Source of the DNA: Verrucomicrobiota bacterium
GTDB taxonomy: Bacteria; Verrucomicrobiota; Kiritimatiellia; Kiritimatiellales; Pontiellaceae
Length of the DNA stretch: 44,925 nt
Assembly (NCBI GenBank): GCA_024279685.1
Contig: JAJRRI010000037.1
Span: 1-44,925 of the forward strand
Direction: 5' to 3'
Positions 1 to 44,925 of this stretch are shown here, piece after piece; positions within the stretch are counted from its first letter, which is position 1; each line of letters opens with the position of its first letter. The notes beneath the pieces are model-generated. The model saw only the letters and a list, made by a program, of their open reading frames with translations, searched no databases and was not told the DNA's origin. The translations under genes were made by a program, and so were the position numbers.

Positions 1-2
1 CC

Positions 3-1691
3 TCGATCACGATCGCGGGCATTCGTATTGTGATTGATTCCGGGCTGGCACGCATCGCACGGTACGATCCCAACCGAGGCATCGACACCTTGCTGGTGGA
101 ACGGATTAGCCGGGCTTCGGCCGATCAGCGGACGGGACGCGCGGGGCGTACTGCGCCGGGAGTTTGCCATCGTCTATGGACGGAGCAGGAGCATGTTGCG
201 CGGCCGATGCAGGAGCTTCCCGAAATTTTACGGCATGATCTGGCGGAGGTGGTGTTGACGCTGAAGGCGGGCGGTATCGATGATGTTGAACATTTTGAAT
301 GGTTGGAAAAGCCTAATCTAAAATCGTTAGAACAAACGCTGACGTTATTGGCTGATTTGGGGGCGCTCGATCCTGAGGGAAAGCTTACAGCCCTTGGGAA
401 GCAGATGGTGTCGTTCCCGATGCACCCGCGCTATGCTCGGATGCTTCTGGCGGGCGAGGAGTATGGGTGTGTTCGGCAAACCTGCTTGATTGCGGCGCTG
501 ACGCAGGGACGTTCGATTCTCCAGCGCAATCAGAAAGAACAGACGCGCGGCAACCGGGACGATCGGTTGGGTGATGAGGGTATTTCTGATTTTAAGCAGT
601 TGATGCATGCGTGGGAATTTGCGGATAAAAACCGCTACAACGTCGATGCGTGCCGCAAACTCGGTATCCATGGGGGCGCCGCGCGGCAGGTCAAACCGCT
701 CTTTGAGCGCTTCCTGCGGATGGCTGAAAAAGAGGGGCTGAAGGTGAATACTCGTGTGCCACTCGACGAGGATTTACAGAAGTGCATCCTGCTCGCCTTT
801 TCCGACCATGTGGCGAAACGCCGCGACGCCGGGACGTTGCATTGCGAAGTGGTGCATGGCCGTGCGGGCGATTTGGATCGTGATAGTGTCGTGCGGGATC
901 GTGGTTTGATTGTTGCCGCCGAGATTCGCGAAATCGAGGGGAATCGCGACCTTAAGGTTCGATTGAATCTTTGCACGGCCATTCGCGAGGTCTGGCTCGA
1001 TGAGCTTTTCCCTAACGATATAGAGGAGCACGTTGCGGCCGTTTTTGATCCGGTCTTAAAGCGTGTCGTTTCGAAGAGATGGAAGTCGTTCCGCGGATTG
1101 GAGCTGCGTGCTCGAATGGTGCAGGAGGTTGATGAGCAGCAAGCGGCCGAAATTATGGCGGAGGAAGTCTTGGCTGGGCGGTTGAGCTTACATAAGTGGG
1201 ATGATGCCGTGGAGCGATGGATTACGCGGGTTAACTGTCTTGCGGTAGGTTGCCCGGACTATGGCATTCCGGAAGTTGACGCCGAAGCTCGGCGGGCGAT
1301 GGTGCAGGAAATTTGTTTCGGGGCAGTCTGCAAACGTGACCTGAAAGATCGGTCGGTTTGGAAGGTGGTTAAGTCGTGGCTCTCCGTTGTCCAATTAGAG
1401 ATGATTGAGAAACAGGTTCCCGAGCGCATTAAATTACCGAGCGGGATTAACGCCAAGGTGCGCTATGAGCCGGGGCAAGCCCCCGTGGTTTCGGCGACGA
1501 TTCAAAAACTATACGGATTGGAGACGGTTCCAACGATCGGCTTTGGTTTGATTCCGGTGGTGGTTGAGGCGCTTGCGCCGAACCAGCGTCCGCAGCAAAA
1601 GACGCAGGATATGGCGTCGTTTTGGAAGAATACGTATCCGATGCTCAAGAAGGAACTAAAGGGCCGCTATCCCAAACATGAATGGCGATAG
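3..1691 (+). CDS. hrpB: ATP-dependent RNA helicase HrpB-type, 3' part (cut by window edge)
   Basis: DEAH/RHA-family helicase of the HrpA/HrpB group, presumed to unwind RNA or RNP. The frame is open from base 3, upstream of the GTG at 30, so the N-terminal RecA-like domain with Walker A and DEAH lies outside the window. What remains starts just before motif VI (QRTGRAGR, about residue 33 from the GTG), then the winged-helix/HA2 region (TALGKQMVSFPMHPRYARM), then a long C-terminal domain. The end (RPQQKTQDMASFWKNTYP, then GRYPKHEWR) matches the characteristic HrpB C-terminus, which argues for HrpB rather than HrpA. The gene ends with TAG and no clear terminator follows. Family assignment is firm; the physiological role is not visible here. 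Confidence 0.9.
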   Translation, partial: SITIAGIRIVIDSGLARIARYDPNRGIDTLLVERISRASADQRTGRAGRTAPGVCHRLWTEQEHVARPMQELPEILRHDLAEVVLTLKAGGIDDVEHFEWLEKPNLKSLEQTLTLLADLGALDPEGKLTALGKQMVSFPMHPRYARMLLAGEEYGCVRQTCLIAALTQGRSILQRNQKEQTRGNRDDRLGDEGISDFKQLMHAWEFADKNRYNVDACRKLGIHGGAARQVKPLFERFLRMAEKEGLKVNTRVPLDEDLQKCILLAFSDHVAKRRDAGTLHCEVVHGRAGDLDRDSVVRDRGLIVAAEIREIEGNRDLKVRLNLCTAIREVWLDELFPNDIEEHVAAVFDPVLKRVVSKRWKSFRGLELRARMVQEVDEQQAAEIMAEEVLAGRLSLHKWDDAVERWITRVNCLAVGCPDYGIPEVDAEARRAMVQEICFGAVCKRDLKDRSVWKVVKSWLSVVQLEMIEKQVPERIKLPSGINAKVRYEPGQAPVVSATIQKLYGLETVPTIGFGLIPVVVEALAPNQRPQQKTQDMASFWKNTYPMLKKELKGRYPKHEWR

Positions 1692-1751
1692 CCTGTAGAA
1701 AAGGGGTTGTACCCATCCCTAAAATAGATCGATCTAAATCACTACATTCTT

Positions 1752-1821
1752 CCTCGCAGAGGCGCAGAGGCCGCAGAGCAGGGAGTGCTGATTTCTTTGC
1801 GTCCTCTGCGACTCTGCGAGG
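1752..1821. repeat. Imperfect inverted repeat of CTCTGCG-type units
   Basis: Left arm 1752-1778 and right arm 1795-1821 are 27 nt each and complementary at 24 positions, with a 16-nt loop. The arms are built from repeated CTCTGCG/CGCAGAG units. It lies between the converging hrpB and ligB-like genes, where a hairpin could end transcription, but no T-run follows either arm. From memory, similar CTCTGCG-rich palindromes occur as dispersed intergenic elements in environmental genomes; this was not checked. Confidence 0.7.
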
Positions 1822-1862
1822 GCTGGAGTTTATACCGCAACGTATCTGGAAAGGGTATTACT

Positions 1863-3092
1863 TCACTTCTCCAACGGGTTTGGAATCGTACGCTCGTTTC
1901 CGGTTCGGCGATTGGGGCAAACCCCAATGATTTCAGGGACGGCTCCTCCCGCACGGATCACGTGGATCCAATCCCCAATTTTTAGATCCATAGCGCGGAG
2001 GTGGGATAGGTTGTGTAGGGTGGCTTTCTGAACCGTTGCGCCTTGAATTTCGACCGCTTCAAAGTGGGCGATAGGGGTCATTTTTCCGGTTGCGCCGCGC
2101 GACCATTCAACTCGGAGGAGGCGGGTCTCTACTGGTTTCGGTCTATATTTTCGGGCCAGTGCTCCGCGAGGATGGCGTGAGGTGGTCCCGAGGGATTGAT
2201 AGATCATTCGGTTATTTGCTTTAATGACAATGCCATCGGTCGGGAAGGGAAGCTTCGCCCGCCGCTGGTTTAGTGCGGCGATTGCCGACGGTACATCAGA
2301 GGCACTGATCAACTGACTTTCTATGACCGGAAGGCCCATGGATTTTAAGCGAATGAGCGCCTTTGAGTGAGTGGGAGAAGGTGGATTCATTGCGATCACT
2401 TCAAAGATTCGGATCGAAAGTTTACGGTTAGCCACTTCGGCGTAGTCCAGCAACCGTAGCGTTCCCGCCGCGGTATTGCGGGGGCTTTTAAGAGGGGGTT
2501 TATTTAAAGAAACTCTGCGCCGGTTCAAGGCCTCAAAATTTGCATGGGTCAGAAAGAGTTCCCCGCGAAGTTCCAAATCAGCAGGTGGCGTGATGCTGAT
2601 CGGCACAACTCCAGCGGCGAGGAGGCTGGCCGTTACATCCATTCCCCTTTTTCCATCTCCTCGGGTGAGAGCTTGCGACAGTAGCCCATCGGTGTAGCGC
2701 AGCACGACAGTCAGGCCATCAATTTTTGGCTCGATACTGTAGAGAAGGTTGGTGCCGCATTTTTCGAGAAAGAGTTCCGTGGCCCGGGTGGAATAAGCCT
2801 TCTGAAGACTCAGGATTGGAGTATTGTGGGCGAAGCGGTTTCCTTGAAGAGCAACTGGAGCGCCGACTTGAAGGGGTTGGGCTAGTTCGGGATAGTTGAA
2901 GGTCAATCGGTTGTATTGATCGCGAAGCGCATCGTACGCCGCATCGCTCATGAGCGATGAATGGTTATTGTAGTAGGCTGTATCGGCCTGCTGAAGAATG
3001 GGTTGTAGGTGAGCGGCCTGCCGTTCTGCGGACCTTGGCACAGCCCCGCAGATGAGTTGGATGCTGACGAAAAATAAAAGTAATCTACGCAT
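1863..3092 (-). CDS. ligB: Short NAD-dependent DNA ligase (LigB-like) with signal peptide
   Basis: Adenylates and seals nicked DNA using NAD+. The adenylation domain is complete by motif: KIDG at residues 123-126 (nucleotidyl-lysine K123), TRGDG at 143-147, ELRGE at 174-178, an RNTAAGT segment near 205, DGIVIK at 286-291 and RKYRP near 314. An OB-fold follows (GATVQKATLHNL, then KIGDWIHVIRAGGAVPEI). It stops at 409 residues, without zinc finger, HhH or BRCT domains, so it is far shorter than LigA (about 670). The N-terminus MRRLLLFFVSIQLICGAV looks like a cleavable signal peptide, and E. coli LigB also begins with such a stretch. Export is inference. A perfect inverted repeat at 3119-3151 lies just upstream. 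This is probably a second ligase beside a housekeeping LigA elsewhere. Confidence 0.85.
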   Translation of the reverse strand: MRRLLLFFVSIQLICGAVPRSAERQAAHLQPILQQADTAYYNNHSSLMSDAAYDALRDQYNRLTFNYPELAQPLQVGAPVALQGNRFAHNTPILSLQKAYSTRATELFLEKCGTNLLYSIEPKIDGLTVVLRYTDGLLSQALTRGDGKRGMDVTASLLAAGVVPISITPPADLELRGELFLTHANFEALNRRRVSLNKPPLKSPRNTAAGTLRLLDYAEVANRKLSIRIFEVIAMNPPSPTHSKALIRLKSMGLPVIESQLISASDVPSAIAALNQRRAKLPFPTDGIVIKANNRMIYQSLGTTSRHPRGALARKYRPKPVETRLLRVEWSRGATGKMTPIAHFEAVEIQGATVQKATLHNLSHLRAMDLKIGDWIHVIRAGGAVPEIIGVCPNRRTGNERTIPNPLEK

Positions 3093-3118
3093 GAGGCATC
3101 CTTTTCGAAGTCGGTTTA

Positions 3119-3151
3119 TTTAAACTAAGTTATTAAATAAATTAGTTTAAA
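3119..3151. repeat. Perfect 10-bp inverted repeat, 13-nt spacer
   Basis: TTTAAACTAA at 3119-3128 is repeated inverted as TTAGTTTAAA at 3142-3151. It lies 27 bp upstream of the ligB-like start codon. It is AT-rich and lacks a T-run, so an operator or promoter-proximal site is as likely as a terminator. The same 10-13-10 geometry occurs at 40601-40633 with another sequence. Confidence 0.5.
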
Positions 3152-3173
3152 TAGAAGTACGACTTTATTCGCA

Positions 3174-3214
3174 AAAGGAAAAGCCGATGGTTCATAGGAT
3201 GAAGCATCGGCTTT
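3174..3214 (-). terminator. Intrinsic terminator of the solute-binding lipoprotein gene
   Basis: Arms 3205-3214 and 3180-3189 form a perfect 10-bp stem (AAAGCCGATG/CATCGGCTTT) with a 15-nt loop. On the minus strand the stem is followed by TTTTCCTTTT. It sits about 50 bp beyond the stop codon of the gene ending at 3264. Confidence 0.7.
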
Positions 3215-3263
3215 GGTTTGTATTGGGACTCTGGGAGGGAGCCCCATGCGCTGTTGAAAGCGC

Positions 3264-4025
3264 CTATTTAAGGGTGGGGCACCAGTTCAGGATGACGGCC
3301 TTGATCTCTCCATTTTCCCCCCAGTGGGCGAGCTGAAGATTGACTTCATCAAGCAGTTTTGGGTTGTGCTTGGCGATGCCCCATGCGAGGGGTTCGACGT
3401 TCAAAACATCAGGGAAGGCCACCAAGTCGCTCTCGTGGATGGCCGAGAGCCACCAAATTTGCGGAGCGTCGTGGATAAACATATCAAGTTTTCCATTTTT
3501 AAGCGCTTTAACGGCAGACTCTTTGCTAGAAAAGGCCTTTTTTTCACCGCGTGAAAAACGTTGCAACACAAAGATTTCGCTGGTCGTATTCTTGATATAA
3601 CCGACGCGCTTATTTTGGTTCATGATGGCGCTGGCAAGCAGGCCGGAGGGGTCGTAGGCATCGCGACGGAAAAGACCACTCATGCCGGATTGCATATAGG
3701 GCGTGGAAAAATTAATGCGAATATTGCGCGGTGCCGTACTCGTCATGCCCGACATGATAATATCGGTTTTATTCTGCTCGAGATAGTCGATCTGCTCTTC
3801 CCATGGCACTTCGATAAAAACGATTTTACGGTTGAGCGCCTCGCCAAGCATGTGGGCGAAGTCCGCCTCGATCCCGACGATCTGGCCCCCTTGTTTGAAG
3901 AGCATGGGTTGCGAATGAGGCGATATGCCGACGCGCAGAATAGAAGGATCAGGTTCGATAGGGGTTGTGATACATCCAGACATCAAGGCGGAAAGGGCGA
4001 GTAGGGCAACGAGATTTTTCTTCAT
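3264..4025 (-). CDS. Periplasmic solute-binding lipoprotein (SBP_bac_3 family)
   Basis: A 253-residue protein of the extracellular solute-binding family 3, typical of receptors for amino-acid ABC importers. It starts with a lipoprotein signal peptide whose lipobox LMSGC places the lipidated cysteine at residue 18. The mature part shows the family pattern: LRVGISPHSQPMLF, then GIEADFAHMLGEALNRK, EVPWEEQIDYLEQNKTDIIM, and near the C-terminus EPLAWGIAKHNPKLLDEVN. Ribosome site AGGAG lies 8-10 nt upstream of ATG. No permease or ATPase gene is adjacent, so it may serve a transporter encoded elsewhere or act as a sensory binding protein. Ligand unknown. Confidence 0.85.
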   Translation of the reverse strand: MKKNLVALLALSALMSGCITTPIEPDPSILRVGISPHSQPMLFKQGGQIVGIEADFAHMLGEALNRKIVFIEVPWEEQIDYLEQNKTDIIMSGMTSTAPRNIRINFSTPYMQSGMSGLFRRDAYDPSGLLASAIMNQNKRVGYIKNTTSEIFVLQRFSRGEKKAFSSKESAVKALKNGKLDMFIHDAPQIWWLSAIHESDLVAFPDVLNVEPLAWGIAKHNPKLLDEVNLQLAHWGENGEIKAVILNWCPTLK

Positions 4026-4091
4026 AATTAAACTCCTAAATTGGGGCGCAGTATTTCAAGGGATTGAAATGGATGCAAGCGAATCTGGATA

Positions 4092-4121
4092 GAGATGACG
4101 GATACCGAGATGACGGATACC
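4092..4121. repeat. 15-bp perfect tandem duplication
   Basis: GAGATGACGGATACC occurs twice head to tail (4092-4106, 4107-4121) in the intergenic region upstream of mreB. It is probably a replication-slippage duplication; it precedes the likely mreB promoter region. Confidence 0.8.
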
Positions 4122-4192
4122 CCGCGTTTGCCCTTGACCCTTTCTGCCAATTTGTCACATTGTCCTTCGATTTGGTCTAAATCATTTTTTAA

Positions 4193-5236
<1,044 letters not shown>

Positions 5237-5289
5237 CCCGTCCTCCTTAATGTGCTGTTGCTTCATCCTCCCTAATGGAATAGGGACGG

Positions 5290-6129
5290 ATGATTTTAAG
5301 GAACAGAAAACTAGTGTATGCCGCGATCGCAGGCCTCCTGCTGATCGTGGTCTTTGTGTTGCCCGCTTCACTCTCCTTGAAAGGAAAGGGAGCGGTGCGA
5401 GGCATCATGGCGCCCACGGAGCGCGGCGCCTCTGGACTAGGACAACGTCTCGCCGAGGCCGCCTCGGCGATCCGGGGTATGGGTGGAGCGGTCGAAAAAA
5501 ATCGCGAGCTCTCCCATGAACTGGTGCGTGTCCAAGCGGAACTCAGCCAGCTCCGCGATGCCGAAGCCGATAATTTACGTCTCCGCCGTGCCTTCAAGTT
5601 CCAGCACCAGCAATCTCGCGCACTGATTCCGTGTGATGTGATTAGTCGTAGTATTAGCGGTTGGTGGAACACCGTTCGTATTGGCAAAGGTTCCGCGGAT
5701 GGCATCCGCGAAAACCATGCTGTCATCAGCCCGGATGGATTGGTGGGGAAAACCATCGAGGTGGCCAAACGGACGAGCGCCGTCCTCCTGATCTGCGATC
5801 CCGCCTGTCGCGTGTCCGCCCAGATTAAGGATTCTGATTCGTATGGATTGGTGCGCGGCGGAGGCGTTAGTCTACGCGGCCATCCCATCGTCCTCATGGA
5901 TTTTATCGATAAGGATACCGAGATTCTTTTGGGGGATGAGGTCGTTACCTCCGGCCTGTCCGGCGCAGGGGGACTCTCCCCGAAGGGCGTGCATATCGGC
6001 TATGTGGTGAAGGTGCATCAAGATGAATCGGGGCTATTTCAATCTGCGGAAATCGCGCCAAGCGCCACCGTCAGTTTGCTCGACTATCTCTTCGTGGTTT
6101 CAGACGCCGCTACGGAGGAAGCACCATGA
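5290..6129 (+). CDS. mreC: Rod shape-determining protein MreC
   Basis: Bitopic inner-membrane protein linking MreB to PBP2 and RodA in the periplasm. Of 279 residues, about 10-30 form the single membrane helix. A coiled-coil follows (about 65-100, KNRELSHELVRVQAELSQL), then the paired beta-barrel domain (VISRSISGWWNTVRIGKGSADGI, then VVTSGLSGAGGLSPKGVHIG). The stop overlaps the mreD start (ATGA at 6126-6129), showing translational coupling. Confidence 0.96.
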   Translation: MILRNRKLVYAAIAGLLLIVVFVLPASLSLKGKGAVRGIMAPTERGASGLGQRLAEAASAIRGMGGAVEKNRELSHELVRVQAELSQLRDAEADNLRLRRAFKFQHQQSRALIPCDVISRSISGWWNTVRIGKGSADGIRENHAVISPDGLVGKTIEVAKRTSAVLLICDPACRVSAQIKDSDSYGLVRGGGVSLRGHPIVLMDFIDKDTEILLGDEVVTSGLSGAGGLSPKGVHIGYVVKVHQDESGLFQSAEIAPSATVSLLDYLFVVSDAATEEAP

Positions 6130-6635
6130 TGATACGAGCGCTCATGCTAGGTGGAATCTTTGTCGGCGCACTGATCCAGCTGTTCCTGCCGCCGTGGCCT
6201 ATATTCGGTGGGATTAAGCCGCCTGTACTTGCCGCGTTCGCATTGTACTATGCGTTGCACCGCACGCCGCGCGGCATGTGGATTGCTGTATTTTGGGCGG
6301 CGTTACTGCACGATGGTCTTGAACTCGGCGGACTGGGCCCGGCGTTGATCGGGTTTCCGGTCATCGGGGTGTTGGCCCATCGGGTGCGGCTCGAAATCTT
6401 CGTCGATGGCGTCGTCACACAAATGTTCTTCGGGGCGATCGGTGCGATGGTTGTCACCCTGTTCACCCTATTCATCTATTCCATCAGCGGGCAGCGACCG
6501 TTTTATTTGGGACATACACTACTCCGCGTGATCGGCTCTGGGGTATTGGGCATGGTAACGCTTCCACTGGTTGCGCTCGTGATGAATAAATTGGAGGCTA
6601 CCCTCCCCAAACGTCGGGGGTATGGCTGGCAATGA
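6126..6635 (+). CDS. mreD: Rod shape-determining protein MreD
   Basis: Small polytopic membrane protein of the elongasome. The 169 residues are almost entirely hydrophobic, with about five predicted membrane helices, and the N-terminal pattern LIQLFLPPWPIFGGIKPP resembles MreD openings. Sequence conservation in MreD is low, so the call rests on size, hydropathy and its position between mreC and the PBP2 gene. Overlaps mreC by 4 nt and the next gene by 4 nt. Confidence 0.9.
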   Translation: MMIRALMLGGIFVGALIQLFLPPWPIFGGIKPPVLAAFALYYALHRTPRGMWIAVFWAALLHDGLELGGLGPALIGFPVIGVLAHRVRLEIFVDGVVTQMFFGAIGAMVVTLFTLFIYSISGQRPFYLGHTLLRVIGSGVLGMVTLPLVALVMNKLEATLPKRRGYGWQ

Positions 6636-8794
6636 AAGTGAGGCGTAACAGAGAAACAAGTCCGTTGGTCATTGGGATGATATCCGTCCTGATGCTGCTG
6701 GGTATGGGGGTGCTGGCCGTCGAGCTCTGGCAGTTGCAGATCCCCCGTAAGAGCGGCTTCGAAGCCGAATTTTTGCAACAGAGCGTCCGCCGGGTTCGTT
6801 TGCCCGCTGTGCGCGGAAAAATCTACGACACCCACGGCCTTTGCTTAGCCGACAGTGTGCCTAATTATTGCATTGCGATCTACACCGAGGAAATGCGTGC
6901 ACCGCGCTCGGTGGTGGCCAATACACTCGAGCTGCTGCACGAAGTCTGGGCCCGCGTTGGCCATCCGCCGGACATCACCTATCAGGAGATTCAGCAGCAT
7001 CTGCTGCTCACGCCCAACGAACCGCTCGTTGCTTGGAAAAACCTCGACGACAAATCGCTCGCGCGCTGGAAGCGTAAGTTCGAGGAGTGGACCGCGCCGA
7101 CGAAAGGTTCGCGTCGCCGTAATAAGGTCGCTGGTCTTGACCTGGGTAAGCCCGTACAGGGCCGCTCGATCGTGCTCGAAACGGCCGCCCTAAAACGGCG
7201 CGGAACTTCGACCGCCGCCAACACGCTCGAACTGGTTTACGAAATTTCTGAACGCATCGGGATCCCGCGCGCAATCACCTTTCAGCACATTAAAGACCAC
7301 ATCTATGCCCGCCGCCCGCTACCGCTACTGGCCTGGAAAAATATTGATAAAAAAACCATGGCACGCTGGGCCGACTCCTGTTCGGGACTCGCCGGAACCG
7401 ACATCTTTTTTCAGGCGGATCGTCACTATCCCGAAGGCGAAAATTTAGCTCACCTGATTGGCTTCACCTTGGAGGCGGCCTCTACCCGGGAAGAGGCCGG
7501 CGAACGAGTCCACTTCGACCTGCGCGGTATCGAAGGAAAAAAAGGATTGGAAGGGACCTATAATAAACTGCTCGAAGGCGAACCGGGAAGTCGATTGGTG
7601 CAGATCGATGTGTCGGGCTTCCACCATCGGGATTTACAGGTAAAACCGCCGCGGCCGGGGGGCGATCTCCAATTGACGATCGATGCCCGTATTCAACGCT
7701 TCGCTCAAGAGGCCTTGGCCCTGCGACAAGAGGGCGAGCCGAACGACGTTCCGGTGCGCGGTGCGGTCGTGGTTCTCGATCCCAATAATGGCGACGTACT
7801 CGCCCTGGTTAGTGCACCTTCGTTCGATCCGAATACGTACATGCGTTCCAAGACCTATCGGCAGTCGCTCCTCAAGGATACCACGGCACGCACGTACCAC
7901 CGGGCCGTGTTTGGTCAATATCCGCCCGGCAGTATCTTTAAACCCATCGTTTCGCTTGGTGCACTGAAGGATTCTCCTGACTACGACGAAATCATCCACA
8001 CGTGCAAAAATCCATATCACGTGGGCAAGCGGCGCATGAAGTGCTGGGTTCATTCGAACTATGGCGAACATGGGGAGCTCGACCTGCGCGAAGCCTTAAT
8101 GTATTCCTGTAATGTTTATATGTTCGAGATGGCGCAAGAGGTAGGGTTTGAGCCTATCCATGATATGGCGCAGCAGTTTGGTTTTGGGCAATATGCAGGG
8201 CTGTTCCCCGATCTTGAAAGCGAGCCGGCCCATAAAACCCTCCAATACGGCAATCTTCCGGAGATCGCCCTCAACCCGATCGATCTATGTAATATGTCGA
8301 TCGGGCAAGGAGCCATCACCGTCAGCCCGTTGCAGATGGCGATGGCGACCGCCGCCATTGCGAATGGTGGAACACTCTATCGTCCGCGACTCGTGAAAAA
8401 GTGGCGTACCGCGCCCGACGAGCCCTATTCCGAAAATCCCACCTGGGCCAATCACCGCATCGATGTTCCAATCGAAGCGCTTGAGCTCGTGCGCGCGGGG
8501 ATGTACGACGTGGTTCAAGAGGAGAATGGAACCGCGAAGAAAGCTCGGGTGCCGGGTGTTCTGATAGCCGGCAAGACGGGGTCGGCTCAGTATCGAACGC
8601 GCGTTGACGGGAAGGTGGTCGACCGCGTACATACCTGGATGATTTCATATGCACCGTTCGATTTTCCGCGCTATGCCATCGCCTTCCTTGTTGAAGACGG
8701 TGTGTCCGGCGGAAAGACCATCGGCCCACGGTTGAGCGCACTCTATCAAAATATTTTTGAGTACGACGGTACGATCCAAAAGGAGGAAGGATGA
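6632..8794 (+). CDS. mrdA: Penicillin-binding protein 2 (elongation transpeptidase) with internal duplication
   Basis: Class B PBP that cross-links peptidoglycan during elongation. It has one N-terminal membrane helix (about 12-32) and a pedestal starting RLPAVRGKIYDTHG. The transpeptidase motifs are complete: SIFK with catalytic S434 and K437, SCN at 492-494, KTG at 648-650. At 720 residues it is longer than the usual 600-640. The surplus is a tandem duplication in the pedestal: residues about 87-150 and 187-250 align at exactly 100 residues offset (ANTLEL at 96 and 196, AWKN at 134 and 234, ARW at 144 and 244). Coupled to mreD by ATGA overlap and followed by rodA, its glycosyltransferase partner. 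Confidence 0.95.
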   Translation: MKVRRNRETSPLVIGMISVLMLLGMGVLAVELWQLQIPRKSGFEAEFLQQSVRRVRLPAVRGKIYDTHGLCLADSVPNYCIAIYTEEMRAPRSVVANTLELLHEVWARVGHPPDITYQEIQQHLLLTPNEPLVAWKNLDDKSLARWKRKFEEWTAPTKGSRRRNKVAGLDLGKPVQGRSIVLETAALKRRGTSTAANTLELVYEISERIGIPRAITFQHIKDHIYARRPLPLLAWKNIDKKTMARWADSCSGLAGTDIFFQADRHYPEGENLAHLIGFTLEAASTREEAGERVHFDLRGIEGKKGLEGTYNKLLEGEPGSRLVQIDVSGFHHRDLQVKPPRPGGDLQLTIDARIQRFAQEALALRQEGEPNDVPVRGAVVVLDPNNGDVLALVSAPSFDPNTYMRSKTYRQSLLKDTTARTYHRAVFGQYPPGSIFKPIVSLGALKDSPDYDEIIHTCKNPYHVGKRRMKCWVHSNYGEHGELDLREALMYSCNVYMFEMAQEVGFEPIHDMAQQFGFGQYAGLFPDLESEPAHKTLQYGNLPEIALNPIDLCNMSIGQGAITVSPLQMAMATAAIANGGTLYRPRLVKKWRTAPDEPYSENPTWANHRIDVPIEALELVRAGMYDVVQEENGTAKKARVPGVLIAGKTGSAQYRTRVDGKVVDRVHTWMISYAPFDFPRYAIAFLVEDGVSGGKTIGPRLSALYQNIFEYDGTIQKEEG

Positions 8795-8816
8795 TGATGC
8801 TCCTTCGGCGCATTCT

Positions 8817-8933
8817 AGTGCCAATTTTTGATTGCCGATTTCTGATGGGTGGGTCTGCGACCGCTTGTTCTACCCAGAGGCCAACGCCGATTAAGTTCCA
8901 TCCATCGACAATCGGTAATCAAAAATCGGCACT
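8817..8933. repeat. 24-bp inverted repeat element between PBP2 and rodA
   Basis: Left arm 8817-8840 and right arm 8910-8933 are complementary at 22 of 24 positions and enclose a 69-nt loop. The arms contain GATTGCCGAT/AATCGGTAATC, related to the CAATCGG units in tilS (16332-16367) and in the Rhs fragment (43811-43843). It accounts for most of the 160-bp gap in an otherwise tightly packed operon, so it looks like an inserted dispersed element. Confidence 0.75.
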
Positions 8934-8954
8934 GCCCCTCGCCGGAGGTATTGC

Positions 8955-10130
8955 ATGAACGGTATTTCCCTCCGGAAACTCGACTGGACGATGCTCGGCA
9001 CGATTTTTATGCTGATCGGTTTGAGTGCGGCATTCATTTATAGCGCGCAGTTTAAGTCAGAGGAAGTGGTGGGTTCCAACTGGACGAAGCAACTGGTCTT
9101 TGCGGGCTTGGGTCTGTGCGCCTATACGGCCTTGGTGTGGTTTGACTATAAGCGATTAGCTACATTTTTTTGGTGGATTTATGGCGGTGCTATACTGCTG
9201 TTACTGATGGTCTTTCTGTTTCCGGAAGTCAATGGGGCGCATCGCTGGATTCCATTGCCGGGCTTCACACTCCAGCCTTCGGAGCTGGGGAAAATTGCGG
9301 TCGTGGTGGCACTTGCGGCCTACCTGGCCGCGCCGGGGCGCGATATGGACGACTGGAAAACTCTGTGGGGGTGCGGCGGCATCGTGGGCGTACCGTTCTT
9401 GTTGATTGCTGCGGAGCCGGATTTGAGCACCTCGCTTACGCTGGCACCGGTCTCGCTGGCCATCATGCTTTATATGGGCGTGCAACGACGGTGGTTGTTG
9501 ATGGGCCTCGCGGTTGTCCTGGTGCTCGTGGTACTGGCCTGTTTTTGGATTCGATTCGAAAACACGCCGGAAATTGAGGCCATGCCCAAGGCCGACCGAC
9601 CGACCCTAGTATTGCCAAACATGCCGTTTTTGGAAGAATATCAGAAGGGGCGCATTAAAGTATTTCTTACGCAGGATCATGACCTCGCCGATGCGGGCTG
9701 GAATAAATTGCAGTCGCAGATTGCGGTGGGTTCTGGCGGATTGCACGGGAAGGGCTATTTAAAGGGAACGCAAAATATTCTGGGCTTTCTGCCTCGAACC
9801 GTGGCCCCGACCGACTTTATTTTCTGCGTAATTGCGGAGGAGACTGGATTTATGGGGGCGGCCTTCTTTTTGGTGCTCTACACCCTCTTGTTAGGAAGAT
9901 GTATGTGGGTTTCATTGAAAGCCCACGATGAATTTGGGCGGCTGGTGGCACTGGGAATCGGTGTCATGTTGTTCTGCCATGTGTTTGTAAATATTGCGAT
10001 GACGATTGGCCTTCTGCCGATCACAGGCCTGCCGTTACCTCTGATGAGCTACGGCGGTTCCTTCATGGTCAGTACCATGATCGCACTCGGCTTGGTGCAA
10101 AGTATCTACCAACGCCGTAGAATTAGATAA
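8955..10130 (+). CDS. rodA: RodA peptidoglycan glycosyltransferase (SEDS family)
   Basis: Polymerises lipid II into glycan strands during elongation, paired with PBP2. The protein is 391 residues, polytopic with about ten membrane helices. SEDS signatures are visible: AHRWIPLPGFTLQPSELGK near residues 95-113, a large extracytoplasmic loop with AGWNKLQSQIAVGSGGLHGK, and LPLMSYGGS near the C-terminus. A second ATG choice is not supported; the chosen ATG follows a GGAGG ribosome site. It follows the PBP2 gene after the inverted-repeat element, and 11 bp separate it from rng. Confidence 0.96.
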   Translation: MNGISLRKLDWTMLGTIFMLIGLSAAFIYSAQFKSEEVVGSNWTKQLVFAGLGLCAYTALVWFDYKRLATFFWWIYGGAILLLLMVFLFPEVNGAHRWIPLPGFTLQPSELGKIAVVVALAAYLAAPGRDMDDWKTLWGCGGIVGVPFLLIAAEPDLSTSLTLAPVSLAIMLYMGVQRRWLLMGLAVVLVLVVLACFWIRFENTPEIEAMPKADRPTLVLPNMPFLEEYQKGRIKVFLTQDHDLADAGWNKLQSQIAVGSGGLHGKGYLKGTQNILGFLPRTVAPTDFIFCVIAEETGFMGAAFFLVLYTLLLGRCMWVSLKAHDEFGRLVALGIGVMLFCHVFVNIAMTIGLLPITGLPLPLMSYGGSFMVSTMIALGLVQSIYQRRRIR

Positions 10131-10141
10131 GGAGAAAAATC

Positions 10142-11734
10142 ATGCTTAAGAAAAAGAAAAATAAAAAGAACGAAGGCCGGAAGGCCGAGAAGAAGGAAAT
10201 TCTGATCAATATCGAGCCGCTCGAAACACGAGTTGCTGTGCTTGAAGACGGTCGGCTCGACAACTTTCACATCGAACGCCAAGAAGACAATCGTATCGTC
10301 GGAAGTATCTTCAATGGTAAGATTCAGAACCTCGAAGACGGGCTACAAGCCGCCTTCGTGGAAGTCGGCCTGAAGAAGAACGCCTTCATCCACTATTGGG
10401 ATATGATTCCGGAAGATGCCGCCCGCCTTGAGCGCGAGGAAGGGGTTCGGGCTAAGAGTTCGACCCGCCGCCGCAAGAAATATAAATCCGGTGAAATGCA
10501 GAAGATTTTCCCCGTCGGTTCCGAGATCATTGTGCAGGTCACCAAAGATGCTATCGGCACCAAAGGGCCTCGCGTTACCGCCAACCTCAGTATCCCCGGC
10601 CGATTTTTGGTCATGATGCCCGGGACGCATATGAAGGGGATCTCGCGCAAAATTGAGGATGTGAAGGAGCGTAATCGGCTCAAGAAAATTCTCCAACGCC
10701 TGCCCATCCCAGAAAATATCGGGGTCATTGTTCGCACCGCCGGTTCCGGCACAAAGAAGACGAGCTTTGTGCGCGACGCCCGTACGCTGTTTGAAATCTG
10801 GAACGATATCGAGGACGGCATGAAGAATTCGCCGGCCCCCTGCACGCTCTACTCCGAGCCACGGCTCGCCGAGCGCGTGGTGCGCGACTATCTCACCGAA
10901 GACATCGACCGGATCTACATCGATAGCCGCGAAATGTTTGAGCAGACTCGGCAAGTCATTGCTAAATTTTCACGTCGCTCGCGCAATTGGGTTCAGATGT
11001 ACGGGGGTGAAGAGCCGATCTTCGACTACTTTGAGGTTGAAAAGCAGATCGAATCCGCTTACCGCCGCAAGGTCTGGATGAAGTCCGGCGCCTATCTCAT
11101 CTTCGATGAAACCGAAGCGCTCATTGCTATTGATGTTAATACCGGCCGGCACAAAGGGAGTAAGTCGCAAGATGAATCGATCCTTCAAGTTAATCTCGAG
11201 TCGGCTACAGAAGTCGCCCGACAGCTACGCCTCCGCAACGTCGGCGGCCTCGTGATTATCGACTTTATCGATATGCGTGCGCGGCGCGACCAAATGGCGG
11301 TTTACCGCTGCCTCAAGGAGGCGCTCAAGAAAGATCGGGCGCGCACCAATGTGTTGCAGATTTCCCAGCTCGGTTTGTTGGAAATGACCCGTCAACGCGT
11401 TGAGGAAAGCATCTTCACCGCCTCCTATTCTGACTGCCACTACTGTAGCGGCCGAGGCATGGTTAAATCGCCGCTCTCTATGAGTGTCGAAATCCAACGC
11501 CGCGCCAGCGAGAGCATGCGTAAAGATCGCAGCGGAGCGCACTCCATGCGCATCACCGTCAACCCGGCCGTGCTCGACCGACTGCGCAAAGAAGACGAAG
11601 CCGCACTGGTTGATCTCGAACAAAAGTTCGACGGCCATCTCACCTTCGTTTCCGACGCTCACTTCCATATGGAAGAATTCACCATCACCAACGACGATAC
11701 CGGAAAGGTACTCTTCACCCGCATCGAGAGTTAG
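10142..11734 (+). CDS. rng: Ribonuclease G (RNase E/G family)
   Basis: Endoribonuclease that processes rRNA 5' ends and decays mRNA. 530 residues, the length of RNase G without the long RNase E tail. A lysine-rich leader (about residues 1-22) precedes the S1 domain (NIVGS-like segment RIVGSIFNGKIQNLEDG). Magnesium-binding aspartates are visible as D331 in DVNTGRHKGSK and D374 in VIIDFIDM. The zinc-link CxxC is CHYC at 432-435. Downstream position after mreBCD genes is also known in E. coli. The 3' end has a 13-bp tandem duplication that creates a second TAG (11721-11746). An intrinsic terminator follows. Confidence 0.96.
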   Translation: MLKKKKNKKNEGRKAEKKEILINIEPLETRVAVLEDGRLDNFHIERQEDNRIVGSIFNGKIQNLEDGLQAAFVEVGLKKNAFIHYWDMIPEDAARLEREEGVRAKSSTRRRKKYKSGEMQKIFPVGSEIIVQVTKDAIGTKGPRVTANLSIPGRFLVMMPGTHMKGISRKIEDVKERNRLKKILQRLPIPENIGVIVRTAGSGTKKTSFVRDARTLFEIWNDIEDGMKNSPAPCTLYSEPRLAERVVRDYLTEDIDRIYIDSREMFEQTRQVIAKFSRRSRNWVQMYGGEEPIFDYFEVEKQIESAYRRKVWMKSGAYLIFDETEALIAIDVNTGRHKGSKSQDESILQVNLESATEVARQLRLRNVGGLVIIDFIDMRARRDQMAVYRCLKEALKKDRARTNVLQISQLGLLEMTRQRVEESIFTASYSDCHYCSGRGMVKSPLSMSVEIQRRASESMRKDRSGAHSMRITVNPAVLDRLRKEDEAALVDLEQKFDGHLTFVSDAHFHMEEFTITNDDTGKVLFTRIES

Positions 11735-11746
11735 CATCGAGAGTTA
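11721..11746. repeat. 13-bp tandem duplication spanning the rng stop codon
   Basis: GCATCGAGAGTTA occurs twice in tandem (11721-11733, 11734-11746) with a further partial copy GCATCGA. The first copy encodes the last residues and stop codon of rng, the second is untranslated. Confidence 0.8.
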
Positions 11747-11763
11747 GCATCGATCGGTATAGG

Positions 11764-11794
11764 GCGTGCTTCCCGTTTAGGGGAGCACGCTTTT
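11764..11794 (+). terminator. Intrinsic terminator of the mre-rng operon
   Basis: An 11-bp stem (11764-11774 with 11780-11790, one G-U pair), 5-nt loop and TTTT tail, 30 bp after the rng stop codon. Confidence 0.85.
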
Positions 11795-11935
11795 GTGAAG
11801 GAGGGGCTGGGTGAGGAAGGCCATTTATAGGCCTTCAGGGTCTTGCTGAGCCCCCTTGTGATTTGGTTATTTAAAGGAACTTTAAACGAATTGCAGCGTT
11901 GACGAGTCTATTTATCGGGAGGTAGCTTAGCGACC

Positions 11936-12916
11936 ATGAAACAGAGCGTTCAAATTCTATTACTTATCGTTGGCCTGATTCCTCTCTTTGCCGGAGCACG
12001 GGAAGAAACGATGGAACAACGTAAACAGCGGATCATGCGCAAATATCTTCGGGAGAAGGTGGCTATTACGTACAGCGAGTTGACCGTTCCTGACGAAGAG
12101 ATCGTGGGAGAGGAGCTTATCGCTTCCGAAAAATTTAAACAGCCGCAGGTGGATTTTAAGCGTCAGGAAGTAGGCTCGGCTCTACCGCCACCCGTTAGGC
12201 GGCGGCCTACCGCTCCCGTGCAAAATAGCAATTGGCTCCTGTCGGAGAACTCCGAACTGAATGATCCGTATGCTAACCCATTCGCCCCAAAAGATTCAGC
12301 GAATGAATTGAAAAAGAAAGATGATTGGACCAGCTGGGGCGTCGACAAAAATGTATCGCCCTACGAAGAAACGACGCGTGGGAATCGTTTTGAGCGGAGT
12401 GGAAGTTACGGTTCTTCTGCCAATTCGAGGGCTAAAACCTATGAGGCTACGCAGCAGGGAATTTTCAACCCACGGGATCAACGAGCTTGGTCTGCCGAAG
12501 GCCAACCCTCAGAATTCCAGCCAGGAAAGAGTTCGGTTTGGGGCGGCCGTGGTCAGTTTGGGCAACCCCGGGGGGTTCAACCTTCGGAATCCATGGACTC
12601 GCTGAGCCTTTCGCGCGAGAAAATATCCAATCCCGCATTGAATCGCACGCGACTGCAAACCCCTTTTACGCGGGAGAGCCCCTCGCAATCCGGCCGCTCG
12701 AGATTTAATTCGAAGTCGCAATCCTATACCCCTTATAAAAGTTCTTTCGAGGCGCAACGCGAACAGCGAGGCCAGCAATGGGGGGGGTATCATGGGGTGC
12801 AACCGGAATTCCAAAAGAAAAATTCCTTCCAGCAATGGAAAGATAAAAGTCCAGTTTACAACCCAACCGCCGATGATGCATATATTCAAGAAATGATGCC
12901 AAAGCTCCGGCGCTAA
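11936..12916 (+). CDS. Secreted low-complexity protein of unknown function
   Basis: Not recognised. 326 residues: a clear signal peptide (MKQSVQILLLIVGLIPLFAGA), then a charged helical stretch (ETMEQRKQRIMRKYLREKV) and a long segment rich in S, Q, R, N, G and P with little predicted order. Aromatic residues recur in short motifs such as FNPRDQRAW, QWGGYHG and QQWKDKSPVYNP, which gives the look of an intrinsically disordered periplasmic or surface protein. Ribosome site GGGAGG lies about 12 nt upstream. It is transcribed alone after the mre-rng terminator and converges with the BamE-like lipoprotein gene. No enzyme motif is visible. Confidence 0.75.
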   Translation: MKQSVQILLLIVGLIPLFAGAREETMEQRKQRIMRKYLREKVAITYSELTVPDEEIVGEELIASEKFKQPQVDFKRQEVGSALPPPVRRRPTAPVQNSNWLLSENSELNDPYANPFAPKDSANELKKKDDWTSWGVDKNVSPYEETTRGNRFERSGSYGSSANSRAKTYEATQQGIFNPRDQRAWSAEGQPSEFQPGKSSVWGGRGQFGQPRGVQPSESMDSLSLSREKISNPALNRTRLQTPFTRESPSQSGRSRFNSKSQSYTPYKSSFEAQREQRGQQWGGYHGVQPEFQKKNSFQQWKDKSPVYNPTADDAYIQEMMPKLRR

Positions 12917-12920
12917 CGGA

Positions 12921-12940
12921 AGGCCGCTTCCGGCCTAGAT
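12921..12940. terminator. Short bidirectional hairpin between converging genes
   Basis: AGGCCG at 12921-12926 pairs with CGGCCT at 12931-12936 around a CTTC loop; a weak T-rich stretch (ATTTTA) follows on the plus strand. It is placed between two converging stop codons. Confidence 0.5.
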
Positions 12941-12941
12941 T

Positions 12942-13256
12942 TTACTCGGAGTGTTCTTTGTAGTCTTGAACCGCTCCATCCACCAGCTTTACGGAATACG
13001 TATGTAGGCTGGGGCTGTCCATTTTGCGGGGAGAGTTATCCGCCAAGTACGGATTGTAGTCTTCGCTATAGGTATAGGTCAAAAACTCCGCTCCGTCTTT
13101 CGTCTCAACGGAATTGGGTTCGCCTAGAATACGCACGACCTGGGCTCGATCCATGCCGTCTTCGACCTCACTGAGTTTCCATGGACGGAACGTGGTTGCA
13201 CAACCCACAAGAAAGGCTAGTGCTACGACTAATGTGATATATGTAATAAGTTTCAT
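12942..13256 (-). CDS. Small lipoprotein with BamE/SmpA-like fold
   Basis: 104 residues with lipobox LVGC, lipidated cysteine at residue 19. The mature part reads DGMDRAQVVRILGEPNSVE, which is the typical opening of BamE/SmpA/OmlA-type domains (GMT-x-QV-xx-LLG-x-P), followed by TYTYSEDYNPY and a C-terminal VKLVDGAVQDYK strand. BamE is an accessory lipoprotein of outer-membrane beta-barrel assembly, but many small lipoproteins share this fold, so the specific role is not established. Convergent with the secreted low-complexity gene and downstream of ftsH on the same strand. Confidence 0.65.
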   Translation of the reverse strand: MKLITYITLVVALAFLVGCATTFRPWKLSEVEDGMDRAQVVRILGEPNSVETKDGAEFLTYTYSEDYNPYLADNSPRKMDSPSLHTYSVKLVDGAVQDYKEHSE

Positions 13257-13295
13257 GATGTAGAGAGTAATTCCAAATTTTGGGATTGTAAATCC

Positions 13296-15299
13296 CTAAG
13301 CAGGATTGTCTGAAGGGGCCTTCTCCTCACTCTTCTCGTCCGATTTAATTTCGGGGGCCTGTGCATCGGAATCCGACTTGGCCGCTAGGGGCTTTGAATC
13401 GGAATCCGGCTCGGCATCAGGAAGGAGGCCCGTTTTTATGATGGATTCGACATCCTCGAAGTCGAGAACCTCGCGTTCAATGAGCAGCTCGGAGAGGCAA
13501 ATGAGCGTCTCTTTATGGCCCACTAGAATGTTCATACAGGTGTCGTAGGATTCCGTGATGATCCGTAGCACTTCTTGGTCGATCTTCTGCGCCGTATCTT
13601 CGCTATGCTCATGGGCCCCGCTGATTCCTTGTCCAAGGAAAACCGGCTGGTTACTGCTTCCTAGATTTTGCGGCCCCAAGATGGGGCTCATGCCGTATTC
13701 ACAAACCATCGCCCGCGCAACCATTGTGGCCCGTTCAATATCGTTATGCGCTCCGGTGGTGATGTCATTAAAAATGAGCTCTTCCGCGGCTCGGCCACCC
13801 ATCAGTGAGACGAGGTCGGCTTCCAGTCGTTTTTTTGACTGGGTGTAGCGATCTTTTTCCGGCAGTGACATCGTCGCACCCAGTGCGCGGCCGCGAGGAA
13901 TGATGGTGACCTTGTGGATGGGTTCGCATTCCGGCGTGTAATACATGGCCAAGGCATGACCCGCCTCGTGGTAGGCGGTAAGTTTTTTCTCTTCGGTATC
14001 CAGTACATGGCTCCGGCGCTCGCGGCCCCACATCACCTTATCGCGCGATTCTTCCATATCTTCCTGCTCGACGAAGTCTGCGCCGCGGCGGGCGGCCAGC
14101 AGGGCGGCTTCGTTCACAAGGTTGGCGAGGTCGGCGCCTGAAAATCCGGGGGTTCCGCGCGCCGATTTTTTCATATCGACCTGATCGGAAAGGCGCACAT
14201 TGCGGGAGTGAATCTTCAGGATTTGTTCGCGGCCGTCGAGGGTGGGCAGATCGACGACCACATGGCGGTCGAAGCGGCCGGGACGTAGCAAGGCGGGATC
14301 GAGCACATCCGGGCGGTTCGTCGCCGCAATGATAATGATGGCTTCCTGCGAATCGAACCCGTCCATCTCGACCAACAAAGCGTTGAGCGTCTGTTCGCGT
14401 TCGTCATGTCCGCCGCCGATACCGCTAAAACGGCTCCGGCCGACGGCATCAATTTCGTCGATAAAGATGATGCATGGGGCATTCTTTTTGCCTTGTTCAA
14501 ACATGTCGCGCACGCGTGATGCACCGATGCCGACAAACATTTCAACAAAGTCCGAGCCGCTAATGGTGAAGAACGGAACGTCGGCTTCGCCCGCCACGGC
14601 TTTGGCTAACAGCGTCTTGCCCGTTCCTGGCGCGCCAGAAAGGAGTACGCCTTTCGGCATTTTTCCGCCCAGTTTTTGGAACTGCTTCGGGTCTTTAAGG
14701 AACTCCACGACTTCCAGGAGTTCGTCCTTGGCTTCATCGACCCCGGCCACTTCCTTGAAGGTGATCTTGTTCTTATCCTGGGTTAGTTGTTTGGCGCGGC
14801 TCTTACCAAAGCTCATGGCACCGCGGCCCGCATTTTTCATTTGGCGGATAAAGACAAAATAGATGACCACGAAAATAAGGAGGATGGGCAGAAGGTTAGC
14901 GAGAACGGTCAACATCATGGTTTTTTGTCGCTTGATCTTCACCTGAACCCCGTTTTCATCGAGCAGATCCATCAATTTTTCAGTCAGGATAATCTCGGTA
15001 CGAAACTGGGTGGAGCCCTCCGCGTTTAGATCTTTTTGCTCGCCAGTGACATGGTGGTTTCCGGCGCCATCATTGGAAATATTGACTTTGGAGATACGAC
15101 CGTCCTTAATTTTCGTCAAGAAATCGGTGTATTCGAGCTCGCTGGTTTTTTCAGATGAATTGGTGAAAAGGTGCATCACCGTCAGGAAAACAAGCATCAT
15201 CAGAATGGAGATCGCAAGACCGCGCATCGGCATCGCCGGCGGCCCTTTTTTTGCAGGTTTATTGGGGTTGGAGTCTTTGGATGGTTTGTTGTCTGCCAT
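13296..15299 (-). CDS. ftsH: ATP-dependent zinc metalloprotease FtsH
   Basis: Membrane-anchored AAA+ protease that degrades misfolded membrane proteins and regulators. Start chosen at ATG 15299 (MADNKPSK), which follows GAGAGAAG, rather than a longer in-frame start at 15332; this gives 667 residues. Two membrane helices (about 25-45 and 125-145) flank a periplasmic domain. Walker A GAPGTGKT has K228, Walker B is IIFIDEIDA, and the SRH is present ([20 protein letters not shown]). The zinc site is HEAGH at 444-448. The C-terminal tail of about 40 residues is acidic and low in complexity. Frame intact. Confidence 0.97.
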
Positions 15300-15400
15300 A
15301 GAAACTTCTCTCTTTAAAAAAAAACAGGCCAATCATTATCATCGCGCCGCGGTGATAACGAGATAAACTTGGAGTCAATTGGTACGCTTTTGTTCAAATA

Positions 15401-15432
15401 TAAAACACCCCCGCTAGCGCTGCCGGCGAGGG
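15401..15432 (-). terminator. Intrinsic terminator downstream of the 79-residue gene
   Basis: On the minus strand CCCTCGC (15432-15426) pairs with GCGGGGG (15414-15408) and is followed by TGTTTTA. It separates the small gene at 15459 from ftsH. Confidence 0.65.
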
Positions 15433-15458
15433 TTCGTGCATTCAGATTTGTAGGTGGA

Positions 15459-15698
15459 CTAAGCGTGCGCGATTACGGTTTGGGCATTTTCCAGCCGCTG
15501 GATTAAATCGTCGTAGCCGCCGACCGCCAGCAGGATATCGCCGTTGGGCAGCACCACTTCGGCGCGGTCTTGGAATTTGGACGAACTCCTGATCCGAACA
15601 CCGGTCATTTCAATCAAGCGTTTGTTTTCTGGGCGTACGGAAGCATCCGTTTCCTTACTATAGTCATTCAATGGGATGGCATAAACTTCTAAAAACAT
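15459..15698 (-). CDS. Small conserved-looking protein, function unknown
   Basis: 79 residues, no signal peptide or membrane helix. The second half (VRIRSSSKFQDRAEVVLPNGDILLAVGGYDDLIQRL) resembles the small beta-rich layout of FlbD-like proteins, where a short strand pair with NG turn precedes a helix; this resemblance is only by eye. Translation signal is strong (AAGGAGAAATC before ATG), and a terminator follows, so it is a real single-gene unit between tilS and ftsH. No function is assigned. Confidence 0.7.
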   Translation of the reverse strand: MFLEVYAIPLNDYSKETDASVRPENKRLIEMTGVRIRSSSKFQDRAEVVLPNGDILLAVGGYDDLIQRLENAQTVIAHA

Positions 15699-15771
15699 GA
15701 TTTCTCCTTGATTTAGGGTTAAATTAGTTTCCTGTCATAGCGGATATTGCAACGGGATGTAAACTCATGCG

Positions 15772-17070
15772 TTAAATCAATTTATCGGGTTCAATTCGAA
15801 CATGCACGGATTTTCCCGTGTCGCCTTGTACAGACCAGCCGCGGGCGGTGCGGTAGCCGGGGAGCCAGATAATTTCGCCGCGGCAAACCACCACTGGAAT
15901 CGACGGCCGTTGCGCGCGCGGGATTTTCTGATCGGTGAAAATATCCTGCAGCTTGCGGTGGCCTTCCATGCCCAGCGGGTTTATTCGATCGCCCGGTTCA
16001 GCGCTTCGTATCGTGATGGGCGAGTCTCCGATCTGGCTGGCATCGAACGACGCTTCGGCAGGGAGGATTCCTGCGCCTTTTCCATGATCCTTTTGCCATC
16101 CCGTTCCTCGTTCGGTAGAGAGCCTCCATACAGAATGAAGCGGCGGAACATCGCCCGCGTCAAACCGTAGTTTGCCATACTCAACGACGACGCGTTGCCG
16201 GCCATTCAGCTCAAAAATAGTGGTTCCTGCCCCGGCCGCCATCAGTGCCAAAATCTTTTCCACCGCATCGAAATCAACTTTCTCGGCGCCTTGCTCGAAA
16301 AGCCATTTCCGGAGAAGTCGCCGCTGAACCGCAATCGGACAATCGGCAATCGGCAATCGGCAATCGGTAATGATCGTCTCCATCCAGTCCTGTTCCGCTC
16401 GCAAAATATCCATGGTCCGGAGAATCGTCTTGCGAATATTCGGGTTCAATTCGTGCTCCAGCATCGGAAGAACCGTATGCCGTACGCGGTTGCGCAAGAA
16501 GGTCTCATCAGAATTACTAGCATCTTCGCGCCAATCGAAGTTATTTTGTTCCATCCACTGGAGAATATCCTGTCGGGGAAGATCGAGCATGGGACGGATT
16601 AGTTGGGTTTTTCCGATCGTCTGAGCGTAGGCCATTCCACCGAGCCCTTCCGTTCCTGCACCCCGCGCGAGTTTGAGCAGAAAGGTTTCGGCTTGATCGT
16701 CCGCGTGATGAGCAAGGGCGATGACTGCGTGGTCGAAGGTTGCAAAAAAATCATGCCGCGCCTGCCGCGCCGCCATCTCGATCGAGAGCTTGGACGCTTC
16801 GGCCCGCTTCCGCACATCGACGGATTCCACAACCACGGGAAGGGCCAGTTCATCGGCGAGGTTGCGCACACATTGCTCGTCGGCATCCGATTCCACCCTG
16901 CGCAATTGATGGTTCATATGCGCCACTGTGCAAGGAATTTCTAGGGCATGGAAAGCACGCAGCAACGCCACCGAATCCGCTCCGCCGGACACGCCCACAA
17001 CGACCCGTGAGCCGTCGGGAATGAGAGCGTGGCGATCAATCGCCATGCGGATGGTTTGCAGAATAGACAT
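15772..17070 (-). CDS. tilS: tRNA(Ile)-lysidine synthase TilS
   Basis: Converts the wobble cytidine of tRNA-Ile(CAU) to lysidine, using ATP and lysine, so that AUA is read as isoleucine. The PP-loop SGGADS is at residues 28-33. Further motifs are HMNHQLRRVESDADEQCVRN and ALAHHADDQAETFLL, then GMAYAQTIGKTQLIRPMLD. The C-terminal domains follow (PGDRINPLGMEGHRKLQDIFTDQ). 432 residues, normal. Within the middle linker the coding DNA contains five CAATCGG units (16332-16367), translated as TDCRLPIADCPIAV, which looks like an inserted dispersed repeat. The upstream 35 bp overlap a truncated AlbA_2 gene, so the native upstream region has been replaced. Confidence 0.95.
   Translation of the reverse strand: MSILQTIRMAIDRHALIPDGSRVVVGVSGGADSVALLRAFHALEIPCTVAHMNHQLRRVESDADEQCVRNLADELALPVVVESVDVRKRAEASKLSIEMAARQARHDFFATFDHAVIALAHHADDQAETFLLKLARGAGTEGLGGMAYAQTIGKTQLIRPMLDLPRQDILQWMEQNNFDWREDASNSDETFLRNRVRHTVLPMLEHELNPNIRKTILRTMDILRAEQDWMETIITDCRLPIADCPIAVQRRLLRKWLFEQGAEKVDFDAVEKILALMAAGAGTTIFELNGRQRVVVEYGKLRFDAGDVPPLHSVWRLSTERGTGWQKDHGKGAGILPAEASFDASQIGDSPITIRSAEPGDRINPLGMEGHRKLQDIFTDQKIPRAQRPSIPVVVCRGEIIWLPGYRTARGWSVQGDTGKSVHVRIEPDKLI
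16332..16367. repeat. CAATCGG heptamer array inside tilS
   Basis: Five copies of CAATCGG at 16332, 16340, 16347, 16354 and 16361, one with an extra A between units. The 7-bp period is not a multiple of three, so copy changes would shift the tilS frame. Related units occur at 8817-8933 and 43811-43843. Confidence 0.85.
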
Positions 17071-17365
17071 CTATATTTAGGCTCCCTTCGATCAGATTAT
17101 CTTTCCGGAGCAAAGCGACCTCTTCTTTGGAAATGGGCCTCTTTTTCTGGACCTTGTCGAGCAGGATGACTTGATCCAGAGAAAGATCCGCCTGCTTCAT
17201 CAACAGCTTGCTGTAGTTTTCATCGAGAATCCGCCCGGCAATACTGACGCGGATCTCCTTTGTTTTTGACAAGTCAAAATCCGGCATGGGCATGTAGCGA
17301 TTTTTCTGGAAGGCAAACATGCGCTTGATGCTTTGGATGGATTTAATGGTGTTGGATAAGCTCAT
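17036..17365 (-). pseudogene. C-terminal fragment of an AlbA_2 (Schlafen-type) ATP-binding regulator
   Basis: 109 residues that match only the C-terminal part of AlbA_2-domain DNA-binding proteins: IKRMFAFQKNRYMPMPDFDL, then SIAGRILDENYSKLLM, DLSLDQVILLDKVQK and PISKEEVALLRKDNLIEG. The N-terminal AlbA_2 domain and the ATPase-like middle are missing. Before IKRMF the sequence is unlike the family, and the last residues (about SLNIDVYSANHPHGD) run into the tilS start codon in another frame, so both ends are junctions. It carries an ATG and could be translated, but it is best seen as debris of a larger gene. It follows the split ATPase by 16 bp. Confidence 0.75.
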
Positions 17366-17381
17366 GGTTTAATTGCGTTTG

Positions 17382-18595
17382 TTAAATACTGAGTCCCGTA
17401 GTGTACTGTCGGCAAATAAACTCACCCATCAAAGGAACTGCAAACGAATAGCGCCCAAAACGGTTTTTATAAATAAGTCCGACCTTTATCAAGGATGCCA
17501 GCATCTGGTTGACATGACTGCTTGAAAATGGCTTCTCACTCACCTCCTTGGACTTCTCCGCAACTTCCAGAACGGAAAATTCCTCCTTGCAATTATCCAG
17601 CACTGAAATCACACGTAGAAGCTCTCTCTGCCGGTCAGTAGCCCGCGACCAGCGGCCATCGAAAAAATCGGCATCTAGTTTTGCTAAAATGGAAGGCATC
17701 GGAACGCTGGATGAAGAGCCTGTCTCTGAATGGTGCTGAATAAAAACATCATATGTTTCTCGGCAAATAAACTGGATGAAATAAGGATAACCTTTCGCAG
17801 TCTTAATAATTAGGTCGACCGACTCTTCCGTAAAAGAAATCGGTGCACTTTTGACCGGTTTACGAATCGCTTTTTTCGATTCCTCATCCGTAAGCCTCCC
17901 GAGTGTCACGACATGAAACATTCGCTCTGCAAAGGTTCGCGCATCTACTAGCTTTGGGAATAGCGTGGGCAGTCCGGTAAGCAGGAGCATAAATGGAATG
18001 TTTTTTTTCTGGATTGACTGAAAAACATCTAGGAGGACGGAAAGCGGATACTGATCCTTGTCGGCATGATCGGACAGGTTCTGGGCTTCATCATAGGTGA
18101 AAATAATACCTTTTGATTGTCCTTCATTTTTCAGAAAAGACCATACGTGTTCGAGAACTGCCTTGAGTTTATCGGAAATCAACCCGGGCGTTTTGGCAAA
18201 CACCCCAGTTAGATAATCATAATCCATCGTTACGTTTTTTCCGTTTCGCTTCCGGAAAAACCGAGTTCATGATTTGTTGCTTTTGAAACAACAACTGAAG
18301 ACGTAAGCGTTGACAAGTCCGCCAAAAGACGAACCGCAATATGCTCTTCGGTCAAACTGGCGGATTCAGAAAGATCGGTTCCAACCCAGCGCCACCCTGA
18401 ACCAATCGCAAGCGGCTTGAGCGTCTCCAAGAAAACAGTTTTCCCAACACCTCGTAGCCCCGTCAGTATCATATTTTCAAGAATTGTTTCTTGCTCTAAA
18501 ATGCGTTCAAACTCTTTTTTCTCTTCTATACGGCCTGCCAAATACGGAGGCATGTGACCCGCTCCGGGGCGATAGGGATTAATAAAATCAGTCAT
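17382..18595 (-). pseudogene. AAA family ATPase, split by a frameshift in an A6 run
   Basis: Two adjacent frames form one protein of about 404 residues. The first (18595-18230) has Walker A GLRGVGKT near residue 45; the second (from 18227) has Walker B GIIFTYDEAQ, a sensor-like LLLTGLPTL, and a C-terminal winged-helix region (ATDRQRELLRVISVL to GLIYKNRFGRYSF). Reading through the A6 run at 18235-18240 with one extra A, or a -1 slip, joins ETEK to NVTMDYDYL and removes the TAA at 18230-18232. A good ribosome site (AAAGGAGAAGG) precedes the ATG. It belongs to the Orc/Cdc6-like STAND-type ATPases common in mobile and defence regions. Function unknown. May be a true pseudogene, a sequence error or a slippage-expressed gene. 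Confidence 0.75.
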
Positions 18596-18682
18596 AACCT
18601 TCTCCTTTTAGAGATAGTTATACAGAAGTATAAAACTAGATACGAAGGTAAACTTATACTATATTCGCACCCGATCTAATTT

Positions 18683-20506
18683 TTAGATTACTTCGCTGTA
18701 TAGTTCAGTTTCGAGTTCATGGATGGCCTGTTCGTAGGCGGGTTTCCCGCCGAAGGCTTTGACCAGTTCGAGCGGGGTTCCCATCTGGCTGAGAGGCTGA
18801 ACCTTGAGAATTTCCATGGCTTCAATTGCTTCTGGCCCCTGATCGGCGTATTTGTCGAGAATGGCTTCTAGGACGGCTTTGGCCTGTTCGTCGTATTGGG
18901 TGAAGTAGCTCCGCTTTTTCACGTTTTCAGCACGTTCCTTGCGGGTCAGTGGCGGCCTTTCGTAGACGACGTGGCAGATGAGGCCGAAGGGGTCGTCGTC
19001 CTTGCCGATCTCTTTTTCCAAGGCCTCGAAAATGAGGCCCTGGTCGCGTAGCTCTTCGATGATGGCTTGCTTCTTTTTCGCAGTGCCCCAACGGTTGAGG
19101 AATCCATCGAGCGTGGCGCAGTCATCCGGCATGCGTTTGCGGGTATATTCCTTGAGCGATTCGGTCACAAGTCGCCCTTCGGCATTGTAGTACTGGACGC
19201 GCTCGGCCAGTAGCATGACCTCGAGATCGTCGATGACATATTTAACCGTTCCGGGAGGTTCGGGGTCGGTAATCAGGGTTCCGCCCCCGCCAATCGGCCC
19301 ATCGACTTCGGTTGGTTCTTCCTTCTCGGGGGGCAACACGGGGATCATCCGGCCCGGGCATGTAGACCGATACGGGGTCTCCATCAAAGTCGGGATCGGC
19401 AAATAGGTCGGTTACGCCCCGGAAATCCATGATGGTGAAATACATTTTTCCAAACTCTTCTTTAATGCGGGGACCACGGCCAATGATCTGCTTGAACTCG
19501 GTCATGGAGTTAATATTTTGGTCGAGTACGATCAACTTGCAGGTCTGGGCGTCGACCCCGGTGGTCATGAGCTTGGAGGTGCAGGCAATGACGGGATGGG
19601 TGGATTCGGGGTCGATAAAGTTGTCGAGCTCGGCCTTGCCGAGGGTTTCGTCGCCGGTTATGCGCATGACATAGCGCGAGTCTGCCCGTACCGCTTTGGG
19701 GTGCAGGTTGACCAAGGCCTGGCGCATCCGCTCCGCGTGGTCGATGTCCTGGCAAAAGACGATGGTTTTGGAATAGGGATCGGTGGCTTCTAAAAAGTCG
19801 GCTATTTTTTGCGCCACCAGCTCGGTACGTTTTTCGAGCACCATGGTTCGATCAAAATCCTTTCGGTTGTAGATGCGATCTTCGATCTCCTTGCCGTATT
19901 TATCCACCTTGCCCTTTTCGGGACGCCATCCAATATCGCGATCAATGTCGTGGCGGATCACCTTGCTAGGGGGCGAGAAAGCCATCGGCGATGCCCTGTC
20001 GTAGGGAGTAGAGATAGATCGGTTCACCGAAGTATTCCGTGTTGGAAACCTCGCGGGTCTCCTTGGGCGTGGCGGTCATACCAATTTGGGCGGCCGAGGA
20101 AAAGTAGGTGAGGATTTCGCGCCAGGCGTCGTCGTCTGCTGCGCTGCCCTGGGGGCACTCATCTACCATGATCAAGTCAAAACAGTTGGGAGAGAATTGC
20201 TTATAGATATTTTGCGACTCGTCGGCTCCGCTGACGGCGTGGTAGAGTGAGAGATAGATTTCGTAGGATTTATCGACCATCCGGTTAGTGATTTTGGTCA
20301 TGGCCTGGCCAAAGGGTTTGAAGTCGTTTTCGCGGGTTTGGTCGATCAGGATATTGCGGTCGGCCAGATAGAGGATCCGCTTTTTGGCGCCGGTTTTCCA
20401 GAGCCGCCAGATAATCTGGAAGGCCGTGTAGGTTTTCCCCGTGCCGGTGGCCATTACGAGCAGAATACGATTCTGCCCGTCCGCAATGGCATCTACTGTG
20501 CGGTTC
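18683..20506 (-). pseudogene. hsdR: Type I restriction enzyme HsdR, 5'-truncated with two frameshifts
   Basis: Motor subunit of a type I restriction-modification system, now broken. The remnant begins at [11 protein letters not shown], just before Walker A ([14 protein letters not shown]), and abuts the secA stop codon. The N-terminal nuclease domain and hsdM/hsdS are absent. Helicase motifs follow ([13 protein letters not shown], then [28 protein letters not shown]-like, [14 protein letters not shown]) and the C-terminal domain. Motif II reads [11 protein letters not shown] instead of the family DECHRGSAAD. An extra base at 19966 makes a TAG after GFLAP; an extra G in 19340-19343 shifts the frame again after PGPDDP. 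Truncation, a changed motif II and two indels together argue for true decay. Confidence 0.88.
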
Positions 20507-23500
20507 CTATTCCGCGCCACAGCATTTTTTATACTTACGACCGCTCCCACAGGGGCAGGGGTCGTTGCGGCCCACCTTAGGGCCTTCGTTGCGGATCGGG
20601 ACGGCGGGGGGTGGAGTTTCCATGCCGGGCGGGGGTGCACCCATCGGCTGGCCCATCCCCGGAGGGAGGGCGCCTTGAGGGCGGGCCTGTGCCGCGGCGG
20701 CGGTGAGGGCCGAAACCTGATGGTGTACTTGCATACCCGAGAGGGATTGGAAGAAGCCATCCATGGCTTCCATCGAGGTGGCCGAGCGGAACATGGAGGT
20801 CGCGATTTCCTCATAGATGCGATCCATCAAATCCATAAAGAGGTTATAGGCTTCGCGTTTGTATTCAACGATTGGGTCGCGCTGTCCATAGGCAACGAGG
20901 CCGATTCCCTCGCGCAAGCCATCCATTGAACGGAGGTATTCCTGCCAATGTTCATCGACCGCCTGGATGATCATGTGCTGCTCCAGTTGTTGGAGTGCTT
21001 CGGAGTTTTCATGGCTGGCCTTGAGCTCGTAGGCCTGCTTGACTCGATCAAGGACGAAGTCGATCAGGTTATCGATCGTTCTTTCTGCGGGTAAATCTTT
21101 TTCATGAAGTCCGAGCGGGAAGGTGGTATTGACCCACGTAATAAACTCGTGGATGCTCGCCTCGCTTTTAGCATTCACGGCATTGATCGCACGGGAGGCA
21201 ATAATCTCTTCAACCGCGTAAAAGAGCTGTTCCCGAGTGTTCTTGCTTTGTAACGCTTCGGAGCGAAATCCATAGATTTTTTCGCGCTGCTTGTTCATCA
21301 CGTCATCATATTCAAGCGTGCGCTTACGAATGGAAAAGTTTTGTTGTTCGACGCGTCGCTGGGCGGTTTCAATGGATTTGTTGAGCCATGGGTGCTCGAG
21401 TACTTCGCCCTCCTCGATGCCGAGTTTTTCCATGATACCGGAAATGCGGTCGGAGCCGAATAGGCGCATCAGATTGTCTTCAAGCGAAACGAAAAAGCGC
21501 GAGATCCCGGGGTCACCTTGGCGGGCGCAACGGCCGCGTAACTGGCGGTCAATCCGTCGCGACTCGTGGCGCTCGGAGGCAATCACATAGAGGCCGCACG
21601 GCTTCTCTTCGAGTAGCTTTTGTAAGGGGGTTCCGTCGATCTTACTGGAGAGCGAAAAGGTCTTTGACTGGAGGTCTTCGTCTTTCAAATAGACCACTTC
21701 TCGGCCGAGCTTGATGTCGGTTCCGCGGCCGGCCATGTTGGTCGCAATCGTTACCGCCCCCGGTTGGCCGGCGTTGGCGACAATTTCGGCCTCGCGTTCA
21801 TGGTTTTTGGCGTTGAGTACGTTATGAACAATGTTTTCGCGCCGCAACATGCGGCTGAGGACTTCGGAGGTTTCGACCGCTACCGTACCGACGAGTACCG
21901 GTTGCTTGCGGGCGTGCGCCGCTTTCACTTCGTCCAAGACCGCCTTGAATTTTTCGCGTTGGGTCTTGTAGATTTGGTCGTTGAGATCCACGCGCCGTAC
22001 GGGCCGGTTGGTGGGGATAACCATCACGTCGAGTTTATAGATTTGGTGGAACTCGTCGGCTTCCGTTTCGGCGGTACCGGTCATGCCGGAGAGTTTGTCG
22101 TACATCCGGAAATAGTTCTGGATGGTGATGGTGGCGAGGGTTTGAGTTTCGCGCTCGATCTTTACATTTTCCTTAGCTTCGACCGCCTGGTGGAGGCCAT
22201 CGCTCCACCGCCGGCCGACCATTAGACGGCCGGTATGTTCATCGACGATCACGACTTGGTTATCTTGCACAACATAGTCGATATCTTTTTCGTAAACGCT
22301 ATAGGCGCGAATCAGCTGGTCGACCGCATGGACGCGTTCGTTGCGTAGGGCAAATTCTTCTTGAACTGCGCGGCGTTTTTCCACGAGCTCTTCGGGCGAA
22401 AAGGTCGTATTTCCATCGAGTTCGGCCATGGCGGAAACCATGTCGGGGAGGATATACATTTCTGGTTCGTTCGGGTTGAGTTCTTCGCACCCTTTTTCGG
22501 TGAGTCCGGCATCGTGGCCTTTTTCATCGATGGTGAAAAAGAGTTCTTGGCGTAGTTCACGGGCCAGAGGCGCGCGCTCTTTCGCTAGCATTCTCATCTG
22601 TGTTTTTTCGAGCAGTTTTCGGATTTTAACATCCTCGATCATCTGCATGAGTTGTTTGTTCTTGGGCATGCCCTGGAACACCTGATACATTTTGACTGCG
22701 GCGTCATCTTCCTCACCTTGATCGAGGTGATTTTGGGCCTCTTCGAGTAGCTTAGTGCAAAATTCGCGCTGTCGCCGGACGAGTCGTGCGGCGGCCGGTT
22801 GGAGGTCGGCATATTGTGTGGACGAGTAGGGCGCGGGTCCGGAAATAATTAGCGGGGTACGCGCTTCGTCGATGAGAATCGAGTCAATCTCGTCGACGAT
22901 GGCAAAGTTGTGGCCCTTCTGTTGCACCATATCTTCAGGGCGGAAGGCCATATTATCGCGCAGGTAGTCAAAACCAAATTCAGAATTGGTTCCGTAGGTA
23001 ATATCACACAGATACATTTCGCGGCGCTCGGGCGGCGGCATCATATTTTTCAGGCAACCGACGGTGAGGCCCATCCACGTGTAGAGATAGCCCATCCATT
23101 CGGAGTCGCGTTGGGAGTGATAGTCGGAGGTTGTGACGACGTGCGCGCCTTTCCCGGCCAGTGCATTGAGGTAGACGGGCAGGGTGGCCACCAGGGTTTT
23201 TCCTTCGCCCGTTGCCATCTCGGCAATCATGCCTCGATGGATGGCAAGGCCACCCACCAACTGCACATCAAAGTGGACCATTTCCCAATCGATCGGGTGG
23301 TCGCAGACCTCTACCGTCGTGCCGCACAAACGTCGAGCTGCATTTTTGACCGCCGCAAAGGCTTCACACGAAATATCGTCAAGCGTTTCCCCTTTTTCCA
23401 GCCGCTCACGAAATTCAGCCGTTTTGGCCTGCAGCTGTTCATCGGTTAGCGCCTTGTATTCCTCGTCAAATTTATTAATGCGAGCCACGAGCGGCTACAT

Positions 23501-23557
23501 CTTCTTCAGGTCGCGCTCGTTTTTCGAGCCGAGTATCTTTTTCAAAATCCAATTCAT
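20507..23557 (-). CDS. secA: Preprotein translocase ATPase SecA, with in-frame TAG at codon 21
   Basis: Drives protein export through SecYEG. The homologous reading frame starts at ATG 23557 ([20 protein letters not shown]), meets TAG at 23495-23497, and continues [20 protein letters not shown], a normal SecA N-terminus. If the stop is real, a GTG at 23488 six nucleotides later could restart translation. Walker A is GEGKT with K120 in full-length numbering; [30 protein letters not shown] and [11 protein letters not shown] are all present. About 100 extra residues lie between NBD1 and the preprotein-binding region (near [16 protein letters not shown]), as in several Bacteroidetes/PVC SecAs. 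The C-terminal SEC-C zinc motif [13 protein letters not shown] is complete. Length 1016 residues. Confidence 0.95.
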
Positions 23558-23749
23558 GGTATTTTCCGGGGGTTCAAAATGAGGGAAGAACCTACTCCAT
23601 TCCTCTGCGCCCCTCAAGCAGGGATTGCTCCGCCTTTCGCCTGATCTCGCGTGCGAGCCCTCCGCGCGCACGGCTCCCGATTTGGAACCATTTTACAGCC
23701 GATGTAAAACCTTGTTCCGCTGACGGGCGAATTGTAGCATCTATTCGAT

Positions 23750-25209
23750 ATGGGCATGACTAAACATAAACCGGTTCCTTTGGTTATCTTCGGGGTTCCG
23801 TTTCATAACGTAAGTTTTGAAGAGACCCTCGACTGGATGGCGGCCCGCGTACGCGAAGGCCGTCCCGTCAACGTAGCCACCGCTAATCTCGATTTTGTTA
23901 CCCAAGCCTGGAACGACCCCGAGCTTCAGCGATTACTGATCGACGCCGACCTTGTGCTGGCCGATGGCTTTCCGATCGTGAAGCTCTCCCCCTTCTTTGG
24001 TCCGCCTTTGAAGGATCGCGTAACGGGGAGCGACCTCACCCCAATGCTCGCCGAGCGGGCGGCTCACGAAGGCTTCAAAATCTATGGTCTCGGCTCGGCC
24101 GATGGCGTGGCCAAAACCGCCATGGAAATTCTGAAGGCTCGGCATCCAGATCTGAAGGTCGCCGGAACCTACTCTCCGCCCTTCACTCCCTTGCTGGAGA
24201 TGGATCACCGCGCCATCCTCCAACGGCTGGAGCGGACGCAGCCCGATATTCTATTCGTCGCCCTCGGCGCACCGAAGCAGGACAAGTTTATCAGTATGCA
24301 TGTCCGTGGCTGGAACGTACCTGTTTCCATTGGTGTTGGCGGCTCGCTCGACTTTATCACCGGCGAACAAAGCGCGCTCCGGTTGGGTTGCAGAAGCTAC
24401 AACTGGAGTGGGTTTGGCGAATGTGCTTCAGTCCTACACGGCTATTTTCCCGTTATTTAACCAACATTCGCTTTCTGCTCTCCGCCAGCCGCCAGATGTG
24501 GAAGATCCGTCGAATGCCCGACCGTTCCGTCGTTTTTCAAACCCTGGACTCGGTGAATATCGGTCTGCTTGAAACTCTAGGCGCGAGGGTCGAACGGTTT
24601 CAAAATGTGGAAAGCGAGTCCGCCGCCCGTGAGTTTATTGCCCATCTCGAAGAGCTTTCTATGAACAATATCGTGCTCGATCTCCACGCGGCGCCCTGGC
24701 TTGATAGTCTCGAACTCGGCGCCCTGCTAGAAGTCAATAAGTGCTGCCGGGCGAACGGAACGCGCTTGATCCTCTACGCCCCGCGCCCCAAGATCCGGCG
24801 TTTGCTCGAAACCTGCCGACTGACCGATTATTTCGATACGGCTACTCGGATGAACGAGCTAGAAGAAATCCTCCAAAATCTAACCGAACACCGCGATGGG
24901 CACATGGTATACGACGCGGGTTTACTCACCCTCGAGCTTCCCATGGAGCTCACCGCCGCAACCGTCCCGGGCGTTGAAAAACAGGCCGAATTTATTCAGC
25001 AAGAGTTAAAGAAAAGGGGGCGTTTAAAATCGATTTCGATCGATGCCGCGCAGCTTGATTTTATCGACAGCTCCGGTCTTGGCTTCCTGATTGGTCTCAA
25101 GAAAGTGACGCAGGATAAAGGGGTCTCCATGTCCATCACCAACCTTTCCAGCCGCCCTCGCCGCGCCTTCGAAATTGCCCGCGTCGATACGATTTTATTA
25201 CACGCCTGA
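23750..25209 (+). CDS. WecG/TagA/CpsF glycosyltransferase fused to two STAS domains (frameshifted)
   Basis: The first part (about 245 residues) is a GT26 glycosyltransferase: NVATANLDFV, LADGFPIV, RVTGSDLTPML, FVALGAPKQDKF and GVGGSLDFITGEQ. The typical C-terminal KRAP-QKL-LEW-WRM segment continues in the next frame from 24370; one missing A in 24369-24371 explains the break. The rest carries two STAS (anti-sigma-antagonist-like) domains, the first around VVFQTLDSVNIG to MNELEEIL, the second around LTLELPMELTAATVP with DFIDSSGLGFLIGL, whose serine corresponds to the regulatory site in SpoIIAA-type proteins. Restored length 486. Known GT26 enzymes transfer sugars such as ManNAcA or ManNAc to lipid-linked acceptors; the STAS fusion suggests partner-regulated activity, which is inference. 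Confidence 0.85.
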
Positions 25210-25215
25210 TGGAAT

Positions 25216-26027
25216 TTAACCCATAGTAGGTCGATCTTGTTCGGCCTTTTTAAAGAGTTCAATGCGCATCGGGCCAAGCCCCGTCCCGAGATGGGCGGGT
25301 GATTTGAGGCATTGGTTCAAGAAGGTCTTGGCCGTGATGATCGCTTCGGGAAGCTCTTGTCCGAGTGCAAGGGCGGCGGCGATGGCTGAGGAGAGGATGC
25401 AACCGGTGCCGTGTGTGGCCTGTGTTTCGATGCGTGGGCTTGATAACCAGAGCGTTTGTGATCCGTCGGTCCAGTAGTCGCAGCATGTATCGCCAGCCGC
25501 ATGGCCCCCTTTGATCAGCACGGACCTGATCCCCATTCCTAATAGGTGTTCGGCGGCCGCTTCCACCGTTTGGATCGGCTTATTGATCAAAGCTTCGACC
25601 TCAGGAAGGTTGGGCGTCAAGACGGTGACCTTTGGGAAAATTTGCTGAATGAGAATCTCCCGAGCCGCGCTTTCCAATAAGGTTGAACCCGAGGTTGATT
25701 GAAGCACGGGATCGCATACTAGGGGTATGTTCATAGGGTGTAAAAAATCGGCAACGATTCTGCAGGTTTCGGCCTGGCCGAGCATTCCGGTCTTGATGGC
25801 GGCCGGTGGAAGGTCGGTTTTTAGCGCTTGAAGTTGGGCGCGTAGCATGGATTTGGACACCGGCGCTATAGCCAGCACAGCGTGTGTGTTTTGGGCGGTG
25901 ATGGCGGTGATTACTGAACAACCATGCACGCCAAGGGCGGTCATCGTCTTGAGGTCGGCTTGAATTCCGGCACCGCCACCCGAGTCAGAACCGGCGATGG
26001 TCCAAGCAACGGGCTGGGTCTTTTCAT
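25216..26027 (-). CDS. thiD: Hydroxymethylpyrimidine/phosphomethylpyrimidine kinase ThiD (frameshifted at codon 2-3)
   Basis: Phosphorylates HMP and HMP-P in thiamine synthesis. The frame from 25944 (242 residues) lacks the conserved start. The same frame reads upstream as TQPVAWTIAGSDSGGGAGIQ and ADLKT, the normal ThiD N-terminus, but has no start codon before a TAG near 26115. An ATG at 26027-26025 is one base out of frame; one more A in the A4 run 26021-26024 would give MKKTQPVAW and a 270-residue protein, the usual size. The ribokinase-fold signature THGTGCILSSAIAAALALG is intact, as is KTGMLGQAE. Convergent with the glycosyltransferase-STAS gene with 6 bp between stops. Confidence 0.88.
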
Positions 26028-26112
26028 TTTTTAAGTTTTTATTTTTGATGGGGAGGTCTCCACCGATTTTTAAATAAGGGGTATGAGCACAGCCCTTCGA
26101 AAATTCAAAAAT

Positions 26113-26421
26113 CTAGTACGATCCGGTTGCTTCGGGAAAGTGGTAGATCATTTCACCTTTGCGGGCATAGCCGACCTCGTGGGCGACTTTTTCAATATAG
26201 GCCGGGTCGGATAGGAAGCGTCGTTGTTTTTCTTTCAGTTCGCGTTCGTCGCTAACGGCAATATCGATACGGTGCTGGAGCGTATCGCGGGTGTTCTGGT
26301 AGGTCTGCATCTGCTTCACCTTCGGGGCAAAGGCCAGCGCAACGCCGACGATGGCCATCACACCAATGGCTGCCAGTACGATGCGGTTGATCAAATTCCA
26401 GTATTTTTCAGTTTGCTGCAT
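26113..26421 (-). CDS. ftsB: FtsB/DivIC-type septum formation initiator
   Basis: Small bitopic division protein. 102 residues with one membrane helix (about 12-30, IVLAAIGVMAIVGVALAF), then a coiled-coil (VKQMQTYQNTRDTLQHRIDI) and the family end DPAYIEKVAHEVGYARKGEM. FtsB links FtsQ and FtsL and signals septal peptidoglycan synthesis. It lies directly downstream of the enolase gene, the same order as in E. coli, although here an intrinsic terminator separates them. Confidence 0.88.
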   Translation of the reverse strand: MQQTEKYWNLINRIVLAAIGVMAIVGVALAFAPKVKQMQTYQNTRDTLQHRIDIAVSDERELKEKQRRFLSDPAYIEKVAHEVGYARKGEMIYHFPEATGSY

Positions 26422-26463
26422 GAGCCCCGCAATATACCCCGATTCGGGCGTTCAACAAGCTTC

Positions 26464-26495
26464 GGAAATAAAAAAGGCGGCCGAGAGGCCGCCTT
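26464..26495 (-). terminator. Intrinsic terminator of enolase
   Basis: AAGGCGGCC arms at 26474-26482 and 26487-26495 form a perfect 9-bp stem with GAGA/TCTC loop; on the minus strand it is followed by TTTTTATTT. Confidence 0.88.
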
Positions 26496-26518
26496 GTCAT
26501 TAAGCGTCGACACGGGGA

Positions 26519-27979
<1,461 letters not shown>

Positions 27980-29353
27980 TTACCACTTAATGATGTTCAT
28001 GTTGCCGTAAGAGACGCGGCGGGCTTCGTGAAAGGGGACCCACCGTTCGGCGAACTTAGGGCCCCAGCTGTCGGAGATGGCGATCTCGCCACTCTCTTTG
28101 TTATAGCCAATGATGAGGCAGATATGCCCGTTCGATTGGGTATCTTCAGCCTGCCCGGCGTCGTTTTTTTCCTTCACTTCATCTCCATTTCGGCGGGCGG
28201 TGGTGGCATTGGCCATTCGCTGGAAGGCCGGTGTACTTCCAAATCGCCACATGATCGGCAGGCCTTGGTCGATGTATTCGGCGATGTCCTCGGGCTCAAG
28301 TGATCCGTCGATGGTTTCGAGTTCGCGGCCGTTGGAGGAGATCAAGCTACGAGTGGCCTCGATCATCAGATAGGAGGAGGTTCCTCCGCCCGCGCGGGTG
28401 CCGGCGGCGAGGGCGAGCAGGTACATGTCGGCTGGGATTTCCATGTAGCGTAGATAGCGCTCCCATGTGGCGGGCGAGCAATAGCCCTTGGGTCCCTGAT
28501 CGACCATCGGAATATTACGGATAATGACATCGCCGTTGTCGCGCCGTTCGACGCACGAGGTCATGCGTTTTTTCAGGGCGCCTTCCGTAATTTTTTCCCC
28601 ACGGCCGGAACGGTCGGCACGAGCCGTTGGCATGATGCGGAGAGCGGCATATTTCCCCTCCTGTAACGAGAGCAGGAGGGCATGTTCGTTCCAGTTCCAG
28701 CGCCAGACTGTTTCGCGCATCTCACCTCGACCCAGCGTGTCGCGCTTCGGTTTGCCCAATGCGGAAATGAGCATATCGTGCACGTGCATTCCGCTGGCTT
28801 CGATTAGATCGGCGACCGAATGCACGCTGTCGGACCGAGGAACATCGCCGAGGTTGAGGAAGACCATTGAAAGGCTTTCGGTGTGTTCCGTTCCTCCATA
28901 AAGCGCCGTGGTGTAGACGGGCTCCCCGAGGATGTTTTTTTTGCCGAGGGGATAGGCGCGGTGGTTTTCCATAAAATCGGTCTTCGACTCTTTTTTCATT
29001 TCCAGGCGCTGGGCGGTCGCGTCGGTAAGGTCGTCCCACAGGAAGTCATCCTGCCAGACTTTTATTCCGAAAAGGGCGTTCATTTCGTTCCAGGACACCG
29101 GGTGTGGTTTACTGCGCCCGCTCTGCTGTCGCGCGAGCCGGGTTTCGAGATAGGTGATATTCGCCTCGATAAACGTATCGAATGCAACCGTCACGGTTCT
29201 TCCGTTTGCCATTTTTAGCACGACGGTCTTGTTCGGTTTAACTTGGACCACGTCCGCCTCGACCGTCCGCCCCTGCCGGTCTGTCCAGCTACGGGCAACG
29301 GCGGAGGACGCGCACAGGAGCACGGTGATGCAAATGGAAAGTTCTCTATACAT
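27980..29353 (-). CDS. Secreted SHD1-domain protein with C39-like cysteine peptidase domain
   Basis: 457 residues with an N-terminal signal peptide (ISICITVLLCASSAVA). Residues about 20-75 form an SHD1-type domain (RSWTDRQGRTVEADVVQV, then VAFDTFIEANITYLE), a module frequent in Planctomycetes and Verrucomicrobia. The C-terminal 180 residues form a papain-like C39_2 domain: catalytic candidates are C292 in GYCSPAT, H410 in NGHICLIIGYN and D428 in SDSWGP. The middle region contains no named domain. Probably a periplasmic or surface protease or transglutaminase-like enzyme; substrate unknown. Divergent from mscS with an 80-bp shared promoter region. Confidence 0.78.
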   Translation of the reverse strand: MYRELSICITVLLCASSAVARSWTDRQGRTVEADVVQVKPNKTVVLKMANGRTVTVAFDTFIEANITYLETRLARQQSGRSKPHPVSWNEMNALFGIKVWQDDFLWDDLTDATAQRLEMKKESKTDFMENHRAYPLGKKNILGEPVYTTALYGGTEHTESLSMVFLNLGDVPRSDSVHSVADLIEASGMHVHDMLISALGKPKRDTLGRGEMRETVWRWNWNEHALLLSLQEGKYAALRIMPTARADRSGRGEKITEGALKKRMTSCVERRDNGDVIIRNIPMVDQGPKGYCSPATWERYLRYMEIPADMYLLALAAGTRAGGGTSSYLMIEATRSLISSNGRELETIDGSLEPEDIAEYIDQGLPIMWRFGSTPAFQRMANATTARRNGDEVKEKNDAGQAEDTQSNGHICLIIGYNKESGEIAISDSWGPKFAERWVPFHEARRVSYGNMNIIKW

Positions 29354-29433
29354 GAATTCAGACGAACAGACTTTGTTTCAAAAGTAACCGACTCTATACT
29401 TGCGGATTCGATCTAAAAATTAGGAGCTGTATT

Positions 29434-30282
29434 ATGAAAACAAATACCCTCGCAGGAATAGAAATCAGTCCTGCACTCGTGGAATCGCTGGAGACTACCC
29501 TTTTGGGATATGGTCTTAAAGTGCTCGGTGCTCTCGTCGTACTCATCATCGGACTTTGGGTGGTAAAACGACTAAAGAGTGTCCTTGTCAAGGTGATGGA
29601 GCATCGCAAAGTCGACCCCGTGCTGGCTTCATTTGTTGCGGCCTTGTCGCACGTTGCGCTTAAGGTTTTTGTGATTATAGCCGCGCTCGAAATACTGGAT
29701 GTCAAAACCACATCGTTGATTGCTCTGCTAGGTGCTGCCGGCTTGGCCGTTGGCTTGGCGTTACAAGGTTCGTTGTCCAATTTTGCGGCGGGGGTGCTGA
29801 TGATTATTCTCAAGCCCTTCACCTTGAAGGATGTGGTGACCGCCAATGGAATTACGGGGACGGTTCGTGAAATTAGCATCCTCACCACCATCCTCGACAC
29901 CTTCGATAACAAGCGGATCATCATTCCTAATGCGAAGGTCATGGCCGACAATATTACCAACCATACCGCCAACGATACCCGGCGCGTGGATCTCGTGGCG
30001 GGGATTAGCTACGGCGATGACATCGACCAGGCTCGTGCCGCAATCAAGGAAGCCCTTGAGGAATTTTCCGAAATTCTCGAGACGCCCGCGCCGGATATTC
30101 TCGTTTCAGAAATGGCGGATAGCAGCGTTAACTTTGCCGTGCGTCCATGGTGCCGTCCGGCAGATTATTGGGTGGTCCATTTTGGGGTCACGGAAGCCAT
30201 TAAGAAAAAGTTTGATGCCAAAGGGATCAGCATCCCCTTCCCGCAACGCGATGTACATCTGTACGAGCACAAGGAAGGCTGA
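29434..30282 (+). CDS. mscS: Small-conductance mechanosensitive channel MscS
   Basis: Opens under membrane tension to release osmolytes. 282 residues, the length of E. coli MscS. Three membrane helices; the pore-lining TM3 shows the expected Gly/Ala pattern (LLGAAGLAVGLALQGSLSNF, about residues 95-115). The beta domain follows (LKPFTLKDVVTANGITGTVRE, then NKRIIIPNAKVM). The C-terminal domain has SSVNFAVRPWC and ends ISIPFPQRDVHLY. Ribosome site TAGGAG precedes ATG. It converges with gdhA. Confidence 0.95.
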   Translation: MKTNTLAGIEISPALVESLETTLLGYGLKVLGALVVLIIGLWVVKRLKSVLVKVMEHRKVDPVLASFVAALSHVALKVFVIIAALEILDVKTTSLIALLGAAGLAVGLALQGSLSNFAAGVLMIILKPFTLKDVVTANGITGTVREISILTTILDTFDNKRIIIPNAKVMADNITNHTANDTRRVDLVAGISYGDDIDQARAAIKEALEEFSEILETPAPDILVSEMADSSVNFAVRPWCRPADYWVVHFGVTEAIKKKFDAKGISIPFPQRDVHLYEHKEG

Positions 30283-30326
30283 TAAACGATTCGGGCAGGA
30301 GTTCGGCGATGGATCGTGCTTTTGCG

Positions 30327-31571
30327 CTACGGCAATAGGACCGACTCAATATGCGTGCGGGCGAGTGCCGCTCGCCCAACGCGGCGGATGGCAAGAACGA
30401 AGGCGGCGGTTCGTAAATCTATATTCTTTTCTTTGGCCACCTCGCAAACTGAGCGGTACGCCTTGGTCATCGTTTTTTCAAGTTCATGATTAACACGATC
30501 CAACTCCCAACTAAACTGCTGGATATTTTGCGTCCATTCAAAATAGCTAACGGTTACGCCGCCGGCATTGGCTAGAATATCGGGAATCACGGTTATCCCA
30601 CGTTGGAGAAGAAGGGTGTCGGCCGCAGGGGTGGTGGGTGCGTTGGCCGCCTCCACCACGATGCTTGCCTTTACCTCGGTTGCATTTTTTTCGGTAATCA
30701 CATCCTGAAGTGCGGCGGGAATGAGTACATCGGCCTCCCACGTAATAATGTCGTCCCCCTCAAAAGCGGAGCCGCCCGGAAATCCACTCACGCCGTCGTG
30801 CTTCGCCACCCACTTGCACAGCGCCGGAATATCCAGCCCATCGGTGTTTGAAATCCCGCCGGTGTGGTCGGCTACCGCAACGATACGGCCTCCCTGCTCG
30901 GCAATTAGACGGGCGGAATTACTTCCCACATTGCCAAACCCTTGGATGGCCACGGTAATGTCTGCGAAAGATTTTCCTTGGTCTTTGAGTACCTCGCGCA
31001 GGATCAGCATAACCCCGCGGCCGGTGGCTTCTTCGCGCCCTTCCGATCCAAATAGATGCAACGGTTTTCCTGTAACCACGGCCGGCGAAAACCCTTCATA
31101 TTTTGAGTATTCATCCATGATCCAACTCATTATTTTCGCATTGGTATTCATGTCGGGCGCCGGAATATCGGTCGTCGGGCCAATCACATCTTTCATCTGT
31201 TCCACAAACAGCCGAGTCACTAAACTTAGATCTTTGTCGGACATCGTATGCGGATCGCAATCAATCCCGCCCTTCGCTCCGCCGAAGGGGACATCCACCA
31301 CCGCCGTTTTCCAAGTCATCAATCCCGCCAGCGCAGAGGCATGGTCTTCGTTCATGCTCGGGTGAAAGCGCAGGCCGCCCTTCATCGGGCCGCGGGCATT
31401 GTTATGCTGAACGCGGTAGCCCGTGTAATACTTCAGTTCCCCCGCGCAATTTTCGATCACGATTTCGACCTTCACACTCCGCTGCGGCGTCAGTAGAATT
31501 TTCCGTACAATCTCGGAAAGCCCGAGTACATCCGCCGCCTTGTTGAAATAATAATGGGTATCGCTCAGCAT
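30327..31571 (-). CDS. gdhA: Glutamate dehydrogenase (Glu/Leu/Phe/Val family)
   Basis: Interconverts 2-oxoglutarate plus ammonia and glutamate. Start chosen at ATG 31571 (MLSDTHYYFNKAADVLGLSE), with GGAG nine bases upstream, because the longer frame to 31649 adds residues without homology; this gives 414 residues. Substrate-site PMKGGLRFHPS and catalytic-lysine motif VPFGGAKGGI are present. Also seen are GPTTDIPAPDMNT and a Rossmann motif FGNVGSNSARL. The AARP-type glycine-rich end shows ANAGGVTVSYFEW. Coenzyme preference cannot be read with confidence. Confidence 0.95.
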   Translation of the reverse strand: MLSDTHYYFNKAADVLGLSEIVRKILLTPQRSVKVEIVIENCAGELKYYTGYRVQHNNARGPMKGGLRFHPSMNEDHASALAGLMTWKTAVVDVPFGGAKGGIDCDPHTMSDKDLSLVTRLFVEQMKDVIGPTTDIPAPDMNTNAKIMSWIMDEYSKYEGFSPAVVTGKPLHLFGSEGREEATGRGVMLILREVLKDQGKSFADITVAIQGFGNVGSNSARLIAEQGGRIVAVADHTGGISNTDGLDIPALCKWVAKHDGVSGFPGGSAFEGDDIITWEADVLIPAALQDVITEKNATEVKASIVVEAANAPTTPAADTLLLQRGITVIPDILANAGGVTVSYFEWTQNIQQFSWELDRVNHELEKTMTKAYRSVCEVAKEKNIDLRTAAFVLAIRRVGRAALARTHIESVLLP

Positions 31572-31805
31572 AGCCTTCATCTCCAGTCTTGAATTCGGTG
31601 GAACTATTTTAACTCTTATACCTTTTCCATCGGCCGCTGTGCAGATCAATTCAGGAGTTTTTATATAAAGCGGACGGCGGGTATGGCTTTGAGCAGATCA
31701 TCTCGTTCTCCATCGCTATAAAAGCCTGCGTATCGGGTCATAATTTCCCAATAAAAATAGTTGATTTCCCAATATTTATCTATAGATTCCTGTCTTCTTT
31801 CAGTT

Positions 31806-31883
31806 GGTGATTGTAGCTCAGTTGGTTAGAGCGCCTGGTTGTGGTCCAGGAGGCCGCGGGTTCAAATCCCGTCTTTCACCCCA
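31806..31883 (+). tRNA. tRNA-His (anticodon GTG)
   Basis: Cloverleaf fits: G-1 at 31806, acceptor 31807-31813, D arm GCTC/GAGC, anticodon stem CCTGG/CCAGG with GTG at 31841-31843, T arm GCGGG-TTCAAAT-CCCGT, discriminator C at 31880 and encoded CCA at 31881-31883. The extra 5' G is typical of tRNA-His. Acceptor pairs 5-68 and 6-67 are U-U mismatches (GTGATTG against CTTTCAC); GTGAAAG would pair perfectly. A strong terminator follows. Confidence 0.93.
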
Positions 31884-31888
31884 GTTTT

Positions 31889-31924
31889 AAGCTCCTTCAC
31901 ATAACGTGATGGAGCTTTTTTTTT
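31889..31924 (+). terminator. Intrinsic terminator of tRNA-His
   Basis: AAGCTCC-T-TCAC (31889-31900) pairs with GTGA-T-GGAGCTT (31906-31917) around ATAAC, followed by a run of eight or more T. Confidence 0.88.
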
Positions 31925-32242
31925 GCGGCGGATTTTTAAAAAAAAGACCGACCATTTTTTATGTGGTGCATCACACCATCTCAAAAATAAAAGTTCCGCT
32001 TCTGATTAGAAGTCGCCGCTTATTTTTATATTTTCAAACCCTCGAACGTATCGATAATCACCGCGATTTTTTTTAACTGTTTTAATAAATTAAACGGGTT
32101 GCATAACCTTACCTTTGCACTTATAAATATTGTTCAGAAAAAGGGTGGTCGTTGAATAGCTCTTTGCATGCTTGCAAGTTTCAGATGAGCCATGGCGATG
32201 CATCAGTGGTTGTTGATAAAATAACAAACAAGGAGGCAAGAA
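31925..32242. other. AT-rich gap before the H1-like gene
   Basis: No gene is visible on either strand. The stretch is AT-rich with A and T runs. Near its end lie a candidate promoter (32099-32127) and a strong ribosome site (AAGGAGGC, about 32230) for the H1-like gene. I see no repeat or RNA gene here. Confidence 0.6.
32099..32127 (+). promoter_or_regulatory. Candidate sigma70-type promoter of the H1-like gene
   Basis: TATAAA at 32122-32127 is preceded, with a 17-nt spacer, by TTGCAT at 32099-32104. The -10 is good, the -35 only partly so. It would give a leader of roughly 110 nt. Confidence 0.35.
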
Positions 32243-32871
32243 ATGGCAGCGAAGAAAAAATCAAAAAAGAAAGTGGTAGCCAAGAAGAAGGCTCCAGTTA
32301 AAAAGAAAATCCCCGCTAAGAAAAAAGTCATCGCTAAAAAAGCGCCGACCAAAAAGAAGGCCCCCGCAAAAAAGAAAGTCGCTAAGAAGGCTCCGGCGAA
32401 GAAAAGGGAGTTAAGAAAGCTCCGGCGAAAAAGAAAGCCCCCGCCAAGAAAAAAGTAGTCAAGAAGGCTCCGGCGAAGAAGAAAGCTCCTGCTAAGAAAA
32501 AAGCCGTAGTGAAAAAGAAACCCGCTAAGAAGGCACCCGCTAAGAAAAAGGCGGCCCAAAAAGCTCCGGCTAAAAAGAAAGTCCCCGCCAAGAAAAAAGG
32601 AGTTAAGAAGGCTCCGGCGAAGAAGAAAGCTCCTGCTAAGAAAAAAGCCGTAGTGAAAAAGAAACCCGCCAAGAAGGCGCCCGCTAAGAAAAAGGCGGCC
32701 CAAAAAGCTCCGGCTAAAAAGAAAGCCCCCGCGAAGAAAAAAGGAGTTAAGAAGGCTCCAGCGAAGAAGAAAGTCGTGAAAAAGGCACCCGCTAAGAAAA
32801 AAGTGGCCCAAAAAGCTCCGGCTAAAAAGAAAGTCCCCGCCAAGAAAAAGAAAGCAACGAAGAAGAAGTAA
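32243..32871 (+). CDS. Histone H1-like Lys/Ala/Pro repeat protein (frameshifted)
   Basis: Restored length about 209 residues, made almost wholly of KKAPAKKK-type repeats, as in bacterial H1-like and AlgP-like proteins that bind and condense DNA without sequence specificity. The first frame (32243-32458) leaves the repeat at 32402-32405, where the A run is one base short (AAGAAAAG instead of AAGAAAAAAG-like copies elsewhere in the gene), and ends in an arginine-rich nonsense tail; the repeat continues in the second frame from GGAGTT at 32407 to TAA at 32871. Ribosome site AAGGAGGC is strong and a terminator follows. The repeats themselves make slippage or misassembly likely. Confidence 0.8.
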
Positions 32872-32896
32872 AGACGGTTTGATTTGACCGTGAAAG

Positions 32897-32923
32897 CGTC
32901 CCGCAGGTGCGGGGCGTTTTTTT
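32897..32923 (+). terminator. Intrinsic terminator of the H1-like gene
   Basis: CGTCCCGC (32897-32904) pairs with GCGGGGCG (32909-32916, one G-U) around AGGT, followed by seven T. Confidence 0.88.
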
Positions 32924-32982
32924 GTTGTTCGAGGTTGTTCCGGTAGGCTATCTTTATGCCTCCGTAGAGGAGGAGGTTCCAC

Positions 32983-33438
32983 ATGCGATGTCCTAAATGT
33001 GAAGGAAAAGAAAATCGGGTGATCGATAGCCGCGAGGTGCGCAATGGGGATTCTATTCGCCGGCGGCGGGTGTGTATCGATTGCGGGCATCGCTTTACCA
33101 CCTACGAAGAGATTCAGCGCGCCCAGCTCCATGTGATTAAGCGCGATGAGCGCCGCGAGGAACTCAGCCGCGACAAGCTGGTGAAGAGCCTTCAAATTGC
33201 CTGCCGCAAGCGGCATATTAGCATCGAACAGATCGAGCGCATTGCCGACGCGATTACGCTGGAGGCCGAATCGGAATTTGAAAAGGAAATCCCGAGCATG
33301 GCGTTGGGAAAGAAGGTCATGACCGCGCTTGAGAAACTCGACGAGGTCGCCTATATCCGCTACGCCTCGGTCTACCGTCGTTTTCGCGATGCCGGACAGT
33401 TCATGAACGAGGTCGAGCGCCTCATCGGTCGCGAATGA
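32983..33438 (+). CDS. nrdR: Transcriptional repressor NrdR
   Basis: Represses ribonucleotide reductase genes by sensing ATP/dATP. 151 residues, standard length. The zinc ribbon has C3, C6, C31 and C34 (MRCPKCEG, CIDCGHRFTTYEE). The ATP-cone domain follows (VIKRDERREELSRDKLVKSL), ending in VAYIRYASVYRRF, the family signature. Ribosome site GAGGAGG lies about 9 nt upstream. It overlaps the next gene by 4 nt (ATGA), so both are translated together. No ribonucleotide reductase gene or NrdR box is visible in this window. Confidence 0.97.
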   Translation: MRCPKCEGKENRVIDSREVRNGDSIRRRRVCIDCGHRFTTYEEIQRAQLHVIKRDERREELSRDKLVKSLQIACRKRHISIEQIERIADAITLEAESEFEKEIPSMALGKKVMTALEKLDEVAYIRYASVYRRFRDAGQFMNEVERLIGRE

Positions 33439-34115
33439 AATCGAGCGGGCTGTACGTCATAAAGCCGCGGCAAGATGCCTGGACGGAACACCTTCAAGAA
33501 ATTTTTAAAAACTTGGATATCCCCTCGGGCACGGTATCCGATAATTTGGTGGCTAGCGTCGGGATGTACTGTCGCACGTTCCACCCGCAGGGTGTGCAGT
33601 CGGCCGATCTAAAACTTTTACTCGCCCGCGCATGTTGCGCCGTGGGGGAGCGCGCTGCGGCAAGGCGCATACTGAAATCGATGCATCCGCACGGCCATCA
33701 TGTTTCCCGCTGGCTAGAAATCCTTTCTGAACTGCACCACTTCCCTGAGTTATTGCCCTATTTCTCGATTGGCATTATTCGCCCTGCGGAGTGGGCCGGC
33801 GCGCAGCTCGATCGCATGTGGACGCTCGATTTTGGACGACTCCATCTTTCCGAATCCGAGCGGCACGAGATGATGCTCTATCGCTCCATCCGTGTTATTC
33901 TCGAAAAAATGTTTGTTTTTTGGGAGGCCACAACCGGAGAAGGGATTCTGGGTTTAAAGAACCTTTCGGCATTGAATATTGAGGGGGGTGATCGAAAAAA
34001 ACAAACACTCACTGCGGCCGAGGACTTACTAAAATATATCACCGATCTTTTTCGCCAGCAGCAATCGCTGCGCAATTGGAGCACCGTCCCTTCGCTCCTT
34101 AATTTAGATCTCTAG
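33435..34115 (+). CDS. Unknown protein translationally coupled to nrdR
   Basis: Not recognised. 226 residues, no signal peptide and no membrane helix. It reads as a mainly helical soluble protein: a middle segment LKLLLARACCAVGERAAARRILKSM looks like a TPR-like helix pair, and the C-terminal part (LTAAEDLLKYITDLFRQQQSLRNW) is also helical. It overlaps nrdR by ATGA and precedes lnt by 20 bp, so the three genes probably form one operon. Nothing in the sequence links it to nucleotide metabolism beyond position. Confidence 0.8.
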   Translation: MKSSGLYVIKPRQDAWTEHLQEIFKNLDIPSGTVSDNLVASVGMYCRTFHPQGVQSADLKLLLARACCAVGERAAARRILKSMHPHGHHVSRWLEILSELHHFPELLPYFSIGIIRPAEWAGAQLDRMWTLDFGRLHLSESERHEMMLYRSIRVILEKMFVFWEATTGEGILGLKNLSALNIEGGDRKKQTLTAAEDLLKYITDLFRQQQSLRNWSTVPSLLNLDL

Positions 34116-34134
34116 CTCCTCTGTAGGATTCCTC

Positions 34135-35721
34135 ATGACCCGAACCAAAAAAATAATTTTCTCATCTTCTCTTCTACCCATTCTCGGCAGTCTTCTTTCG
34201 GGAGTCTTGCTTGCATTGGCTTTTCCTGGAGTGGGCAACTCGACCTTGATTTGCATTGGTTTGGTGCCGCTCATGTTTGCGGTGCAGTCAGCCTCTGGTA
34301 AAAAAGCAGCTCTGCTGGGTCTACTCTCCGGATTCATCTTTTTCATGATTTCGATGAGCTGGCTTCATAATTTGACCGGAATGGTTTCTGGGATTGGACT
34401 GAAGGCCAGTGCGTTGCTCGGCTACGCAGTACTCGCCCTGTATTGCGCGCTCTATTTCGTGCCGTTTGCAGTGGTTGTTTCTGTCTGCGTGAAGCGCTGG
34501 GGAGTCCGCTCCTTTCGCACCAATCTCCGGTTGATGTTTTCGGTTACCATGGTTTGGGTGGCCTCGGAATACCTGCGCGGGCTGCTCTTTACCGGCTTCC
34601 CGTGGAATCCACTCGGGGTCAGTCAATATACCAGTCCAGCACTCATCCAGATTGCGGAGTGGGGCGGGGTATCACTGGTATCGGCCGCCATTGTCTGGAT
34701 GAACGCGGCGCTGTTTGTTACGCTGCATCAATACGTCCACGGGATTCGCTCAAAAAAATACCGGCCCCATAGCGAGCTGATGCTCGGTCTGTTGGCCATT
34801 GCTCTCTCTGCCGGGTACGGCCTTAAGATCCTATTCAATCGTCCTCGCCCGCAGGAGGCGGTGACCGTCGCGCTCGTGCAACCCAATATTCCGCAGTCCG
34901 AAAAATGGGATAAGGAAAAGGACGCTAAAATCTTGGGCCGCCTTGAGGAACTCACCCGCACCGTCGGGAGGCTTAATGGGCTTGATGTGATCATCTGGCC
35001 AGAGACCGCGCTCCCTGATTTTGTGCGAGTCAGCCGCACGAGTGATGCGCTCGTTCAGCGGATGGTCGGTCTAGGGACTCCACTTCTGACAGGAACGATG
35101 GACGTTTCTTTTTCCGAGTCTGGTGACCGTACCTACTACAACAGCTCAATCCTCTATGGAACCAACGGCACTATCGTCACAAAATATGACAAGCAACATC
35201 TGGTTCCATTTGGTGAGTATGTCCCGTTCCCAAAGCTCATGGGAAAATTTACGCCGGTCGAAGTCGACTGTAGCGGCGGAACCGTAAGTATCCTCTTTCC
35301 CCTAGAGGGCAAGGCCCCTTTTTCTGTACTCATTTGTTTCGAAGACATCGTTGCGCCACTCGCCGTCAAAGCCGTGCGTAACGGCGCGCGCTGGCTCGTT
35401 AACCAAACCAACGATGCCTGGTTCGATCCTGGATCGCAGTCCGAACAACATCTGGCCCATGCCGTCTTTCGTTGCATTGAAAATCGTATTCCCATGGTCC
35501 GCTGTTGTAATACCGGAATGACCGTTACCATCGGTGCCTACGGTAATATTAACCGGAACCTCGCCCCCCGCACAAGCGGGTTCGCCGTAAGCTCCATCAC
35601 CCCGCGGCCCGCGGATCTCGGCCTCACTTTTTATACCCGCTATCCCGATGCGTTCGCTAAGTTTTCCCTCCTTGCCGCAGCTACGGTCATTTTCGTTCTG
35701 CGGACGGGAAAGCGAACGTAA
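34135..35721 (+). CDS. lnt: Apolipoprotein N-acyltransferase Lnt
   Basis: Adds the third acyl chain to lipoproteins in the inner membrane. 528 residues. The N-terminal half is polytopic with about six to eight helices; the C-terminal half is a nitrilase-type domain with catalytic triad E290 (WPETALP), K353 (KYDKQHLVPFGE) and C401 (LICFED). The motif FPWNPLG near residue 158 is also typical. Its presence fits the lipoproteins encoded in this window. Translated from ATG with AGGA upstream; frame intact. Confidence 0.96.
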   Translation: MTRTKKIIFSSSLLPILGSLLSGVLLALAFPGVGNSTLICIGLVPLMFAVQSASGKKAALLGLLSGFIFFMISMSWLHNLTGMVSGIGLKASALLGYAVLALYCALYFVPFAVVVSVCVKRWGVRSFRTNLRLMFSVTMVWVASEYLRGLLFTGFPWNPLGVSQYTSPALIQIAEWGGVSLVSAAIVWMNAALFVTLHQYVHGIRSKKYRPHSELMLGLLAIALSAGYGLKILFNRPRPQEAVTVALVQPNIPQSEKWDKEKDAKILGRLEELTRTVGRLNGLDVIIWPETALPDFVRVSRTSDALVQRMVGLGTPLLTGTMDVSFSESGDRTYYNSSILYGTNGTIVTKYDKQHLVPFGEYVPFPKLMGKFTPVEVDCSGGTVSILFPLEGKAPFSVLICFEDIVAPLAVKAVRNGARWLVNQTNDAWFDPGSQSEQHLAHAVFRCIENRIPMVRCCNTGMTVTIGAYGNINRNLAPRTSGFAVSSITPRPADLGLTFYTRYPDAFAKFSLLAAATVIFVLRTGKRT

Positions 35722-35863
35722 GGAGGAGTGTAGCAAGGCGGTGTGTTCACTAGATTAGTTGATGTTTTGGAAGTCGGAGGGGATTAGTTCTAGGCAAGGA
35801 GGGTGAAATATTGTTTAGTTTTAAGAGCGGTATCACATTTGTTTGAATAAGGAGAGGGTGACT

Positions 35864-36334
35864 ATGGAAATCAAGGATATCAAGCGCATCGTAGATATAA
35901 TGAAGAACAACGATTTAACTACGTTCGCAATGAAGGATGAAGGGTTTGAATTAAAGATGAAGCGCGGATCGGATCAACAGGTGATCGTTGCAACCGCCCC
36001 CGCTCCAGCTATAACCGCTCCGGTTGCTGCGGCAGCTCCGGCAGCAGCAGCTCCGGCAGCAGCAGCTCCAGTACCCGCGGATGAAGATGATGGAATGATC
36101 GAGATTCCCTCTCCTATCGTGGGCACGTTTTACCGTCGCCCCTCGCCCGATGCGGATGATTTTGCCCGAGTCGGCATGGAGGTTACCGAAGATACGGTGG
36201 TTTGTATTATTGAAGCGATGAAGGTCATGAATGAAATCAAGGCCGAAGTTCGGGGGACCATTAAAAAGATGTTAATCGACGATGCCTCACCGGTGCAATA
36301 CGGGCAGTCGCTCTTCCTCGTTGAACCCAGCTAA
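35864..36334 (+). CDS. accB: Biotin carboxyl carrier protein of acetyl-CoA carboxylase
   Basis: Carries biotin for acetyl-CoA carboxylase, the first step of fatty-acid synthesis. Start taken at ATG 35864 ([18 protein letters not shown]) after AAGGAGAGGG; a TTG start at 35843 would lie in the ribosome site. 156 residues: N-terminal domain, an Ala/Pro linker (about residues 45-75) and the biotinyl domain with [12 protein letters not shown], whose lysine receives biotin, and [11 protein letters not shown] before it. 13 bp separate it from accC. Confidence 0.97.
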
Positions 36335-36347
36335 TAGGGAGACTTTC

Positions 36348-37709
36348 ATGTTTAAAAAGGTATTAATTGCCAATCGTGGCGAAATTGCATTACGGATCAT
36401 CCGCGCCTGCAAGGAACTGGGGATTCGGTCGGTTGCGGTCTACTCCGATATCGACACGGATTCGTTGCACGTTCAAATGGCGGATGAAGCCATCTGCATC
36501 GGGCCGGCTGCCGCCAGCGAAAGCTATCTAAAAATCACTAATATTATTAGTGCGGCGGAAGTTGCGGATGTGGATGCTATCCACCCCGGATATGGCTTCT
36601 TGGCTTAAAATGCACACTTTGCCGAAATTTGCGGCAACTGCAATATCACGTTTATTGGCCCTTCTCCCGATTGCATCCGCAATATGGGCGATAAGGCGAT
36701 TGCGCGCGATACAATGAAGGCGGCTGGCGTGCCGATCACCCCCGGATCGGACGGTATTTTACCAACGTCTGACGATGCCCTTGCGTTGGCGCAAGAGATG
36801 GGCTATCCCGTGCTGCTGAAAGCCGTGGCCGGTGGCGGCGGAAAAGGCATGCGTGTGGCTCACAACGACGTTAGCCTGATTCAAGGTGTTATGGCGGCTG
36901 CCGCTGAAGGAGAGAACAACTTCGGTAATCCAGATCTGTTCATGGAGAAATATATTGAGTCCGCCCGGCACGTCGAGGTTCAAATTATTGGCGACAAGCA
37001 CGGCAATGTCTGCCACGTGGGAGAACGCGACTGTTCCATTCAGCGCCGGCATCAAAAGCTGGTGGAGGAAGCCCCTTGTCCGACGCTTTCTGACGAGGAA
37101 CGCAAGACGCTGGGTAATATCGCTGTTAAAGCCGCAAAAGCGGTGGACTATGATAGCGCCGGTACGCTGGAGTTTTTGTATGACGAAACAGCGAAGCAAT
37201 TTTACTTCATGGAAATGAATACCCGTATTCAGGTGGAGCATACTATTTCCGAAGAGGTGAGCGGGATCGATGTAGTGAAGGAGCAAATCCTCGTGGCGGC
37301 GGGCGAAAAACTTTCGTTCACTCAGGATGAGATGAAGATTACGGGTCACGCCATCGAGTATCGTGTGAATGCCGAGGATCCATACAATAACTTCACGCCC
37401 TCCCCTGGCCCCGTGGAAGCAGTTCATTTCCCAGGAGGCCCTGGCATCCGAATCGACTCGCACGTCTATTCGGGCTATACCATCTCGCCTTACTACGACA
37501 GCATGATTGGCAAGATCATCGCCTACGGGAAGGATCGCGATGAGGCACTTGCGCGCATGCGCCGTGCGTTGGAAGAGTTCACCATCAACGGACCACACAC
37601 GTCGGTTCCGTTGGGCGAGGCTCTGATGGCCGATGGGCATTTCATAGAGGGAACCTACAACACCGCCTATCTTGAAAAATTCATGCATGATAATTTTCTC
37701 AATTCGTAA
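36348..37709 (+). CDS. accC: Biotin carboxylase AccC, with in-frame TAA at codon 87
   Basis: ATP-dependent carboxylation of biotin on AccB. ATG 36348 follows GGGAGA. The 453-codon frame is complete except for TAA at 36606-36608: it reads IHPGYGFLA, stop, [10 protein letters not shown], where homologues have Glu (GYGFLxEN), so a single G-to-T change of GAA explains it. After the stop the ATP-grasp domain is normal: [57 protein letters not shown] and [18 protein letters not shown]. Downstream reinitiation (for example near 36684) could not give an active enzyme because the N-terminal domain is needed. Sequence error or a damaged allele are the main explanations. Confidence 0.95.
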
Positions 37710-37729
37710 GTAGCGACAAGGAGTAAAAG

Positions 37730-38152
37730 ATGAACGAGCAAACAGGAAATGCAGTGGCTGACCATCGGGACTTTCCGACGGCGGATACTCCAGACTCTGG
37801 CTACGGCCGGATCAGTATTAATAATAATGTGATTGCGATTATTGCGCACGAAACCGCCAAAAAGGTGCCCGGCGTGGTCGAACTTCAAGGTTCTCTGGCT
37901 GATGATCTCGCCGGCATGATCGGAAAAAAAACCAAAGACAAAGGGATTCGTATCGAGAAAGAGAGCGAAGAGCTGCTTACGATCGACCTTACGGTTGTAT
38001 TGGAATTTGGCGTGAAAATCCCCAGCATTTGCCTTCAGCTGCAGTCCGCCGTAAAAGAAGCGGTTGAAGAGATGACCGGACAAAAAGTCTATGCGGTCAA
38101 TGTGGTGGTGCAAGGCATTCGGAACACAGGTGAAAAGAAAGCCGAGGGGTAG
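37730..38152 (+). CDS. Asp23/Gls24 family envelope stress protein
   Basis: 140 residues. The Asp23/Gls24 (DUF322) core is visible: GRISINNNVIAIIAHETAKK, VPGVVELQG, then LTIDLTVVLEFGVKIPSICL and QSAVKEAVEEMTGQKVYAVN. In Firmicutes such proteins sit at the membrane through AmaP and respond to envelope stress. The next gene encodes an AmaP-like anchor, 3 bp away, which supports the call. ATG follows AAGGAG. Placed between accC and amaP, as in several other bacteria. Confidence 0.9.
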   Translation: MNEQTGNAVADHRDFPTADTPDSGYGRISINNNVIAIIAHETAKKVPGVVELQGSLADDLAGMIGKKTKDKGIRIEKESEELLTIDLTVVLEFGVKIPSICLQLQSAVKEAVEEMTGQKVYAVNVVVQGIRNTGEKKAEG

Positions 38153-38155
38153 TCC

Positions 38156-38713
38156 ATGAAAAAGAGAATAATCAAACTGCTTGATGTGCTTGCTGCCATA
38201 GGCTTGATTTTCATGGGAGGGTGGCTGGTGTATACCAGCCTCTTTAATGAAGCGCTGAACACACGGATGTATGATGAGGTTCGGAATCGGCCTATTTTCG
38301 GCGTCGCAGTGGGGTTATTTCTAATTCTGACCGTTTTTCTTCGGATCGCTTCTGCAAGCAAACATCGGGCAAAGAATTCATTCATTAATTTTGATTCCGA
38401 TGATGGTAGTGTAGGCATTAGTACGCAGGCCATTCAGGATTTTATTGAGCGAGTAGGCAAAGAATTTGCCGCGATCAAGAGCATTGAAAGTACGCTGCAT
38501 AAAAATAAAAACTCACTGGATATTTCCATCAGCGTGAAGGTGGTTTCCGGGAATAAAATTCCTGAACTTTCACAGGTACTCCAGCAACGAATCCGGGAAA
38601 GCGTTCGCGAGTCGCTCGGCTTAGAAGAGATTGGGAACATCACCATTCAAGTCCATGAAATTGTGGGTGAGCCCGCCAAGCATGTTGCCGAAGATACCTC
38701 GATCGAGGTATAA
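38156..38713 (+). CDS. amaP: AmaP-like membrane anchor of the Asp23 protein
   Basis: 185 residues with two N-terminal membrane helices (about 7-30 and 47-65) and a cytoplasmic Asp23-like domain (FINFDSDDGSVGISTQAIQD to IGNITIQVHEIVGE). This matches the architecture of AmaP, which recruits Asp23 to the membrane. Encoded 3 bp after the Asp23 gene; the stop codon is one base from the TTG start of the metallopeptidase gene. Confidence 0.82.
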   Translation: MKKRIIKLLDVLAAIGLIFMGGWLVYTSLFNEALNTRMYDEVRNRPIFGVAVGLFLILTVFLRIASASKHRAKNSFINFDSDDGSVGISTQAIQDFIERVGKEFAAIKSIESTLHKNKNSLDISISVKVVSGNKIPELSQVLQQRIRESVRESLGLEEIGNITIQVHEIVGEPAKHVAEDTSIEV

Positions 38714-38714
38714 A

Positions 38715-39461
38715 TTGCTCCGCGTTCTGTTGTGCCTCGGTGTTCTACTGAGTGCCTCGACAGGGTGCTTGCAACTCTCCAGCAGCAAGCCATCCGGCCC
38801 GTGGCACGAGGCCTATGAGCCCATTAACGATCCGGCATCTGAAGCATACATCTCCGAATGCTTAGAGCGAGCGATCGCCGAATTCGGCGAACCCATCTTT
38901 CCGGTGAATAAGGTGCTACTTCGGCGTTCGATAAAAACTCATGAAGCGCGGCGTTATCGGATCGGAGAGGGTTTCTCACTCACGGAATGCGTGGATCCCA
39001 CCAACGGCGTATTTGTGATCTATCTGGCGGTCGGCCCGGAGCATCACAACTATTTCGCGCTCCTTGGTCATGAATGTGCGCATCTGTTAAATCCCTATTT
39101 ATTCGATTGGTACATAGAAGGATTGGCCACGCTATTTTCCGAACAAATGTGCGAAGAGACCGGGAGGGAATGGGGCGACTGGAAACGGCATTTCGAGCGA
39201 ACACGCCGCGAACCTTACGGTCTTTCCTACCGCATGATGCGCGAATTAAAAGAGGAGTTCCCCAACGAATACTCCTCCATCATTCAATGTACAGCAGATA
39301 GTAAAAACGGTGCTGACCGGCGACATATTGACATTGATGCCTGGATCGAAACCCTGCCTCCCGACCGCTCCGCCATCGCACTCGATATTATTTCAAAATA
39401 CAGTCACGTATTAGAGAAAGCCACCAGCGAGCAGTATTATTTCAAACCGCCCGCCGATTAG
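38715..39461 (+). CDS. Putative zinc metallopeptidase lipoprotein
   Basis: 248 residues from a TTG start at 38715, chosen because GAGG lies 6 nt upstream and it opens directly with the signal peptide (LRVLLCLGVLLSASTGC, lipidated cysteine near residue 18). The zincin motif HECAH is at residues 119-123 (LGHECAHLLNP) and a downstream glutamate E135 (EGLATLF) could be the third ligand, which gives a gluzincin-like layout. Not a named family. It is the last gene of the accB-accC-asp23-amaP operon, one base after amaP, so envelope maintenance is a reasonable but unproven role. Confidence 0.72.
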   Translation: MLRVLLCLGVLLSASTGCLQLSSSKPSGPWHEAYEPINDPASEAYISECLERAIAEFGEPIFPVNKVLLRRSIKTHEARRYRIGEGFSLTECVDPTNGVFVIYLAVGPEHHNYFALLGHECAHLLNPYLFDWYIEGLATLFSEQMCEETGREWGDWKRHFERTRREPYGLSYRMMRELKEEFPNEYSSIIQCTADSKNGADRRHIDIDAWIETLPPDRSAIALDIISKYSHVLEKATSEQYYFKPPAD

Positions 39462-40251
39462 TTTGAATGGCTAATCCCCCTCCGACTTCGCTCTTCCAAT
39501 AGGTTCTGTACCGCATGCCTCCCGCAGGAGCGTGAATTCAAGTTGTAAGTGCAATTCCAAGGGTCTGGAAACCCAGATAATTCCGCCGACGCGGGATCGA
39601 AGGGAAACCATTTTGACTGAATGGGCGGTGGACGGGTACAAAAGGTTTTCTGGTTCCGCGATGCGGAATGAGGATACGGCACCAGGCAGGGACGGTTGTT
39701 TTTGCCGCTGATATCCGAGATCCAGATGGGTGACTGAACAACTCTTATGACGAAGACCCAGAAGGCAGCGAACGTTCAGCGATGGAAAGTAACGTAGAAC
39801 CGATCAACTAAAAGTGAAGTGAGCAGGCCGTTGAGAAACGGCTATGGATGGCTATTTGAACCGGCCTTCGGCCTATTTCCTTCGGAAATTATGCTTCGCG
39901 GTGTTTGACCGGAACCTATAATGGGTGACACCTATTACGCATGCGTGGCTTTGCTGGGTTCCGCCTCATAAAACCGGACCTCCAGATATGGATGGAAGCG
40001 GGTGTATTGGTTGCGACTTTTATTGATACGTTGGCCTTTCACGGGCCAGCAATCGGTAGCGAAGCTGAGCTGGGCATGACCTACCAGCAATGGTATTGGC
40101 GACGAAGACCGCGCGGCTATTGACCGACTGCAACAGATGATGCTAAAAATACAGACTATAGAATAGGAATCGACGACGAGAAACTATGAGTCACGAAGGT
40201 ATTTTAATTAACCATATCATTGATTTATAGGTGACCCCTAATTGACCCCTA
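39462..40251. other. Gene-poor disturbed stretch
   Basis: About 790 bp without a supported gene. Short frames on both strands (for example 39941-40123, containing KPDLQIWMEAGVLVATFIDT) show no family I recognise and no ribosome site. A small hairpin GGCCTTCGGCC lies near 39873, and GTGACCCCTAATTGACCCCTAAT near 40231 contains a short direct repeat. Together with the leuS fragment at its right end it looks like debris of a rearrangement or decayed mobile element. Confidence 0.55.
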
Positions 40252-40581
40252 ATCGCCATCGAAACCGTGGTATTGCTCATCAGTCCCTTTGCGCCCCACA
40301 TCGCCGAAGAGCTCTGGATCGAACTCGGCCACGCCTCCGGCATCATGAACGCCGACTGGCCTGCCGTGAGCGAAGAAGCCCTCAAACGCAACGAGCTTCA
40401 GCTCGTCGTCCAAGTCAACGGCAAGGTCCGCGACAAAATAAAAGTCTCCTCCTCCGCCACGAAAGAAGAAGTAGAATCCGTCGCCCTCGCCGCCGAAAAA
40501 GTCCAGCAATGGTTAGAAGGAAAAACCATTCGCAAAGTCATCGTAGTCCCCAGCCGCCTCGTCAATATCGCGGTTTCGTAG
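40252..40581 (+). pseudogene. leuS: 3' fragment of leucyl-tRNA synthetase
   Basis: The open frame starts after a TGA at 40243-40245 and reads IAIETVVLLISPFAPHIAEE, LWIELGH, then NADWPAVSEEALKRNELQLV and QVNGKVRDKIKV, ending RKVIVVPSRLVNIAVS. This is the anticodon-binding and C-terminal part of LeuS, about 110 of roughly 850 residues. No catalytic domain lies upstream, so it is a severed or duplicated gene end. The sequence is well conserved, which suggests a recent event or an assembly junction; an intact leuS is expected elsewhere. Confidence 0.85.
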
Positions 40582-40600
40582 TTGTAAGAAATAAGGCTTC

Positions 40601-40633
40601 TTGTAGCATTATGTCAGTGCAAAAATGCTACAA
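40601..40633. repeat. Perfect 10-bp inverted repeat, 13-nt spacer, upstream of the sulfatase
   Basis: TTGTAGCATT at 40601-40610 and AATGCTACAA at 40624-40633. There is no T-run, so it may be an operator for the sulfatase gene, whose start lies 90 bp downstream, rather than a terminator. Confidence 0.55.
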
Positions 40634-40723
40634 TTCACGGCTGACCTTTCTCTATAATGAGAGACCCCTTCGCGGGGAGCCGTGCATTTTGCACAGACAC
40701 GTGAAAAAGCAGAGGAGTATAGA

Positions 40724-42550
40724 ATGAAAAAATGGTTTGCAGTTTTGTTAGTAGCGATCAGTGCGCATGGCGCACAGCAGGATCGTCCGAATATCCTTTG
40801 GATCGTGAGCGAGGATAACAGCCCAATGCTAGGGTGCTACGGCGATCCCGATGCCATGACTCCCAACTTGGACAAGCTCGCAGAGCGCGGCGTGCGTTAT
40901 ACGAGAGCCTTCGCCAACTCACCGGTCTGTTCCTCTGCCCGCTCCACACTGGTTATGGGTATGCATCCCGTTACCACGGGAATGATAAACCATCGTAGAA
41001 GGATTGATATTCCAGAATGGCTCGAAGCCTATCCGGTAGCTATGCGCAAAGCGGGCTATTATTGTACAAACAACGAAAAAACTGACTATAATTTTACTCG
41101 CAGCCATACGGCGGAGTGGGACGAGCGTGGCAACAATGCGCATTATCGAAATCGCCCGAAGGATAAACCGTTTTTTGCCGTATTCAACACAGGCATCACA
41201 CACGAGGGTCAATTTTTCCCCAATGCGAAAATGCCGGAGCGCAACAAGCCCAGCCGCGATCCAAAATCATTCACGCTCCCTCCGTACTATCCCGATATTT
41301 CCGAGGTGCGCCACGACTATGCAATCTACCATGATCGCATTACAGAAATGGATGCCTGGGTGGGTGGGCTGCTTAAACAGCTTGAGAAAGAAGGTTTGGC
41401 CGATGATACAATCGTCTTCTACTACTCCGATCACGGCGGCGCGCTTATCCGTGGCAAGCGATCGATACGCGATTCCGGAACGCGTGTTCCGTTGATCGTC
41501 TACTTCCCAGAAAAATGGGAGCACCTTGCGCCGGCATCGCCGGGTTCCACCTGCGACCGGCTGGTCTCTTTCGTCGACTTTTCGGCCACCATCCTCAGTT
41601 TGGCCGGCGTCAAGGCACCCAGTTCCATGCAGGGGGTTCCATTCCTTGGAAAATCTGCCGGTTCCGAAAAGGAATTTGTGTTCCTTTATCGGAACCGGAT
41701 GGATGAGCGCTTCGACATGATGCGTGCCGTGCGCGATAATCGCTACCGTTATGTCCGCCACTACACGCCCCATCGGCCATATGGGCAACCCTACGCCTAT
41801 CCGGCAAACAGCAATATGCACCGCGCCTGGCGCAATGCCTGGTTGGCGGGAGAGTGCAACGCCGTGCAAAGCCAGTATTGGGAACCCAAGTCGCCCGAGG
41901 CGTTCTACGACACACAGGTCGATCCGCACGAAGTCGACAACCTGATCGACGATCCCCGCCAGGCGGAACGGATTTCCAATCTGCAGAAAAAACTTGAAGG
42001 CGCGATGCTCGATGCACGTGACATGGGTTTTATTCCCGAATCCATGATGTCGTCGCTCATCGGGAACAAAACCCTCTATGAGTATGCGCAAAGTCAAGCC
42101 TATCCGCTGGGGCGCATCAAGGCCATGGCCGATATGGCCACCAGCCGCGATCCCGCATTCCTGCCGCAGCTTAAAATGGGGTTGGGCGACAAAAATCCGG
42201 TTGTCCGCTACTGGGCGGCCATGGGTTGTACTGTTTTGGGTGAATCCGCCATGGAGGCCATGCCCGACCTTAAGAAGACACTGGATGATGCGGAAATCAG
42301 CGTTCGCATTGCGGCTGCGGAAGCGCTGGCACACCTCGGCCATATGGAATGGGCTGCACCTGTGTTCCGAGAAGCGCTAGTCAGCAGGGATGGCGATGTT
42401 TTGCTAGAAGTTGTTAATGCCCTCGAATTCCTTGGCGAAGCTGCCTATATTTTCACGCCCGAGTTGGTCGATGCCATGCAGGACGCCAGTAACCGGAAGA
42501 ATGCCTTTCAGCACATTCTCAATAAGAAATGCAATACGGCCGTCTATTGA
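40724..42550 (+). CDS. Secreted sulfatase with C-terminal HEAT repeats
   Basis: Type I sulfatase that would hydrolyse sulfate esters of polysaccharides in the periplasm. Start at ATG 40724 (MKKWFAVLLVAISAHGA, a signal peptide) after GAGGAG; the longer frame to 40682 is not supported. 608 residues. The maturation motif CSSAR is at 69-73, C69 becoming formylglycine. Metal-site segments are SEDNSPMLGCYGD and YSDHGGALIRGK, and the usual PNILWIVSED and AERGVRYTRAFAN openings are present. From about residue 465 the protein changes to HEAT-type repeats (AMADMATSRDPAF, then VVRYWAAMGCTVLG, SVRIAAAEALAHLG). No maturase gene is nearby. Resembles heparan-N-sulfatase-like enzymes; substrate unknown. Confidence 0.9.
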   Translation: MKKWFAVLLVAISAHGAQQDRPNILWIVSEDNSPMLGCYGDPDAMTPNLDKLAERGVRYTRAFANSPVCSSARSTLVMGMHPVTTGMINHRRRIDIPEWLEAYPVAMRKAGYYCTNNEKTDYNFTRSHTAEWDERGNNAHYRNRPKDKPFFAVFNTGITHEGQFFPNAKMPERNKPSRDPKSFTLPPYYPDISEVRHDYAIYHDRITEMDAWVGGLLKQLEKEGLADDTIVFYYSDHGGALIRGKRSIRDSGTRVPLIVYFPEKWEHLAPASPGSTCDRLVSFVDFSATILSLAGVKAPSSMQGVPFLGKSAGSEKEFVFLYRNRMDERFDMMRAVRDNRYRYVRHYTPHRPYGQPYAYPANSNMHRAWRNAWLAGECNAVQSQYWEPKSPEAFYDTQVDPHEVDNLIDDPRQAERISNLQKKLEGAMLDARDMGFIPESMMSSLIGNKTLYEYAQSQAYPLGRIKAMADMATSRDPAFLPQLKMGLGDKNPVVRYWAAMGCTVLGESAMEAMPDLKKTLDDAEISVRIAAAEALAHLGHMEWAAPVFREALVSRDGDVLLEVVNALEFLGEAAYIFTPELVDAMQDASNRKNAFQHILNKKCNTAVY

Positions 42551-43118
42551 CGCCTGAATCAGAGATTGCCCCGGATTCGTTCTCAAGGAAGAAAGGAAAA
42601 GGGGGCCAGGAGAGGGGGCAGAGTACCAGACTGAGCGCAAGTGATATTTGGTAATACCATTTATCAAATCTTATCAGTACAAATCATATCCGCGTAGCGT
42701 TTACTTGAGTATGCATCCATCCACCGGCTCAACGGCCAGTATCACTTTTAAATTTTGGTTTAGGTGAAACATTATCGACTCCTGGGTTAATTGAAGTCGG
42801 TGATTTTATCTCACCCAAAGAATCTGGCTAGGGGTCGATTCTCGGACGCTTACGGAGAGCACGCCCTACCTTTAAAATGAATCCATCCGATCACAACGAC
42901 CCGCGCCTTCTGTCGTTCGAAATTCTATTTCGAATTTTGTACGAAAAAAGGGTCAGAAAAAAGGGTCAGTCCGCCTAATTCGTTATTTTTGAATTAAGAT
43001 ACCTTTTTAGGTGTGTTTAATGACTTTCCAGGGCTAAAAACGGGTCAGCCGATGAATCTTAGAATCGAGTGAAAGACAAAATAAAAATCGGTTAGTCCGC
43101 AAAAATAAGGAGATATCT
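42551..43118. other. Gap with short repeats, no gene seen
   Basis: About 570 bp without a supported gene. It contains a 13-bp perfect tandem repeat AAAAAAGGGTCAG (42944-42956, 42957-42969) and an interrupted palindromic TTCGAAATTCTATTTCGAA near 42916-42934. GGGTCAG boxes recur near 43046. Such boxes are often seen around decayed transposase genes, but no transposase remnant is readable. Confidence 0.5.
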
Positions 43119-43367
43119 GTGCTTAAGAAAATCCATAGTCCCAAAGTACCAATACTTCTCCTAATGACACTTGTCCTATGTGGCTGTGATTACCAATTAA
43201 AACGTGCCATAGAAGCATATCAAGGCGACGGAGTGATTCGATATTTGGAGAAACCAGGGTTTTTAGGGCGTTCAGGATGCGATGTTAGAATGCCTTCATT
43301 TGATTTATCGCAACCATTTTACGCGGAATACGATCTTTCTGGTCTGCCCGATGCCAATGCTCAATAG
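43119..43367 (+). CDS. Small lipoprotein, probably C-terminally truncated
   Basis: 82 residues from a GTG start with a strong ribosome site (AAGGAGATATCT). The signal peptide ends in lipobox VLCGC near residue 23. The mature part ends with MPSFDLSQPFYAEYDLSGLP then DANAQ, which reads like the start of a longer domain cut short by the TAG at 43365. It is directly followed, on the other strand, by Rhs debris, so the rest may have been lost in the rearrangement. Function unknown. Confidence 0.6.
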   Translation: MLKKIHSPKVPILLLMTLVLCGCDYQLKRAIEAYQGDGVIRYLEKPGFLGRSGCDVRMPSFDLSQPFYAEYDLSGLPDANAQ

Positions 43368-43376
43368 GTAATTTTT

Positions 43377-44388
43377 TTAACCATCATATATTTCATTGAG
43401 GAGCCTATTTCGTTCATCCTGAATATCTTTTATCCTGTCTATATCGTCTTGGGTTTTGTCAATCTGATCTGCCGCGCTTTTTGGATCCATGAGAGCTGAT
43501 ACTCCAGCAAGTGCGGCGGCGGGCAATCCCGGCAACGACCAAGGCGGGGGAGGAAACTGCCACACCTGCTAGAATCAAAGGAATTGCAACAACGCCAGCA
43601 ACGACCCCCCAAAAACTCCAAGACAAATCATAGGGATCCACAAACATCACTGGATTACTCGCACAAAACTCATATTGGTTCAAGCCCCCCGCGATACCAA
43701 TGGGATCCTTACTCAGCCAGCGACCGGTGTTTGAGTCGTACCAGCGGGCGCGGAAATAATAAAGCCCGGTCGTGGAATCGTATTCTCGTCCTTGGAAGGT
43801 ATATCTATTTCCGATGGCCGATTGTTGATTGGCGATTGAATTGCCGGAGCCGTCCTTCACGTCGAGGATTTCTCCGTAGGCGGAATATTCATAACTTTCA
43901 ACGATTGATCCGGTTTCATCAACCAAGGCGATGACGGTATTTTGGTGGTCTTTGATGGCATAGAATGTGTTGCTGGTGGTGTGGTCGGTGAAGGAGAGCA
44001 GGTTGTCAATACCTTGCCCCCAGACGTAGGTGCGCAGGAGGTTTCCGGAGCCGTCGAGGTCGGCGGCGACTTGGTCGCCATCATAGATGAAATAGTTTGT
44101 GGTAGTTCCTTCGATGCGTGAGACGCGGCGATCTAATACGTCGTATTCGTAGAAGACATCCACAGATTGCGTAGATTTCACGGATTTCAACCGATAGCGT
44201 TCGTCCCAGTCCAGTGTAACGCCGTTGAGGTTGGTGAGGCATCCGGCCTCGTCGTATTGATATTGGTCAATGACAAATGGCGTATCGAGAACGACGGAGT
44301 TGGTGGAAAACCCTACATTTCCGGCGGCGTCGCGGATGACAGCAACAAGTTGAGTCTCAAATTCATTGGCTGACCTCTAGTTCCGAGA
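43377..44388 (-). pseudogene. Rhs/YD-repeat protein, 3' fragment with frameshifted tail
   Basis: 5'-truncated remnant of a polymorphic-toxin-type Rhs protein. The frame is open after a TAG near 44390 and reads NEFETQLVAVIRDAAGN, YD-repeats (YQYDEAGCLTNLNGV, FYEYDVLDRRVSRIEGT, YFIYDGDQV), then the Rhs core end YTFQGREYDSTTGLYYFRA and RDP-like KDPIGIAGGLNQYEF. The variable tail is hydrophobic (WSFWGVVAGVVAIPLILAGV). One extra C at about 43518-43520 shifts the frame; corrected, the tail continues AAALAGVSALMDPKSAADQI and ends NRLLNEIYDG at 43377. This tail is 95% identical in DNA to a second copy at 44657-44744. The inserted peptide SIANQQSAIGNRYT comes from a CAATCGG-type repeat. Confidence 0.82.
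43411..43498. repeat. Direct repeat copy 1 (Rhs tail)
   Basis: 88 bp that match 44657-44744 with four substitutions and no gap, in the same orientation, 1246 bp apart. Both encode the end of an Rhs tail (ALMDPKS, then DQIDK, DDIDRIKDIQDERNRLL). Confidence 0.9.
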
Positions 44389-44399
44389 GGTGGATTCAT

Positions 44400-44630
44400 T
44401 CAACTATCGTCTTGATGATCCGACCTTTTTCTATTCTTTTGAATCGAAAAATCAACCAATACATAAACCATTAAGGCACATGCAAAAATAAAAGTGTAAT
44501 GGGACATGAAATACCACCTTCCTGCACTCAGATATGCCTCATACTGCAACTCATGTAATGCACGAACCGCGTAATATAATGACATTCCAAATAACATCAA
44601 TAATAGCATTATCCTGCTAAGCATAATCAT
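44400..44630 (-). CDS. Small membrane protein following the second Rhs tail
   Basis: About 76 residues from ATG 44630, or 74 from ATG 44624; the longer frame from 44663 reads into the Rhs tail and is unlikely. Two membrane helices (IMLLLMLFGMSLYYAV and YTFIFACALMVYVLV) with a basic, charged C-terminus (QKNRKRSDHQDDS). Its start overlaps the stop codon of the Rhs tail copy 2 (TAG within ATGCTTAG), so it would be translated right after that tail. Position fits a toxin immunity protein, but the sequence matches no family I recognise. Confidence 0.6.
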   Translation of the reverse strand: MIMLSRIMLLLMLFGMSLYYAVRALHELQYEAYLSAGRWYFMSHYTFIFACALMVYVLVDFSIQKNRKRSDHQDDS

Positions 44631-44786
44631 TATCAATCTCCTCAAGCAATCTGTTCCGTTCATCCTGAATATCTTTTATCCTGTCTATATCGTCTTGGGC
44701 TTTATCAATCTGATCTGCTCCGCTTTTTGGATCCATGAGAGCTGCAATACCAGTAACAACGCCCGCAATAATTGCCGCAGTAACGT
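44622..44786 (-). pseudogene. Second Rhs C-terminal tail, cut upstream
   Basis: The frame reads VTAAIIAGVVTGIAALMDPK, SGADQIDKAQDDIDRIKDIQ, DERNRLLEEIDNDYA and ends in TAG near 44622. It is homologous to the tail of the Rhs fragment at 43377. Upstream, near 44787-44845, the same frame continues through GLYRLQAKLKLQKSCYTN, which does not look like Rhs and leads into a large palindrome, so the Rhs body was probably severed there. It may also be the end of an Rhs gene interrupted by an insertion. Confidence 0.6.
44657..44744. repeat. Direct repeat copy 2 (Rhs tail)
   Basis: Partner of 43411-43498; 84 of 88 bases identical. See that entry. Confidence 0.9.
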
Positions 44787-44844
44787 TAGTGTAACAGCTC
44801 TTCTGTAATTTCAGTTTAGCCTGAAGGCGGTAGAGCCCGAAGGG

Positions 44845-44880
44845 GCTTTCAATCCCTCCTTATAAGGAGGGATTGAAAGC
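44845..44880. repeat. 36-bp perfect palindrome
   Basis: The 18-bp arms 44845-44862 and 44863-44880 are exact reverse complements without a spacer (arm starts GCTTTCAATCCCTCCTTA). It sits at the right edge, next to the point where the Rhs tail frame loses Rhs character. It may be the end or target of an insertion element, or a strong hairpin terminator. The GATTGAAAG end resembles some CRISPR repeats, but only one copy is present. Confidence 0.8.
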
Positions 44881-44925
44881 GGCGCATTAGTTCAGTACTT
44901 TTTAATTACCACTAAGAAAAAAGGA

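Follow-up and report, generated by a model that had tools for sequence, protein, structure and literature searches.

The question raised by this locus, from a marine bacterium of the Pontiella type, is whether a glycosyltransferase of the GT26 family, joined to two STAS domains, forms the enzyme end of a partner switch. The window, that is the whole stretch of 44,925 nucleotides that was analysed, carries the gene between secA and a thiD-like gene. The features of the region are listed below.

20507..23488, minus strand: secA, divergent neighbour, upstream
23750..24460, plus strand: GT26 (WecG/TagA/CpsF) catalytic part, PF03808 match
24361..24456, plus strand: GT26 C-terminal appendage (profile 137-168), in another reading frame than the catalytic part
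24616..24846, plus strand: STAS1 (PF01740), motif WLDSLELG, above the Pfam cut-off; serine codon of the phospho-position at 24706-24708
24919..25197, plus strand: STAS2 (PF01740), motif DFIDSSGLG, above the Pfam cut-off; serine codon of the phospho-position at 25069-25071
25216..25944, minus strand: phosphomethylpyrimidine kinase (thiD-like), convergent neighbour, downstream

In the Pfam scan, positions 23750-24457 match Glyco_tran_WecG (PF03808) at 1.2e-38 over profile positions 1-140 of 168. The remainder of the profile (140-168) is found at the start of 24370-25206, where it scores 24.1 bits alone, below the cut-off of 27.4, and is followed by two stretches matching STAS (PF01740) at 1e-24. 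This second frame ends at 25209. The full PF03808 profile is covered in the window, split across two overlapping frames (1-140 and 137/140-168), and is present at its full length, 1-168, in a relative (L098). The change of frame falls near 24,361-24,390 and the gene is broken in this MAG, so the window's own copy may not work. The secA gene also adjoins the fusion gene at 11 of 15 loci of relatives (L071-L085). The contig has a second broken gene: at 18683-20814 on the minus strand, the R subunit of a type I restriction system (EcoEI_R_C, helicase and ResIII domains) is split over three open reading frames in different frames.

The earlier note had described the two parts as a single protein, a description that would fall if relatives carried a stop between them. 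Such a stop was sought in 57 other genomes. Seventeen of them hold 277-279 of the 279 tail residues together with the GT26 part in one stop-free frame, at 52-72% identity across the tail, and none of the 17 contains the stop. These comprise 16 members of the same genus, in one of which (G002) the open frame runs off the start of the contig, and G028 of the same family. Among the 27 other members of the genus, the remainder divide into four whose gene is fragmented at contig ends, one that has a divergent copy only (29% identity) and six in which the fusion protein was not found. The isolate Pontiella sulfatireligans F21 is among the relatives with a single open frame. Since one frame spans both parts in 17 relatives, the fusion is real, as the note had it, and both a pair of separate genes and a programmed frameshift as the rule are ruled out.

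The part of the window's gene after the break, encoding the STAS domains, gives dN/dS values of 0.08-0.13 against four relatives, compared with 0.11-0.12 for two intact pairs among the relatives, with synonymous sites close to saturation. These low values indicate that this part was under selection until recently, so the break is either recent or an assembly error. That no fusion protein exists in nature, the window holding two separate genes or an artefact of assembly, is scarcely credible. The two frames of the window would fit it, but the single frame in the 17 relatives, the cultured F21 included, and the purifying selection on both parts speak against it.

The GT26 part keeps conserved residues of its family. 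An alignment of 18 proteins of 480-494 residues, 16 from the intact set and two more distant, shows the equivalents of TagA Thr37, Asp65, Arg214, Arg221 and Arg224 to be invariant (18/18). Mapped through the relatives, the threonine and aspartate lie within 23750..24460 of the window and the three arginines within the appendage at 24361..24456. In an AlphaFold2 model of one relative (L017; pLDDT 84.9, pTM 0.85), residues 233-258 form a long helix that separates STAS1 from the appendage. Foldseek matches this model to TagA/TarA at TMt 0.92-0.94 and also to SpoIIAA as bound to SpoIIAB. Activity and membrane binding of TagA are reported to require the appendage with Arg221, and it has been proposed that a soluble dimer lacks activity (PMC6493773). 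Contig C58 of the window's genome encodes another GT26 that has no STAS, and several genomes of the phylum have a GT26 gene without STAS inside the operon described below. GT26 enzymes as such can thus function without STAS domains.

Variants of the GT26-STAS architecture were also met in the phylum. Two GT26-STAS-STAS proteins (L107 6602-8095 and L108 688-2262) have a degenerate GT26 part that lacks the catalytic and appendage motifs; judged from their sequences, these could possibly be dead-enzyme regulators. Longer GT26-STAS proteins of 866 and 860 residues are encoded at L156 2524-5121 and L158 9697-12276, the former with an N-terminal GT2 glycosyltransferase domain in the same frame.

The absence of a kinase or phosphatase of the anti-sigma type near the gene holds for the contig; the genome's four PF13581 (HATPase_c_2) and four PF07228 (SpoIIE/PP2C) matches are on other contigs. 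One of these contigs (C178) encodes a 556-residue protein composed of a receiver domain, a SpoIIE/PP2C phosphatase domain and an HATPase_c_2 kinase domain. Directly after it is a gene for a phosphoglycosyltransferase of 244 residues (Bac_transf, 3.9e-62), followed by a STAS gene which crosses the contig end. Contig C80 overlaps this end by 141 bases and continues the STAS gene, after which comes a gene for a protein with NTP-transferase and LbH domains. The free STAS protein of this operon is RsbV-like or SypA-like and consists of the STAS domain only. The order kinase/phosphatase, phosphoglycosyltransferase, STAS, NTP-transferase/LbH is common to all five members of the genus for which the region was fetched (L092-L096). 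No sigma factor was found among the operon genes scanned.

Bac_transf enzymes make a polyprenyl-PP-sugar. A published account (PMC9860679) is consistent with this activity, and TagA is reported to extend a lipid of the polyprenyl-PP-sugar type (PMC6493773). The GT26 part is accordingly predicted, by a role established for the two families, to add a sugar to a polyprenyl-linked sugar. The NTP-transferase/LbH protein (L091 8180-9577 and homologues) was modelled at pLDDT 84 and pTM 0.67 with a fold like that of nucleotidyltransferase-LbH proteins, and the C-terminal part of the L091 protein weakly resembles Bac_transf. Ahead of the kinase gene there is an Hpt gene in one member of the genus (L093, 7.8e-14) and a hybrid histidine kinase gene in two loci from other families (L097, L184). 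With such genes upstream, the arrangement looks like a phosphorelay feeding the combined kinase/phosphatase.

Within the Pontiellaceae, the fusion gene stands alone, mostly beside secA and away from the operon. The two are found together in other families. In G257 (L098), the operon ends with the GT26-STAS-STAS gene, which overlaps its neighbour by a few bases. At three further loci (G310, L097; G340, L099; and L086), the gene and the end of the operon are convergent, with a small receiver-domain gene lying between at L099 and L086. In three genomes (G278, G180 and G344), less than 5 kb separates GT26-STAS from a kinase/phosphatase of a different build, HATPase_c_2 first and SpoIIE last, as identified by Pfam scan in G278 and G180 and by local profiles in G344. 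The STAS-only gene is within 5 kb of GT26-STAS in G278 and G180 and about 6 kb away in G344. Looser spacing is seen in G185, where the kinase/phosphatase and the STAS-only gene are both 11-12 kb from GT26-STAS, and in G054, where some 17 kb of the contig separate the gene from the operon.

The neighbourhoods of all 27 listed GT26-STAS genomes outside the genus were inspected, mostly over some 8 kb per side where contigs allow. A kinase/phosphatase gene, in one of two domain orders, is within the fetched stretch in seven and was not found there in the other 20; a STAS-only gene is within it in 12 of the 27. By a rough estimate, made without control stretches, chance would give well under one kinase neighbour per 27 genomes. 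The mere presence of an RsbW-like domain was dropped as evidence, as PF13581 is matched in 57 of 58 genomes. In another class, a 99-residue STAS gene and a gene of 365-373 residues are present, along with other genes, upstream of a GT26 gene with one STAS domain (L150 and L151, with L152 similar); the L150 copy of the longer gene has no Pfam match.

Co-occurrence was followed across 387 genomes of the phylum with a close match to the NTP-transferase/LbH protein (E below 1e-130) as the marker of the operon. This marker is present in 26 genomes spanning nine families; 82 genomes with weaker matches were left out. Among the matches listed, GT26-STAS is found in 25 of the 26 marker genomes and in at least 12 of the 361 without it, with a Fisher value of 3e-29 that ignores descent. 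The GT26-STAS set contains at least 37 genomes, 10 in the genus and 27 outside, from matches listed down to about 4e-9 and read by eye; it counts G011, with the gene in two contigs, and G025, with a divergent copy. In G034, the lone marker genome without a listed GT26-STAS, the operon is present, and a separate contig encodes a GT26 with a degenerate phosphoglycosyltransferase domain as its N-terminal part. The same degenerate Bac_transf-GT26 protein is present in G355 (by Pfam scan), G242, G303, G321, G239 and G315 beside the phosphoglycosyltransferase and NTP-transferase/LbH genes. These two genes adjoin it at all of the listed loci (L170 10677-12062, L171-L173, L177, L178 and L182) except L182. 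This replacement of STAS by Bac_transf suggests that GT26 is a standing part of the module, with the STAS tail as one of two attachments. Taken together, a functional linkage between GT26-STAS and the switch operon is well supported.

The STAS domains themselves retain the residue on which such a switch would act. The serine directly after the aspartate of the STAS motif, which we take to be the residue phosphorylated in SpoIIAA and RsbV, is found in 44 of 47 STAS1 and 33 of 36 STAS2 domains. The sample is of 47 GT26-STAS proteins of the phylum, 36 of which have a second STAS domain; 16 belong to the window's genus, so the proteins are not independent. The DFIDSSGLG site which the earlier note assigned to the second domain is present in the window's translation. 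Most STAS1 domains have a glutamate where the DSSG motif usually has its glycine, giving WLDSLELG. Among the other STAS domains of six genomes, the serine is found at this position in 3 of 16 SulP-like domains, none of five in a class of 380-443 residues, all six of a class of 178-248 residues with no known switch, and six of seven short STAS-only proteins outside the operon.

When STAS2 was compared with the other STAS domains of its own genome, the operon STAS was the best match in all six genomes, at 35-48 bits against 7-32 for the next. The best match of STAS1 was the operon STAS in three genomes and another domain in two, and in one the operon STAS was level with STAS2. A maximum-likelihood tree of 52 domains places STAS2 and the operon STAS apart, on a weak branch (71/99). 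As the tree does not group them, the similarity may reflect either shared function or retained ancestry. With scores in favour and the tree against, the likeness is compatible with a shared kinase without being proof of one. For the same reason, we do not claim that STAS2 descends from the operon STAS. A recent tandem duplication of STAS1 and STAS2 is unsupported, scores within the protein being only 4-13 bits. In G003, the fusion gene is followed 4.6 kb downstream by a lone STAS gene of 108 residues (L072 7716-8039), a weak STAS match with 56% identity to STAS2.

The switch components resemble those of the RsbV/RsbW/RsbU and SpoIIAA/SpoIIAB/SpoIIE systems of Bacillus in the STAS fold, the DS motif, the HATPase_c_2 kinase domain and the PP2C phosphatase domain. 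The output of both Bacillus systems is a sigma factor, whereas the candidate output here is an enzyme. The closest characterised switch found is SypE/SypA of Vibrio fischeri, set beside the present system by description. Both comprise a response regulator with serine kinase and serine phosphatase domains, a STAS-only protein with a phospho-serine site, polysaccharide genes and input from histidine kinases (PMC4517449, PMC10120452, PMC11112999). The domain order of SypE is reported as kinase-REC-phosphatase (PMC10120452), compared with REC-PP2C-kinase here. The unphosphorylated form of SypA is reported to be active, with inhibition by the SypE kinase (PMC4517449, PMC10120452). SypA has been described as acting via an as yet unknown protein target (PMC10120452, 2023) and its control as exerted at an unknown level (PMC11112999, 2024). 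Unlike SypE/SypA, the system described here also has STAS fused to a biosynthetic enzyme.

The enzyme itself is closest to TagA/TarA of Thermoanaerobacter italicus (PDB 7mpk, 5wb4), with which it shares the fold, the catalytic Thr/Asp pair and the appendage arginines. As described in PMC6493773, TagA/TarA is without STAS and serves wall teichoic acid synthesis in Gram-positive bacteria. A precedent for glycosyltransferase and STAS in one protein is all4160 of Anabaena, a glycosyltransferase with an N-terminal STAS domain (PMC8256260). Synthesis of the heterocyst envelope polysaccharide is reported to depend on all4160, among other genes (PMC4390870). This comparison is by description only: the available accounts of all4160 mention one STAS domain, at the N-terminus, whereas the window's protein has two at the C-terminus and does not share the N-terminal arrangement. 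The earlier note knew of no characterised protein with this order of domains. A GT26-STAS-STAS protein was not found named in the titles and abstract openings searched, a scope with subscription papers mostly outside it, but the idea of a glycosyltransferase joined to STAS is not wholly new, all4160 having been studied genetically.

On the sequence evidence, the GT26 enzyme with its two C-terminal STAS domains is somewhat probably tied to a partner switch, with the operon supplying the other parts of the module. The best reading is of a switch like SypE/SypA wired directly to a glycan-building enzyme. In this scheme, the receiver domain would be set by a histidine kinase together with an Hpt protein, and would thereby tip the combined protein between its kinase and phosphatase activities. 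The resulting phosphorylation state of the free STAS, of STAS2 and STAS1, or of all of these would determine whether STAS binds the kinase or an enzyme partner. Binding or release of STAS would then alter the appendage of GT26, and thereby the attachment of the enzyme to the membrane as well as its activity. The STAS domains directly follow this appendage, on which TagA depends for catalysis and for binding the membrane, and so could keep it on or off the membrane. The phosphoglycosyltransferase of the operon would make the lipid-linked first sugar, and GT26 would extend such a lipid. The switch may thus act on glycan synthesis itself and not on gene expression. Phosphorylation, the choice of STAS domain that is acted on, the direction of control and the effect on the enzyme are steps that we infer. 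The link to an anti-sigma-type kinase switch drawn in the earlier note is strongly backed on the genomic side by the kinase/phosphatase encoded elsewhere in the genome and, in several related families, near the gene; gating of surface glycan synthesis is the part reached by inference.

The full form of this reading, a serine-phosphorylation switch with a glycan enzyme in place of a sigma factor as its output, in which phosphorylation of the STAS on GT26, or its exchange with the free STAS, toggles the second step of surface glycan synthesis at the membrane, is put forward tentatively, at a little under even chances. An alternative is that the STAS domains dock the free STAS, the phosphoglycosyltransferase or the NTP-transferase/LbH protein and so hold the early enzymes of the pathway together, the enzyme never being phosphorylated. 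The operon partners do resemble enzymes of a single pathway, the fusion of the operon GT26 to a degenerate Bac_transf in other classes looks as if the docking part were exchangeable, and most STAS1 domains have lost the glycine of the canonical motif. Such docking is nevertheless rather unlikely given the serine at the phospho-position in over 90% of both domains (against the 3 of 16 in SulP-like STAS) and the co-encoded kinase/phosphatase.

A further explanation draws on SulP and other proteins, whose STAS domains work with no kinase involved: the STAS pair might only dimerise the enzyme or bind a lipid or nucleotide, with co-occurrence reflecting a shared glycan pathway. The uninformative distribution of RsbW-like domains would be in keeping with this, as would the 20 of 27 genomes in which the genes are not close. 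It is made improbable by the seven genomes with a kinase/phosphatase in the fetched stretch, in two domain orders, and by the close operon marker, which is nearly always accompanied by GT26-STAS.

The preferred reading, a partner switch joined directly to GT26, bears on the polysaccharides of these bacteria and on SypA-type proteins in general. Strains of Pontiella in culture have been reported to produce a sulfated exopolysaccharide in stationary phase (PMC7356697), so that a phenotype is measurable; the main text of this source does not contain the terms "WecB" or "anti-sigma". The STAS domains fused to a glycan enzyme, and kept alongside a free STAS, a kinase/phosphatase and what is probably the enzyme acting one step earlier, provide concrete candidates for the target still missing for SypA-type proteins, and the identity of this target becomes testable. 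If the reading is true, the fusion would serve as a Rosetta stone, predicting that free SypA-type STAS proteins bind a phosphoglycosyltransferase or an early glycosyltransferase.
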